The notes under the pieces were generated by a model. The model made no database searches. It was not told the origin of the DNA and worked only from the letters and a program-made list of their open reading frames with translations. From positions 62,001-126,000 of the forward strand of contig NZ_FNJL01000003.1 of NCBI RefSeq assembly GCF_900104515.1: a stretch of 64,000 bases of DNA, read 5' to 3'. Positions 1 through 64,000 of this stretch are shown one piece after another. The translations under genes were made by a program, and so were the position numbers. The DNA comes from Paracidovorax cattleyae. Its GTDB lineage: Bacteria; Pseudomonadota; Gammaproteobacteria; Burkholderiales; Burkholderiaceae_C. Numbering within the stretch: position 1 is the stretch's first letter; every line of letters starts with the position of its first letter.

Positions 1-1
1 C

Positions 2-538
2 CGGATCGAGACCGGCACCTCCCCGTCGCCGCAGGCGATCTCCCTCGTGGCGCCGCTGGGCTTCGACATCACCACCGTGGCCGTGGTCGAACGTCTGGAC
101 CCGGCGCGCACCATCGGCATCGACATGCTGGTCGAGGACGCCGCCACCCGCCGCCGGGTGCTGGCCACCAACCCGGCCACGCGCATCGACATCCGCGACG
201 CCGCGCACGCCCTCTTCGCGCGCGATGGCAAGGCCGTGAGCGTGATCCGCGACAGCGGCGGCTTCGTGACGCAGCGCGTGGTGGCCACCATCGTGAACAT
301 CGCCAGCGACATCTGCCAGCAGGGCATCTGCAGTCCTGGAGACATCGAATCGGCCGTCACGCTGGGCCTGGGCTATCCCCTGGGGCCGCTGGCCATGGGC
401 AACCGCTGGGGCCCGGCGAACATGCTGGAGGTGCTGTTCAACCTGCAGACGGTATATGGCGATCCGCGCTACCGACCCAGCCCCTGGCTGCGCCGCCGCG
501 GCGCGATCGGGCTGAGCCTGCTCCACGAAGAGGCCTGA
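2..538 (+). CDS. 3-hydroxyacyl-CoA dehydrogenase, C-terminal part (5' end outside window)
   Basis: Only the last 178 codons are present; the reading frame is open to the left edge, so the start and the NAD-binding Rossmann domain lie outside the window. The visible part matches the C-terminal 3HCDH domain of long (about 500 residue) beta-oxidation or phenylacetate-type dehydrogenases, which oxidise 3-hydroxyacyl-CoA to 3-ketoacyl-CoA with NAD. Supporting stretches are RDSGGFVTQRVVATIVN and LGYPLGPLAMGNRWG, typical of the helical dimerisation domain. A crotonase-fold gene follows 71 bp downstream on the same strand, consistent with a shared acyl-CoA pathway. Family assignment is firm; the substrate (phenylacetate, fatty acid or other) cannot be told. 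Confidence 0.85.
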   Translation, partial: RIETGTSPSPQAISLVAPLGFDITTVAVVERLDPARTIGIDMLVEDAATRRRVLATNPATRIDIRDAAHALFARDGKAVSVIRDSGGFVTQRVVATIVNIASDICQQGICSPGDIESAVTLGLGYPLGPLAMGNRWGPANMLEVLFNLQTVYGDPRYRPSPWLRRRGAIGLSLLHEEA

Positions 539-609
539 CGGTCTCTGGCACGGTGCGCCGCCGGACCGTGCCACCCCCTCCCACGCATCCGCCCGAACAC
601 AGCATCCCT

Positions 610-1392
610 ATGCCCGCAAGACTCGAGAGCAGCACGCACGCCCACCACACCCTCGTGTTGACCATCCACCACCCGGAGATGCGCAATGCGCTCGATCCGG
701 CGATCTGCGTTGCCGGAGTGGAAGCGCTGAACGGCGCGGAGCGCAGTGCCGACGTGCGCGCGGTCGTCATCACCGGGGCCGGCGCGCATTTTTGCGCCGG
801 TGGCAACCTGCAGCGGCTGCAGGAGCGCCGCCAGGAGGACGCAGAGACGCAGGCGCAGGGCGTGGAGGCGCTGCACCAGTGGATCGAAACGCTCAGCACG
901 TACCCGAAGCCCGTCATCGCAGCCGTGGAAGGCGCCGCAGCAGGCGCGGGCTTTTCGCTGGCACTGGCCTGCGACATGGTCATCGCCGCGCGCGATGCGG
1001 CCTTCGTGATGGCCTATGCGGGCGTCGGCCTCTCGCCGGACGGCGGCGCCACCTGGAGCTTGGCACGCACACTGCCGCGCCAGCTCGCCGCCGAACTGCT
1101 GCTGTGCGGCGAGCGCATCGGCGCGGAGCGCCTTCATGCGCTGGGCATCGTGAACCGGCTCGCGCGCCCGGGAGAGGCGCTTACCTGCGCGCTGGCCCTG
1201 GCCGACACCCTCGCCGCGCACGCACCCAACGCGGTCGCCAGCACGAAGGAACTACTTTCGGAGGCACCCGCAAACACCCTCACCCAGCAGCTCGCACGCG
1301 AGCGCGACCAGTTCGTGCGCAACCTGCAGCATCCGAACGCCGGCGAAGGCATCGCCGCCTTCCTCGAGAAGCGCACGCCGCGCTACCGCTGA
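610..1392 (+). CDS. Enoyl-CoA hydratase/isomerase family protein (PaaG-like)
   Basis: A 260-residue crotonase-fold protein. The oxyanion-hole segments are seen at HFCAGGNL and AAVEGAAAGAGFSLALACD. The positions of the two hydratase glutamates (E144 and E164 of rat crotonase) appear to be Ser and Tyr, while an Asp is present in the GLSPDGGATW segment, as in the isomerase PaaG (GLIPDCGGTW). An isomerase role, such as ring 1,2-epoxyphenylacetyl-CoA or 2,3-/3,4-enoyl-CoA isomerisation, is therefore more likely than hydration. The ATG at 610 was chosen over an in-frame GTG at 553 because homology begins just after it. It follows a hydroxyacyl-CoA dehydrogenase by 71 bp, so both probably serve one catabolic operon. 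Confidence 0.8.
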   Translation: MPARLESSTHAHHTLVLTIHHPEMRNALDPAICVAGVEALNGAERSADVRAVVITGAGAHFCAGGNLQRLQERRQEDAETQAQGVEALHQWIETLSTYPKPVIAAVEGAAAGAGFSLALACDMVIAARDAAFVMAYAGVGLSPDGGATWSLARTLPRQLAAELLLCGERIGAERLHALGIVNRLARPGEALTCALALADTLAAHAPNAVASTKELLSEAPANTLTQQLARERDQFVRNLQHPNAGEGIAAFLEKRTPRYR

Positions 1393-1548
1393 GCGCGGTC
1401 CGGCCTGGCCAGGCCCCCGCCGTTGTCCCGCGCCGCACGGCGCGGGCGCGCACAGACACGCGCGCGACATCCGCGGGCCCGCGGCCGCCGGGCGGTCCGG
1501 TCCCGCGGGCGACAATGCTCCCGCTTCCAGTCACGCAAAAGACAGACC

Positions 1549-2268
1549 ATGGACGACCCCATTCTTACCATCGAAGAACGAGAGGCGATCAATACCGGTC
1601 GCTGGTTTTCCTCACTTTCCCCTTCGCTGCGGCACGACATACTCCGATGCGCCTACGTCAAACGCTTCAAGGATGGCGGCCTGATCGCCGCCCGCGGCGA
1701 TCCCCCCGAGGAGTGGATCGCCTGCGCGAAGGGTGCCGTGCGCGTGAGCTCCACGTCGATCTCCGGCAAGCAGATCACGCTGACGTATGTGGAGCCGGGC
1801 ATCTGGTTCGGCGACGTGTCGATCTTCGACGGGGACCGGCGCACGCACGATGCCTACGCGCATGGGGACACCACCATCCTCTGCGTGGCGAAGGCGGATT
1901 TCCGCAAGATCCTCGCCACGCACGTGGAGTTCTACGAAGCGATGCTGCGCCTGCATGCGCGGCGCATCCGCCAGCTCTACGGCCTGGTGGAAGACCTCAA
2001 TACCCTGCCGCTGCGCGCGCGGCTGGCCAAGCAGCTGCTGCACCTCGTGCGCAGCTACGGCATCCCCAGCCTGTCGCAGGGCGACGAGATCCGCATCGGC
2101 CTGCAGCTGGCGCAGGAAGAACTGGCGCAGTTGCTGGGCGCATCGCGCCAGCGCGTGAACCAGGAGCTGAAGGCCATGGAGCGCGAGGACGCCATCCGCA
2201 TCGAGCCGGGCGGCCTCGTCGTGCGCGACCGTGACGTCCTGATGCGCATCGCCGAAGCCGACCACTGA
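1549..2268 (+). CDS. Crp/Fnr family transcriptional regulator
   Basis: A 239-residue DNA-binding regulator. Residues about 35-130 form a cyclic-nucleotide-binding-type beta-barrel (ISGKQITLTYVEPGIWFGDV, then a helix), and residues about 160-235 form an HTH_Crp winged helix whose recognition helix lies in LAQLLGASRQRVNQELKAME. No cysteine cluster for an Fnr-type iron-sulfur centre is seen, so an organic or nucleotide effector is more likely than oxygen. The in-frame ATG at 1549 was preferred to upstream codons because those translate to Arg-rich junk. It sits between catabolic genes and precedes a kinase/acyl-CoA dehydrogenase pair by 48 bp, so it may regulate them; that link is inferred from position only. 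Confidence 0.85.
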   Translation: MDDPILTIEEREAINTGRWFSSLSPSLRHDILRCAYVKRFKDGGLIAARGDPPEEWIACAKGAVRVSSTSISGKQITLTYVEPGIWFGDVSIFDGDRRTHDAYAHGDTTILCVAKADFRKILATHVEFYEAMLRLHARRIRQLYGLVEDLNTLPLRARLAKQLLHLVRSYGIPSLSQGDEIRIGLQLAQEELAQLLGASRQRVNQELKAMEREDAIRIEPGGLVVRDRDVLMRIAEADH

Positions 2269-2316
2269 CGCCGACCTTCCCATCGCCAACGCACCACCTG
2301 CACGGAATCACCGCCC

Positions 2317-3402
2317 ATGCCCTCTTACGAACACTTCACCGGCACCCGCCCCGTTTCCGAGCAGCATGCATTCGACACGGATGCCCTCTCGGCCTGGATG
2401 GCGGAGCAAGTGGAAGGCTTCGAGGGCCCGCTGGCGGTGGAGATGTTCAAGGGCGGGCAGTCCAACCCCACCTTCAAGCTGAACACCCCGGCACGCAGCT
2501 ACGTGATGCGCGCCAAGCCCGGCCCGGTGGCGAAGCTGCTGCCCTCCGCCCATGCCGTGGAGCGCGAGTTCCAGGTGATGGGCGGGCTGGCCGGCACCGG
2601 CGTGCCGGTGCCGCGCATGTTCGCGCTGTGCGAGGACGAATCCGTGATCGGCCGCGCGTTCTACATCATGGAGTTCCTGCAGGGCCGCGTGATGTGGGAC
2701 CAGGCCCTGCCGGACATGGATCCCGCCGGGCGCGGGGCCATCTACGACGAGATGAACCGCGTGATCGCCGCCCTGCACACCGTGCCCTTCGCCGAGCGCG
2801 GCCTCGCGGGCTACGGCAAGCCGGGCAACTACTTCGAGCGGCAGATCGGCCGCTGGAGCAAGCAGTACGTGGCCTCCATCACGCAGCCCATCGAGGCCAT
2901 GGACCGGCTCATGGAATGGCTGCCGGCCCACATGCCCGCGAGCGCGCGCGACGAAAGCCGCGTCTCCATCGTGCACGGCGACTTCCGGCTCGACAACCTG
3001 ATGTTCCATCCCACCGAGCCGCGCGTGATCGCCGTGCTGGACTGGGAGCTCTCCACCCTCGGGCACCCGCTCGCGGATTTCAGCTACCACTGCATGGCCT
3101 GGCACATCCCGCCCGGCATGTTCCGCGGCATCGGCGGCCTGGACCACGCCGCGCTGGGCATCCCCACCGAAGACGAATACATCCGCCGCTACTGCGAGCG
3201 CACCGGCTTCGGCACGCCCGAAGCGCTGCGCGCGGACTGGAACTTCTACCTCGCCTACAACCTGTTCCGCCTCGCCTCCATCCTGCAGGGCATCGCCAAG
3301 CGCGTGGAGGACGGCACCGCGTCCAGCGCCCAGGCGCGCGCCTCGGGCGAAGGCGCCCGCCCGCTGGCCGAGATGGCCTGGGGCTTCGCGCAGCGCATGT
3401 AG
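2317..3402 (+). CDS. Aminoglycoside-phosphotransferase-fold kinase (ACAD10/11 kinase-like, LvaA-like)
   Basis: A 361-residue APH/choline-kinase-fold protein. The catalytic loop is [12 protein letters not shown] (around residue 222), followed by the metal-binding [12 protein letters not shown] motif; the nucleotide-binding N-lobe has [12 protein letters not shown]. It is the stand-alone equivalent of the kinase half of ACAD10/ACAD11. In Pseudomonas putida, LvaA of the same kind phosphorylates a 4-hydroxyacyl-CoA so that a partner dehydrogenase-like protein can eliminate phosphate. The next gene, 73 bp downstream, is an acyl-CoA dehydrogenase of the matching type, so the same pairing is likely here. 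Antibiotic resistance is not implied. Substrate chain length is unknown. Confidence 0.8.
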
Positions 3403-3475
3403 GCGCCGGCAGGCACGCCCCCGCTGCCCTCTTTCCGCGCACCCGCGCGGCCCGATTTCAACCGGAGACACCGCG

Positions 3476-4750
<1,275 letters not shown>

Positions 4751-4774
4751 GTTGCTGCGCCGACGGTGGCGGCG

Positions 4775-5609
4775 TTACGCGGGCCGGGCTTCGGCCCGCA
4801 GCGCCACCGCCAGCCGCTCCATGTCTGATTCGCGGGTTTGGAGGGCTGGCGCCACCGTCAACACGCCGTACCTGTCGCGCAGCAGCGCCGCGAAGGCATT
4901 CGCCTGGGCCGCCGTGGCCATGCCCGGCTACTTGGTGCCATGATCTGCATTCCCGGCAGCTTGCGCGCTTGCACCACCCACAGGTCGCGCAGGTGGCGCA
5001 ACCTAGTCGGCGTGCCGATCTGGCGGTGCAGGCGCAGCGCCTCGGCAGCGCATCCATGGCGTACTGCGCAGAGTCGTAATCCAGGTCCGCATAGAGCACC
5101 GTGTCGCCAAGCGACAGCCGTAAGTAGTTGATGATGAGCAGCTGCAGCGCCTCGGTAGCGCCGCGCGTGAGCGCCACTTCGGCCACATCGAACCCCGCCG
5201 CCGCGGCCACGGCCTCGCGCGCCGCTCGCCAGTCGGGCCCCATGCGGTTGCGCGCGTAATCGGTGTTCTCGCGGTTCACACGCAACGTCCACCGCAAATA
5301 TTCCTCCAGCACCGGCCGCGCCATCACGCCCCAGTAGCCATTCTCCAGGTTGGACAGACGGGTATCGATGTCGTACAGGCTTCGCACGGCCTCGCAGCGC
5401 GCTGTGTCGGTGGCCACCGAACCACGGGGAGTCGGGAGTTCGGCCCAATCGGTCGCCCGGTCTACGGCAAGGCAGTCAAAAGACGAGTAAGCCTGCGGGG
5501 CAGCGTGGGTTGGGGCGGCGAGAGTAGCGGTGCTCCAGGCCAGCAACGGCGCGGCGGCAGCGGAGCCCAGGAAATGGCGACGATGGGGATAGTGGGATGG
5601 CTCAGACAT
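4775..5609 (-). pseudogene. Decayed class V aminotransferase (isopenicillin N epimerase-like) with Tat signal
   Basis: The first about 190 codons read as a PLP-dependent class V aminotransferase with a twin-arginine signal (HRRHFLGSAAAAPLLAW) and the family stretch LSNLENGYWGVMARPVLEEY. Soon after YAMDALPRR the frame is lost. Further on, a second frame reads GTPTRLRHLRDLWVVQARKL, and a third (shift near 4935) reads AALLRDRYGVLTVAPALQTR to a TAA at 4775, which is the normal C-terminal tail of this family. The full enzyme is about 430 residues; only about 278 codons' worth of DNA remains, so a central piece including the expected PLP-lysine region is missing in addition to frameshifts. No intact product can be made. 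Confidence 0.8.
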
Positions 5610-5721
5610 GGCTGGGCGAATGGAACAAAGGACACATCGCACTAGACCATTAAAACGCATCGGCCAAACAGCGCGCAGGCAGGGTTATGCCTATGTCATG
5701 TGACAGAGGGCATCCCCGCTC

Positions 5722-5800
5722 GCAGGTGGCTGTCCACGGCAGAGGCACCGCTACCGTGCGCAGCCAGATCGCGTCGGTGCCATCCATCTCGCCGCGGCCG
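5722..5800 (-). pseudogene. Short rhs gene remnant
   Basis: On the minus strand this stretch reads GEMDGTDAIWLRTVAVPLP, which parallels [19 protein letters not shown] in the intact RHS protein encoded at 6465-11159. At DNA level the 33 bases starting at 5761 match the corresponding bases at 7219 at 28 of 33 positions. It therefore looks like a leftover of a displaced or partly deleted rhs copy. The rest of the 5610-6081 intergenic region is A+T-richer than its surroundings and holds no gene I can support. Confidence 0.65.
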
Positions 5801-6081
5801 TGTGATTATTTCACTGCCATTAATCCAAAATATACAGCATTAAAACTCCTGAATCCGATTTTCTTGTCGCTCTGGAATCGGCGTTATTACGCAAGCCAAG
5901 CTTCGGAACGCAGAGCTTCGAGCAGCGGCAGTCCAGCCATGCACTCCACTGTAAGCCTGTTCATACGCGAGCAAAGCCGCGCGGTGGATGACCGTGGTCG
6001 GCCAGTGGGGTATCGACGTCCGCGATCGCTACCTGCGAACGTAGAGACAACCCGACACAAGCACTAAACCACGTATGCAAC

Positions 6082-6459
6082 TTAATCAATCTCCAGATTT
6101 ATATTGAAATCAACGAGAATTCTCAACATATCCAATCCTATTTTCTCCCCTCCCGAAACCAGCGTGCAGTAGAGAGTTTTCTTCAGATCCGGTTTTGCAA
6201 AGAAATTTGCCGAATCTTCAGGCATGGCAATCAAATTATTTTTCAACAGGCCTATCGCCCCGTCAATGCTTTCGTCCGGGCATTCAATTTTCAATGAAAG
6301 GTACGATTCTTCATAATTACCTCCCAGCAAGGCTCCCTGAACAGTTTTCCGTTCAGCACCAGCAGCCCAGATTCTCGCGATCGGCAGTTTAATATCAGAT
6401 GCGAGTTTTTCAAGATCACAAGATTCGTGCTTAATTTGAAGGCTAATTTTACTTGGCAT
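6082..6459 (-). CDS. Probable immunity protein of the RHS toxin (DUF4279-like)
   Basis: A 125-residue acidic, cytoplasmic-looking protein beginning 5 bp after the RHS stop codon, the usual position of a toxin's cognate immunity gene. Its pattern (N-terminal beta strand SLQIKHES, then IARIWAAGAERKT, then a helix GAIGLLKNNLIAM and C-terminal LDMLRILVDFNINLEID) resembles DUF4279 proteins, which are often found as immunity proteins beside polymorphic toxins. The family match is by eye and tentative. Codon use is A+T-rich like the 3' part of the RHS gene, so the two probably travelled together. The inferred job is binding and neutralising the RHS C-terminal toxin. Confidence 0.65.
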   Translation of the reverse strand: MPSKISLQIKHESCDLEKLASDIKLPIARIWAAGAERKTVQGALLGGNYEESYLSLKIECPDESIDGAIGLLKNNLIAMPEDSANFFAKPDLKKTLYCTLVSGGEKIGLDMLRILVDFNINLEID

Positions 6460-6464
6460 AATAT

Positions 6465-9400
6465 TTAGCGGCAGAGGCCGGTAGGACGATTTGTAAACTG
6501 ATCTGCAGGGCCATGATTGACTGCGCGACCATTCCGACCGCTTGTAACAACATCGCCGTTAGGAGCAATGCCAGTCCAGTCACGTGCCCCAGCCCCCACT
6601 CCGTCTTTAATATCATGGACATCACCCCGTCCAATTCCCATCTGATCTATCGGCTTGGTGCCTGCAGGTGCATCCACAGGCCTGGATTCATTGCCAGGCT
6701 TTGCAAACATGCGATCCAGCCCGTACCCCAATGTACCCAGACCAATGCCGATGGCAATGTCCGCGCCAGAAATAACAGCTGGGACAAATGGAATCACCAT
6801 CGCAAACTCACCGGTTGGATCATAATACGAAGAAGGATTACCTTTCGCGTATAAAAACCTATTCCAACCACCCTCCAAGCCGATCGGATCGGCGTGTATA
6901 TACCTTCCCGTCGCAGGATCGTAGTACCGATGCAGGTTGTAGTTCAACCCTGTCTCTTCGTCCCACACCTGACCCGGATAACGCAGGTCGAACCGGACCG
7001 GTTCACTGTAATTTCGGCCGGTGCTTTCACCGCTTTGCGCATAGCCTGTGAATCCTGTGGTCGGGTTTGCCTCTCCGAAGCCGGTGGTGAGCCACTGCCA
7101 TACAACCTGACCTTGGGTGTTCGTCAGGCGGCGTGGGGTGTTCAGATGGTCTGCATCGATCGCGTACAGCCGACCGTTGATCTGCGCTGCCACGGGCAGC
7201 GGTCCTGACACAGTGGGCAGCCAGATCACTTCCGTGCTATCCATTTCGCCCGCCGGTGCACCGCTGTTGCTGCTGCGGCGATTGCCATACTGGCCCAGCA
7301 CCGTACTGCCGATACCGTCATCCGCATAAACCGTTTGCAGGGTGATCGCGCTATTGGCGTTCGTACCAGAGATGCGTGCGTCGCTCTTCAAGACCCGCTG
7401 GCCCAGGGCGTTGGTGATGTAGCCCACGGCCAGCGCATTCTGGGGATCGGAAGTCGCACCTGCCCTGGCGATGCGGCCATCAGCACCATAGTGCAGATAG
7501 CTATCGCCCTTCTTCGTGAGCGCCCCGGTGGCGTCCTGGGCATAGGTGACATCGGTGCGGCGCGCTGCGGCGCCTGCGGGCGTGAAGGTCTCGGTGTAGC
7601 CCTTGAGCCGATTGCTGCCCGGCACGGGTTGATAAACCCGCTCCAGCTTGGCCGTTCCTGCCCCGGCAACACTGCTGTGAAAGGATTGGGAACGGTTGCC
7701 ATTGGCATCCAGGGAGTAACCGCTAGAGGTAGCACCCACGGTGTCGCCCAGGCCCCAGCCCTTCGGCAGAGCAGCACTCGCGGGCAGGCTGTGGGCACTG
7801 CCGGTCAAGCGGCCCAGGGCGTCATATGTGAAAGCGCTCGACAGCAGCACCTGCTGCGCAGCACCGCCACTCGCGGCTGGCAGCATATGCTGCTGCTGGA
7901 GACCCGTGAGCCGGCCCGCGGCATCCCAATTCAACTGCGGCAGCACTCGGCTCGACGTCAACCGGCCCGCCACGCTATAGCTTCGCTGTTCTTTCAGGTT
8001 GCCGGCAGCCCAGGTCCAACCCGTAGGTTGCCCCATGGGATTCCAGGTGATTCCAGAGAGCAATATCTGGCCGTTCCATCGCAGCCCGACGAGTTGCCCG
8101 GTAGCGTCGTACTGGAACTGCAGGCGCCGTCCGCTGGGATAGGCGATGCTGGCGAGTGCCCCCGCACCGCCGCTGCCGGCCTCAACGTATGAATACCCCA
8201 CCGACCGGGTATCGCCACTCGAGGCAAGTATTTGCGTCTTGCCCATGATCCTGCCCATCACGTCATAACGGAAACGCGTGGTCACGCCTGGGTCCAGAAG
8301 CTCACTCAAGGCTCCGACACTTGCCTTGGGCGCGTTGTTGGCGTTGTATGTGGCCCCTGTCAGGTCATAGCGCAACACACTCTGCTTTCCGTCAGAAAAA
8401 AGCAGCCGCGTGGTCCTTCCCAAGGCATCCCTGCTGACCTTGGTTGTGCGAGCCAAGGCGTCCGTCCATTGAATGGCACGCCCCATTGCGTCGTATTGGA
8501 CATCCAGCGTACCGATGTCCGAGACCATTTCACGCGTGGGATTACCGCGAAGATCATTGGTATAAGTGGTGGCAACTCCAGCGTAATCAGTCGCGGACTT
8601 CATAACCCCCAGCCCATCGTACGCAAAGCTTGCTGTCTTCTTGTAGGGATCCGTGATCTTCGTGGTCAGACCGAATGCATTTCGGTCGTACTCATACCGC
8701 TGCTGAAGTGCATTGGTTTCGCTGGTCACTCTACCGTCAGGGTCGTAAGCATATATGTTTTTCTCGTTTCCAGACTGCACGCTTTCGAGCTGATTGAACG
8801 TGTTGTATTTCTTTTGTTCCAGCCACACGACCTTACCCGCAGCATCTTTAACCTCCGAGAGGAGCACATTATTGAAGCCATCATAGGCATATCTTCCCGA
8901 GCCACCGCGGTTATCGCGCCAGGTAGAAAGCCTGTGCGCATCATCATAAAAATAATCGACATAATATCCCGAAGGTTCTGATTTTCGCGATATTTTTCCT
9001 ATTTGATTATATTGATAATTCCACGACAAGCCAGAAGAGGATACCTGCGTTACAAGGCGGCGAGGATCGGCACCACTAACGATGTCATATGAAACATCAT
9101 TTGGGCGACGCATGTAGGAAAGATAACCATCCTGGTAATAATAGGAAGTTGTATGCCCAAGAGGATTTTGCACCTCCAGAGGTTTTGGTCCGAATGGATA
9201 TCCGTAATTGTAGATCGTCTTGGCCCCATTGAAATCCGAAGACGAAACCAAGCGCCAACCATCATACTCCCAGGTTCGTACCAATGCTTTGGACGCACCA
9301 TCCGCCTGTGCCGCATCATAGAGCCGTTCACTGGTCAAATTACCGTAAGCATCATAGTCGTATTCAGTGACCCTGCTTCCGTCCTTGATCCTAATAGGAC

Positions 9401-11159
9401 GCCGGAAAACCAAATGCCAGTCCGTACTTACCGCCCTTTCATCTGCACTGCCTGCAGCGTGTGTCACCTTGACAGGCAATTTCCGTTGTTCATTCCAATC
9501 ATAGATATTTCTACGGCCAGCAAAAGATTGCTCCGTTGAGACCAAGCCGGCGGAATTCACGGTTCGTGTAGCTACTGGGTCATAGGCCAAGGCAGGAACT
9601 GCCGAAGCTGTTGTAATAACCATGCTGCCATCTTGACGTGCAAAGCCGAACTCCCGCCGCTGACCTTGAGCATCCTTTACGAGCGCTTTTCCAGAAGCGA
9701 TATTGGAATAATCGAACTCATACGCCAAGACATCACCAGCATGAGCAGCTTTCAGTGTGCGGCCTTGGTCGTCATAGTTGAAACTCGCATACCGCTTACC
9801 ATCTTCATCGATGAGGCCCGTCAACAGCAACGGGTATTTTGAATTTTCATAGACATATTTCTTCGTGTAACTTCCACCGTAGGAAACAGCGCTCAGGCTG
9901 AAGCTCTCAGCGCTAATCCCTGCATACGAGTAGGAAATTATCGATCCGTCCGGCCGATTCATACGTTCGACGAAACGACCGCCGTTCCTTTCGAAAGTGA
10001 TGCTTCTGCCAAAATGATTCCGGATGCCCGTCAATGCAGCACCGAAATATTCATACGAAACGATCCATCCATTCCTATAGCGGCGCTCCAGCAGCTTGCC
10101 TGCGCTGTCAAACTTGAACTTCGAATCATCTTCGGCATATTTAACGTTCCAAAAACCAGAAGCCTGGCTCATGGAGTCCCCCGGCTGCTTGGCGACCCAC
10201 TCTCCTGCCGGGTTTCGGTTGAATTCGCGCTCAAAACCATTACCAAAAACCATGGTGGCAACACCACCAGTCACATTCAAGACAATGGCATGATTATGAC
10301 TCCATTGAGACCCCCACCCATGATTCGGCCGGACAGAGCCCAAAGCCCAGTGATTGCGATAAATGCGAATAAAATCCAGCCCTGATTTTTGCGGATCAAT
10401 AAAATCGGCCTGTTCTTGAAAATTCTCTCCGGTGGCAGGAACCACAGGGTCACCCATACACATTCCGTCCTGGGGGCCTGGGAACGAAGAAACCGGAGCA
10501 GTTCGATCTCCGTCAGGAGAGGGTGGCGGTGGTGCAGGCGGCCCCGGGGGCGGTGGAGGTGGAGGTGGAGGTGGAGGTGGAGGTGGAGGTGGAGGTGGAG
10601 GTGGAGGTGGAGGTGGAGGTGGAGGTGGAGGTGGAGGTGGGGGTGGCGGCGGAGGGGGTGGAGGAGGGGGCGGCGGATCGAGCAGCCACTTGTCAGCACA
10701 CCAGCCGCTTACGGGATCTCTGAGATAGGGATTCTCCGGGCCATTGCTGGGAGGGGGACAAACGCAGTCGTCAGGCCCTTTTCCGTTGTCATATGCCCAA
10801 CGGCTAAATACCCAGCGGGATTCATTCCCCACATACAAAGGATGATTGTTTTCTTTTTTATTGCAAACCCCCAAAATCATGTAAGGGTTGTCCGCATATT
10901 CATTTTCATTCTGTGGACAACGGTCTCCCGCAGGGATGCACAATTGCTGCGATGGAACGACTGCACAATATTTCATCCTTTGCCGCAGGATAGGCTCGAG
11001 CGCAGAACAAACACCACTGGGCTCCGATGAAAGCGGAGTATGGTACACATCTTCCGAAACATAGCCAAAAACCGGACCTCTGACGGGATATTCTGCGTGA
11101 GCGACAGAAATTATACCAAGCCAGCACCATACCCCGAACACTCTTTTTGACCCGAACAT
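6465..11159 (-). CDS. Secreted RHS/YD-repeat protein with polyproline tract and variable C-terminal toxin
   Basis: A 1,564-residue protein. Start 11159 has a GGAGGG site 4 nt upstream; an in-frame ATG at 11180 lies before that site. Residues 1-22 form a Sec signal ([12 protein letters not shown], cleavage before E23). Residues 162-205 are 44 consecutive prolines. DUF6531-like entry follows ([18 protein letters not shown]), then many YD repeats ([24 protein letters not shown]), and the RHS core end [20 protein letters not shown]. The last 114 residues are unlike the core: a hydrophobic stretch, then [19 protein letters not shown], the probable toxin tip. No PAAR or other T6SS adaptor is seen, so export by Sec is more likely than by T6SS. 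Base composition is A+T-richer than flanking genes, suggesting transfer. Confidence 0.9.
10552..10640 (+). repeat. Perfect hexanucleotide repeat (GGTGGA)n inside the rhs gene
   Basis: The six-base unit GGTGGA runs without a mismatch for 89 bases, almost 15 copies, flanked by degenerate G-rich continuation on both sides. On the coding (minus) strand it is alternating CCT and CCA proline codons and makes most of the 44-proline tract. Six-base slippage keeps frame, so the tract can lengthen or shorten by two prolines at a time. The G-rich strand could also form quadruplexes. Confidence 0.95.
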
Positions 11160-11435
11160 TTTCCCTCCAATTAAATTCAATGATTTATTAATATAATTTA
11201 ATAATTATTAATACAACCTAAAAACAACCATCCCCGATTGAAAATTCTCCAAAGTCCAACCATCGCCCTCTTCCAACGACTGGCTGGATGCTAATAAACA
11301 GGCTACGGCTTGAAACCCCAGTTTGCGCTTTGCCCTCAATAAATATTAACGCTAAATCTTGACAGTAGTTAAGTCAATACGCATCTAGACCTCAAGAAGA
11401 AAACTATCGACCCACACACACCGATTGCCTCGTTT
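11160..11435 (-). promoter_or_regulatory. A+T-rich upstream region of the rhs gene
   Basis: 276 bases without a gene. The part next to the rhs start (11170-11216) is almost pure A+T; on the minus strand TTGTAT (11216-11211) is followed after 17 bases by TATTAA, a plausible but weak sigma70-type pair. Further upstream lies an inverted repeat TTGAC-N9-GTCAA (11359-11377), a possible operator. Composition suggests this is the left boundary of the acquired segment. Confidence 0.4.
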
Positions 11436-14006
11436 TCACGGAGTCAACTCGGACTCGTGCCTCCACCGCCCCGGCCGCAACTGCAACGCCCGATACCCCC
11501 CCTCCACCCACTCCCCCCGCATATCCCGATACCGCGGCGAGAACACCAGCCCGCTCTGCCCCGTCTGGTAAATGAAGCGCGAGGCCTCCAGGTCCGACAG
11601 GTCATAGACCGCCCGCAGCGAAGCGGCATGCCGGTTCACGAACGGCCCGTCCTGCTTGCCAAGGTCGTACTGCCCGACATTGACCGTATAGGCATCGCCC
11701 GGCGACGGCACCTGCACGTCGAAGAACCGCGCCAGCGCCGGCACGTTGCCGAAGGGCCGGTGCACGCTCAGGGCCGGGTGGGCGCGGCCCCACTGCCAGC
11801 GGGCGGGGTCGGGCCCCTGCTGCGCGGCCAGCCGTTCCAGTGCGCGGCCCAGGGCCTCGGCGGACTGCCGCTCGCAACCGGAGGGCTGGCACCACCAGGC
11901 GTCGTTGCGCTCGAGGATGCCTTCCAGGCCCGCGCGGTAGTCGCGCCGGCCATAGGTGGCGGCGAAGCGCTCGGCGCCGATGCGCGCAGCGATGGTGCCG
12001 CGGGCCAGTTCGTCCACCCAGGCGGCGAAGACCAGCGGGGCGGCCCGGTCGGCGCGCATGGCACCGTCGAATCCCCGCAGTTGTGCCGCGACGGCGCCGG
12101 CCAGCGGATGCGGATGCCCCGCCAGCGCCCGCTGCAGGTAGGGCAGCAGGCGGCGGGTGGCGAGGGAAACGACATCGCCCTGCAGGCGCTGCATGCCGGC
12201 CATGTCGATCTTGCCGGCGGCTTCGAGCTGCTGCACGATGCGGTCGTGCCGGTAGGGCAGCGCCCAGTCCTGGGTCAGGAAATGCGGATAGCCCTCGGGC
12301 GTGATGCGCTGGTTGGCGGTGGCGATCCAGCCCCGGGCCGCGCCGTCGTCCTGCGGCGTCTCGGCATAGGGCAGCCAGCCCTGCCAGTCGTAGCGTGCCT
12401 CCCAGCCGGGGGCGGGCGCGACGCCGTTCAGGTCGTTGCCTGCGGCGCGCACGGGCACGCGGCCGACGGCCTTGAAGGCGATGCGCCCCCCGGTGTCGGC
12501 GGCCACGACGTTCTGCATGGGCGAGTGGTAGTCCGACAGGGCATCGAAAAGCTCTTCCACGTTGCGCGCATGGTTCAGGCGCAGGCCCGCCAGCACGGTG
12601 CGGTTGTCGGCGTCCAGGGCGCTCCAGCGCAGCGCGAGCACGGCGCGCTTCAAGTCGAGCACCCGGCCATGGGATTCGACCACGTCGCTCAGCACCGGGC
12701 CGTGCCGGGTGGCGCGCAGCGTGACCGCCACGTCGGGCTGGCCCTTGACGCGGATGGTCTCCTGGCGCTCCGTGAACTCCGCCCAGCCGTCGGGCGTGCG
12801 GTAGCGGCGCGGGTTGTCCGGATCGATCCGCTCGATGTAGAGGTCCTGCACGTCGGGGCTGGTGTTGGTGAAGCCCCAGGCCACGCCCGCGGTGCGGCCC
12901 AGCACCACGAACGGCAGGCCCGGCAGGGTCGCGCCGACCACCTCCAGGGGAGGGATGCGCGAGCCATCGGCAGCGCGGCCTTCCGGTGCATGCAGGGCGG
13001 CGTAGTACCAGATGGCGGGCGCCGAGAGGCCCAGGTGGGGATCGTTGGCCAGCAGCGGCTTGCCGCTCGCGGTGCGCGACCCTGCCACCACCCAGTTGTT
13101 GCTGCCCTTGCCTTCGTTGGTGCCCGCGTCGCTCACCAGCGCGCGCGACCAGTCCAGCCATTGGCGCGTGCCGTCGCCCGCCAGGGCCGCCACCATGCCG
13201 GGCACGGCGGTGGAGGCAGCGGTGGATGTGCCGGAGGAAGTGGCCGCCGCGGCAGCGCCCTGCCCCGCGCCGCGGTAGATGCCCAGGCCCCGGTAGAGCG
13301 CGGCCAGGTCCACGCGGGTGGCCGGCGGCTCGCCGGGGTACGGGGGCAGCAGCTGCCACAGGCGGTCGGTGTCCAGCGACTGGGCGAGCGAGAGGCGCGT
13401 GAATTCCTGGCCCCAGTTGCCGCCCATGTCCAGCGCCATCATCAGCGCCCAGCCCACGCTGTCCTCGGGGGTCCAGGCGTCGCGGCCGTCCTTGCCGTCC
13501 GGGGGCGGCACGCCCAGCAGCAGGAATTCCGGCGGCAGCGCCCGGCCGCTGCGGTGGAAGCTGCCGATGCCGCGGGCATAGGCCTGCAGCGCCTCCTTCG
13601 CCGGGGCCGGCAGGCCGGCGTACTGGCGCCGTGCGGTGCCCATGATGTCCAGGGCGCGCATCAGCTTGTCGGTGTCCAGCGCGGCGGGGCCGAACAGTTC
13701 GGACAGTTGCCCGTGCATAAGGCGCCGGTTGAACTCCAGCTGCCAGGCGCGCTCCTGGGCATGCACATAGCCCAGGGCGAACCACGCGTCCTTCGCTGAG
13801 GCGGCATGGATGTGGGTGACGTCGGAGGGGTCGCGCCGCACCTGTACGGGTTCCACGAGCCCGGGCGCGGAGAGCCGGCCGTCAAGCGCCGGGAAGCGGC
13901 TCTGCACATAGCACGCCACCACTGCGCCGCCGAGCAACGCGAGCGCCACCGCCGCCACGGCGCTCCAACGCATCCAGGATCCTGCTTTCCGCTGTCGCAA
14001 CCGCAT
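11436..14006 (-). CDS. Penicillin acylase family protein (Ntn hydrolase)
   Basis: An 856-residue precursor of the penicillin G acylase/AHL acylase family, which hydrolyses amide bonds of beta-lactams or N-acyl-homoserine lactones after self-cleavage. An N-terminal membrane/signal segment (MRWSAVAAVALALLGGAVVA) implies periplasmic location. Self-cleavage is expected at GKG/SNNWVVAGSR with Ser302 as the N-terminal nucleophile; LLANDPHLGLSAPAIWY follows as in the family. ATG 14006 was chosen because the upstream in-frame sequence is antisense to the cyclase region. It stands alone between the rhs gene and the cyclase gene. Whether it degrades quorum signals or other amides cannot be told. Confidence 0.9.
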   Translation of the reverse strand: MRLRQRKAGSWMRWSAVAAVALALLGGAVVACYVQSRFPALDGRLSAPGLVEPVQVRRDPSDVTHIHAASAKDAWFALGYVHAQERAWQLEFNRRLMHGQLSELFGPAALDTDKLMRALDIMGTARRQYAGLPAPAKEALQAYARGIGSFHRSGRALPPEFLLLGVPPPDGKDGRDAWTPEDSVGWALMMALDMGGNWGQEFTRLSLAQSLDTDRLWQLLPPYPGEPPATRVDLAALYRGLGIYRGAGQGAAAAATSSGTSTAASTAVPGMVAALAGDGTRQWLDWSRALVSDAGTNEGKGSNNWVVAGSRTASGKPLLANDPHLGLSAPAIWYYAALHAPEGRAADGSRIPPLEVVGATLPGLPFVVLGRTAGVAWGFTNTSPDVQDLYIERIDPDNPRRYRTPDGWAEFTERQETIRVKGQPDVAVTLRATRHGPVLSDVVESHGRVLDLKRAVLALRWSALDADNRTVLAGLRLNHARNVEELFDALSDYHSPMQNVVAADTGGRIAFKAVGRVPVRAAGNDLNGVAPAPGWEARYDWQGWLPYAETPQDDGAARGWIATANQRITPEGYPHFLTQDWALPYRHDRIVQQLEAAGKIDMAGMQRLQGDVVSLATRRLLPYLQRALAGHPHPLAGAVAAQLRGFDGAMRADRAAPLVFAAWVDELARGTIAARIGAERFAATYGRRDYRAGLEGILERNDAWWCQPSGCERQSAEALGRALERLAAQQGPDPARWQWGRAHPALSVHRPFGNVPALARFFDVQVPSPGDAYTVNVGQYDLGKQDGPFVNRHAASLRAVYDLSDLEASRFIYQTGQSGLVFSPRYRDMRGEWVEGGYRALQLRPGRWRHESELTP

Positions 14007-14083
14007 GGTTTCGCCCCTCTCGAGATGGAGCACGATTGTCGTGCAGCAACGCGGCCGTGGGCGGCCCGTGCGCGGGAAATCGA

Positions 14084-15031
14084 TCAGTAAGGCGGGAGCG
14101 TGTCCCAGGTTTCCGGCAGCTCGGTGTCGGTGACGCCGAACCCCAGGGTGGGCGTGTCCGTGCGCCCGAAGGGTACGCCCAGCGCGATCTGGCCGCTGCC
14201 GTGCAGCAGGCAGGCGGAGCGGCGCAACGCCACCACGGTTTCGCTGCCGTCGAACCGCACCCAGCTTCCGTAGCTGCTGAGGTCCGTGAACACCACGGTG
14301 CCGCCGCGCCACTCGATGCGCGCATGCACGCGCGACACGCGCGGGTCTGCGACCCGGACCGGCGCCTGCGAGCCCCGGCCCACGTGCAGCGGGCTGTCCG
14401 ACGCACCGAAGGTGCGGATGGATCCGGACCATGCCAGCTCGATCCAGGTGTTGGGTGGGTGGATCGGTGCCAGCTCGCTCGCCAGGCCGGCGCGCTGCGT
14501 CAGCGGGCCATGCTCGTCACCGACCCGCCAGTCCACCTGGTACACCATCAGCGGCTCGGCCCGGCCGCGCAGTTCCAGCGCACCCATGCGCACGTAGCCC
14601 GCGCCCTCCACGCTGCCCGCTATTTCCACCGTGGCGGCATCGGCAAGGATCTCGCGGGCACCGGCACGCTCGCACAGGCGGGAGGCGATGTTCACCGCGT
14701 CGCCATAGGTATCGCCGTCCACTTCCACCAGTTCGCCGTAGGCCATGCCGACGCGCAGGTCCATGGCGCCATCCGGCTTGCCGGGCCGCTCGTGGTGGCG
14801 GCGGGCCATGTCCACCACCGCGGCGACGGCGGAGGCCGGCTCGCTGAACACGGCCAGCACGCCGTCGCCCAGCGTTTTCACCACCCGCCCGCCGTGAAGG
14901 CCGAGCGCCGCCGCCATCCATTCGGTCAGGCCGGTGACCGCCGTGGTGGCGCGGGTGTTGCCCTGCGCCTCGAACAGCGCCGTGGTGCCGACGATGTCGG
15001 AAAACACGACGGTGTGCCGGACGGTTCTCAT
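14084..15031 (-). CDS. Class III adenylate/guanylate cyclase domain fused to FHA domain
   Basis: A 315-residue soluble protein. Residues about 1-165 form a class III nucleotide cyclase catalytic domain (metal-binding VVFSDIVGTTALFE and VKTLGDGVLAVFSEP, then GDTYGDAVNIASRLCERAGA). Residues about 205-300 form a forkhead-associated phosphothreonine-binding domain (LHVGRGSQAPVRVADPRVSR, then VHARIEWRGGTVVFTDLSSY). It may make cAMP or act as a degenerate sensor; the FHA part would link it to Ser/Thr phosphorylation. It starts 10 bp after ldcA ends, making it the third gene of a tadA-ldcA-cyclase operon. No transmembrane segment is seen. The FHA at the C-terminus is less common than at the N-terminus. 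Confidence 0.85.
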   Translation of the reverse strand: MRTVRHTVVFSDIVGTTALFEAQGNTRATTAVTGLTEWMAAALGLHGGRVVKTLGDGVLAVFSEPASAVAAVVDMARRHHERPGKPDGAMDLRVGMAYGELVEVDGDTYGDAVNIASRLCERAGAREILADAATVEIAGSVEGAGYVRMGALELRGRAEPLMVYQVDWRVGDEHGPLTQRAGLASELAPIHPPNTWIELAWSGSIRTFGASDSPLHVGRGSQAPVRVADPRVSRVHARIEWRGGTVVFTDLSSYGSWVRFDGSETVVALRRSACLLHGSGQIALGVPFGRTDTPTLGFGVTDTELPETWDTLPPY

Positions 15032-15041
15032 GGAGCGGTGC

Positions 15042-17870
<2,829 letters not shown>

Positions 17871-17977
17871 AACCGTCGCTCCTCGTTCATCACCGCTGCA
17901 CGGGCGGCGCGGCACGCCACTGTATCGGAACCGGCGCCGTCCGCGGTGATGCCGCGGCGTGCCGGAGGCCGGCAGCC

Positions 17978-19138
17978 TCAGTTCAGCGCGACGCGCGCGT
18001 TGGCCGGGTAGTGGTAGAGCGTCACGGCGGGCGCCGTCAGCTCGCCCTTGGGCGTGAAGGACACATTGGCGGTCACGCCCTTGTACTGGGTCTTGGCGAT
18101 GAAGGGGGTATAGGCCTTCGGATCCACCGAGTCGGCGCGCTTCATGGCGTCCACCAGCACCATGGTGGCGTCGTAAGCGTAGGGGCTGTAGATCTGGAAC
18201 TGGCCGGGGAACTTGGCGTCGTAGCGCTTCTTCCACTCCGCGCCGCCCTGCATCCTGGCGACGGAGGCGCCTCCGGTGGCGCAGGTCACGTTCCTGAGCA
18301 CCGCCGATCTGGCGGACAGATCGGGCAGCTTCTCGGTGCAGAGCGCGTCACCGCCGAAGAACTTCACCTCGCCCATGCCCAGTTGCTCCATCTGGCGCAG
18401 CATCGGGCCGGCCTGGGCATCAAGGCCGCCGTAGAAGATCGCATCGGGCTTCTTCGGCTTGATGGAGGTCAGGATCGCCATGAAGTCGGTGGCCTTGTCG
18501 TTGGTGAACTCCTCGGCCACCACCTTCAGGCCTTTCTGCAGCGCCGTGGCCTTGAACACCTGGGCCACGCCCTGGCCGTAGGCCGTGCGGTCGTCGATGA
18601 CGGCGACGGTCTTGAGCTTGAGGTGGTCGGCCGCGTAGATGGCCAGGGCGGCGCCCAGGGCGCTGTCGTTGGCGATCAGGCGGAAAGTGGTCTTGTAGCC
18701 CGGCTTGGTCAGGTCGGGATTGGTGGCGGCGGCCGTGATGTTCGGCAGGCCGCACTTGTCGTAGAGCGAGGACGCCGGGATGGAGGTGCCCGACTGCAGG
18801 TGGCCGACCACGCCCGCCACCTTCAGGTCGCAGAACTTCTGCGCGATGGCCGTGGCCTGGCGCGGGTCGCCGGCGTCGTCTTCCGCCGCAATCTCGAAGC
18901 GGATCTTCTTGCCGCCGATGACGAGGTTCTGCGCGTTGAGGTCGTCCACCGCCATGCGCACGCCGTTCTCGGTGTCCTTGCCGATGTGCGCTATGCCGCC
19001 GGAGACGGGGCCGGCATGCCCGATCCTGACGGTCTGCACGTCCTGCGCACCGGAGGGCGCGGCGGCGAAGGCGGACAGCACGGCGGCAGCGGCCGCGGCA
19101 CAGGGCATCGAGGGGAGGAAGCGGAAAACGGAAGGCAC
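17978..19138 (-). CDS. Branched-chain amino acid ABC transporter substrate-binding protein (LivK-like)
   Basis: A 386-residue periplasmic binding protein, type I fold. It has a signal peptide (AAAAAAVLSAFAAAPSGAQ), then the family opening VRIGHAGPVSGGIAHIGKD and GVRMAVDDLNAQN, and the lobe residues GHLQSGTSIPASSLY that contact the amino acid's alpha groups. The start is a GTG with AGGAG 9 bases upstream. It would deliver Leu/Ile/Val or a related solute to a LIV-type permease, but no permease or ATPase gene is adjacent, so it is an orphan of the kind common in this family of bacteria. Confidence 0.9.
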   Translation of the reverse strand: MPSVFRFLPSMPCAAAAAAVLSAFAAAPSGAQDVQTVRIGHAGPVSGGIAHIGKDTENGVRMAVDDLNAQNLVIGGKKIRFEIAAEDDAGDPRQATAIAQKFCDLKVAGVVGHLQSGTSIPASSLYDKCGLPNITAAATNPDLTKPGYKTTFRLIANDSALGAALAIYAADHLKLKTVAVIDDRTAYGQGVAQVFKATALQKGLKVVAEEFTNDKATDFMAILTSIKPKKPDAIFYGGLDAQAGPMLRQMEQLGMGEVKFFGGDALCTEKLPDLSARSAVLRNVTCATGGASVARMQGGAEWKKRYDAKFPGQFQIYSPYAYDATMVLVDAMKRADSVDPKAYTPFIAKTQYKGVTANVSFTPKGELTAPAVTLYHYPANARVALN

Positions 19139-19282
19139 TTCGGAGGTCTCCTGACAGTCTCTGGAATGGCGGAAAGCGGCCCCGCACGGAGCGGGCGCCG
19201 GAACTATCGTACCGGCAGTCGCACCATTTCGGAGCGAAGCCGCGCCAAATCGGTGCAGCCGGGTGGCGGCGCCGCCAGCCGC

Positions 19283-20293
19283 TCATCCCCGAGCGTGCGG
19301 CGCCGGACGCGCCAGGGGGATGGGGGTCTTGGGCGTCCAATCCACGGCCACCGGCAGGCCGAGCCGCGCGAACATGTCCGCCACCGATTGCAGATGCCCG
19401 GGCACACGGTCTTCGTATTCGCTGAAACGGCCGGAATCGTTGTCGATGCATAGCGTACCGTCCGGGCGGGCATACAGCGTCCCGCTGATATGCGCCTGCG
19501 GCAGACCGCGCGTGGCCTGCCACGGCTCGGCGACGAGCGCGCCTCCCACCAGCGTCACGTGGCCCAGCATGAACTGGCGTGGATCGGGGCCCGCGTCACC
19601 GGCGGCGTCCTTTTTCGGGTCCTTCTTCTTTTTCTCTTTTGCCGCCGGCATACGGGCGGTGTCTTCGGCTTTCTTCCGGAGCCCGGCCGCGACATGCTCG
19701 CGCACGCCCTCAGGGGCTCCGACCAGCACTTCACCGATGACCAGCGAGCCGTTGGCGGAAATGTCCCACTTGTACTGGACCCGGTGGGCGCGCAGGTCGT
19801 CCAGGCGCAGTAGATCCTGCAGCGGGCCCGCGCCCCGGCCTGCGGCATCCACCGGCCCGTCGAACCGCTGCACCGCCTCCAGGTCGGCCTGGCGGCGGAT
19901 GAAGAATGTGCTGCTTCCGGGGCCCTGGTGCTCCGCGATGAGCACCCGCGTCGGGTTCACGCGCACCCGGCGGTAGCCCTGCTGCGCCGGTTCGAGTTCC
20001 TGCTTCTGTATCGGGCTGCGGTGGCCCACCTGGCCATCCGCCCCGGTTTTTGTCTTGCCCCGCGCGGGCTGGCAACTGCCGAACCGGGCCGCCAGGGCGG
20101 CCTCGCGGCGCATGCCGGCCTCCCGATCGCGCGCCGAAAGCGGGCTCAGGTACGGCGACGAAAGCGAGCGCCGCAAAGGCGTGGCGGCGGGCCCGGGCTG
20201 GCCTGGCGCCGTGAAGCCGCTGTCCGCAGGGGCGCTGCGCAGCGATGCAGTGGGTGAAAGAGAGCTGGACGACCGGACAGGTGAGATGGGCAT
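19283..20293 (-). CDS. Unknown protein with type III effector-like N-terminus
   Basis: A 336-residue protein of no family I can name. The first 50 residues contain 13 Ser, 9 Pro and a single acidic residue (Asp24), beginning MPISPVRSSSSLSPTASLRS, which is the composition of type III secretion signals. The middle has a strongly basic Lys patch (EKKKKDPKKD, about residue 223). The C-terminal part contains a pattern H-V-x-L-V-G-G-x-L-V-A followed by SGTLYARPDGTLCIDNDSGR, resembling a beta-rich 'I-x-N-x-S-G-H-Y' module found in some secreted bacterial proteins. No signal peptide or membrane segment. A near-match to a HrpX/HrpB promoter lies upstream. No clear ribosome binding site precedes the ATG, so the start is uncertain. 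Confidence 0.6.
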   Translation of the reverse strand: MPISPVRSSSSLSPTASLRSAPADSGFTAPGQPGPAATPLRRSLSSPYLSPLSARDREAGMRREAALAARFGSCQPARGKTKTGADGQVGHRSPIQKQELEPAQQGYRRVRVNPTRVLIAEHQGPGSSTFFIRRQADLEAVQRFDGPVDAAGRGAGPLQDLLRLDDLRAHRVQYKWDISANGSLVIGEVLVGAPEGVREHVAAGLRKKAEDTARMPAAKEKKKKDPKKDAAGDAGPDPRQFMLGHVTLVGGALVAEPWQATRGLPQAHISGTLYARPDGTLCIDNDSGRFSEYEDRVPGHLQSVADMFARLGLPVAVDWTPKTPIPLARPAPHARG

Positions 20294-20326
20294 GGGCTGG
20301 CTCGTGCAAGGTTCTGGAGAGCATCC

Positions 20327-20389
20327 AGGCTATGGCTTGCAAGGGAATCGGGACAGGCTCCAGGCGAAGCCGGGCTGCCGCGGGCCGAA
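20327..20389 (-). promoter_or_regulatory. Imperfect PIP/hrpII-type promoter upstream of the candidate effector
   Basis: On the minus strand TTCGG (20389-20385) and TTCGC (20368-20364) are separated by 16 bases; the consensus plant-inducible promoter is TTCGB-N15-TTCGB, so the spacing is one base too long. Thirty-one bases further on is TAGCCT (20332-20327), which fits the YANNNT -10 element expected 30-32 bases downstream. The start codon follows about 34 bases later. In a GC-rich genome TTCG pairs occur by chance, so this is suggestive only. Confidence 0.4.
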
Positions 20390-20442
20390 GTGCGGCGACG
20401 GCCCAGGCCCAGGGCAACGGCCTCCTGGGATAATCGCGCCCC

Positions 20443-22452
20443 ATGTCCCTCCTGCCCCACCAGCTCGAATTGCTCTCCCCCGCCCGCGACGCCGACATCG
20501 GCATCGAGGCGGTCAACCATGGCGCGGATGCCGTCTATATCGGCGGACCGGCCTTCGGCGCGCGGGCCAGCGCGGGCAACGAACTGCGCGACCTGGAGCG
20601 GCTCATCCGCCATGCCCACCGCTTCCACAGCCGCATCTTCGTCACGCTCAACACCATCCTGCGCGACGACGAGCTCGAAGGCGCCCGCCGCATGGCCTGG
20701 CAGGTGTACGAGGCCGGCGCCGACGCGCTCATCATCCAGGACATGGGGCTGCTGGAAATCGACCTGCCCCCCATCCAGCTGCATGCCAGCACCCAGACCG
20801 ACATCCGCACGCCCGAGAAGGCGCGCTTCCTGCAGGATGCCGGGTTGTCGCAGATCGTGCTGGCGCGCGAGCTCACCGTGCAGGAGATCGCGGCCATCCG
20901 CGCGGCGACCGATCCGGAGCGCTGCACGATCGAGTTCTTCATCCACGGCGCGCTCTGCGTGGCCTACAGCGGCCAGTGCTACATCAGCCACGCACACACC
21001 GGCCGCAGCGCCAACCGCGGCGACTGCAGCCAGGCCTGCCGCCTGCCCTACCAGGTGACGGACGACGCCGGCCGCTTCATCGCGCACGACAAGCACGTGC
21101 TCTCGATGAAGGACAACAACCAGTCGGCCAACCTGCGCCCCCTCATCGACGCGGGGGTGCGCAGCTTGAAGATCGAAGGACGCTACAAGGACATGGCCTA
21201 CGTGAAGAACGTCACGGCCCACTACCGCCGGTTGCTCGACGAAATCATCGAGGAGCGCGAGACCTCCGCCGCGCCCCTGGCCCGCTCTTCCAGCGGCCAG
21301 ACGCGCTTCACCTTCACCCCCGACCCGAACCAGAACTTCAACCGCGAGTTCACCGACTATTTCGTGAACGGCCGCAAGGAAGACATCGGCGCCTTCGACA
21401 CACCCAAGAACCCCGGCCAGGCCATCGGCTGGGTCACGCAGGTGGGCCCGAACTGGGTAGAGCTGGAAACCCATGCGCCCGACACGGTGCTGCACAACGG
21501 CGACGGCCTGTGCTACTGGGACCTGCAGAAAGAGCTCGTGGGCGTGGCGATCAACCGCGCCGAGGCAGCGCCCGGCAAGTCCCGCAACCACTGGCGCGTG
21601 TTCCCGAAGGACCCGATGGAGGGCTTCAGGGACCTGCGCCGCGGCACCGAGATCAACCGCAACCGGGACATGGACTGGGTGCGCACGCTCGAGAAGAAAT
21701 CCGGCGAACGGCGCATCGGCCTTTGGGCGCATTTCACGGACACCGATTCCGGCTTCGCCCTCACGCTCACCGACGAAGACGGCTTCACCGGCACCGCCGA
21801 GGTGGCGCATGCGCACGAGCCGGCCACCGATGCGGGGCGCTCGGAAGTCGCCTTGCGCGAGCAGATCGGCCGCTTCGGCGCGACGATCTTCCACGCGCAT
21901 GACATCGCCGTCGCGATGCGGCAGCCGTGGTTCGTGCCCGCCTCCGTGCTGAACCCGTTGCGCCGCGACGCCGTAGCGGCGCTGGAGGCAGCACGTGCCG
22001 ACGGCCTGCAGCGCCTGCCCCGCGCGCGGCCCGTCGAGCCGCCGGCCCCCTTCCCCGAGGACACGCTCACCTACCTGGCCAACGTGTTCAACCAGAAGGC
22101 GCACGATTTCTACATGAAGCACGGGGTGAAGGTGATCGACGCGGCCTACGAAAGCCAGGAAGAGGAGGGCGAGGTGAGCCTGATGATCACCAAGCACTGC
22201 GTGCGCTTTTCCATGAGCCTGTGCCCCAAGCAGGCCAAGGGCGTGATCGGCGTCAAGGGCACCATCAAGGCCGAGCCCCTGCACCTGATCAACGGCAAGG
22301 AAAAGCTCACCCTGCGCTTCGACTGCAAGCCCTGCGAGATGCATGTGGTCGGCCGGATCAAGAAATCCGTGCAGAACCAGCAGGCGCGCGAGGCGCACGC
22401 GGTGCCGGTGCAGTTCTACCGCACGCGTCCCGTGCCCGGCGCGCCGCACTGA
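20443..22452 (+). CDS. rlhA: U32 family protein, RlhA (YdcP)-like 23S rRNA C2501 hydroxylation enzyme
   Basis: A 669-residue protein of the U32 'peptidase' family. Its length and the long middle domain after NFNREFTDYFVNGRKED (DUF3656-like) fit E. coli RlhA (653 residues, 5-hydroxycytidine at C2501 of 23S rRNA) rather than the shorter TrhP. The N-terminal TIM-barrel-like part has LLSPARDADIGIEAVNHGAD and the U32 signature EFFIHGALCVAYSGQCYIS followed by GDCSQACRLPY, with cysteines thought to hold an iron-sulfur cluster. A C-terminal cysteine motif (TKHCVRFSMSLCP, FDCKPCEM) is also as in YdcP. Family firm; exact RNA target inferred. Confidence 0.8.
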   Translation: MSLLPHQLELLSPARDADIGIEAVNHGADAVYIGGPAFGARASAGNELRDLERLIRHAHRFHSRIFVTLNTILRDDELEGARRMAWQVYEAGADALIIQDMGLLEIDLPPIQLHASTQTDIRTPEKARFLQDAGLSQIVLARELTVQEIAAIRAATDPERCTIEFFIHGALCVAYSGQCYISHAHTGRSANRGDCSQACRLPYQVTDDAGRFIAHDKHVLSMKDNNQSANLRPLIDAGVRSLKIEGRYKDMAYVKNVTAHYRRLLDEIIEERETSAAPLARSSSGQTRFTFTPDPNQNFNREFTDYFVNGRKEDIGAFDTPKNPGQAIGWVTQVGPNWVELETHAPDTVLHNGDGLCYWDLQKELVGVAINRAEAAPGKSRNHWRVFPKDPMEGFRDLRRGTEINRNRDMDWVRTLEKKSGERRIGLWAHFTDTDSGFALTLTDEDGFTGTAEVAHAHEPATDAGRSEVALREQIGRFGATIFHAHDIAVAMRQPWFVPASVLNPLRRDAVAALEAARADGLQRLPRARPVEPPAPFPEDTLTYLANVFNQKAHDFYMKHGVKVIDAAYESQEEEGEVSLMITKHCVRFSMSLCPKQAKGVIGVKGTIKAEPLHLINGKEKLTLRFDCKPCEMHVVGRIKKSVQNQQAREAHAVPVQFYRTRPVPGAPH

Positions 22453-22648
22453 AGCGGGCGAACCCTGCGCGTCGGTTCCGGTGGGCTGACCCGGCAGCGG
22501 TGCCCTTCGCCGGCACGCTTGCCGTCTCCGCCCCGCAGGAGGCGGCAGTACCCGGCCCGGCATCGGCAGGCACGAGCCCCTGGGCGAGATCGCTCTTGCC
22601 GGGGCTGCTGCCGGCGGTCGGCTGGGTTTCAGGAAAAAGAATGGCCAT
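22358..22648 (-). CDS. Possible small hypothetical protein (low complexity)
   Basis: A 96-codon frame starting ATG GCC ATT with an excellent ribosome binding site (AAGGAG six bases upstream). The protein is Ala/Gly/Pro/Arg-rich with no recognisable domain, and its last 30 codons run antisense over the 3' end of the U32 gene, which is unfavourable. It sits in the otherwise empty 422-bp interval between the U32 gene and metY. The strong Shine-Dalgarno is the main reason to list it. Confidence 0.35.
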   Translation of the reverse strand: MAILFPETQPTAGSSPGKSDLAQGLVPADAGPGTAASCGAETASVPAKGTAAGSAHRNRRAGFARFSAARRARDACGRTAPAPRAPRAPAGSARIS

Positions 22649-22874
22649 GTCGTGCTCCTTCAGGCAACCAGGGTACGGGATGCCCCTCCATGCCGCCGAG
22701 GGTGCAACCGGCGTGCCAGCTCCTGCACAGTCCGCGGCGGAGCGGGACAGTGGATGCACGGAAGTCATAAGCACATAGCGATCGGTTCGTTCCGCGTGGC
22801 GGTGCGAACCGACACAATGGCCCGCACGCGCCGAGACACCGGCCCGCCCAACGACTCCAGGGAGACAGCACCGC

Positions 22875-24161
22875 ATGAAGATCGAGACCCTTGCCGTCCA
22901 CGCCGGACAGGCCCCCGACCCCACCACCCGGGCCGTGGCGGTGCCCATCTACCAGACGGCGGCCTACGCCTTCGACAGCGCCCAGCACGGCGCGGACCTG
23001 TTCGACCTGAAAGTGCCGGGCAACATCTACACCCGCATCATGAATCCCACCAACGACGTGCTCGAAAAGCGCGTCGCGGCGCTCGAAGGCGGCATCGCCG
23101 CGCTGGCGCTGGCGTCGGGCATGGCAGCCATCACTTACGCGATCCAGACGATCGCCGAGGCCGGCGACAACATCGTCTCAGCCAGCACGCTCTATGGCGG
23201 CACCTATAACCTGTTCGCGCACACACTGCCGCGCCAGGGCATCACCACCCGCTTCGCGGACCCGCGCGACCCCGCCAGTTTCGCGCAGCACATCGATGGC
23301 CGCACCAAGGCGGTGTTCGTCGAATCCATCGGCAATCCGCTGGGCAACGTGACCGACATCGCCGCGCTGGCGCGGGTGGCGCACGACCACGGCGTGCCGC
23401 TGATCGTGGACAACACCGTGCCCAGCCCCTACCTGCTGCGCCCCATCGAGCACGGCGCGGACATCGTCGTCCACTCGCTCACCAAGTACCTGGGCGGCCA
23501 TGGCAACAGCATCGGCGGTGCCATCGTGGACAGCGGCAAGTTCCCCTGGGCGCAACACAAGGAGCGCTTCGCCTGCCTCAACACCCCCGACCCCAGCTAC
23601 CACGGCGTGGTGTACACCGAAGCCCTGGGCGAGGCGGCCTTCATCGGCCGCGCGCGCGTCGTGCCGCTGCGCAACACCGGGGCCACCCTCTCTCCGCACA
23701 ATGCCTTCCTGATCCTGCAGGGCATCGAAACCCTGGCCCTGCGCATGGACCGCATCTGCGACAACACGCTGGCCGTCGCGCACTACCTGCAGCGCCACCC
23801 CAAGGTGGCCCAGGTGCGGTACGCCGCCCTGCCCGGCCACCCCGACCACGCGATCACGCAGCGCCTGCTCGGCGGCAGGGCCTCCGGCATCCTCTCATTC
23901 GAGCTGCGCTCCGTGCCCGGCGCCGATCCCCGCACGGCCGGCGCGCGCTTCCTGGATGCCCTGCAGCTCTTCACACGGCTCGTGAACATCGGCGATGCGC
24001 GCTCGCTGGCCACGCATCCCGCCTCCACCACCCACCGCCAGCTCGGCCCCGAGGAGCTGCAGCAGGCCGGCGTGGGCGAAGGCATGGTGCGACTGTCGGT
24101 GGGCATCGAGCACATCGACGACCTCACCGCCGACCTCGCACAGGCGCTGGGAGCCGTGTGA
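22875..24161 (+). CDS. metY: O-acetylhomoserine aminocarboxypropyltransferase (sulfhydrylase)
   Basis: A 428-residue PLP enzyme of the Cys/Met metabolism family that makes homocysteine from O-acetylhomoserine and sulfide (direct sulfhydrylation). The start region [19 protein letters not shown], the aromatic-rich [19 protein letters not shown], and the PLP-lysine motif [19 protein letters not shown] are typical; the length fits MetY rather than the shorter MetZ/MetB. The ATG is preceded by AGGGAGA. It converges on egtB with an 11-bp gap; no transcription terminator is evident between them. No SAM riboswitch structure was recognisable upstream. Confidence 0.92.
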
Positions 24162-24172
24162 TGCAGCGGCGG

Positions 24173-25576
24173 TCAGGCGTTCTCCAGGTCGCGCGCGAGG
24201 CGCAGGCCCGAGAACTGCCACCGCGCGGTGGCAGGGAAGAAATTACGGTAGCTGGCGCGGACATGGCCCGGGGGCGTCGCACAGGATCCGCCCCGCAGCA
24301 CGTACTGGTTCACCATGAACTTGCCGTTGTACTCGCCCACGGCGCCGTCGGCCACGCGAAAGCCCGGGTAGGCCGCATAGCTGGACTGCGTCCACTCCCA
24401 GATGTCGCCGAACAGCTGGTCGAGGGGCGGCTGGCCGTCCGGGTCCGGACGAGGGACACCCGGTGCCGCGCGGGGGTGCAGCACGCCACCGTCGGCGAAA
24501 TGCCCGTCCCCGGTCCACACGCCCGATGCCTCCGCGGCGGCCTCCCATTCCGCCTCGGTGGGCAGGCGCGCTCCGGCCCAGCGCGCGTACGCATCCGCTT
24601 CGTAATAGGACAGGTGCACCGCGGGAGCCGACGGCCTGAGCGGCCGGGGGCCGGCGAGCGTGAACTCGTGCCAGCCCGCACCATCGCCGCCTTCCATCGC
24701 GCCCCGGCGCCAGTAGAGCGGATGCTGCAGTTTCATGGCCTGCATCCAGTCCCAGCCCTCGGCCAGCCAGAACGAGGCATCCCGGTAGCCTCCGGCCTCG
24801 ACGAAAGCGAGGTACTCGCCCGTGCTGACCGGCCTGCAGGCCAGCGCGTAGGGCTGCAGGTACACGCGGTGCCGGGGCGCTTCGTTGTCGAAGGCGAACC
24901 CGGCGCCGTCGGCGCGTGCGTCGTGGCCGATCTCGGTGACGCCGCCGGAAAACCGCCGCCAGCGCAGGGCATCCGCCTCGGCAGGCTCGGGTTGCCGCTC
25001 CTGCAGACCCGCCGGCGCCCCGCCCGCGCCCTGCAGCCGGTAGGCCGGCCAGAGCGGGCTGCACGACAGCAGGTGCTTCACATCGGTGAGGATCAGTTCC
25101 TGGTGCTGCTGCTCGTGCTGCAGCCCGAGCTCCACCAGGGCCTGCAATTGCGGATCCGGTTGCACCTGCAGCCCGGCCAGGAGCCGGGCCATGCGGGTAT
25201 CGACGTCCTGCCGGTACTCCAGCACCTGCGCCATCGCCGGGCGCGTGAGGAGTCCGCGCTGGGGGCGTGGATGCTTGTCCCCGACACCGTTGTAGTAGGA
25301 ATTGAACAGCACGCGGAACGCCGGATGGAATGGGGCGAAACCCGGCTCGCGCGGCTCGAGCACGAAGGTCTCGAAGAACCACGTGGTGTGCGCCAGGTGC
25401 CATTTGACGGGGCTCGCGTCGGGCATGGACTGCGCGCAGCAATCCTCATCGGACAGCGGCAGGGCCAGCGCCAGCGAGGCCCGGCGCACCTGGGCGTAGC
25501 GGTCCTGCAGCGCGGCCGCACCGGCCGGTACGGCGCTCGGCGCCGCGCGGCGCACGAGGCTCAGGGAAGGGGTCAT
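24173..25576 (-). CDS. egtB: Ergothioneine biosynthesis sulfoxide synthase EgtB
   Basis: A 467-residue iron-dependent enzyme that joins hercynine to a thiol (gamma-Glu-Cys or Cys) by oxidative C-S bond formation. The N-terminal DinB-like domain supplies the iron histidines: KWHLAHTTWFFETF at about residue 58 and GLQHEQQHQELILTD at about residue 151. The C-terminal FGE-sulfatase (C-type lectin-like) domain ends with YVLRGGSCATPPGHVRASYR, which forms the substrate pocket. It starts 18 bp after egtD ends, and both form an operon. Separate EgtC, EgtA or EgtE genes are not in the window, so the thiol donor and final lyase are unknown. Confidence 0.93.
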   Translation of the reverse strand: MTPSLSLVRRAAPSAVPAGAAALQDRYAQVRRASLALALPLSDEDCCAQSMPDASPVKWHLAHTTWFFETFVLEPREPGFAPFHPAFRVLFNSYYNGVGDKHPRPQRGLLTRPAMAQVLEYRQDVDTRMARLLAGLQVQPDPQLQALVELGLQHEQQHQELILTDVKHLLSCSPLWPAYRLQGAGGAPAGLQERQPEPAEADALRWRRFSGGVTEIGHDARADGAGFAFDNEAPRHRVYLQPYALACRPVSTGEYLAFVEAGGYRDASFWLAEGWDWMQAMKLQHPLYWRRGAMEGGDGAGWHEFTLAGPRPLRPSAPAVHLSYYEADAYARWAGARLPTEAEWEAAAEASGVWTGDGHFADGGVLHPRAAPGVPRPDPDGQPPLDQLFGDIWEWTQSSYAAYPGFRVADGAVGEYNGKFMVNQYVLRGGSCATPPGHVRASYRNFFPATARWQFSGLRLARDLENA

Positions 25577-25594
25577 GGCATGTGCCTCTCGAAG

Positions 25595-26533
25595 TCAGGG
25601 CTGCGCGTAGGCCACGGCGAACCATCCGCGCTCATCGGTCCAGACCCGCGCGCGGGAGAAGCCCGCCCGTGCCAGCAGGGCCTGGAAGGCCGGCAGCGTG
25701 TACTTGTAGCTGTTCTCGGTATGGATGCGCTCGCCGGGCGCGAACACGCGTCCGCCCCCGGGCCAGCGCACCTGCGCGCCGCGGGGCGTCTCCAGGTGCA
25801 TTTCAATGCGCGAAAGGCGCCGGTCGAAGAAGGCGCGGTGCTCCCAGTCCTGCGCCACGAAGTCGCTTCCGATGAGCCGGTTGACGTGCTCCAGCGCGTT
25901 GCGGTTGAACGCCGCCGTCACCCCGGCCGCATCGTCGTACGCCGCCTCGAGCACGGCCACGTCCTTGGGCAGGTCGAAGCCGACCAGCACGCCCCCGTCG
26001 CGGTCCACCAGGCCGCGCATGCGCGAGAGCAGCGCCAGGGCCTGCGGCGGATCGAAGTTGCCGATCGAGGAGCCCGGGTAGAACACCAGCCGGCGGGCGC
26101 GGGGAATGTCGTGGGGCAGCACCACCGGCTGCGTGAGGTCGCCCGCCACGGCCTCCGCCAGCAGCCATGGCAGGGCCTCCTGCAGCCGCGTTACCGCGCC
26201 GCGCAGGAAATCCGCGGAAATATCCACCCCCACGAAGCGCTGCGGCCGCAGCAGCCGGCACAGCGGCTGCACCTTCTCGCAATTGCCGGCACCCAGTTCG
26301 ATCACCGTCTCGACCGCTCCCGCCGCCTGGGCGATGTCTTCGCCATGGCGCGCCATCACGGCCTGCTCGGTGCGGGTGGGGTAATACTCCGGCAGCCGGG
26401 TGATCTCCTCGAAGAGCTCCGACCCCCGCTCGTCGTAGAAATACTTGGGGGAAATGCAGGCCGGATGCCGCAGCAGCCCGGGAATGATGTCGGCATGGGC
26501 GGATTCGGACTGCTGGAGGGCATGGGCGTTCAT
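25595..26533 (-). CDS. egtD: L-histidine N-alpha-methyltransferase EgtD
   Basis: A 312-residue SAM-dependent methyltransferase (DUF2260/Methyltransf_33 type) that trimethylates histidine to hercynine, the first step of ergothioneine synthesis. Key stretches: CISPKYFYDERGSELFEEIT, the SAM-binding VIELGAGNCEKVQPL, FVGVDISADFL, FYPGSSIGNF, and the C-terminal RIHTENSYKYTLPAF that closes the histidine pocket. First gene of the egtD-egtB operon. It diverges from the DUF457 gene across a 245-bp GC-rich gap that should hold both promoters; none is convincing by eye. Confidence 0.93.
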   Translation of the reverse strand: MNAHALQQSESAHADIIPGLLRHPACISPKYFYDERGSELFEEITRLPEYYPTRTEQAVMARHGEDIAQAAGAVETVIELGAGNCEKVQPLCRLLRPQRFVGVDISADFLRGAVTRLQEALPWLLAEAVAGDLTQPVVLPHDIPRARRLVFYPGSSIGNFDPPQALALLSRMRGLVDRDGGVLVGFDLPKDVAVLEAAYDDAAGVTAAFNRNALEHVNRLIGSDFVAQDWEHRAFFDRRLSRIEMHLETPRGAQVRWPGGGRVFAPGERIHTENSYKYTLPAFQALLARAGFSRARVWTDERGWFAVAYAQP

Positions 26534-26778
26534 CGGGGTCTCTTTTCCTGAAGGGGAAAGGGCCGCCGGAGCAGCAGGGCGGCGGCGGAGTTTTCAGGCC
26601 ATGCCGGGCGGCTGCGGCGCTGGGCGCTATGGCCGGTGCCCAGCATTGCAGAGAGCTTCCGCCGGGCTTGTAGGACGCCTGCGCATCGTTCGCCCTAGAA
26701 TGCGGCCGCTGCGGTGCTCGCCCGGCCGCGCCCGTCGCCCGCACGGCAACTCCTTTCGCCGACGCTCATCGCCACTGC

Positions 26779-27807
26779 ATGGATTCCCTCACCCAGATCG
26801 CCCTCGGCTCCGCCGTTTCCCTGGCTGCCATGGGCCGGCGCACCACTGCCTGGAAGGCCGCGCTGTGGGGGGCCGTGGCAGGCACGCTGCCCGACCTGGA
26901 CGCACTGATCGACCATGGCGACCCGATCGCCAACATGGTCCTGCACCGGGCCGATAGCCACGCCCTGCTCTACCTTTCGCTCCTCGCGCCCTTCCTGGGC
27001 GGGCTGGCGGCGCGGCTCCACGGGGAAAGCATCCAGTGGAAGCGCTGGTGGCTGGCCCTCTGGCTCGCGCTCGTGACCCATCCGCTGCTCGACTGGATGA
27101 CGGTGTACGGCACGCAACTGCTGCGGCCATTCACCGACCACCCTTACGGAGTGGGCAGTATCTTCATCATCGACCCGCTCTACACCGTGCCGCTCATCGT
27201 GGGGGTGGTCGCGGCACTGGCGGTTTCAGGCCGGCGCGGCCTGCGCTGGAACACGGCCGGGCTGTGGCTGAGCACCGCCTACCTCTCCTGGGGCTTCGCG
27301 GTACAGCAGCATGTCGCGGGCATCGCCCGGACATCGCTCGAAGCCATCGGCTGTCCGGCGAGCGAGGTGCTCGTGACGCCCACGCCGTTCAACACCCTCG
27401 CCTGGCGGGTGGTGGCGATGGTGCCCGGCCAGTATGCGGAGGGGTTCTACGCGCTTGCCGACGGCCGCCGTCCCATCCACTTCACCCTGCACGACCGGGG
27501 CGAGGCCCTCATCGCGCAGTTAGGGGCCCGGACACCCGTGCGGCGCGTGGCCGCCTTCAGCCATGGCTTCTACCGGATGCGCGAGCAGGGAGGCCACGTC
27601 CAGATCACGGATCTGCGCATGGGCCAGGAGCCCGCCTACACCTTCCACTTCGATCTGGGCACGCCCGCGGACTTGGCGGCGGGCCGCGCCACCGTGGTCC
27701 AGACATGGCAGCGCCCCGATGCGGCCACCGCGCTGCCGGCCCTCGGGCGGCGCATCCTCGGGGAAGGTGGCGGAGACGGCATTTTCGGCACTGCCTCCCG
27801 GCCCTGA
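26779..27807 (+). CDS. Membrane-bound metal-dependent hydrolase family protein (YdjM/DUF457)
   Basis: A 342-residue inner-membrane protein. It opens with MDSLTQIALGSAVSLAAMG and has the family's His/Asp clusters GTLPDLDALID, LHRADSHALLYLSLLAP and THPLLDWMTVYGTQL in or near the first four membrane helices, likely metal ligands. The C-terminal third is soluble and of unknown function. In E. coli YdjM is a LexA-regulated membrane protein of unclear function; no LexA box was recognised here. Divergent from egtD, followed by a sensor kinase after 39 bp. Confidence 0.82.
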   Translation: MDSLTQIALGSAVSLAAMGRRTTAWKAALWGAVAGTLPDLDALIDHGDPIANMVLHRADSHALLYLSLLAPFLGGLAARLHGESIQWKRWWLALWLALVTHPLLDWMTVYGTQLLRPFTDHPYGVGSIFIIDPLYTVPLIVGVVAALAVSGRRGLRWNTAGLWLSTAYLSWGFAVQQHVAGIARTSLEAIGCPASEVLVTPTPFNTLAWRVVAMVPGQYAEGFYALADGRRPIHFTLHDRGEALIAQLGARTPVRRVAAFSHGFYRMREQGGHVQITDLRMGQEPAYTFHFDLGTPADLAAGRATVVQTWQRPDAATALPALGRRILGEGGGDGIFGTASRP

Positions 27808-27846
27808 TGCGTTCCTTCCCGCACAAGAACGTGGCAAGCTAGCCCC

Positions 27847-29634
27847 ATGTCCGATCCATCCACCCGTAGGGCCACCGAGCACCTGCCGGCAGTGCCTGCG
27901 CACACCGCCCAGGGCGGGCGGCGGCTGCGCGCGCTGGTGGTGGGAACCCTGCTCCTGGCGCTCACCGCCACCTGGGCGCTCGTCGCCATATCGCTGCAGA
28001 CCAAATGGCAGGATGCGGTGCAGTCCCAGCAGCGGCAGAACGCCAACCTGGCACGCGTCCTGGAAGAGCAGACGCTGCGGGTCCTGGCGGCCGTCGACCA
28101 GGCCACGCTGCGCGTGGCGGCGGAAGTGCGCAGCGGAGAGTTCACGCAGGAGGACTACGCCCTGTTCGCCAACGAGACCGGCCTGGCGCCGGACATCCTC
28201 ACCCAGCTTTCCATCGTGGGCACCGACGGCCGGTTCGTGGGCAGCAACCTGGACCCCTCCGGCTTCCGCAGTCCGGATACTGACCTGAGCGAGCGCGAGC
28301 ACATCCGGGTGCACCTGGAGCCCGCCAAGGTGTCCCGTGCGCGCACCCAGGTGTCCGCATCGGGCCTCTTCATCGGCAAGCCCGTCACGGGCCGGGTTTC
28401 CGGCCGCCGGACCATGCAGCTGAGCCGGCCCATCATCGGCAGCGACGGCCACCTGCACGGCGTGGTGGTCGCCTCGCTCAATCCGAACTATTTCGACGAG
28501 GTATACGGCGGCGTGGACATCGGCGCCCAGGGAGCGGTCGTACTGATGGGGGCGGACTTCGGCATGCTGGCCCGGGTGATAGGAACCCAGGCGGGCGACA
28601 TCGACCAGGTCATCGAATTCCCCCCCGACCACCCCCTCCTGGACACCACCCGCACGCAGGGCACCTACCAGCGCGTCAGCCACGTCGACGGGCTGAGCCG
28701 CATCACCGCCTTCCACCGCGTGCCCGGGTACCCGCTGACCGTCCTGGTATCCACGGCCGACGACGAGGCCCTGGCGGAATGGAGGACCATGCGGAATTTC
28801 ACCGTGGTGTTCGCCGGACTTTTTTCCGCGGCGCTGGTCGCCCTGTGCGCGGGCTTCCTGAAGGGGTTGCGGCAGCTGGAGCAGAAGAACGTGGCACTCG
28901 CGGCAAGCGAGGCCCAGGCCCGCTCCGCCAACCGCGCCAAGAGCGAGTTCCTCACGGCCATCTCGCACGAACTGCGCACGCCCCTCACCAGCATCCACGG
29001 CTTCGCGGAGCTCATGGAACAGCGGCTGGAGCAGCCGTCCTACCGCGAGGCCGCAGGCCTGATCCGCAGCGCGGCAGAACATCTCAACACCCTGCTGTCC
29101 GAGATCCTCGACCTCGCCAAGGTGCAGGCCGGCGCGATGCCCATCGCGCCCGGGGACCATGCCGTGCGCGAGCTCGTCGGCACCACCGTGGACCTCTTCG
29201 CCATCTCCGCCGCGCAGAAAGGGCTCACGCTGGAAATGCGCATCGCGCCCGACGTGCCGCACATGCTGCGGTGCGACGGCCTGCGCCTGAAGCAGATCCT
29301 CAACAACCTGCTGAGCAACGCGCTCAAGTTCACCCGCAACGGCGGCGTGCGGCTGGAGGTGGACACCGCCGAAGGCCCCGTGCTGCGCTTCCGGGTCATC
29401 GATACCGGCCCCGGCATCCCCGCCGACCTGCACGAGGTCATCTTCGAAAAATTCAGCCAGGGCAGCGCCGAGGTGAGCACCCAGCACGGCGGCACGGGCC
29501 TGGGGCTGGCGCTGTCGCGCGGGCTCGCCGAACTCATGGGCGGCCGGCTCGGCGTGGCCTCCGAATCCGGCCATGGCGCGTGTTTCACGCTGGAGCTGCC
29601 GATGCAGACGCCTGCACCCCAGGCCGCAGCCTGA
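27847..29634 (+). CDS. Membrane sensor histidine kinase with PDC/dCache-type periplasmic domain
   Basis: A 595-residue kinase. Residues about 30-55 and 315-340 are membrane helices enclosing a periplasmic PDC/Cache-like sensor (GRFVGSNLDPSGF, LSEREHIRVHL, GVVVASLNPNYFDEVYGG). The HisKA motif with the phospho-accepting His is ISHELRTPLTSIHGFAE, and the HATPase_c domain has NNLLSNALKFT, VIDTGPGIP and HGGTGLGLALSRGL. There is no attached receiver and no response-regulator gene nearby, so it is an orphan kinase; its partner is unknown. The 39-bp gap to the upstream membrane hydrolase gene suggests cotranscription. Confidence 0.9.
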   Translation: MSDPSTRRATEHLPAVPAHTAQGGRRLRALVVGTLLLALTATWALVAISLQTKWQDAVQSQQRQNANLARVLEEQTLRVLAAVDQATLRVAAEVRSGEFTQEDYALFANETGLAPDILTQLSIVGTDGRFVGSNLDPSGFRSPDTDLSEREHIRVHLEPAKVSRARTQVSASGLFIGKPVTGRVSGRRTMQLSRPIIGSDGHLHGVVVASLNPNYFDEVYGGVDIGAQGAVVLMGADFGMLARVIGTQAGDIDQVIEFPPDHPLLDTTRTQGTYQRVSHVDGLSRITAFHRVPGYPLTVLVSTADDEALAEWRTMRNFTVVFAGLFSAALVALCAGFLKGLRQLEQKNVALAASEAQARSANRAKSEFLTAISHELRTPLTSIHGFAELMEQRLEQPSYREAAGLIRSAAEHLNTLLSEILDLAKVQAGAMPIAPGDHAVRELVGTTVDLFAISAAQKGLTLEMRIAPDVPHMLRCDGLRLKQILNNLLSNALKFTRNGGVRLEVDTAEGPVLRFRVIDTGPGIPADLHEVIFEKFSQGSAEVSTQHGGTGLGLALSRGLAELMGGRLGVASESGHGACFTLELPMQTPAPQAAA

Positions 29635-29685
29635 GGCTGCGCCCGCCGCCCCGCAGCGGTGTCCGGACCTCGTGCGGGCCTCCTG

Positions 29686-29719
29686 AAAAGCAAAAGGGCC
29701 GGCGCATGCGCGCCGGCCC
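29686..29719 (-). terminator. Intrinsic terminator of ompW
   Basis: A perfect 10-bp inverted repeat GGGCCGGCGC / GCGCCGGCCC (29696-29705, 29710-29719) with a four-base loop. On the minus strand it is followed by TTTTGCTTTT, so it terminates the ompW transcript; on the plus strand no U-tract follows, but the hairpin may still slow transcription leaving the kinase gene. Confidence 0.85.
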
Positions 29720-29736
29720 CATCCTGGCGTGTGCGG

Positions 29737-30339
29737 TCAGAAGCGCCAGCCCAGGCCCACGCCCGCCAGCACCGGATCGATCTTCAGCGTGCCCAGCTTG
29801 GCGCCATTGGCAGCCACGTCCGTGCGGATGTACACCTTCTTGATGTCGAAGTTCAGTGACAGGTTCTTGGTGAGCGGGATGTCCACGCCGACCTGCAGCG
29901 CACCACCCCAGCTGCTCTTGTCGATGCTCACTCCGGCGGGCAGGCGCACGCTGGAGAAGCGGGTGTAGTTGATGCCCGCGCCCACGTAGGGCCGGAAGCC
30001 GGGTGCGTCGAAGTGGTATTGCGCCATCAGCGACGGCGGCAGGTGCTTCAGCGTGCCGATCTGGGCGCCCAGCGCGCTGGAGCGCACATCCTGCTTCTGG
30101 GGCACCGTCAGCACCAGTTCCGCGGCGATGTTCTTGTCGAAGAAGTACGAAATATCGACTTCCGGAATGGTCTTGTTGTTGATCGACAGGCCCAGGCCGG
30201 TGCTGTCCTTGTTGGAGCTGTCCAGATGCACCGCACGGGCGCGGACCAGCCAGGGGCCCTGGCCGTCGGTGGCCTGCGCGTGGGCGGCGCCGGAGGTCAG
30301 AACGCACAGGGCAGCCAGGGCGAGCAGATTCTTTTTCAT
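29737..30339 (-). CDS. ompW: OmpW family outer membrane protein
   Basis: A 200-residue eight-stranded beta-barrel protein. It has a signal peptide (MKKNLLALAALCVLTSGAAHA), then PWLVRARAVHLD, the family's AQYHFDAPGFRPYVGAGIN segment and a C-terminal aromatic GVGLGWRF that directs outer-membrane insertion. OmpW channels take small hydrophobic molecules across the outer membrane and are often stress regulated. ATG 30339 was preferred because it begins the signal peptide; the upstream in-frame codons are non-homologous. A single-gene unit with its own terminator. Confidence 0.92.
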   Translation of the reverse strand: MKKNLLALAALCVLTSGAAHAQATDGQGPWLVRARAVHLDSSNKDSTGLGLSINNKTIPEVDISYFFDKNIAAELVLTVPQKQDVRSSALGAQIGTLKHLPPSLMAQYHFDAPGFRPYVGAGINYTRFSSVRLPAGVSIDKSSWGGALQVGVDIPLTKNLSLNFDIKKVYIRTDVAANGAKLGTLKIDPVLAGVGLGWRF

Positions 30340-30440
30340 AGGGAAACTCGATGCGGTTGAACGGGGACGGCCCCCGTGAACGCATTGGGCTTGCAAAACG
30401 CCCTGGCCGCCTTGCCACAGATCAAAGGGCCATGCGTGCC

Positions 30441-31433
30441 TCAATGCGCGCCGGCCTTGCGGCCGCGCCAGCGTTGCACCAGCGTCACGCAGGCCAGCAC
30501 GAGCGCGCCCGCCACGATGCCGCTCGCGGCATTGAGCAGGTTGAGCACCACCAACTGCAGGAACCCGCCATGCCCTTGCCCGGCAGCGGAAGCCAGTCCC
30601 TCCACCGCGTGGTGCAGCGGCGGCAGGCCGTGCACCAGGATGCCGCCCCCCACCAGGAACATGGCCGCCGTGCCGGCGACGGAGAGCACCTTCATCAGCC
30701 AGGGAGCGGCCGCCACGATGCCACGGCCCAGCACGCGCACGACGCCCAGGGAGCGCCGGCTGAGCCAGAGGCCGACGTCATCGAGCTTCACGATGCCGGC
30801 GACCAGGCCGTACACCCCGGCGGTCATGATCAGCGCGATACCGGAGAGCACTGCCACCTGCTGGCCGAAAGGCGCTCCGGCCACCGTGCCCAGCGTGATC
30901 GCGATGATTTCTGCAGACAGGATGAAATCGGTGCGCACCGCCCCGCGCACCTTGTCCTTCTCGAATGCCGCCAGGTCCACCGCGGCGTTCGCCGCTGCCT
31001 GCGCATGGGCCTCGCGGTCCGCCGCCTCCACCGGGCCGTCCTGGTGCAGGAACCGGTGCGCCAGCTTCTCCGCGCCCTCGAAGCAAAGGAAGGCACCGCC
31101 CAGCATCAGCAGGGGCGTGACGGCCCAGGGAATGAACGCGCTGATCAAGAGCGCGGCCGGCACCAGGATGGCCTTGTTCACCAGCGAGCCCCTGGCCACC
31201 GCCCAGACCACCGGCAGTTCTCGCTCGGCACGCACCCCGGTCACCTGCTGCGCGTTCAGCGCGAGGTCGTCGCCAAGCACGCCGGCCGTCTTCTGGGCGG
31301 CCGTCTTGGTCATCACCGACACGTCGTCGGCCATTGCGGCACTCTTCTTCGCAGCCACCTTGGTCATGAGGGCGACGTCGTCGAGCACCGCGGCGATATC
31401 GTCGAGCAGGGTCAAAAGACTGGCGCCGGCCAT
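30441..31433 (-). CDS. DUF808 family membrane protein (YedI-like)
   Basis: A 330-residue inner-membrane protein of the YedI/DUF808 family. The signature N-terminus [20 protein letters not shown] and the repeated alternation of TK-A-A-x-K-[ST]-A with GDDLALNA are characteristic, as is [18 protein letters not shown]. Five or six hydrophobic helices follow. The biochemical role of the family is unknown. ATG 31433 is the family start; the upstream in-frame sequence is antisense to the neighbouring GAF-EAL gene and was rejected. Nothing indicates cotranscription with ompW, which starts 102 bp downstream. Confidence 0.88.
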
Positions 31434-31634
31434 GCAAAGCTCCGTGGTTGAGAGGCGCCGATTATGGGGGCCATGCGCGGCCGCTCCTGTCCGGCAACGC
31501 CCCGTCCGCCGCTGCGATGCTCCGGAGGGGAACACCCTTGCAAACGCCAAGGCCGCAATAATTGCATATCCTCTGCGGCAGGACCGTCCGTCTCTTCCCG
31601 AGGCGGCCTTCCGCACGCATTTCCCAACGCTCCC

Positions 31635-33419
31635 ATGACCCCCTCGCTCAGCGCAGAACAGCAAAGGCTGACGGCCCTGCGGGCCACCGGCCTGCTGGAC
31701 ACGCCGCCGACCGAGGAATTCGACCGCATCACGCGGCTGGCCAGCCGCCTCTTCGGCGTTCCCATCGCGCTCGTCAGCCTGGTGGACGCGGACAGGCAGT
31801 GGTTCAAATCGCAGGTGGGGCTGCCGGTCCGGGAGACCTGCCGCGAGGACGCCTTCTGCGACCACACCATCCGTTCGTCGGACGTCATGGTGGTGGAAAA
31901 CGCGCTGGAAGACCCGCGCTTCGCGGCCAACCCGCTCGTCGCGGGGCCCCCACACATCCGCTTCTATGCCGGCGCCCCGCTCATCCTGCGGGGCCACCAC
32001 CACCTGGGCAGCCTCTGCCTGATCGATACCGTGCCGCGGACGTTCGACGCTTCGCAACAGCGTCAGCTGGAAGACCTGGCCGCGCTCGTGATGGCCCAGA
32101 TCGACCTGCAGTGCTCCGCCTCGCGTCTCGACGAAGCCACACTGCTTCCCAACCGGTCCCAGCTGCTGCAGGACCTCGACGGCCTGTGCCGCGCTGCGCC
32201 CGGCGAAGGCCGCATACTGGCCCTGCTCGAACTCCTGCCGCACGACGGCCTCATGGACGCGGTGCGGGCCGTGGGCATGCAGCCCATCGAACAGCTCACC
32301 TACGAAGCCGGCAAGCGGCTGTCCTTCTTCCTCGGCAGCCAGTCCCGCATCTACCATACCGGCGTCGCCCGGCTGGCCATGGTGCTCCGTACCGCGGATG
32401 AGCACGCCCTGCAGCAATTCACGCAGCAGTTACTCCAGACGCTGATCGCACCACTGTCGGGCTCAGGCATCGTCATCAACCAGCGGAGGCGCGTGGGCCT
32501 GGCCCCCTTCACCCTCGAACCGGCCGACGCCCTGGATGCCCTGCGGCGTGCCAACGCAGCCCTCTACCACCAATCCGTACCCGACACGGCGGTCTGCACC
32601 TACGACGCCACGGTGGACCTCAGCTACCGCCGCTCCTACGAACTGATGGCGAGCGTCCCCCGCGCGCTGATGGCGGGAGAATTCCGGCTGGTGTACCAGC
32701 CCCAGTTCGAACGCGCCTCCACGCGCTACACCTGCGTGGAAGCCCTGCTGCGCTGGGACCATCCCCAACTGGGCCCCGTATCGCCCGGCGACTTCATTCC
32801 CCTGCTCGAAAAGACCACGTACATCCAGGCCGTCACCGAATGGGTGCTGCACACGGCGCTCGCGCAGATTCGCGCGTGGGAAGACGCCGGCCTGGAGGTG
32901 GACGTGGCGATCAACGTGTCGCCGCGCAACCTCGAGCAGCCCGGATTCGCCGGCATGCTCCAGGATGCCTTCGAGCGCCACGGCCTCGCCCCGTCGCGCC
33001 TCGAGATCGAATGCACCGAGAACGCCGTCCTGACGGAGGGACCGACCCTGGAGGGCATCAAGGCGGCCCGCGCGCTGGGCGTGCGTGTCGCACTCGACGA
33101 TTTCGGCACGGGCTACTGCAATTTCGGATGCCTGTACGACCTCTCTGCCGAGGTGCTCAAGCTCGACCAGGCCCTGATCCGGCCCATCGGCACCGATGCC
33201 CGCGCCCTCGACGTCGTGCGCGGCATGGTCCAGCTGGGCCACACCCTGGGCTACCGCCTGCTGGCCGAGGGCGTCGAAACGGCCGAGGTGTTCGACCAGT
33301 TGATGGAGCTGGGTTGCGACCAGGTCCAGGGCTACTACCTGAGCCGCCCGCTGCCGCCCGACCAGGCGTTCGCCTTCGTGCGGCGCTGGAACCAGCTCGT
33401 CACGCTGGAGCAGGATTGA
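31635..33419 (+). CDS. GAF-EAL protein with degenerate GGDEF region (c-di-GMP phosphodiesterase)
   Basis: A 594-residue cytoplasmic signalling protein. Residues about 20-155 form a GAF domain ([20 protein letters not shown], then [17 protein letters not shown]). Residues about 165-320 keep the outline of a GGDEF fold ([17 protein letters not shown]) but have no GGDEF signature, so no cyclase activity is expected. Residues about 340-590 form an EAL domain with the residues needed to hydrolyse c-di-[41 protein letters not shown] and [10 protein letters not shown]. No membrane segment. ATG 31635 matches the usual opening [20 protein letters not shown] of this group. Confidence 0.88.
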
Positions 33420-33463
33420 ACGGACGGGCAACGGCCGGAGCCGCGGCCGGGCCGTAAAGGGAA

Positions 33464-33904
33464 CTAGCGCTCCGCGTCGGACGGCCTGCGCCGCGGATCG
33501 AAGTTGAAGTCCGGCTGCAGGATATCCACGCACGCGTCGCAGGCCAGAAACCGCGAGCGGCCGAGGCTCACCGTACCCCACCCCGTTCCGCTGTCGATGG
33601 ATACCGTCGCGGTCCTGCCATCCGAAAACACCACGGTGGCATCGGCCGAGCAATCGTCCAGGATGGCATTGCGCCGGTACGAACCGCTGTCCGTGAGGGC
33701 GGCGTGCCGCAGGAAGGATTTCACGCGCCGGGCGTCCAGCGCCAGGCCGCGGCAATCCACGTCCGGGGCGAATCGCGCCTGCGCTGCAGGGCGCTCGATG
33801 ACGATTTTCCGGATCTCTGCGTGGGCATACGGGCGGGACAGCACGGCGTCCCGTGCCTCTGCTGCAAAGACGGCTGGCGCGCTGCATGCAAGGCAGAACG
33901 CCAC
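33464..33904 (-). CDS. Periplasmic hypothetical protein
   Basis: A 146-residue protein with a probable signal peptide (MAFCLACSAPAVFAAEA), hence periplasmic. It contains four cysteines in the mature part (DVDCRGLALD, LDDCSADATV, LACDACVDIL) that could form disulfides. No named family recognised. The start is uncertain because the leader is short; an upstream start cannot be excluded. It sits 36 bp upstream of the purL 3' end in the same orientation but is transcribed after purL only if purL lacks its own terminator; reading order on the minus strand is purL first, then this gene. Confidence 0.6.
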   Translation of the reverse strand: MAFCLACSAPAVFAAEARDAVLSRPYAHAEIRKIVIERPAAQARFAPDVDCRGLALDARRVKSFLRHAALTDSGSYRRNAILDDCSADATVVFSDGRTATVSIDSGTGWGTVSLGRSRFLACDACVDILQPDFNFDPRRRPSDAER

Positions 33905-33940
33905 CAGCCTCCGCCCGCCCGCCCGCCAAAGCCCCCTGCC

Positions 33941-36900
33941 TCACCCCACCCACTTGCGCGCATTGCGCCAGATGCGCATCCACGGGCTCAGCGCACTGCG
34001 GTCGCCGCTGGTCCAGCTCATCTGGATGTTGCGGAACACGCGCTCCGGGTGGGGCATCATGGCGGTGAAGCGACCGTCCGCCGTGGTCACCGCCGTGAGG
34101 CCGCCCGCGCTGCCATTGGGGTTGAATGGATACTGCTCGGTAGCAGCGCCGTGGTGGTCCACGAAGCGCATCGCCGCGATCGCCTGGGCGGCATGGCCCC
34201 GGCGCGCGAAGTTCGCATAGCCCTCGCCGTGCGCCACGGCGATCGGCAGCCGGCTGCCGGCCATGCCCGCGAAGAACAGGCTGGGCGACTCCAGCACTTC
34301 CACCAGCGACAGGCGGGCCTCGAAGCGCTCGCTCTGGTTGGTGGTGAAGCGCGGCCAGGCCCCGGCACCCGGAATGATGTCCGCGAGTTCGGCGAACATC
34401 TGGCAACCATTGCACACGCCCAGGCCGAAGGTGTCGGCGCGGCCGAAGAAGCCCTGGAACTGCTCGGACAGCACCGGATTGAAGGTGATCGAACGCGCCC
34501 AGCCGATCCCCGCGCCCAGCGTGTCGCCGTAGCTGAAGCCGCCGCAGGCCACCACGCCCTTGAAGTCGGCCAGTTTCGCCCGGCCCGACTGCAGGTCGGT
34601 CATGTGCACGTCATAGGCGTCGAAGCCCGCTGCGTTGAAGGCGTAGGCCATCTCGATATGCGAGTTCACCCCCTGTTCGCGCAGGATCGCGACCTTCGGC
34701 CGTGCGAGGTTCAGGCACGGTGCCGCCACGTCGTCCGCGGGATCGAACGTCAGCGCCACATGCAGGCCCGGATCATGGGCGGCTCCGGCCGCCGCATGCT
34801 CCGCATCCGCGCAGGCCGGGTTGTCGCGCTGCTGGCAGATCTTCCAGCTCACGGCGTCCCACACCTGGTGCAGGTCCGACAGTGATGCGCTGAACACCGC
34901 CTTGACGTCACGCCAGACCTGCAGCTCACCCTTGCCCACGTCCATCGCGGATGCAGCGGGACGGGTCTTGCCCACGAAGTGGCTGAACTTCGAGAGGCCG
35001 TGTTCGCGCAGGGTCTGCATCACCTCGTTGCGCTCGGCGGTGCGCACCTGCAGCACCACGCCCAGTTCCTCATTGAAGAGCGCCTTGAGCGTCAGTTCCT
35101 CGCGCCGCGCGCTCACCTGCTGCGCCCAGTTCTTGGCGTCGCCCGTTTCCATGCGGCTGTCGGCGATGCCGTCGCCTTCGGTCACCAGCAGATCGACGTT
35201 CAGCGCCACGCCCACATGGCCCGCGAAGGCCATCTCGGCCACCGCGGCGAGCAGGCCGCCGTCGCTGCGGTCGTGGTAGGCCAGGATGCGGCCCTGCGCG
35301 CGCAGCGCGTTCACCGCGTCCACCAGCTTCACGAGATCCTGCACGTCGTCCAGGTCGGGCACCTCGCCGCCTTCCTGGCCCAGTACCTGCGCCAGGATGC
35401 TGCCGCCCATCCGGCACCGGCCACGGCCCAGGTCCACCAGCACCAGGGTGGTGTCCTCTTGCTGCGCGTCGAGCTGCGGGGTGAGTGTGCCGCGCACATC
35501 GGACAGCGTGGCGAACGCGCTCACGATCAGGCTCACCGGCGAGGTGACCTTCCGCGCGGAGCCGCCGTCGTCCTTCCCGCTAACGGAGGGGCTCGTCCAT
35601 ACGGTGCGCATGGAAAGCGAATCCTTGCCCACCGGAATACTGATGCCCAGTTGCGGGCACAGCTCCATGCCCACGGCCTTCACGGTGGCGTACAGGTCGG
35701 CATCCTCGCCGGGTTCGCCGCAGGCTGCCATCCAGTTGGCCGACAGCTTCACGCGCGGCAGCTCGATCGGGGCGGCCAGCAGGTTGGTGATCGCCTCGGC
35801 CACGGCCATGCGGCCCGAGGCCGGCGCGTCGATCGCGGCCAGCGGCGTGCGCTCGCCCATGGACATCGCCTCACCCGCGAAGCCGCGGTAGTCGGCCAGC
35901 GTCACCGCGCAGTCGGCCACGGGCACCTGCCACGGGCCTACCATCTGGTCGCGGTGCGACAGCCCGCCCACCGTCCGGTCGCCGATGGTGATCAGGAAGC
36001 GCTTGGAGGCCACCGTGGGGTGCGCCAGCACGTCGATCACGGCCTTCTGCAGCGGCACGCCGGTGAGCTCGATCGGCGCGGCCTCGCGGCGCACCGTCTT
36101 CACGTCGCGGTGCATCTTGGGCGGCTTGCCCAGCAGCACGTCCATGGGCATGTCCACGGGAAACTTCTGGTCGCCCGCCTCCACGGCCGTGTCCTCGAGC
36201 ACCAGCTGGCGCTCGCCCGTGGCCGTGCCGATCACGGCGAAGGGGCAGCGCTCGCGCTCGCAGAACGCGCGGAAGATCTCCAGCGATTCGGGTGCGATCG
36301 CCAGCACATAGCGCTCCTGGCTTTCGTTGGACCAGATCTCCTTGGGCGCCAGCCCGGATTCCTCCAGTTGCACGGCCCGCAGGTCGAAGCGCGCGCCACG
36401 GCCCGCATCGTTGGTCAGCTCGGGGAACGCGTTCGACAGCCCGCCCGCGCCAACGTCGTGGATCGCCAGGACCGGGTTCTGCGCGCCCTGCGCCCAGCAG
36501 TGGTTGATGACCTCCTGCGCGCGCCGCTCGATCTCGGGATTGCCGCGCTGCACCGAGTCGAAGTCGAGTTCGGCCGCGTTGGTTCCCGTGGCCATCGAAC
36601 TGGCCGCGCCACCGCCCATGCCGATGCGCATGCCGGGCCCGCCCAGCTGGATCAGCAGCGTGCCGGCCGGGAACTCGATCTTCGTGGTCAGGCCCGCATC
36701 GATCACTCCCAGGCCGCCCGCGATCATGATGGGCTTGTGGTAGCCGCGGCGCACGCCCGCCACGTCCTGCTCGTACTCGCGGAAGTAGCCCAGCAGGTTC
36801 GGCCGGCCGAATTCGTTGTTGAAGGCCGCGCCGCCCAGCGGGCCCTCTACCATGATCTGCAGCGGGCTGGCGATGTGCTCGGGCTTGCCGCCCGCCTGGT

Positions 36901-37984
36901 CGCTCCAGCCGCCCCAGAGTTTGGACACGGTGAAGCCGGTGAGGCCGGCCTTGGGCCTGGAGCCGCGGCCCGTCGCGCCCTCGTCCCGGATCTCGCCGCC
37001 GGCGCCCGTGGAGGCGCCGGGAAACGGAGAGATCGCCGTCGGGTGGTTGTGCGTCTCCACCTTCATGAGCACATGGTGCGTCGCATCGCTCTTGCGGTAG
37101 GCCGGCACGTCATGGGCAGCGCGCCCGGTGGCCGCCGGCGCGATGAAGCGCTCAACCGCGCTGCCTTCCATGATGGATGCGTTGTCGGAATAGGCGACGA
37201 TGGTGTGCTGCGGCGCGAGCTGGTGGGTGTTGCGGATCATCGCGAACAGGCTCTTGTCCTGTTCCTGGCCGTCGATGGTGAACCGCGCGTTGAAGATCTT
37301 GTGGCGGCAGTGCTCGCTGTTGGCCTGCGCGAACATCATCAGCTCGACGTCGGTGGGATTGCGGCGCAGCGACGTGAAGGCATTGGCGAGGTAGTCGATC
37401 TCGTCGTCCGCCAGCGCCAGGCCCCAGCGGGTGTTCGCGCCTTCCAGCGCGGCGCGCCCGCCGCCCAGCACGTCCACGAACTCCATGGGCACGGCAGGCA
37501 GTTCGGTGAACAGGTCGGCCGCACCGGCCCGGTCCCACAGCACCGATTCCGTCATGCGGTCGTGCAGCAGCGCGGCCACGGCCTGCTTTTGCGCGTCGGT
37601 CAGCGTAGGCACGCCGCCCAGCAGGCCCGGGCGCAGCGACAGCCGGTACTCGGTCACCCGCTCCACGCGGCGCACGTGCAGCCCGCAATTGCGCACGATG
37701 TCCGTGGCCTTCGAAGCCCACGGCGACACCGTGCCGATGCGCGGCGCGACCACGATGGCGGAGCCGGAATCCGGGCCGGCATAGGGATCGCCGTAGGTGA
37801 GCAGGGCCGCCAGGCGCTCGCGGTCGGCCGGCGTCGGCCCGGCGTCGGTAGCCACCAGGTGCACGAAACGGGCTGCGACTGCCTCGATGCGGTCGTGGAT
37901 GGCCTGCAGGCGGGGCAGGAGCTGCTGGACGCGGAAGGGGCTGAGGGCGTTGCTGCCTTCGAACGAGGTAAGGTGCAGGGTCAC
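33941..37984 (-). CDS. purL: Phosphoribosylformylglycinamidine synthase
   Basis: A 1,347-residue large-type PurL, step four of purine synthesis, converting FGAR, glutamine and ATP to FGAM. The N-terminal domain begins [20 protein letters not shown]; the AIRS-like synthase domains include [20 protein letters not shown] and [20 protein letters not shown]; the C-terminal glutaminase has [17 protein letters not shown], the Cys nucleophile in [12 protein letters not shown] and the His/Glu in [10 protein letters not shown]. The start is a GTG at 37984 because homology starts there; no ATG lies close. It diverges from map across a 203-bp gap. Confidence 0.95.
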
Positions 37985-38187
37985 TTTGGCGGCCTGTTGC
38001 GGGAAAGGATGGGTCTCGGAGCAGGAGGCCGCGGCCGGCGGGCGGGCCGCTGAATGGGGCCAGCCTCCGGGGCGTCGCGGCGCGTTCGGCGGAGCCCGCC
38101 ATTTTACCGGGCCCGCAGCTTCGGCCGGCCGCCACTGCCATCGCGTCCACGGAGGCACCGTACGGCCCCCGATGGGATAATCCCCCC

Positions 38188-39003
38188 ATGAGCATCACCA
38201 TCAAGTCCGCCGAGGAAATCGCCGGCATGCGCGAAGCCTGCCGCCTGGCTTCGGAAGTGCTGGACTACATCACGCCCCACATCCGTCCCGGCATCACCAC
38301 GAACGACGTGGATCGGCTCGCCGCCGAGTGCATGGCCGCACAGGGCACCATCTCCGCCACCATCGGCTACCAGCCGCCGGGCTACCCGCCCTACCCCAAG
38401 TCGCTCTGCACCTCGCTCAACCACGTGGTCTGCCACGGGATCCCGAACGACAAGCCCCTCAAGAAGGGCGACATCATGAATGTGGACGTCACCGTCATCA
38501 CCAAGGACGGCTGGTACGGCGACAACAGCCGCATGTACCTGATCGGCGATGTCTCCATCGCCGCGAAGCGCCTGTGCCAGCTCACCTTCGAGGCGATGTG
38601 GCTGGGCATCCTGCAGGTGAAGCCGGGAGCACGCCTGGGGGACATCGGTCACGCCATCCAGAAGTTCGCCGAAGGCCACGGCCTGTCGGTCGTGCGCGAG
38701 TTCTGCGGCCACGGCATCGGCAAGAAATTCCACGAAGAACCCCAGGTGCTGCACTACGGCCGCCCGGGCACCCTCGAGGAACTGGTGCCGGGCATGACCT
38801 TCACCATCGAGCCCATGCTCAACGCCGGCCGCCGCGAGGTCAAGGAGCACGGCAACGACGGCTGGACCATCGTCACCAAGGACCACAGCCTCTCCGCCCA
38901 GTGGGAGCACACGGTGCTCGTGACCGAGACGGGCTATGAAGTCCTCACCCTGTCGGCCGGCTCGCCCCCGCTGCCGCCGTTCGTCGCCGCCGTGAAGACC
39001 TGA
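38188..39003 (+). CDS. map: Methionine aminopeptidase type I
   Basis: A 271-residue metalloenzyme that removes the N-terminal methionine from new proteins. The two-metal ligands are visible: the first Asp in [20 protein letters not shown] (with D in WYGDNS), the His in [15 protein letters not shown], the Glu in [10 protein letters not shown] and the last Glu in [11 protein letters not shown]. It starts with [20 protein letters not shown] as in E. coli Map. It acts with peptide deformylase, whose gene is 3 kb downstream. It is followed 109 bp later by glnD. Confidence 0.96.
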
Positions 39004-39112
39004 CGGCTGCGCCGGCGCGCAGGCGCGCAGGCGCAGCATGGTTCTTGCTTGCGATGCGGCCATGCCTGCCGACTGCTTTCCGACGCCCCCATCGCCCCCC
39101 TCCCTGCACGCC

Positions 39113-41719
39113 ATGCCGCCCACGCTCTCGGAACTCCAGCCCCTGCGCGACGCCTACCGGCAGGACAAGGCCACCCTGCTGGCCAGCCTGCAGTCCAGGG
39201 GCGCGTCCACCCGGGTCGTGCGCCCCCTGCTCGCCAAGCTGTCCGCACTGGCCGACCGGCTGCTGCGCACCCTGTGGCAGCGGGCCGGCCTGCCGGATAC
39301 CCTGGCGCTGCTGGCCGTGGGCGGCTACGGCCGCGCCCAGCTGTTTCCCTATTCCGACGTGGACGTGCTCGTACTGCTGCCCGACGGCAGCGAAGCCGCC
39401 TGCGAAGGCCCCTTGCGCCCGGCCATCGAGGCCTTCATCGGCAGTTGCTGGGACGCCGGCCTGGAAATCGGCTCCAGCGTGCGCACCGTGGCCGAGTGCC
39501 TGACCGAGGCCGCCGCCGACGTGACCGTGCAGACGTCCCTGCTGGAAGCCCGCCGCATCATCGGCAGCGCCGCCCTGGTCGCGGATTTCCAGGAGCGCTA
39601 CGACGCGCAGATGGACCCGGAGGCCTTCCTGGTCGCCAAGACCCTGGAAATGCGCCAGCGGCACAACAAGTACGAGAACACGCCCTACGCCCTGGAGCCC
39701 AATTGCAAGGAATCGCCCGGCGGCCTGCGCGACCTGCAGACCGTGCTCTGGGTGGCCCGCGCCAGCGGCCTGGGCCGCAACTGGAAGGAGCTCGCGGCGC
39801 ACGGCCTCGCCACCGACTTCGAAGTGCGGCAGATCGAGCGCAACGAAGCCCTGCTGTTCCTCATCCGCGCGCACCTGCATGCCATCGCCGGCCGGCACGA
39901 AGACCGTCTCGTCTTCGACCTGCAGACCGCCGTGGCCGAATCCTTCGGCTACCGCAACCAGGCCGCCACCGAAGGACAGCGCCAGCGCCTGCGGGCGAGC
40001 GAAAGCCTCATGCGCCGCTACTACTGGGCGGCCAAGGCGGTCTCGCAGCTCAGCCAGATCCTGCTGCTCAACATCGAGGAGCGGCTCTCCCCGCCCTCCC
40101 ATGAACTGCGCGCCATCAACGGGCGCTTCTACGACAAGTCCGGCCTTATCGAAGTCGCCAGCGACGACCTCTACCACCGAGAACCGCACGCCATCCTGGA
40201 AACCTTCCTGCTCTACGAAACCGAGGAAGGGCTGAAGGACCTGTCGGTGCGCACGCTGCGCGCGCTCTACAACGCCCGCGGCGTCATGGACGCCGCCTTC
40301 CGACGCGATCCCGTCAACCGGCAGCAGTTCCTGCGCATCCTCCAGCAGCCCGTGGGCATCACGCACGCGATGCGGCTCATGAACCAGACCTCGGTGCTGG
40401 GCCGCTATCTCTGGTCCTTCCGGCGCATCGTCGGCCAGATGCAGCACGACCTCTTCCACGTCTATACCGTGGACCAGCACATCCTCATGGTGCTGCGCAA
40501 CGTGCGCCGCTTCTTCATGCCCGAGCATGCGCACGAATACCCCTTCTGCTCGCAGCTCGCCGGCGGCTGGGACAAGCCCTGGCTGCTGTACCTCGCGGCC
40601 CTGTTCCACGACATCGGCAAAGGGCGCGGTGGCGACCATTCGCGCATCGGCGCAGAGGAAGTGCGCCACTTCTGCCGCCAGCACGGCGTGGGCGCGGAAG
40701 ACGCCGCGCTGGTCGAATTCCTGGTCGCAGAGCACCTCGCCATGAGCCAGGTGGCGCAGAAGCAGGACCTCACCGACCCCGACGTCATCGCGGCATTTGC
40801 CCGGCGCGTGGGCAGCGAGCGGCGCCTCACCGCCCTGTACCTGCTCACCGTCGCCGACATCCGCGGCACCAGCCCGAAGGTCTGGAACGCCTGGAAAGGC
40901 AAGCTGCTGGAAGACCTCTACCGCGCCACGCTGCGCACGCTGGGCGGGCGCGCGCCCGACGCCGCCGCCGAGGTCGAGGCCCGCAAGCGCGAAGCGCTGG
41001 TCCTGCTCGCGCTCAACGCCCAGCCCTTCGAGGGCCACAAGAAGCTCTGGGACACGCTGGATGTCGGCTACTTCATGCGGCACGAGGCGGCGGACATCGC
41101 CTGGCACGCGCGCCACATGGCCCGCCACGTGGGCTCGGGACGCTCGGTCGTCCGAGCCCGGCAGTCCCTGGCCGGCGAAGGCCTGCAGGTGGCCGTGTAC
41201 GCCCCCGACCAGCCGGACCTCTTCGCGCGCATCTGCGGCTATTTCGACCGTGCGGGATTCAGCATCCTGGACGCGCGCGTGCACACTGCCAGCAACGGCC
41301 ACGCGCTCGACACCTTCCAGATCGTTGCGCCGCAGCAGGCCGGCCACTACCGCGAACTCACCCACATGGTGGAGAGCGAACTCGCGCGGACCATCGAGGA
41401 AGGCGGAGCGCTGCCCGAACCCGGACGCAAGCGCGTCTCGCGCCGGGTCAAGAGCTTCCCGATCACCCCGCGCGTCGCCCTGCGGCCGGACGAGAAGGCG
41501 CAGCGCTGGATCCTGCACATCTCGGCCAGCGACCGCGCCGGCCTGCTCTACCTGGTCGCGCGCGTGCTCTCGCGCCACCACCTCAACGTGCAGCTCGCCA
41601 AGGTCAGCACGCTGGGCGAGCGCGTGGAAGACACCTTCCTCATCCAGGGCCCGGAACTGCAGCACAACGCGCGGCAGATCCAGATCGAGACCGAGCTGCT
41701 GGAAGCGCTGTCGGGCTGA
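39113..41719 (+). CDS. glnD: Bifunctional PII uridylyltransferase / uridylyl-removing enzyme GlnD
   Basis: An 868-residue nitrogen sensor that uridylylates PII (GlnB) when glutamine is low and removes UMP when it is high. Domains: nucleotidyltransferase ([20 protein letters not shown]), GlnD/PII-uridylyltransferase linker, HD domain for UMP removal ([17 protein letters not shown]), and two C-terminal ACT domains that bind glutamine ([20 protein letters not shown] and [20 protein letters not shown]). ATG 39113 gives the family-like start ([19 protein letters not shown]); in-frame ATGs at 39038 and 39062 would add a low-complexity leader, and none has a strong ribosome site. Its substrate gene glnB is at 57043-57381. 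Confidence 0.94.
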
Positions 41720-41744
41720 GGCCCGGACGCCTCTCCGGACCGCG

Positions 41745-42284
41745 TCAGTCGTCCTCGTGCTCTGCGATGTCCGGGAACAGCACGTCCGCGTAGCCGAAGC
41801 GCGAGAAGTCGCGGATGCGCATCGGGTACAGCTTGCCGACCAGGTGGTCGCACTCGTGCTGCACCACCCGGGCATGGAAACCCTCCACCGTGCGGTCGAT
41901 CGGCGCGCCGTGCTCGTCGAATCCCTCATAGCGGATGCGCGACCAGCGCGGCACCACGCCCCGCAGCCCCGGCACGGACAGGCACCCCTCCCAGTCCTCT
42001 TCCTCTTCGTCGCCCAGCGGCGTGATGCGCGGGTTCACCAGCACCGTGGGCGGCACCAGCGGCCGGTCGGGGTAGCGCGGGTTGCGCTCGTTCGAGCCGA
42101 AGATCACCAGCTGCAGATCCACACCGATCTGCGGTGCGGCCAGGCCCGCGCCATTCACGGCGCGCATGGTGTCGCGCATGTCCTGCACCAGTTGCAGCAG
42201 CTCCGGGGTACCGAATTCGGCGACGGGTCGGGCGATGCGCAGGAGGCGCCCGTCGCCCATCTTGAGAATGTCGTGGATGGCCAT
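41745..42284 (-). CDS. def: Peptide deformylase
   Basis: A 179-residue metalloenzyme that removes the formyl group from initiator methionine. The three motifs are present: [23 protein letters not shown] (metal Cys) and [12 protein letters not shown] (metal His pair and Glu). The start [20 protein letters not shown] is standard for betaproteobacterial Def. It faces glnD tail to tail with 25 bp between stops and diverges from the DUF454 gene. Confidence 0.95.
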
Positions 42285-42379
42285 TGGAAAAGTACAGAAA
42301 GGCGGCCGGAAGCGCGGATTGCCGCCGGTCCGTGGGACGCGCAGCATATCGCCCCCGCGCCGGAAGGCACAATCGCTCC

Positions 42380-42793
42380 ATGCCCGTCCCGCCCCCGGAT
42401 CCCCTGCGGCCGCCTCCCGCGCATGCGCCCCTGCCGGCGCCGGTGCGCTGGCTGCTGCTGGCCTTCGCGGCGCTCAGCCTGGGCCTGGGCATCGTCGGCA
42501 TCTTCGTGCCCGGCCTGCCGACCACCGTGTTTGTCCTCATGGCCGGCTGGGCGGCCGCACGCAGTTCCCCGCGGCTGCATGCCTGGCTCTGGCGGCATCC
42601 GCTCTTCGGCTCCATGCTGCGCAACTGGGCCGACGGCGGCCGCGTCAGCCGCCGCGCGAAATGGAGCGCCACGGCCATGATGGCACTGTGCGGCGTCGTG
42701 CTGGTGGTCAGTTCCGCGCCGCGGTGGGTGGCCATCGGCGCATCGGCCTGCATGGCCTGCGTGCTGGCGTGGCTGTGGTGCCGCCCCGAATGA
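42380..42793 (+). CDS. DUF454 family inner membrane protein (YbaN-like)
   Basis: A 137-residue membrane protein with the family signature [20 protein letters not shown] after the first helix, [20 protein letters not shown], a basic cytoplasmic loop ([10 protein letters not shown]) and two more helices. Function unknown in E. coli YbaN. ATG 42380 was selected because the upstream in-frame stretch overlaps the divergent def start. It is followed by the tRNA-Asn pair. Confidence 0.85.
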
Positions 42794-42844
42794 ACTCTTT
42801 TGCCATGGGCATATGAGTTTTCCGGGCGGGCTGTTTTTTGTGTA

Positions 42845-42850
42845 TATAAT
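42845..42850 (+). promoter_or_regulatory. -10 element of the tRNA-Asn operon
   Basis: A perfect TATAAT lies 11 bases upstream of the first tRNA-Asn gene. The -35 region is weak (no good TTGACA at 16-18 bases), as is common for stable RNA promoters helped by upstream T-rich DNA (TGTTTTTTGTG just before the -10). Confidence 0.6.
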
Positions 42851-42861
42851 CTAAGTCTTGT

Positions 42862-42937
42862 TCCTCGATAGCTCAGTCGGTAGAGCGCCGGACTGTTAAT
42901 CCGTAGGTCCCTGGTTCGAGCCCAGGTCGAGGAGCCA
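42862..42937 (+). tRNA. tRNA-Asn (anticodon GTT), first copy
   Basis: 76 bases including an encoded CCA. Acceptor arms TCCTCGA / TCGAGGA pair perfectly, the D-arm has AGCTCAGTCGGTAGAGC, the anticodon loop is CTGTTAA with anticodon GTT, and the T-loop is GGTTCGAGCCC. The sequence closely follows E. coli tRNA-Asn. Confidence 0.97.
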
Positions 42938-42995
42938 AGAAGTTTTTGCAGCGGGCACTGCAACCGGACAAGGCCCGCTTGATTCGAAAAGTCAT

Positions 42996-43071
42996 TCCTC
43001 GATAGCTCAGTCGGTAGAGCGCCGGACTGTTAATCCGTAGGTCCCTGGTTCGAGCCCAGGTCGAGGAGCCA
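42996..43071 (+). tRNA. tRNA-Asn (anticodon GTT), second copy
   Basis: Identical over all 76 bases to the first copy and separated from it by 58 bases, so both come from one precursor transcript. CCA is encoded. A terminator follows directly. Confidence 0.97.
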
Positions 43072-43076
43072 CATCA

Positions 43077-43108
43077 AAGGCCACCCAATGGGGTGGCCTT
43101 TTTATTTT
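43077..43108 (+). terminator. Intrinsic terminator of the tRNA-Asn operon
   Basis: Perfect inverted repeat AAGGCCACCC / GGGTGGCCTT (43077-43086, 43091-43100) with loop AATG, then TTTATTTT. It closes the two-tRNA transcript. Confidence 0.92.
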
Positions 43109-43206
43109 CAACGCCCGGTGCTGCTGCTGCGCCGGGCCTGCGCGGCCGAGCCCTGCCGCCGGGGGCACAATGGCACCCTGCCACCTGTACGTCCCTCCTG
43201 TACGCC

Positions 43207-43968
43207 ATGCCCCTGCCCACCCCGCTCGCCTGGCTCGAACCCGAAGACCCCTTCCCCCCCGCGGCACACGCCTGGGGCCCCGGGGATCCGGCCCCCGGCC
43301 TGCTCGCGGCCGGCGGGGCACTCGATACGGCGCACCTCCGCCAGGCGTATGCCCAGGGCATCTTCCCGTGGTTCAGCGCGGGGCAGCCCATCCTGTGGTG
43401 GAGCCCGGACCCGCGCATGGTGCTGCAGGTGGAGTCGTTCCGCCTCCACCGGTCGCTGCGGCGCACCCTGCAGCGCTTCCGCACGACCCCTGGCTGTGAG
43501 ATCCGCGTGGACCACCGTTTTTCCGATGTGATCCACGCATGCTCGCAGACGCCGCGCGGCGGGCAGCACGGCACCTGGATCGTGCCCGACATGATCGCCG
43601 CCTACGAGGAGTTCCACCGCGCGGGCCATGCCCACAGCATCGAGACCTGGCAGGACGGCCGGCTGCTGGGCGGCCTCTACTGCATCGGCATCGGCCGGGC
43701 GGTCTTCGGCGAGTCCATGTTCGCGCATGCCACCGATGCCTCCAAGATCGCCCTGGCGGCACTCATCTGCCTGTGCCACCGCCACGGGGTGCAATGGATC
43801 GATTGCCAGCAGAACACCGCGCATCTCGCCTCGCTGGGCGCCCGGGAAATCCCGCGCGAGCACTTTCTGCGCGGCGTGCAGGCCGCCACCGCCATGCCAC
43901 CGATCGCATGGCGGTTCGAGTCCTTATACTGGGACACATTGCTGCCTTCCTTGCCCGGCCCGCAATGA
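43207..43968 (+). CDS. aat: Leucyl/phenylalanyl-tRNA-protein transferase
   Basis: A 253-residue aminoacyl-transferase that attaches Leu or Phe to proteins with N-terminal Arg or Lys for ClpS/ClpAP degradation. Family stretches: [60 protein letters not shown] and [20 protein letters not shown] 43207 fits the family start ([16 protein letters not shown]); the upstream in-frame codons overlap the tRNA terminator. Its stop overlaps the bpt start (ATGA), giving a coupled N-degron operon. Confidence 0.95.
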
Positions 43969-44702
43969 CGCAACTCAACGACCTTCCGCTGCAGACCCTG
44001 CAGTTCTACGCGACGGCGCCGTATCCGTGCAGCTACCTGCCGGACCGGCAGGCCCGGTCCCAGGTCGCCACGCCCAGCCACCTGATCCAGAGCGATGTGT
44101 ATTCCGACCTGGTGGCGCGCGGATTCCGCCGCAGCGGCATGTTCACCTACCGCCCCTACTGCGACGGCTGCCAGGCCTGCACGCCGCTGCGCGTGCTGGC
44201 GGGCGAATTCCGGCCCGACCGCAGCCAGCGCCGGGCCTGGAAGCAGCATGGTGCCCTCCAGACACGGGTGCTGCGCCTGGGCTATGAACCCGAGCACTAC
44301 CAGCTCTACCTGCACTACCAGCGCGCCCGCCATTCCGGCGGCGGCATGGACCAGGACAGCATCGACCAGTACACGCAGTTCCTGCTGCAAAGCCGGGTGA
44401 ATTCGCGCCTGGTCGAATTCCGCGACCCGGCGCCCGACGGCGAGACCGGCACGCTGCGCATGGTGTCCATCCTCGACGTGCTGGACGATGGCCTTTCGGC
44501 GGTCTATACCTTCTACGACCCCGACCCGGATTGCAGCTACGGCACGTTCAACGTGCTCTGGCAGATCGAGCAGGCCCGCACGCTCGGGCTGCCGCACGTC
44601 TATCTGGGGTACTGGATCGCCGAGAGCGCCAAAATGAACTACAAGTCGCGCTTCCATCCGCACGAGTTGCGGGTGCACGGCCAGTGGCAGCGCGGCGGCT
44701 GA
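43965..44702 (+). CDS. bpt: Aspartate/glutamate leucyltransferase (arginyltransferase-like)
   Basis: A 245-residue ATE-family enzyme that adds Leu to proteins with N-terminal Asp or Glu, turning them into N-degrons. The N-terminal cysteine motif ([13 protein letters not shown] and [17 protein letters not shown]) and C-terminal [20 protein letters not shown] are as in bacterial Bpt/Ate. Start ATG 43965 lies inside the aat stop. Together with aat it covers both branches of the bacterial N-degron pathway. Confidence 0.94.
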
Positions 44703-44717
44703 GCTTCCACGCCACGG

Positions 44718-44745
44718 CCGGGTTTTTCATAAGATAAAATCCCGG
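44718..44745. promoter_or_regulatory. Palindrome upstream of the IclR gene
   Basis: CCGGGTTTT (44718-44726) and AAAATCCCGG (44736-44745, one extra T) form an imperfect inverted repeat around an A+T-rich centre TTCATAAGAT that also resembles a -10. It lies 21 bases before the iclR-type gene and could be an autoregulatory site, or a weak terminator for bpt. Confidence 0.4.
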
Positions 44746-44766
44746 ACATTGCCTTGGCCGAGAACC

Positions 44767-45579
44767 ATGAAAAAAGACGACGCAGGCGCCTCCTCCAAAC
44801 CCAGCGTGCAGGTGCTGGAGCGCATGTTCACCCTCATCGACGTGCTCGCCTCGCGGGAAGAAGCCATTCCCCTGAAGGAAATCAGCGAGAAGACGGGGCT
44901 GCACCCCTCCACTGCGCACCGCATCCTCAACGACCTGACCCTCGGCCGCTTCGTGGACCGGCCCGAATCGGGCAGCTACCGGCTCGGCATGCGGCTCCTG
45001 GAGTTGGGCAACCTCGTCAAGGCCCGGCTGAGCGTGCGGGACGCCGCCCTCCTTCCCATGCGCAGCCTGCACAAGCTGACCCAGCAGCCCGTCAACCTCA
45101 GCATGCGCCAGGGGGACGAGATCGTCTATGTCGAGCGGGCCTACAGCGAGCGCTCCGGCATGCAGGTGGTCCGCGCCATCGGCGGTCGCGCGCCCCTGCA
45201 CCTGACGTCCACCGGCAAGCTGTTCCTGGCGGTGGACGATCCGCAGCGCGTGCGCGCCTATGCCGTGCGCACCGGGCTGGCAGGCCACACGCGCAACAGC
45301 ATCACCCAGTTGCCGGCGCTGGAACGTGAACTGGGCCAGGCCCGGCAGTACGGCATCGCCCGCGACAACGAGGAACTGGAGCTGGGCGTGCGCTGCATGG
45401 CGGCCGGCGTGTTCGACGACCAGGGCCAACTCGTCGCAGGCCTGTCGATTTCGGCCCCGGCCGACCGCCTGGACGAGAACTGGCTTCCCAAGCTGCAGGC
45501 CACTGCAGGAGAAATTTCCGCCGCACTGGGCTACGACCGCAGCCGGACCCAGAAGGCCGAAGGCTCGTCTCCCCGGTAG
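44767..45579 (+). CDS. IclR family transcriptional regulator
   Basis: A 270-residue regulator: N-terminal winged helix (VQVLERMFTLIDVLASREEA, recognition helix in TGLHPSTAHRILNDL) and a C-terminal effector-binding domain (SMRQGDEIVYVERAYSERSG, GGRAPLHLTSTGKLFLAVDD). The start with a Lys-rich leader (MKKDDAGASSK) is preferred over an upstream in-frame codon at 44749. IclR proteins usually regulate catabolism of aromatic or small organic acids, but no such operon is adjacent, so its target is unknown. Confidence 0.9.
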   Translation: MKKDDAGASSKPSVQVLERMFTLIDVLASREEAIPLKEISEKTGLHPSTAHRILNDLTLGRFVDRPESGSYRLGMRLLELGNLVKARLSVRDAALLPMRSLHKLTQQPVNLSMRQGDEIVYVERAYSERSGMQVVRAIGGRAPLHLTSTGKLFLAVDDPQRVRAYAVRTGLAGHTRNSITQLPALERELGQARQYGIARDNEELELGVRCMAAGVFDDQGQLVAGLSISAPADRLDENWLPKLQATAGEISAALGYDRSRTQKAEGSSPR

Positions 45580-45583
45580 ATAA

Positions 45584-45619
45584 AAAAGACAAAGGCCATG
45601 CGCCGGTCCGCGCATGGCC
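45584..45619 (-). terminator. Intrinsic terminator of pbpG
   Basis: Inverted repeat GGCCATGCGC / GCGCATGGCC (45594-45603, 45610-45619) with a six-base loop, followed on the minus strand by a T-rich tract (TTGTCTTTTTTATC). It lies just past the convergent iclR-type gene. Confidence 0.85.
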
Positions 45620-45663
45620 CTGGGATGCCAGACTTCCGCCTTGCGAGGCGGAGTCCGGTGGGG

Positions 45664-46779
45664 TCAGTCCAGCTTCGCGCTCGCCGTGCCGCCCGAGGCA
45701 TGCAGTGTGCTGCCAGAGCCCAGCGACGGCAGCTTCTCCACCCAATGGCGCACGCGCTCTGCATCGCCCAGGCGGCTGAACTGCCCGGCCGAGTCCAGGA
45801 ACACCATGATGAGCTTGCGGCCGGCGATGTGTGCCTGCATCACGAGGCAGCGGCCCGCCTCGGAGATATAGCCCGTCTTCTGCAGGCCGATGTCCCACGC
45901 AGGGCTCTTCACCAGGCGATTGGTGTTGTTGAAGTGCAGCGTGCGGCGGCCCACCGCCACCTCGTAGCCCGGTGACGTGGTGAGTTCGCGCAGCAGCGGG
46001 TCGGAATGGGCGACATTCACCAGCGTGGCGAGATCGCGCGCGCTCGACTGGTTGTGGCTGGACAGACCCGTGGGCTCCACGTAGCGGGTCTCGGTCATGC
46101 CGATCAGGCGGGCCTTGGCATTCATGCGGGCCACGAAGGCCTCCAGGCCGCCAGGGAACGTACGGCCCAGGGCGTGGGCGGCGCGGTTCTCGCTCGACAT
46201 CAGGGCGAGGTGCAGCATTTCGCCACGGGTCAGCGTAGTCCCCACGGCCAGGCGGGAGCTGCTGAACTTCTCGGTATCGACGTCGTCCTGGGTGATGGTG
46301 ATCGGCTCATCCATGGGCAGCTTGGCCTCGGAGATCAGCAGTCCGGTCATGAGCTTGGTGAGCGACGCGATGGGCAGCACCGCATGGTCGTTCTTGCTGA
46401 GCAGCACTTCCTGCGTATCCTGGTCGATCACCAGCGCCACGCTGGACTTCAGGTCAAGGGGATCGGTCACCGAATGCAGGCCGGCGACCTGGCCGAAGGA
46501 CTGGCGCTCCGGAACGATGGCCGCGGCGCGGGGGGCGAACCGGGCGCTGGTGGCCACGGACCGTGTGGCCTTGACCCGCGTAACGGCCTTGCGAGGCACG
46601 GCCTTGGCGGAACGCGATGCCGTGCGCTGCTGCTTGGCAGTGGCCGTGGCAGCCGGCTTCTTCGCTCCCGCTTTCTTGCGCTCGGCCGCGTGCGCTCCAG
46701 GAACGGCCAGTGCAAGGCTCAATGCGCAGAAGGCCAGCGCATGGATGAGCCGGGGGACGATGCGGCAGCGTTCTTGCAT
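45664..46779 (-). CDS. pbpG: D-alanyl-D-alanine endopeptidase (PBP7 type)
   Basis: A 371-residue low-molecular-mass penicillin-binding protein (peptidase S11) that cuts peptidoglycan crosslinks in the periplasm. Signal peptide ALAFCALSLALAVPGAHA, then a Lys/Ala-rich linker of about 60 residues, then the serine hydrolase motifs: SLTK (nucleophile Ser), SSENRAAHAL (SxN) and KTGYISEAG. ATG 46779 has GGAG seven bases upstream; an in-frame TTG at 46791 is less likely. The basic linker may hold it near the wall. Monocistronic with its own terminator. Confidence 0.9.
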   Translation of the reverse strand: MQERCRIVPRLIHALAFCALSLALAVPGAHAAERKKAGAKKPAATATAKQQRTASRSAKAVPRKAVTRVKATRSVATSARFAPRAAAIVPERQSFGQVAGLHSVTDPLDLKSSVALVIDQDTQEVLLSKNDHAVLPIASLTKLMTGLLISEAKLPMDEPITITQDDVDTEKFSSSRLAVGTTLTRGEMLHLALMSSENRAAHALGRTFPGGLEAFVARMNAKARLIGMTETRYVEPTGLSSHNQSSARDLATLVNVAHSDPLLRELTTSPGYEVAVGRRTLHFNNTNRLVKSPAWDIGLQKTGYISEAGRCLVMQAHIAGRKLIMVFLDSAGQFSRLGDAERVRHWVEKLPSLGSGSTLHASGGTASAKLD

Positions 46780-46824
46780 CAGATGCTCCAAGCGGCAAAA
46801 AATTGTATGACAGTGTATGTGAGC

Positions 46825-46859
46825 AAAAAAAGTCGCGCAAGATCAATATCTTGCGCGAC
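46825..46859 (-). terminator. Intrinsic terminator of leuA
   Basis: A perfect 12-bp stem GTCGCGCAAGAT / ATCTTGCGCGAC (46832-46843, 46848-46859) with loop ATTG on the transcript, followed on the minus strand by seven T. It ends the leuA transcript 36 bases after the stop codon. Confidence 0.93.
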
Positions 46860-46895
46860 CTTCTCAATGAAGTGGCTGAATTATAAATTCCAGTT

Positions 46896-48434
46896 TCAAC
46901 CTTGCGCAGCCACGCGTTCGGCTTTGCTTTGTAATTTGTTCAACGCGCTCAGGTACGCCTTGGCTGACGCAACGACGATATCCGGGTCCGCACCCACCCC
47001 GTTGACCACCCTCCCGCTGTCCTGCAGGCGCACCGTCACTTCGCCCTGGCTCTCCGTGGAGCCGCTGATCGCGTTCACCGAGTACAGCACCATCTCCGCG
47101 CCACTGTGCACGTGCGACTCGATCGCCTTGAGCGATGCATCGACCGGGCCATTGCCCTCCGATGCACCGTGCACTTCCTTGCCGTCCACGGTGAAGACCA
47201 CCGTGGCATGGGGCCGCTCGCCGGTCTCGCTGCGCTGCGACAGCGACACGAAGCCGTAGCGCTCGCCGGCACCGGCGGTGGCGTCGCCGCTGACCAGCGC
47301 GAGGATGTCCTCGTCGAAGATCTCGCTCTTGCGGTCCGCGAGCTCCTTGAAGCGCAGGAAGGCGGCGTTCACGTCCGCCTCGCTTTCGAGTTGCACGCCC
47401 AGGTCCTGGAGCCGCTGCTTGAACGCATTGCGCCCGCTCAGCTTGCCCAGCACGATCTTGTTGGCGGTCCAGCCCACATCCTCGGCGCGCATGATCTCGT
47501 AGGTGTCGCGGGCCTTGAGCACGCCGTCCTGGTGGATGCCGCTCGCATGGGCGAATGCATTGGCGCCCACCACGGCCTTGTTCGGCTGGACGACGAAGCC
47601 CGTGGTCTGGCTCACCATGCGGCTGGCGGCCACGATGTGCTGCGTGTCGATGCCCAGCTCCAGGCCGAAATAGTCGCGCCGCGTCTTCACGGCCATGACG
47701 ATCTCCTCCAGCGAGCAGTTGCCCGCCCGCTCGCCCAGGCCGTTGATCGTGCATTCGACCTGACGCGCGCCGCCGATCTTCACGCCCGCCAGGGAGTTCG
47801 CGACCGCCATGCCGAGGTCGTTGTGGCAGTGCACCGACCACACGGCCTTGTCGCTGTTCGGGATGCGCTCGCGCAGGTCCCTGATGAAGTTGCCGTAGAG
47901 CTCGGGGATGGCATAGCCGACCGTGTCCGGCACGTTGATGGTCGTGGCGCCCTCGGCGATCACGGCCTCCAGCACGCGGCAGAGGAAATCGGGCTCGCTC
48001 CGGTAGCCGTCCTCCGGGCTGAATTCGATGTCGGCCACGAGGTTGCGCGCGAAGCGCACGGACTGCTTCGCCTGCTCCAGCACCTGCTCCGGCGTCATGC
48101 GAAGCTTCTTTTCCATGTGCAGCGGGCTGGTGGCGATGAAGGTATGGATGCGCGCGCGCTGCGCATCCTTCAGGGCCTCGGCGGCCCGTGCGATGTCGCG
48201 GTCGTTCGCGCGGGACAGCGAGCACACCGTCGAATCCTTGATGGCCTGGGCGATTGCCTGCACGGCCTCGAAATCCCCGTTCGAGCTGGCAGCGAAGCCG
48301 GCCTCGATCACGTCCACCTTGAGGCGCTCGAGTTGGCGGGCGATGCGCAGCTTCTCGTCCCGGGTCATCGAGGCGCCGGGCGACTGCTCGCCATCGCGCA
48401 GAGTGGTGTCGAAGATGATGAGTTTGTCGGACAT
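46896..48434 (-). CDS. leuA: 2-isopropylmalate synthase
   Basis: A 512-residue enzyme catalysing the first committed step of leucine synthesis (2-ketoisovalerate plus acetyl-CoA). The HMGL-like barrel opens with [20 protein letters not shown] and contains [19 protein letters not shown] and [14 protein letters not shown] with metal-binding His residues; the C-terminal LeuA dimer/allosteric domain (VVFTDG-like [19 protein letters not shown]) mediates feedback by leucine. ATG 48434 has AAGGAG six bases upstream. It follows pssA on the same strand but a terminator lies between them. Confidence 0.95.
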
Positions 48435-48494
48435 CGTGTGCTCCTTGTCGTTGGTGGTCCGGCTCCCGCCCCGCCGGGCATGCCGGCCCGCAAG

Positions 48495-48527
48495 AAAAAG
48501 GCCCGCTGCCATGTGCATGCGGGCCTT
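48495..48527 (-). terminator. Intrinsic terminator between pssA and leuA
   Basis: Inverted repeat AAGGCCCGC / GCGGGCCTT (minus strand; arms 48519-48527 and 48498-48506) with a 12-base loop, followed by TTTTT on the minus strand. It separates pssA from leuA 87 bases downstream of the pssA stop; it could also act as an attenuator, but no leucine-rich leader peptide is evident before it. Confidence 0.85.
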
Positions 48528-48613
48528 CGTCGGTATGCCTTGCGGTGCCTTGCCGCGTGAAGCGGCGCGCTCGCCGGGCAATGTAGCACAAGCCCGGCAG
48601 GCGCCGGGCGGCG

Positions 48614-49447
48614 TCACTTGTGCAGGCCGCGCTCGTCCGGCTCGTCCGTGGAGATGCTGATCACGCTGCTGTGCTGCCCCTTGGCCTTGCGCCAGGCATA
48701 GACGCCATAGCCGCTCAGCCCATAGAGCACGAAGACGCCGAAGAGCACCGTGGGCGGATGGATGTTCACCACCGCGATGCCCAGGGCGATCAGCACGATG
48801 GTGGCGAACGGCACGCTGCGCTTCATCTGGATGTCCTTGAAGCTGTAGAACGGCACGTTGGTCACCATGGTGAGGCCGGCGTACAGGGTCACGGCGAACA
48901 TCAGCCAGCAGATGTGGTTCCAGGCCACCCAGACATCCACGCCGCGCTGCACGCCCAGCTCGGTCATCAGCCAGATGAAGCCCGCCACCAGTGCCGCGGC
49001 CGCCGGGGACGGCAGTCCCTGGAAATACCGCTTGTCCACCACGCCGGTGTTGACGTTGAAGCGGGCAAGGCGCAGCGCTGCGCACGCGCAATAGACGAAG
49101 GCCGCGATCCAGCCCCAGCGTCCCAGGCCCTTGAGCGCCCATTCGTAGGCAATCAGCCCAGGGGCGGCGCCGAACGACACCATGTCGGACAGCGAATCCA
49201 TCTGCTCGCCGAAGGCGCTCTGGGTGTTGGTCATGCGGGCCACGCGGCCATCCAGGCTGTCGAGCACCATCGCGCAGAACACGCCGACCGCAGCGAGGTC
49301 GAAGCGGCCGTTCATGGCCATCACGATGGCGTAGAAACCGCCGAACAGCGCTGCCAGCGTGAAGAGGTTGGGCAGGATGTAGATGCCTTTGCGGCGCTTG
49401 CGCGTCATCACGCCCGGGGTGCCCGCGGCTTCCTTGCCATCCTGCAT
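48614..49447 (-). CDS. pssA: CDP-diacylglycerol-serine O-phosphatidyltransferase
   Basis: A 277-residue integral membrane CDP-alcohol phosphatidyltransferase making phosphatidylserine, the precursor of phosphatidylethanolamine. The catalytic motif D-G-x2-A-R-x8-G-x3-D-x3-D is met by [20 protein letters not shown] followed by SLSD. It has eight or so hydrophobic helices and the family opening [23 protein letters not shown] 49447 is chosen over 49486. Placed between ilvC and leuA, as commonly seen in betaproteobacteria, although it belongs to lipid synthesis. Confidence 0.93.
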
Positions 49448-49569
49448 CAGGCGGGCCTCCGGCCTGCCGCGGATGCGGCGGTGCATTCAACCAGTGGATT
49501 CATGCTCATGGGATATACGGCGTAGGCGAATGAAACCGTGGAGTGTAGAGCGCTCCGTACAGGGGCCCG

Positions 49570-49603
49570 AAAATAAAGAAAGGCCACCCGGGCGGGTGGC
49601 CTT
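49570..49603 (-). terminator. Intrinsic terminator of the ilv operon
   Basis: Arms AAGGCCACCCG and CGGGTGGCCTT (49580-49590, 49593-49603) form a strong hairpin; the minus strand continues TTCTTTATTTT. It ends the ilvI-ilvH-ilvC transcript 38 bases after ilvC. Confidence 0.9.
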
Positions 49604-49640
49604 CCACGGACCGCGTGGCGCGCGCCACGGCGGACGGGGA

Positions 49641-51202
<1,562 letters not shown>

Positions 51203-51281
51203 GACTGAAGATTCCTCTTTTCGCTGCCCTCCCCTGGGACCGGTAAGCCCCAGGCTCGGCAGGCAATAGATTCGTCGGAAG

Positions 51282-51304
51282 GCGCCATCCGCAACGGATG
51301 GCGC
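51282..51304. other. Strong hairpin in the ilvI-ilvH intergenic region
   Basis: Perfect 10-bp arms GCGCCATCCG / CGGATGGCGC with a three-base loop, located in the 139-bp gap between ilvI and ilvH. No U-tract follows on the transcript strand, so it is not a standard terminator; it could stabilise the upstream message or adjust ilvH expression. Confidence 0.7.
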
Positions 51305-51341
51305 GACGGGGCGGGAGCCGGCCCCTGCGGCGCTCAGCGGC

Positions 51342-53147
51342 TCAGAGATCCTCCGAGCCGAGCAGCATTTCGGTGATGCCCTTGCCGGCCTGCACCATCG
51401 GGAACACGTTCTCGGTGGGGTCGGTGCGGAAGTCCAGGAAGACCGTCCGGTCCTTGAGCCTGCGGGCCTCGCGCAGCGCGGGCTCCACATCCTGCGGGCG
51501 CTCGATGAGCAGGCCGACATGGCCGTAGGCCTCGGCGAGCTTCACGAAGTTCGGCAGCGCATCCATGTAGCTGTGGCTGTAGCGGCCGGAGTATTCGATT
51601 TCCTGCCACTGGCGCACCATGCCCAGGTAGCGGTTGTTGAGCGAGCAGATCTTGATCGGCGTGTTGTACTGCAGGCAGGTCGAGAGTTCCTGGATGTTCA
51701 TCTGCACCGAGCCCTCGCCCGTGATGCAGAACACCTCGCTCTGCGGCTTCGCCAGCTTGATGCCCATGGCATAGGGGATGCCCACTCCCATGGTGCCCAG
51801 CCCGCCGGAGTTGATCCAGCGGCGCGGCTCGTCGAACCGGTAGTACTGGGCGGCCCACATCTGGTGCTGACCCACGTCGGACGTGACATAGGTGTCCGCA
51901 TCCCTGGTCATGTTCCAGAGCGTCTCGACCACGAACTGCGGCTTGATGACCTCCTGGTTGCCCCGGTCGTACTTCAGGCAGTCGCGGCGGCGCCACCCCT
52001 CGATGGTGTCCCACCAGGACGCCAGGGCCGCGGCATCGGGCCGGACGGTGGACTCGCGCACCATGGAGATCAGTTCGGTCAGCACGTCCTTGACGTCGCC
52101 CACGATGGGCACATCCACCTTGACGCGCTTGGAGATGCTCGACGGGTCGATATCCACGTGGATGATCTTGCGGTCGTTCTGGGCGAAATGCTTCGGGTTG
52201 CCGATCACCCGGTCGTCGAAGCGCGCACCCACCGCCAGCAGGACGTCGCAGTTCTGCATGGCGTTGTTGGCCTCGATGGTGCCGTGCATGCCCAGCATGC
52301 CCAGGAACTTGGGCGAGCTCGCGGGATAGGCGCCCAGCCCCATGAGCGTGTTGGTGACCGGATAGCCCAGCATGTCCACCAGCGTGCGCAGCTCCTGCGT
52401 GGCGTTGCCGAGCAGCACGCCGCCGCCGGTGTAGATATAGGGGCGCCTGGCGGAGAGCAGAAGTTGCAGCGCCTTGCGGATCTGCCCGCCATGACCGCGG
52501 CGGACCGGGTTGTAGGAGCGCATTTCCACGCTCTGCGGATAGCCGTGGTAGGGCACCTTCCGGAAGGAGACGTCCTTCGGGATGTCCACCACCACGGGGC
52601 CGGGGCGGCCGGTGCGGGCGATGTGGAAGGCCTTCTTCAGGGTCTCCGCGAGGTCGCGCGTGTCCTTGACCAGGAAGTTGTGCTTGACGATGGGGCGCGT
52701 GATGCCCACGGTGTCGCACTCCTGGAAGGCATCCAGGCCGATCGCCGGCGTGGGCACCTGGCCGGAGATGATGACCATGGGAATCGAATCCATGTAGGCC
52801 GTCGCGATGCCGGTCACCGCGTTCGTGAGGCCCGGCCCGGAGGTCACCAGCGCCACGCCCACGTCGCCGGTGGCGCGCGCATAGCCGTCCGCCGCATGCA
52901 CCGCGGCCTGCTCGTGCCGCACCAGCACGTGCTGGATGGTGTCCTGCTTGTAGAGGGCGTCGTAGATGTAGAGCACCGCACCGCCCGGGTAGCCCCACAT
53001 GTACTGCACGCCTTCGGCCTGCAATGCCTTGATGAGGATTTCGGCTCCCATGAGATCCTGGGGAGCAGCGGAGGTGCCGGATGCGTGGGTTCCGCCCGCC
53101 TGCGCGGCGGTGGATGCCGAAGAGAGCTCGGCCCTGGAGATTTCCAT
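51342..53147 (-). CDS. ilvI: Acetolactate synthase large subunit
   Basis: A 601-residue thiamine-diphosphate enzyme condensing pyruvate to acetolactate (or with 2-ketobutyrate). Domains: N-terminal PYR (YMWGYPGGAVLYIYDAL, VRHEQAAVHAADGYARA with catalytic Glu), central FAD-binding (GARFDDRVIGNPKHFA) and C-terminal PP domain with the ThDP motif GEGSVQMNIQELSTCLQYN. The ATG at 53147 has AAAGG upstream; a TTG two codons earlier is less likely. The first 35 residues are a low-complexity extension. First gene of ilvI-ilvH-ilvC. The 292-bp upstream region holds no further gene; it should contain the ilv promoter (a CATAAT at about 53298 on the minus strand is a candidate -10). Confidence 0.95.
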   Translation of the reverse strand: MEISRAELSSASTAAQAGGTHASGTSAAPQDLMGAEILIKALQAEGVQYMWGYPGGAVLYIYDALYKQDTIQHVLVRHEQAAVHAADGYARATGDVGVALVTSGPGLTNAVTGIATAYMDSIPMVIISGQVPTPAIGLDAFQECDTVGITRPIVKHNFLVKDTRDLAETLKKAFHIARTGRPGPVVVDIPKDVSFRKVPYHGYPQSVEMRSYNPVRRGHGGQIRKALQLLLSARRPYIYTGGGVLLGNATQELRTLVDMLGYPVTNTLMGLGAYPASSPKFLGMLGMHGTIEANNAMQNCDVLLAVGARFDDRVIGNPKHFAQNDRKIIHVDIDPSSISKRVKVDVPIVGDVKDVLTELISMVRESTVRPDAAALASWWDTIEGWRRRDCLKYDRGNQEVIKPQFVVETLWNMTRDADTYVTSDVGQHQMWAAQYYRFDEPRRWINSGGLGTMGVGIPYAMGIKLAKPQSEVFCITGEGSVQMNIQELSTCLQYNTPIKICSLNNRYLGMVRQWQEIEYSGRYSHSYMDALPNFVKLAEAYGHVGLLIERPQDVEPALREARRLKDRTVFLDFRTDPTENVFPMVQAGKGITEMLLGSEDL

Positions 53148-53439
53148 GATCAACCTTTGTGAATTTCTCTGACGAAAAACCTAGGGTGCTCCTTGCAAGG
53201 TTCTTGTGGAACCAGCGTGGAACTTGAGGCCTCGGACATGGGCGAAATGATGGATGCGCCGGACCGGGACCCGTTTGCCTTTTTGAATTGCAGGGCCGAT
53301 TATGGCACTGTCGCCCTGCCCGGCGGCGCGCCCGGCCCAAAAAACATCAAGCCGGTGCGATAATGCGCGCCAAACACCCGCCGTTGCGCTGTGCGCCGTG
53401 CGGCCTCCCTTTCCTGCCCTTCATGGGCCCCGACCTCTC

Positions 53440-54009
53440 TTGGCGACCGAACAGGAACTGTCCGACTTTCTCAAAAGCGTGGAAAAGCGAGCCTTCAAGC
53501 GCTCGATCTACCATGTGCGCAATGAGGAAGCGGCATTGGACATCGTCCAGGACAGCATGCTCAAGCTGGCCGAGCACTACGGGGACAAGCCGCCGGCAGA
53601 GCTGCCGATGCTGTTCCAGCGCATCCTGTCCAACTGCACGCTGGACTGGTTCCGGCGCCAGAAGACCCGCAATGCGCTCTTTTCGAACATGAGCGATTTC
53701 GAGGGACCGGGCGAGGACGGCGACGATTTCGATCTTCTGGAAGCCTATTCGGGCCCCGAGGACCGGCAGACGTCGCAGAGCGCGGAAGATCTGGCGCGCC
53801 GCGCCCAGGTCTTCCGGGATATCGAATCGGAGATCCAGGAGTTGCCCCCTCGTCAACGGGAGGCGTTCTTGATGCGTTACTGGGAAGAGATGGATGTAGC
53901 GGAAACAGCCGCGGCCATGGGCTGCTCGGAAGGCAGCGTCAAGACCCATTGTTTCCGCGCCATCCAGACCCTCAGCAAGGCACTGAAGGCACGAGGAATC
54001 GAACTATGA
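53440..54009 (+). CDS. RNA polymerase sigma factor, ECF-like
   Basis: A 189-residue sigma-70-family factor. Region 2 is at FKRSIYHVRNEEAALDIVQD followed by SMLKLAEHYG, and region 4 at LPPRQREAFLMRYWEEMDVA with the helix-turn-helix TAAAMGCSEGSVKTHCFRAI. Between them is an acidic linker (GPGEDGDDFDLLEAYSGPED). The start is a TTG (reading LATEQELSDFLKSVEK), chosen because family members begin there; an in-frame ATG at 53302 would add 46 unlikely residues. Its stop overlaps the start of the DUF3619 gene, so the two are coupled, as sigma and anti-sigma genes often are. Target regulon unknown. Confidence 0.82.
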   Translation: MATEQELSDFLKSVEKRAFKRSIYHVRNEEAALDIVQDSMLKLAEHYGDKPPAELPMLFQRILSNCTLDWFRRQKTRNALFSNMSDFEGPGEDGDDFDLLEAYSGPEDRQTSQSAEDLARRAQVFRDIESEIQELPPRQREAFLMRYWEEMDVAETAAAMGCSEGSVKTHCFRAIQTLSKALKARGIEL

Positions 54010-54470
54010 ACTCCACTTCCCAATCCCTTTCCGTCCAGGAAGCAGGCGCGGAGCGTTTTGCCCGCCGCGTCACCGCGCGCCTGTCCGAGGGCACGGCGGA
54101 CATGCCCTACGACATCTCGGAGCGCCTGCGGGCAGCCCGCGTGCAGGCCGTTTCCCGCCGCAAGCGGGTGGCGTCGGTTCCCGCGCTCCAGACGACCGGA
54201 GCTGCGGCCGTGTTCGGCAACAGGGGCAGCGCCATCCTGGGCGGAGGCGGAGAAGGCCGTACCTGGTGGCGGGCACTGGTGTCCGCGATCCCCCTGACGG
54301 CCCTCGCCGTCGGCCTCGTGGTCATCAACGTGTCGCAGGAAGAAAAAGGCATGAACGAGGTAGCGGAAGTGGATGCGGCCCTGCTCACCGACGACCTTCC
54401 GCCCTCCGCCTATGCCGATCCGGGCTTCCTGCAGTACCTCAAGACCACCGCACAGACTCCGAAACGCTGA
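54006..54470 (+). CDS. DUF3619 membrane protein, possible anti-sigma factor
   Basis: A 154-residue single-pass membrane protein: about 85 cytoplasmic residues, one helix (ALVSAIPLTALAVGLVVINV), and about 45 periplasmic residues ending PSAYADPGFLQYLKTT. The layout and the ATGA overlap with the sigma gene suggest an anti-sigma factor, though the family (DUF3619) has no proven role that I know of and no zinc-type H-x3-C-x2-C motif is visible. Confidence refers to the gene; the function is inference from position and topology. Confidence 0.82.
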   Translation: MNSTSQSLSVQEAGAERFARRVTARLSEGTADMPYDISERLRAARVQAVSRRKRVASVPALQTTGAAAVFGNRGSAILGGGGEGRTWWRALVSAIPLTALAVGLVVINVSQEEKGMNEVAEVDAALLTDDLPPSAYADPGFLQYLKTTAQTPKR

Positions 54471-54482
54471 CTCCCTTCCTGC

Positions 54483-55355
54483 ATGCCCACAGCCTCGCTC
54501 GCCGCCTCACGACTGATGCCAGCCACCGTGCTGGCTTTCGCATTGCTGGGCGCCCTGTCCGTGCTCGGCTGGCAGGCATGGAAGCAGGCGGGCATGGCGC
54601 CGAGCGCACCGGTGCCGGCCGAGGCCCTGGCCAGCAAGCACACCGCACGCGGCCCTGAGGCACGGTTGACCGCCCCCGACCCCGACGGGGCGGGCACGGG
54701 CCCATCGTGGAGCGAGCTCACTGCCGCGCAGAAGCACGCCCTGGGTCCACTGGGCGACCGCTGGGCCACCATGAGCGAGGCCCAGAAGCGGCACTGGCTG
54801 ACGCTGGCCGCCTCGTTCCCGCACCTGTCCGCGCACGAGCAGCAGAAGCTGCAGGCCCGCATCACCGACTGGGCCAGCCTCAGCGGCCAGCAGCGCAGCC
54901 AGGCGCGGCTGAACTACGCCCTGACGAACAAGCTGTCCGTTGATGACAAGCGCGCGCAGTGGGAAGCCTATCTGGCGCTGAGCGAGGAAGAGCGCAGGCA
55001 GCTGGCCGCCCACGCCGCGCCCCGCCCCACGGGAGCCGCGACCGCGATACGGCCGATTTCCCCGCGCAAGCTGGCCCGGGTGCCGGCCGCGACATCCGCG
55101 GTCAACCGCGCCAACGCCCCCAAGATACCCTCGCCGCCGGCCTCCCACCCCATGCAGGCGCTGCCCGTGATCGTGGCTCCCGCCGCGGTGCTTCCTGCCT
55201 CCGCCGCGGTGGTCGAGACGCAACCCGTGGCGGTGCCCAATGCAGTGCCCGGCCCGCTGCCGCCGCTTTCCACGGCTACAGAGGCCTCACCTCCCGCGGC
55301 AGCGCCCTCCTCCCAGGAAACCAAGGACAGCGAGTCGCAGTATGCGCCGCAATAA
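54483..55355 (+). CDS. DUF3106 periplasmic protein
   Basis: A 290-residue protein with an N-terminal membrane anchor (VLAFALLGALSVLGWQAW) and a helical periplasmic domain of the DUF3106 type (WSELTAAQKHALGPLGDRWA, WLTLAASFPHLSAHEQQKLQ, then AYLALSEEERRQLAAHA), which is a repetitive Trp/Leu/Gln helix pattern loosely like Spy/CpxP chaperones. The C-terminal 100 residues are Pro/Ala-rich. It begins 12 bp after the DUF3619 gene and is part of the same operon; a role in sensing or answering envelope stress would fit but is unproven. Confidence 0.82.
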   Translation: MPTASLAASRLMPATVLAFALLGALSVLGWQAWKQAGMAPSAPVPAEALASKHTARGPEARLTAPDPDGAGTGPSWSELTAAQKHALGPLGDRWATMSEAQKRHWLTLAASFPHLSAHEQQKLQARITDWASLSGQQRSQARLNYALTNKLSVDDKRAQWEAYLALSEEERRQLAAHAAPRPTGAATAIRPISPRKLARVPAATSAVNRANAPKIPSPPASHPMQALPVIVAPAAVLPASAAVVETQPVAVPNAVPGPLPPLSTATEASPPAAAPSSQETKDSESQYAPQ

Positions 55356-55362
55356 TCCGGGA

Positions 55363-55911
55363 ATGCACTCCACGACATCCCCCGGCCTCGAAGCCCCCCT
55401 TCCCGAAACGCCGGCCCACGGCAATGCCGCTCTGTCCGCCCCGCTGCGGGCCCCTTCGCTGCGCAGGCGCATGGCCTGCTGGGTGTACGAGGGCATCCTG
55501 ATGTTCGGGGTCGTCTTCATCTCGGGCTACCTCTTCGATTCGCTGAGCCAGTCACGCCACGCGCTGGACCTCCGCGCGCTGCGGATGGCCTTCCTGTTCG
55601 TGGTCTTCGGCATCTATTTCACCTGGTTCTGGGCCAGGGGCCAGACGCTGGCCATGAAGACCTGGCACATCCGGCTGCGGGACCGCCACGGGGCCCCGGT
55701 GACGCAGGCACGTGCGCTCTGGCGCTACGTGCTGAGCTGGCTCTGGTTCCTGCCGCCGCTCGCCATCGTCGCCCCGCTGGGGCTGGGTGCGGGCGAGATC
55801 ACCGTCCTCACCCTGGGTTGGGTGGCTGTCTGGGCCCTCCTGAGCCGCTTCCATCCGCAGCGCCAGTTCTGGCACGATGCCTGGGCCGGCACCCGGCTGG
55901 TGCAGGCCTGA
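55363..55911 (+). CDS. RDD family membrane protein
   Basis: A 182-residue inner-membrane protein of the RDD family, with the family's Arg-rich first helix (RRRMACWVYEGILMFGVVFI), the Asp of LRDRHGAP and helices in LWRYVLSWLWFLPPLAIV. Function of the family is uncertain; some members are linked to sodium/proton exchange. ATG 55363 was chosen; an ATG at 55342 lies in frame but overlaps the DUF3106 gene. Last gene of the sigma-DUF3619-DUF3106-RDD cluster. Confidence 0.85.
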   Translation: MHSTTSPGLEAPLPETPAHGNAALSAPLRAPSLRRRMACWVYEGILMFGVVFISGYLFDSLSQSRHALDLRALRMAFLFVVFGIYFTWFWARGQTLAMKTWHIRLRDRHGAPVTQARALWRYVLSWLWFLPPLAIVAPLGLGAGEITVLTLGWVAVWALLSRFHPQRQFWHDAWAGTRLVQA

Positions 55912-56010
55912 CGGTGGAAACCTGGCCGGCGCCGCCTGCCGGCCCCTGATCCGGTGGCCCGGCGCCGTTGAGGCCTGCGGCGATACTGTCCGGCACCTTC
56001 TTCTTTCCGT

Positions 56011-56403
56011 ATGAACGCACCGATCTTCGACAATCCCCACAAGGCCCGGCGTGGGCTCGGCCGCATCTGGCACGCGGGGATCCACTCGTGCCACGGCCTG
56101 CAGGCCGGCTGGTCCGAAAAGGCCTTCCGGCTCGAGGCCATCCTGGCGTGCATCCTGCTTCCGCTGGCCTTCTGGGTCGCGCGCAGCTGGGTGGAGGCGG
56201 CGCTGCTGTGCGGCAGCGCGGTGCTCGTGCTGATCACGGAACTGCTGAATTCCGCGGTCGAGGCCGCGATCGACCGCATCGGGCCGGAATGGCATGCGCT
56301 GTCCAAGCGCGCCAAGGACATGGGCAGCGCCGCGGTGCTGCTGGGCCTGATCTTCTGTGCCGCGGTATGGACCGCGGCCCTGTTCCAGAGGTTCCACGGA
56401 TGA
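56011..56403 (+). CDS. dgkA: Diacylglycerol kinase
   Basis: A 130-residue trimeric membrane kinase that phosphorylates diacylglycerol from membrane-derived oligosaccharide synthesis, recycling it to phosphatidate. The catalytic segment ELLNSAVEAAIDRI with the conserved Glu and Asn, and AKDMGSAAVLLGL, are present along with three transmembrane helices. Its stop overlaps the start of the LOG gene (ATGA at 56400-56403). Confidence 0.93.
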   Translation: MNAPIFDNPHKARRGLGRIWHAGIHSCHGLQAGWSEKAFRLEAILACILLPLAFWVARSWVEAALLCGSAVLVLITELLNSAVEAAIDRIGPEWHALSKRAKDMGSAAVLLGLIFCAAVWTAALFQRFHG

Positions 56404-56993
56404 AAGATCCCGCTTTTTCCCTGTGTGTGTATCTCGGTTCGCGCCCCGGCGGGAACCTGGCCTTCACCGACGCAGCCATCGCCGTGGGCGAGTGGATCGG
56501 CCGCCACGGCGGCCAGCTGGTGTACGGCGGCGGCCGCAGCGGGCTCATGGGCACGGTGGCCGAGGCCACGCGCCGCGCCGGCGGCCGCGTAGTGGGCATC
56601 ATCCCGCAGGCGCTGGTGGACAAGGAACTGGCCAACCAGGCCTGCGACGAGCTGCACATCGTGCAGACCATGCACGAGCGCAAGGCCATGATGGCCGAGC
56701 GCTGCGACGCCTTCGTCGCCCTGCCCGGGGGCATCGGCACGTTCGAGGAGCTTTTCGAGGTCTGGACGTGGCGCCAGCTCGGCTACCACGACAAGCCGCT
56801 GGGCCTGCTGGACGTGGACGGCTACTATGGCGGGCTGCTCGAATTCCTCCGGCACAGCGTGCGCAGCGGCCTGATGAGCGACTGGCAGATGGGATTGCTG
56901 TCGGTGGACTCCGATCCGGATGCCCTGCTGCGCGCGCTGGTGGAGGCTGCCGGCACCAGCCAGGACTCCGTGCCGCTGCGCACGGTGATCTGA
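56400..56993 (+). CDS. LOG family protein (cytokinin riboside 5'-monophosphate phosphoribohydrolase)
   Basis: A 197-residue Rossmann-fold protein. The signatures LVYGGGRSGLMGTVAEA and LPGGIGTFEELFEVWTWRQL (the PGGxGTxxE motif of LOG enzymes) are complete, so it should be able to release the base from nucleoside 5'-monophosphates. In plant-associated bacteria LOG genes can make free cytokinins, but the family is also housekeeping. Coupled to dgkA. No isopentenyltransferase gene is nearby, which argues for a non-hormone role here. Confidence 0.88.
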   Translation: MKDPAFSLCVYLGSRPGGNLAFTDAAIAVGEWIGRHGGQLVYGGGRSGLMGTVAEATRRAGGRVVGIIPQALVDKELANQACDELHIVQTMHERKAMMAERCDAFVALPGGIGTFEELFEVWTWRQLGYHDKPLGLLDVDGYYGGLLEFLRHSVRSGLMSDWQMGLLSVDSDPDALLRALVEAAGTSQDSVPLRTVI

Positions 56994-57042
56994 CGGCGGC
57001 GGGCGGGACGCCGGGCGCGCCCCGGCACCAGAAACTCCCGCC

Positions 57043-59120
<2,078 letters not shown>

Positions 59121-59212
59121 GGAAAGGCTGCGGAAAAGGACTCGGAGGATTATGTCATCCGTGTCCGCCGCGCACGGCGCGTCACGTTATCCCCGCGTAC
59201 GCTGGACAACTC

Positions 59213-59221
59213 TGTGGATAA
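59213..59221 (-). other. Single perfect DnaA box in the nadE-DUF482 gap
   Basis: TTATCCACA on the minus strand. It lies in the 294-bp interval between the divergent nadE and DUF482 genes, which otherwise holds no gene. A single box is not an origin; it may bind DnaA as a regulator or titration site, or occur by chance. Confidence 0.4.
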
Positions 59222-59414
59222 GCCGTGGCTTGGGCTGTAGGGCGCGGGTAAACCCTTGTGGCGATTACAGATTTATTGCAGTGCCGCATTTTTGGGCAGT
59301 GGATGGACATCTCCACGGCAGGCGGGGGAGATCGCTTTTGCGCCATCATGGACAGGGTTGCCGTCCCACCGCGGCGGCCCCCGCCATTCCCTGCTCCCAC
59401 CTTCGGACCGCCCC

Positions 59415-60644
59415 GTGAGTGACCCTGACGATCTTCCGCCATCCTCTGGCGACTACACCCTGCAATGCCATGGCTCACCCGACGGCGTGAATGCCCGGGA
59501 ATGGGACGCCCTGCTGGACGCCCAGGACGCGCCGACGCCGTTCATGCGGCATGCCTACCTGGCCGCGCTGCATGACAGCGGCAGCGCGGTGCCGGAATCC
59601 GGCTGGTCTCCGGTGTTCTGCACCCTGCATCGGTCGGGCATGCTGGCGGGCGCCTGCGTGCTCTACGCCAAACCCCATTCCTACGGCGAATATGTGTTCG
59701 ACCATGCCTGGGCCCACGCGTATGCCCGGCATGGCGTGGAGTACTACCCCAAGGCGGTGGTCGCGGTGCCCTTCACCCCGGTGCCCGGTGCACGGCTGCT
59801 GGCGGTGGACGATGCCGCGCGCGAGGTGCTCGTCCGGGCACTGGTTCAGTGGTGCGAGGAAGCGGGCATGTCGTCGCTGCACCTGCTGTTCGCCGCGCCG
59901 CAGGACGTGGAGGCTGCCCGCGAGGCAGGGCTGATGTTACGGCAGACGGTGCAGTTCCACTGGCGCAATGCCGATCCGGCCACGGGTGCGGCGTTCGCCA
60001 CGTTCGACGCATTCCTCGCAACGCTCTCGCAGGACAAGCGCAAGAAGATCCGCCAGGAGCGCCGCCGCGTGGCGGACGCCGGCGTGACCTTCCGGTGGGC
60101 ACGCGGCAGCGGCATCGGCCCGCAGGACTGGGATTTCTTCTACCGCTGTTACGAGCGCACCTACTGGGAGCACGGCAATCCGCCGTATCTCACGCGCGAT
60201 TTCTTCCACCGGATGGAGCGCGACATGCCCGAGGCCTGGCTGCTCTTCGTGGCGGAGCGCGCCGGCGAGCCGATCGCCTGCAGCCTCGTGGCGCTCGGCG
60301 AGGACGCGGGCCCGCACGGCCGCCCGGTGGCCTATGGTCGCTACTGGGGGGCGCTGGAGCGCGTGGACTGCCTGCATTTCGAGGCCTGTTACTACCAGCC
60401 GCTGGCCTGGTGCATCGCGCATGGCGCCGGCCGCTTCGAGGGAGGGGCGCAGGGCGAGCACAAGATGGCCCGGGCGCTGATGCCGGTAGCGACTTCCAGC
60501 GCGCACTGGCTGGCGCATCCCGGGTTCGCGGCGGCGGTCGAGGATTTCCTGCACCGCGAAGGCCGGGGCGTGGAGGGCTACCTGCAGGAACTGGAAGCGC
60601 ACAGTCCCTTCAAGCCCGCTGCCCGGCCGCGGGACATGGGCTGA
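59415..60644 (+). CDS. GNAT-fold protein of the DUF482 (peptidogalycan biosynthesis/FemX-like) family
   Basis: A 409-residue protein with two Fem/GNAT-like halves: PFMRHAYLAALHDSGSAVPE, GEYVFDHAWAHAYARHGVEY, then VQFHWRNADP, KRKKIRQERRRV, PYLTRDFFHRMERDMP and GAGRFEGGAQGEHKMARALM, all characteristic of DUF482. The family is annotated as peptidogalycan/acyltransferase-like but no substrate is known. The start is a GTG at 59415 since the next ATG would remove conserved sequence; low certainty on the exact codon. Confidence 0.85.
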   Translation: MSDPDDLPPSSGDYTLQCHGSPDGVNAREWDALLDAQDAPTPFMRHAYLAALHDSGSAVPESGWSPVFCTLHRSGMLAGACVLYAKPHSYGEYVFDHAWAHAYARHGVEYYPKAVVAVPFTPVPGARLLAVDDAAREVLVRALVQWCEEAGMSSLHLLFAAPQDVEAAREAGLMLRQTVQFHWRNADPATGAAFATFDAFLATLSQDKRKKIRQERRRVADAGVTFRWARGSGIGPQDWDFFYRCYERTYWEHGNPPYLTRDFFHRMERDMPEAWLLFVAERAGEPIACSLVALGEDAGPHGRPVAYGRYWGALERVDCLHFEACYYQPLAWCIAHGAGRFEGGAQGEHKMARALMPVATSSAHWLAHPGFAAAVEDFLHREGRGVEGYLQELEAHSPFKPAARPRDMG

Positions 60645-60762
60645 GGTCCCGGTCTCCGTGCCGGGCAACCGCATTCCGGCGGCGACCGCCCACCCGCCCA
60701 CATGGCCGAAGGAGTGGGCCGATCATGGACGGCGCCCGCGTGCGGGGCCCGGGATCAGGGTT

Positions 60763-61272
60763 TCAGTTGGTCGCGACGGAGCGCACGAGGCCCATCTCGG
60801 AACTGCTCAGCAGCGATTCGATGTCCATGACGATCAGCATGCGCTCGCCCAGCGTGGCAATGCCGGTGACGAAGGCGGAGTCCACCTGGCCCTGGAACTG
60901 CGGAGCGGGCCGGATCGCTTCGGCGGACAGTTCCACCACGTCCGCCACCGCATCCACCACCGCGCCGAGGACCGTCCCGCCGACGTTCAGGATGATGACG
61001 ACCGTGAAGTCGGTGTACTCGGCCTGGGCGCAGTGGAGCTTCAGGCGCAGGTCCACGATGGGGACGATCACGCCGCGCAGGTCGATCACGCCCTTGATGA
61101 ACTCCGGCGCATGCGCCATGCGCGTGGGCTGCTCGTAGGAGCGGATTTCCTGCACGCGCAGGATGTCGATGCCGTATTCCTCCTGGCCCAGGCGGAAGGT
61201 CAGGTACTCCGCGGGCGGAGTGGCGGCTTGAGCGCCCGAGCGGTGCTGGGCGGCAGAAGGGGTGGACAGCAT
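60763..61272 (-). CDS. CheW-like chemotaxis coupling protein
   Basis: A 169-residue CheW-domain protein linking chemoreceptors to CheA. The opening EYLTFRLGQEEYGIDILRVQ and the EIRSYEQPTRMAHAPEFIKG, VIDLRGVIVPIVDLRLKL segments are diagnostic. ATG 61272 with AAAGGA upstream. It is not beside a che operon, so it is an accessory CheW, perhaps serving one particular receptor. It is transcribed apart from the scoAB operon, 232 bp away. Confidence 0.92.
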   Translation of the reverse strand: MLSTPSAAQHRSGAQAATPPAEYLTFRLGQEEYGIDILRVQEIRSYEQPTRMAHAPEFIKGVIDLRGVIVPIVDLRLKLHCAQAEYTDFTVVIILNVGGTVLGAVVDAVADVVELSAEAIRPAPQFQGQVDSAFVTGIATLGERMLIVMDIESLLSSSEMGLVRSVATN

Positions 61273-61504
61273 GGCGGATCCTTTGGTGAAGCGGGTCAGA
61301 TGCGCGGCCGGGCAATGCGATCCGGCACGTTTATCACATTGTCGGGGCAGAATAGCAGCCCGCTGGTTACTTGTGGTGACATTTAACCATTTTCCCACTC
61401 CGCGGGTTGTCGGAACAGATGCATACCGCAGGCCGTTGCAAAGGACCCACTCCAGCGGAGATGCCCGGGCCGGGCCGCGCCTCCCGGGCGGCCGGCCCTG
61501 CCGT

Positions 61505-62146
61505 TCAGGCGGACAGCAGCTTCACGCCGGTCTTCGCCTGCAACGCCTCGAAGTCCACGCCCGGCGCCCGTTCCACGACCTTCAGGCCTCCGGGCGTCAC
61601 ATCCATCACGGCCAGGTCGGTGATGATGCGGTCCACCACGCCCACGCCCGTCAGGGGCAGCGTGCAGGCCGGCAGGATCTTCAGGTCCTCTGTCCCGTCC
61701 TTCTTCTTCGCGACGTGCTCCATCAGCACGATCACGCGCTTGACGCCGGCCACGAGGTCCATGGCGCCGCCCATGCCCTTGACCATCTTGCCGGGGATCA
61801 TCCAGTTGGCGAGGTCGCCCTTCTCGCTGACCTGCATGGCGCCCAGGATCGAGAGGTTGATCTTGCCGCCGCGGATCATGGCGAACGACTGGTCGCTGCC
61901 GAAGATGGACGAGCCGGGAATGGTCGTGACGGTCTGCTTGCCGGCGTTGATGAGGTCGGCGTCCACGGCGTCCTCGGCCGGGAAGGGGCCGATGCCCAGC
62001 ATGCCGTTCTCGGATTGCAGCCACACTTCCTTGTCGCCGGTGTGGTTGGCCACCAGCGTGGGGATGCCGATGCCGAGGTTCACGTAGAAGCCGTCTTCCA
62101 GCTCCTGCGCCGCGCGCGCGGCCATCTGGTCTTGGGTCCAGGGCAT
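61505..62146 (-). CDS. scoB: 3-oxoacid CoA-transferase subunit B
   Basis: A 213-residue beta subunit of succinyl-CoA:3-ketoacid CoA-transferase, which moves CoA from succinyl-CoA to acetoacetate or 3-oxoadipate. The catalytic Glu is in [26 protein letters not shown] and [18 protein letters not shown] are typical. The start lies 1 bp beyond the scoA stop, so the two are cotranslated. PcaJ/AtoA cannot be excluded as exact role. Confidence 0.92.
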
Positions 62147-62147
62147 G

Positions 62148-62963
62148 TCAGGCTCCTTCTTTCTTGTTGGCGGGCACGGTGGGCACCACGGGGACGTCGG
62201 CCGCGGCGGCGGCCTGGGCGATCACGGCCTGGGCCTCGACCTTGGCGGCGACGACATCGACGGGTGCGGCAGCGCTCACGGTGCGCTTTTCGATGCGCTT
62301 CTCGGGATTCGGGTTGTGCACGATGCGGTGCACGTAGATGCCTGGCAGGTGCACGTCGTCGGGCGCGATCTCGCCGGTCTCGACGATCTCCTCCACCTCG
62401 ACGATGCAGAGCCTGCCCGCCGTGGCCGCCGCCGGATTGAAGTTGCGCGCGGTGAGGCGGAACTGCAGGTTGCCCGACTTGTCGGCCCGGTGCGCCTTGA
62501 CCAGCGACACGCCGGGCACCAGGGAGCGCTCCATCACGTAGGTCTCGCCGTCGAATTCACGCAGTTCCTTGCCCTCGGCCACGATGGTGCCCACGCCGGT
62601 CTTGGTGAAGAAGGCAGGAATGCCCGCGCCGCCGGCACGCAGCTTCTCGGCCAGCGTACCCTGGGGCGTGAACTCCAGTTCCAGCTCGCCCGCGAGGTAC
62701 TGGCGCTCGAATTCCTTGTTCTCACCCACATAGGACGAAATCATCTTCTTGATCTGCCGCGTCTCCAGCAGCTTGCCCAGGCCGAAGCCGTCCACGCCCG
62801 CGTTGTTGGAAATCACGGTGAGGCCCTTCACGCCGCTGTCGCGCAGGGCGTCGATCAGCGCCTCGGGGATGCCGCAGAGCCCGAAACCGCCGACGGCCAG
62901 CAACTGGCCGTCGGCCACGACGCCCTTGAGCGCCTCGGCCGCGGAGGGGAAAAGCTTGTTCAC
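62148..62963 (-). CDS. scoA: 3-oxoacid CoA-transferase subunit A with C-terminal extension
   Basis: A 271-residue alpha subunit of the CoA-transferase. The family core includes [35 protein letters not shown] and [20 protein letters not shown]. Typical ScoA ends about residue 232; here an Ala/Val-rich tail of about 40 residues follows ([20 protein letters not shown]). Start is a GTG with GAGGAG seven bases upstream. Transcribed divergently from a PAS-LuxR regulator across overlapping palindromes. Confidence 0.92.
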
Positions 62964-62996
62964 TTGGAGACTCCTCAACAACAAGGTGGATGGCCG

Positions 62997-63024
62997 CTAC
63001 GATACTACGTATATCGTTACGTAG
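62997..63024. promoter_or_regulatory. Overlapping palindromes, probable operator of the PAS-LuxR regulator
   Basis: Two inverted repeats interlock in 28 bases between the divergent scoA and PAS-LuxR genes: ACGATA-N7-TATCGT (62999-63017) and CTACGTA-N6-TACGTAG (63005-63024). The spacing fits binding by a dimeric regulator. This is the likely control point for both directions; the binding protein is inferred to be the adjacent LuxR-type regulator. Confidence 0.6.
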
Positions 63025-63042
63025 TTTTCCCTAAATACTTCC

Positions 63043-63588
63043 ATGGATGTCGCCGATTACCGCCTCGCGTTCGACATGGCCCCGGTGGGGCTGGTCATCT
63101 CGCGCAACCGCACCATGGTGGACTGCAACCGGCAGGTATGCGAGATGTTCGGTGCCTCGCGCGAGGTGCTGATCGGCCAGTCGTTCCGCATTCTCTATCC
63201 CAGCGCCGACGAGTACGAGCGCCTGGGCCGGCGCATGGAGCCCATCCTGAACGCCAAGGGCCACTACGCGGACAACCGCATCATGCGCCGGACCAGCGGC
63301 GAGGTGTTCTGGTGCCACGTGTCGGGCCGGGCGCTCAACCGCAAGGCCCCGCACGAATCGGGCATCTGGAGCTTCGAGGACCTGAGTTCGCAGCGTCCGG
63401 TGAAGGCCGAACTCACGGGCCGCGAACGCGAGGTGGCCGCGCGGCTGCTGGACGGAATGACCTCCAAGGAGATCGGCCGGGCGCTGGACATCAGCCACCG
63501 CACGGTGGAGATCTACCGGGCGCGCCTGATGCGCAAATATGGCGCCTCGACCGCAGCCGATCTGGTACAAAAATTGATGGTCGGCTGA
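63043..63588 (+). CDS. PAS domain LuxR-family transcriptional regulator
   Basis: A 181-residue regulator. Residues about 5-120 form a PAS domain (FDMAPVGLVISRNRTMVDCN, RQVCEMFGASREVLIGQSFR), and residues about 125-180 a LuxR helix-turn-helix (LTGREREVAARLLDGMTSKE, IGRALDISHRTVEIYRARLM). It has no receiver domain, so it probably senses a small molecule or redox state through PAS. Divergent from scoAB over the palindromic region, so likely regulates ketone-body CoA transfer and itself. Confidence 0.9.
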   Translation: MDVADYRLAFDMAPVGLVISRNRTMVDCNRQVCEMFGASREVLIGQSFRILYPSADEYERLGRRMEPILNAKGHYADNRIMRRTSGEVFWCHVSGRALNRKAPHESGIWSFEDLSSQRPVKAELTGREREVAARLLDGMTSKEIGRALDISHRTVEIYRARLMRKYGASTAADLVQKLMVG

Positions 63589-63705
63589 GGACGCTTGCCG
63601 GGCAGGACAACACTTGGTTGCATCTGCGCCACCTCGGTGGGGTTCGGAACTGCCGTGGCGGCAGATAACTTTCGCGCCTTCCCCACCCACGGCCCTCCCA
63701 CCGCC

Positions 63706-64000
63706 ATGACCCCGTCTGCTTCATCCCTCCGGAAGGCCGCAGCCTTCGCCGCGTTCGCCGCATTCGCCGCGGCATCCCTCACTGCCTGCGGTGGTGGAGG
63801 TGGTGGCGGCGAGCTGACCCCAGCGCCCTCGCCCTCGCCCTCGCCCTCGCCCTCGCCCTCGCCCTCTCCGTCGCCATCGCCTTCTCCTGGACCGGCACCC
63901 GCGCCGTCTGCCGGCAGCTCAGCCGCCTGCTACAACGTGGCGGACTACAACGAAGGCACCGTCCTCGTGGAGGAAGGCATCACCAGGATGCAGGGCCAGG
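63706..64000 (+). CDS. Lipoprotein with Pro-Ser repeat, truncated by the window end
   Basis: The first 98 codons are present. The N-terminus has a lipoprotein signal with lipobox LTAC (Cys28), then a run of seven Gly, a Pro-Ser linker of about 20 residues and the start of a domain (ACYNVADYNEGTVLVEEGIT). Thus an exported, lipid-anchored protein with a flexible linker; no family can be named from the fragment. Confidence 0.7.
   Translation, partial: MTPSASSLRKAAAFAAFAAFAAASLTACGGGGGGGELTPAPSPSPSPSPSPSPSPSPSPSPGPAPAPSAGSSAACYNVADYNEGTVLVEEGITRMQGQ
63825..63866 (+). repeat. Hexanucleotide repeat (GCCCTC)7 in the lipoprotein gene
   Basis: Seven perfect copies of GCCCTC, continuing as degenerate copies to about 63890. 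It encodes alternating Pro-Ser and keeps frame on slippage, so linker length may vary between strains. Confidence 0.9.

Follow-up and report, generated by a model that had tools for sequence, protein, structure and literature searches.

A probable toxin-immunity locus of the Sec-type RHS class in Paracidovorax cattleyae, with an exchangeable C-terminal tip and a DUF4279-like partner gene

The general design of an RHS protein with a swappable toxin tip and an antidote gene is well known. The locus studied here lies in a window of 64,000 nucleotides from Paracidovorax cattleyae (the window being the whole stretch of DNA that was analysed), and it raises the question of whether a large RHS gene and the small gene behind it form such a pair, and what the tip may do. 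An earlier note had described a Sec-exported RHS toxin with an adjacent immunity gene. The present analysis gives good reason to regard the locus as a polymorphic toxin-immunity locus of the Sec-type RHS class, with cassette exchange and a tip that is most likely a nuclease of the Ntox33 type. This explanation is favored because of the linkage of tip and partner (14 of 15 loci), the exchange seen on comparison with three related genomes (another tip and small gene in G994, the same pair in G992, several tips in G003), the low dN/dS, and an asymmetry between broken tips and open partner frames. The tip would very probably be a toxin against other bacteria, and the adjacent 125-residue gene is likely to be its antidote. 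The features of the locus are as follows.

5729..5793, minus strand: remnant of an RHS core, 65 bases, 74% identical to 7186-7250, behind the partner gene
6082..6459, minus strand: 125-residue DUF4279-like partner, presumed immunity protein, 5 bases behind the RHS gene
6465..11159, minus strand: RHS protein gene, 1564 residues, ATG at 11159
6468..6704, minus strand: C-terminal toxin-like tip domain, residues 1486-1564, 79 residues
6705..6812, minus strand: hydrophobic glycine-rich linker, residues 1450-1485, found with other tips also
6870..6890, minus strand: RHS core end motif DPIGLEG, residues 1424-1430 (NCBIfam core and sequence)
10248..10454, minus strand: DUF6531 (PF20148), from Pfam
10545..10676, minus strand: run of 44 prolines, residues 162-205
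10677..11093, minus strand: N-terminal domain, residues 23-161, with 8 cysteines and no Pfam match
11094..11159, minus strand: signal-peptide-like N-terminus, residues 1-22, judged by eye

The earlier note had treated the divergent last 114 residues of the RHS protein as a single unit. A variable end does follow the core, but it is not one domain; it is composed of a 36-residue linker and the 79-residue tip. Similar linkers occur with different tips in a Variovorax fragment (L015) and in a member of the window's family (L003), and since it is common to unrelated tips, the linker is probably not the toxic part. In an alignment of ten tips, some of them partial (A3), 14 columns reach a conservation of 90% or more, mainly in one segment of 11 residues. 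Two tips outside this alignment carry their own 11-residue versions of the segment, which reads SWTGVAPDGTV in L017 and has its counterpart in L019. The HMM search of the tip region that had been proposed was run, and the tip has no significant match in any of the libraries searched (Pfam, NCBIfam, PHROGs, PDB): PDB matches are at chance level (best E 0.11 in the sequence search, 1.4 in the fold search), and PHROGs returned a single chance-level row for the window's tip (E 0.16). The fold model is moderate (pLDDT 78.1). Among the matches listed from open-licence papers on DUF4279, Ntox33 and Sec-type Rhs proteins, no description of the tip was found.

Fifteen distinct loci carry the tip: the window, L083, L005-L014, L017, L019 and L059. 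One scan of a genome collection yielded 11 loci, ten of them (L005-L014) with the tip and one (L015) with the linker only. L017, a tip relative, lies on a Photobacterium plasmid. L019 is from a further genome of the window's class, found when two of 398 genomes of the phylum matched, the other being the window's own. L059 (L029/L059) is from a genome of the family of Dyella, in which four of 197 genomes matched, three of them already known as L006, L012 and L013. In the window's own family three of 200 genomes matched: besides the genome of the window itself, two gave weak and partial matches, L003 with the linker only, and L004. By their record titles, the carriers span what we take to be Pseudomonadota, Acidobacteriota, Verrucomicrobiota and Spirochaetota, and several are metagenome bins. 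No tip relative was found in viral contigs and phage records. Plasmid records gave nothing with the window's tip as query, one match (Photobacterium) with relatives' tips, and nothing with one partner as query. An RHS core end precedes nine of the 15 tips in the same frame. Of the other six, four (L011, L012, L013, L019) are disrupted or lack an in-frame core in the vicinity, L010 shows no core within its sequence, and the contig start truncates L014. In three of these loci, L011, L012 and L013, the partner frame is open even though the tip is disrupted or not in frame with an RHS core; this asymmetry comes from three loci, all draft assemblies and one a metagenome bin, in which frameshifts may be sequencing errors.

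Linkage was measured with a profile (A5) of nine partners taken by their position behind tips, the window's partner being left out. With an E limit of 0.05, the search covered 6017 open frames (50 residues or longer) from 91 sources including the window, a space of 607,039 bases, some of them overlapping. The matches were exclusively frames directly behind this tip, at 14 of the 15 distinct loci; at the fifteenth, L010, the contig ends 75 bases past the tip stop. Nine of these 14 partners had built the profile, and five (those of the window, L083, L017, L019 and L059) had not. None of 13 other RHS C-terminal ends in the same set has an A5-type neighbour (five ends in L058, and one each in L060, L061, L062, L063, L065, L066, L003 and L081; two of them, in L060 and L081, resemble each other by eye). 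Such comparisons of sequence leave the pairing of this tip with a DUF4279-like gene well supported. The order of RHS core, variable tip and partner given in the earlier note is likewise borne out, and bacteria that are only distantly related have tip and partner together as a unit.

The 125-residue gene was confirmed 5 bp behind the RHS gene, and the HMM search proposed for its product was carried out as well. The window's partner has no match to Pfam DUF4279 (PF14106) at E up to 1, and neither the partner of L017 nor that of L083 matches this family in Pfam. In the alignment of ten partners (A4), seven match DUF4279 at E up to 1, with a best value of 2.6e-9. Those of L005 (31.2 bits) and L059 (27.6) are above the curated cut-off of 25, and those of L011 (23.3), L019 (14.4) and L007 (13.0) are below it. 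The window's partner joins the partners that match DUF4279 with E 1e-11 by the A5 profile and 97.2% probability by hhalign. By profile, the partner family is thus DUF4279-like and the window's copy belongs to it, although it lies below Pfam detection. Its AlphaFold2 model is a confident alpha+beta fold (pLDDT 92.9) without a close neighbour in the PDB (best E 0.43 by sequence, 0.019 by fold), and in PHROGs the partner of a relative drew a single row at chance level (E 0.034). No signal peptide was seen by eye, which fits a cytoplasmic antidote. A likely role is thereby offered for some DUF4279 proteins of unknown function.

The earlier note had proposed to compare tips between strains, and whether the tip is exchanged was examined at the chromosomal site itself. 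Ten of 16 congeners have a strong match to the neighbouring acylase gene, and all ten were compared on the RHS side, with aligned pieces of 60 bases or less left out. G992 (L083) has the same RHS gene, tip and partner at the same site, with 92.9% identity over 4686 bases. G994 (L081) has at this site an RHS gene in a frame of 1589 residues whose core is 76.6% identical, and it differs in its signal-like N-terminus, N-terminal domain, tip and small gene. Four sites are empty (G988, G987, G989 and G991; L082, L084, L085 and L086), the acylase gene adjoining sequence that corresponds to the window up to about 4750-4774. G990 (L087) shows pieces of the aminotransferase-like gene and no RHS gene. 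In G993, G984 and G088 (L088-L090) the acylase gene alone aligns, so these sites are uninformative either way. A further member of the family, G003, carries an array of similar cores that end in at least five different tips; four are directly followed by a small open frame of their own and one by a frame 61 bases on, and by eye these frames all differ. Exchange of tips behind a conserved core (G994, G003), a small gene that lies directly downstream and is exchanged with the tip, YD/RHS repeats, and a conserved core end are all features of the class of RHS polymorphic toxins, and each was found. Exchange of the tip together with its partner is shown by this comparison of sequences at one chromosomal site within the genus. 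A search for repeats at the locus found no obvious insertion-sequence ends.

Kinship of the tip to Ntox33 is likely, and through this weak kinship its activity is most likely that of an RNase. Ntox33 is characterized by Zhang et al. 2012 (PMC3482391) as a predicted RNase with an alpha+beta fold, the motifs [DN]xHxxK and DxxxD, T2SS export, and no immunity assigned there. In the one reported case of such a neighbour, in a 2026 paper (PMC13304343), a PAAR-Rhs-Ntox33 gene of Salmonella SPI-19 has a DUF4279 gene behind it, and another paper is cited there for DUF4279 as an immunity protein; a Morganella survey (PMC13129497) also names Ntox33. The window's tip resembles Ntox33 (PF15533) in size (65 model positions there, about 75 residues here), in its alpha+beta fold, in its DVHDIK motif, which the model places in a predicted helix ahead of three strands, and in its DUF4279 neighbour, known from the Salmonella case. 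That case, likened here by description, is similarly a two-gene unit of RHS gene and DUF4279 gene; as described there, its head is of the PAAR/type VI kind, in contrast to the Sec-like signal here.

A narrower form of the favored explanation can be built on these likenesses, in which the tip is a divergent Ntox33 RNase rather than a separate family, and Ntox33 has DUF4279 as its standing immunity family. This may well be correct, though we stop somewhat short of expecting it. The Pfam Ntox33 model matches none of eight tips at E up to 10 (window, L005, L007, L009, L010, L017, L019 and L059), and a genome search with it, also up to E 10, found places away from the tips only, by a loose first pass that could miss weak ones. 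No Ntox33 members appeared in 398 and 194 sampled genomes, in a search that gave no positive-control match either. The motifs are imperfect: strict [DN]xHxxK occurs in five of ten tips, including that of the window, and DxxxD in three of ten, at differing places and not in the window. A conserved ten-residue segment of the tip may also set it apart from Ntox33. Ntox15 (PF15604) gave no match above its cut-off. A tentative alternative is that the tip, about 75 residues long and marked by the ten-residue segment, founds a toxin family of its own, with a distinct activity and an antidote of the DUF4279 type. Such a family would extend over at least four phyla and be so far missing from Pfam and NCBIfam, and DUF4279 proteins would serve small RHS tips as antidotes in general.

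The tip could also be a toxin of some non-RNase activity, with DNA, a nucleotide or the membrane as a conceivable target. Its activity is not assigned by any significant match to a family or fold, and the hydrophobic linker could act at membranes. We hold this to be unlikely, as both the HxxK motif and the pairing with DUF4279 speak for Ntox33, and the linker, shared by unrelated tips, is probably not the toxic part. The locus provides a testable toxin-antidote pair for a tip not listed in the family libraries that were searched, within a Sec-type RHS delivery class that is already known.

At the other end of the RHS protein, residues 1-22, which are followed by EYP, resemble a Sec signal by eye, with KR, a hydrophobic stretch, and AHA preceding EYP. 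An alternative upstream start, a TTG at 11180, would give 1571 residues. The N-terminus of the congener allele in L083 is similar, and hydrophobic signal-like N-termini were seen by eye in the five tip carriers with a visible start (window, L083, L006, L017 and L059), of which L059 has no ATG upstream of its hydrophobic segment. Nine of the protein's 11 cysteines fall within residues 51-234; of the other two, one is in the signal-like segment and one close to the C-terminus. The proline run has 44 residues in the window's allele versus 20 in that of L083. The DUF6531 entry, YD repeats and core end at DPIGLEG named in the earlier note were all found: DUF6531 scores 30.2 bits against a cut-off of 24.1 and RHS_repeat has E 2.2e-35, the Pfam RHS model itself reaches 25.6 bits, below its cut-off of 27.9, and NCBIfam reports YD repeats and Rhs_assc_core. 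PADLOC had no match for either whole protein.

Many of the Gram-negative RHS toxins that have been studied are type VI effectors, and by that precedent the protein might be such an effector, or a surface adhesin, with the tip merely its structural end. This is very improbable. A Pfam search at E up to 1 detected no PAAR domain in the RHS protein, as is expected of a Sec-exported member and in line with the earlier note, which had seen no PAAR/T6SS head; the signal-like N-termini of the five carriers argue in the same direction, and joint exchange with a neighbouring gene would not be expected of a structural end.

In the favored explanation, that of a Sec-type polymorphic toxin, the RHS protein would be made with a Sec signal and leave the cytoplasm, its YD-repeat shell carrying the tip. 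Release would occur near DPIGLEG, where the tips of other RHS proteins are released. The 79-residue tip, most likely a small Ntox33-type nuclease, would then enter a neighbouring bacterium and harm it, and the DUF4279-like partner would remain in the producer's cytoplasm, bind the tip, and protect the producer and its sisters. Tip and partner move as one cassette that replaces other pairs behind the conserved core, an exchange shown by the comparison above. The locus resembles the Sec/T2SS-type RHS toxins tabulated by Zhang et al. 2012 (PMC3482391, Table 1) in its RHS repeats, its variable toxin-like C-terminus, the linked gene of a presumed immunity protein and spare cassettes, and by eye in its N-terminus, which looks like the signal peptide of that class. 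Compared with that tabulated class, the present locus differs in its 44-proline run, in a Cys-rich N-terminal domain without a Pfam match, and in a tip without a significant library match. The class itself poses a question in Gram-negatives, namely how such large proteins pass the outer membrane and enter rivals.

The A+T-rich composition noted previously was confirmed, with the G+C of the locus well below its surroundings. The RHS gene has 46-65% G+C in 300-base steps and the partner 41.5% (GC3 41%), as against 73% in the acylase neighbour (GC3 87%). Along the RHS gene GC3 varies from 40 to 76%, with its peak in the repeat region (residues 1001-1400), and such unevenness of G+C and GC3 is as expected of a mosaic. 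The RHS core is patchy in the family: at E 1e-20, ten genomes out of 90 have it, that of the window included. Low G+C, the four empty sites among ten congeners and the patchy core together support the horizontal acquisition that had been suggested.

For one pair of alleles, the window and L083, dN/dS is 0.042 in the tip (79 codons), 0.154 in the linker (36), 0.091 in the partner (125), 0.131 in the body (1214) and 0.123 in the N-terminal part (160). Tip and partner are by this estimate under purifying selection, and the low values indicate that both genes are kept as proteins. A decayed relic, for which the core remnant and the shortened aminotransferase-like gene adjoining the locus might speak, is exceedingly improbable, as the RHS and partner frames are intact and tip, core and partner all have a dN/dS far under 1. 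The remnant at 5729-5793, judged by its similarity to the core, is a probable scar of an older cassette.

In three loci that carry relatives of the window's tip (L011, L012 and L013), all of them from draft assemblies, the frame of the DUF4279-like partner is open, while the tip is broken or not in frame with an RHS core. An open partner beside a broken or out-of-frame tip is to be expected if the partner is the antidote. In the related locus on a Photobacterium plasmid (L017), a second RHS core fragment can be observed from approximately position 9479 of that locus, behind the tip-partner pair.

RHS core fragments are also arrayed within 20 kb in L058, a locus of the window's own family from genome G003, where they are found with at least five different tips. 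The ORFs following these tips differ from one another, and the array represents a putative toxin repertoire.

At the window's chromosomal site, the RHS gene of one congener (L081:4942-9711) differs in its signal-like N-terminus, N-terminal domain and tip; the adjoining 134-residue frame had no Pfam match. In the window, a short-unit repeat (10545-10676) encodes 44 prolines of the RHS protein, whereas the congener allele L083 has 20, so the length of this tract is variable. The RHS pair is adjoined by a class V aminotransferase-like gene (4680-5660), the window copy of which is shorter than the 469-residue frame of L083; approximately 430 bases of the L083 region are missing from the window. 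A tandem pair of tRNA-Asn genes is located at 42862-43071, distant from the RHS locus.
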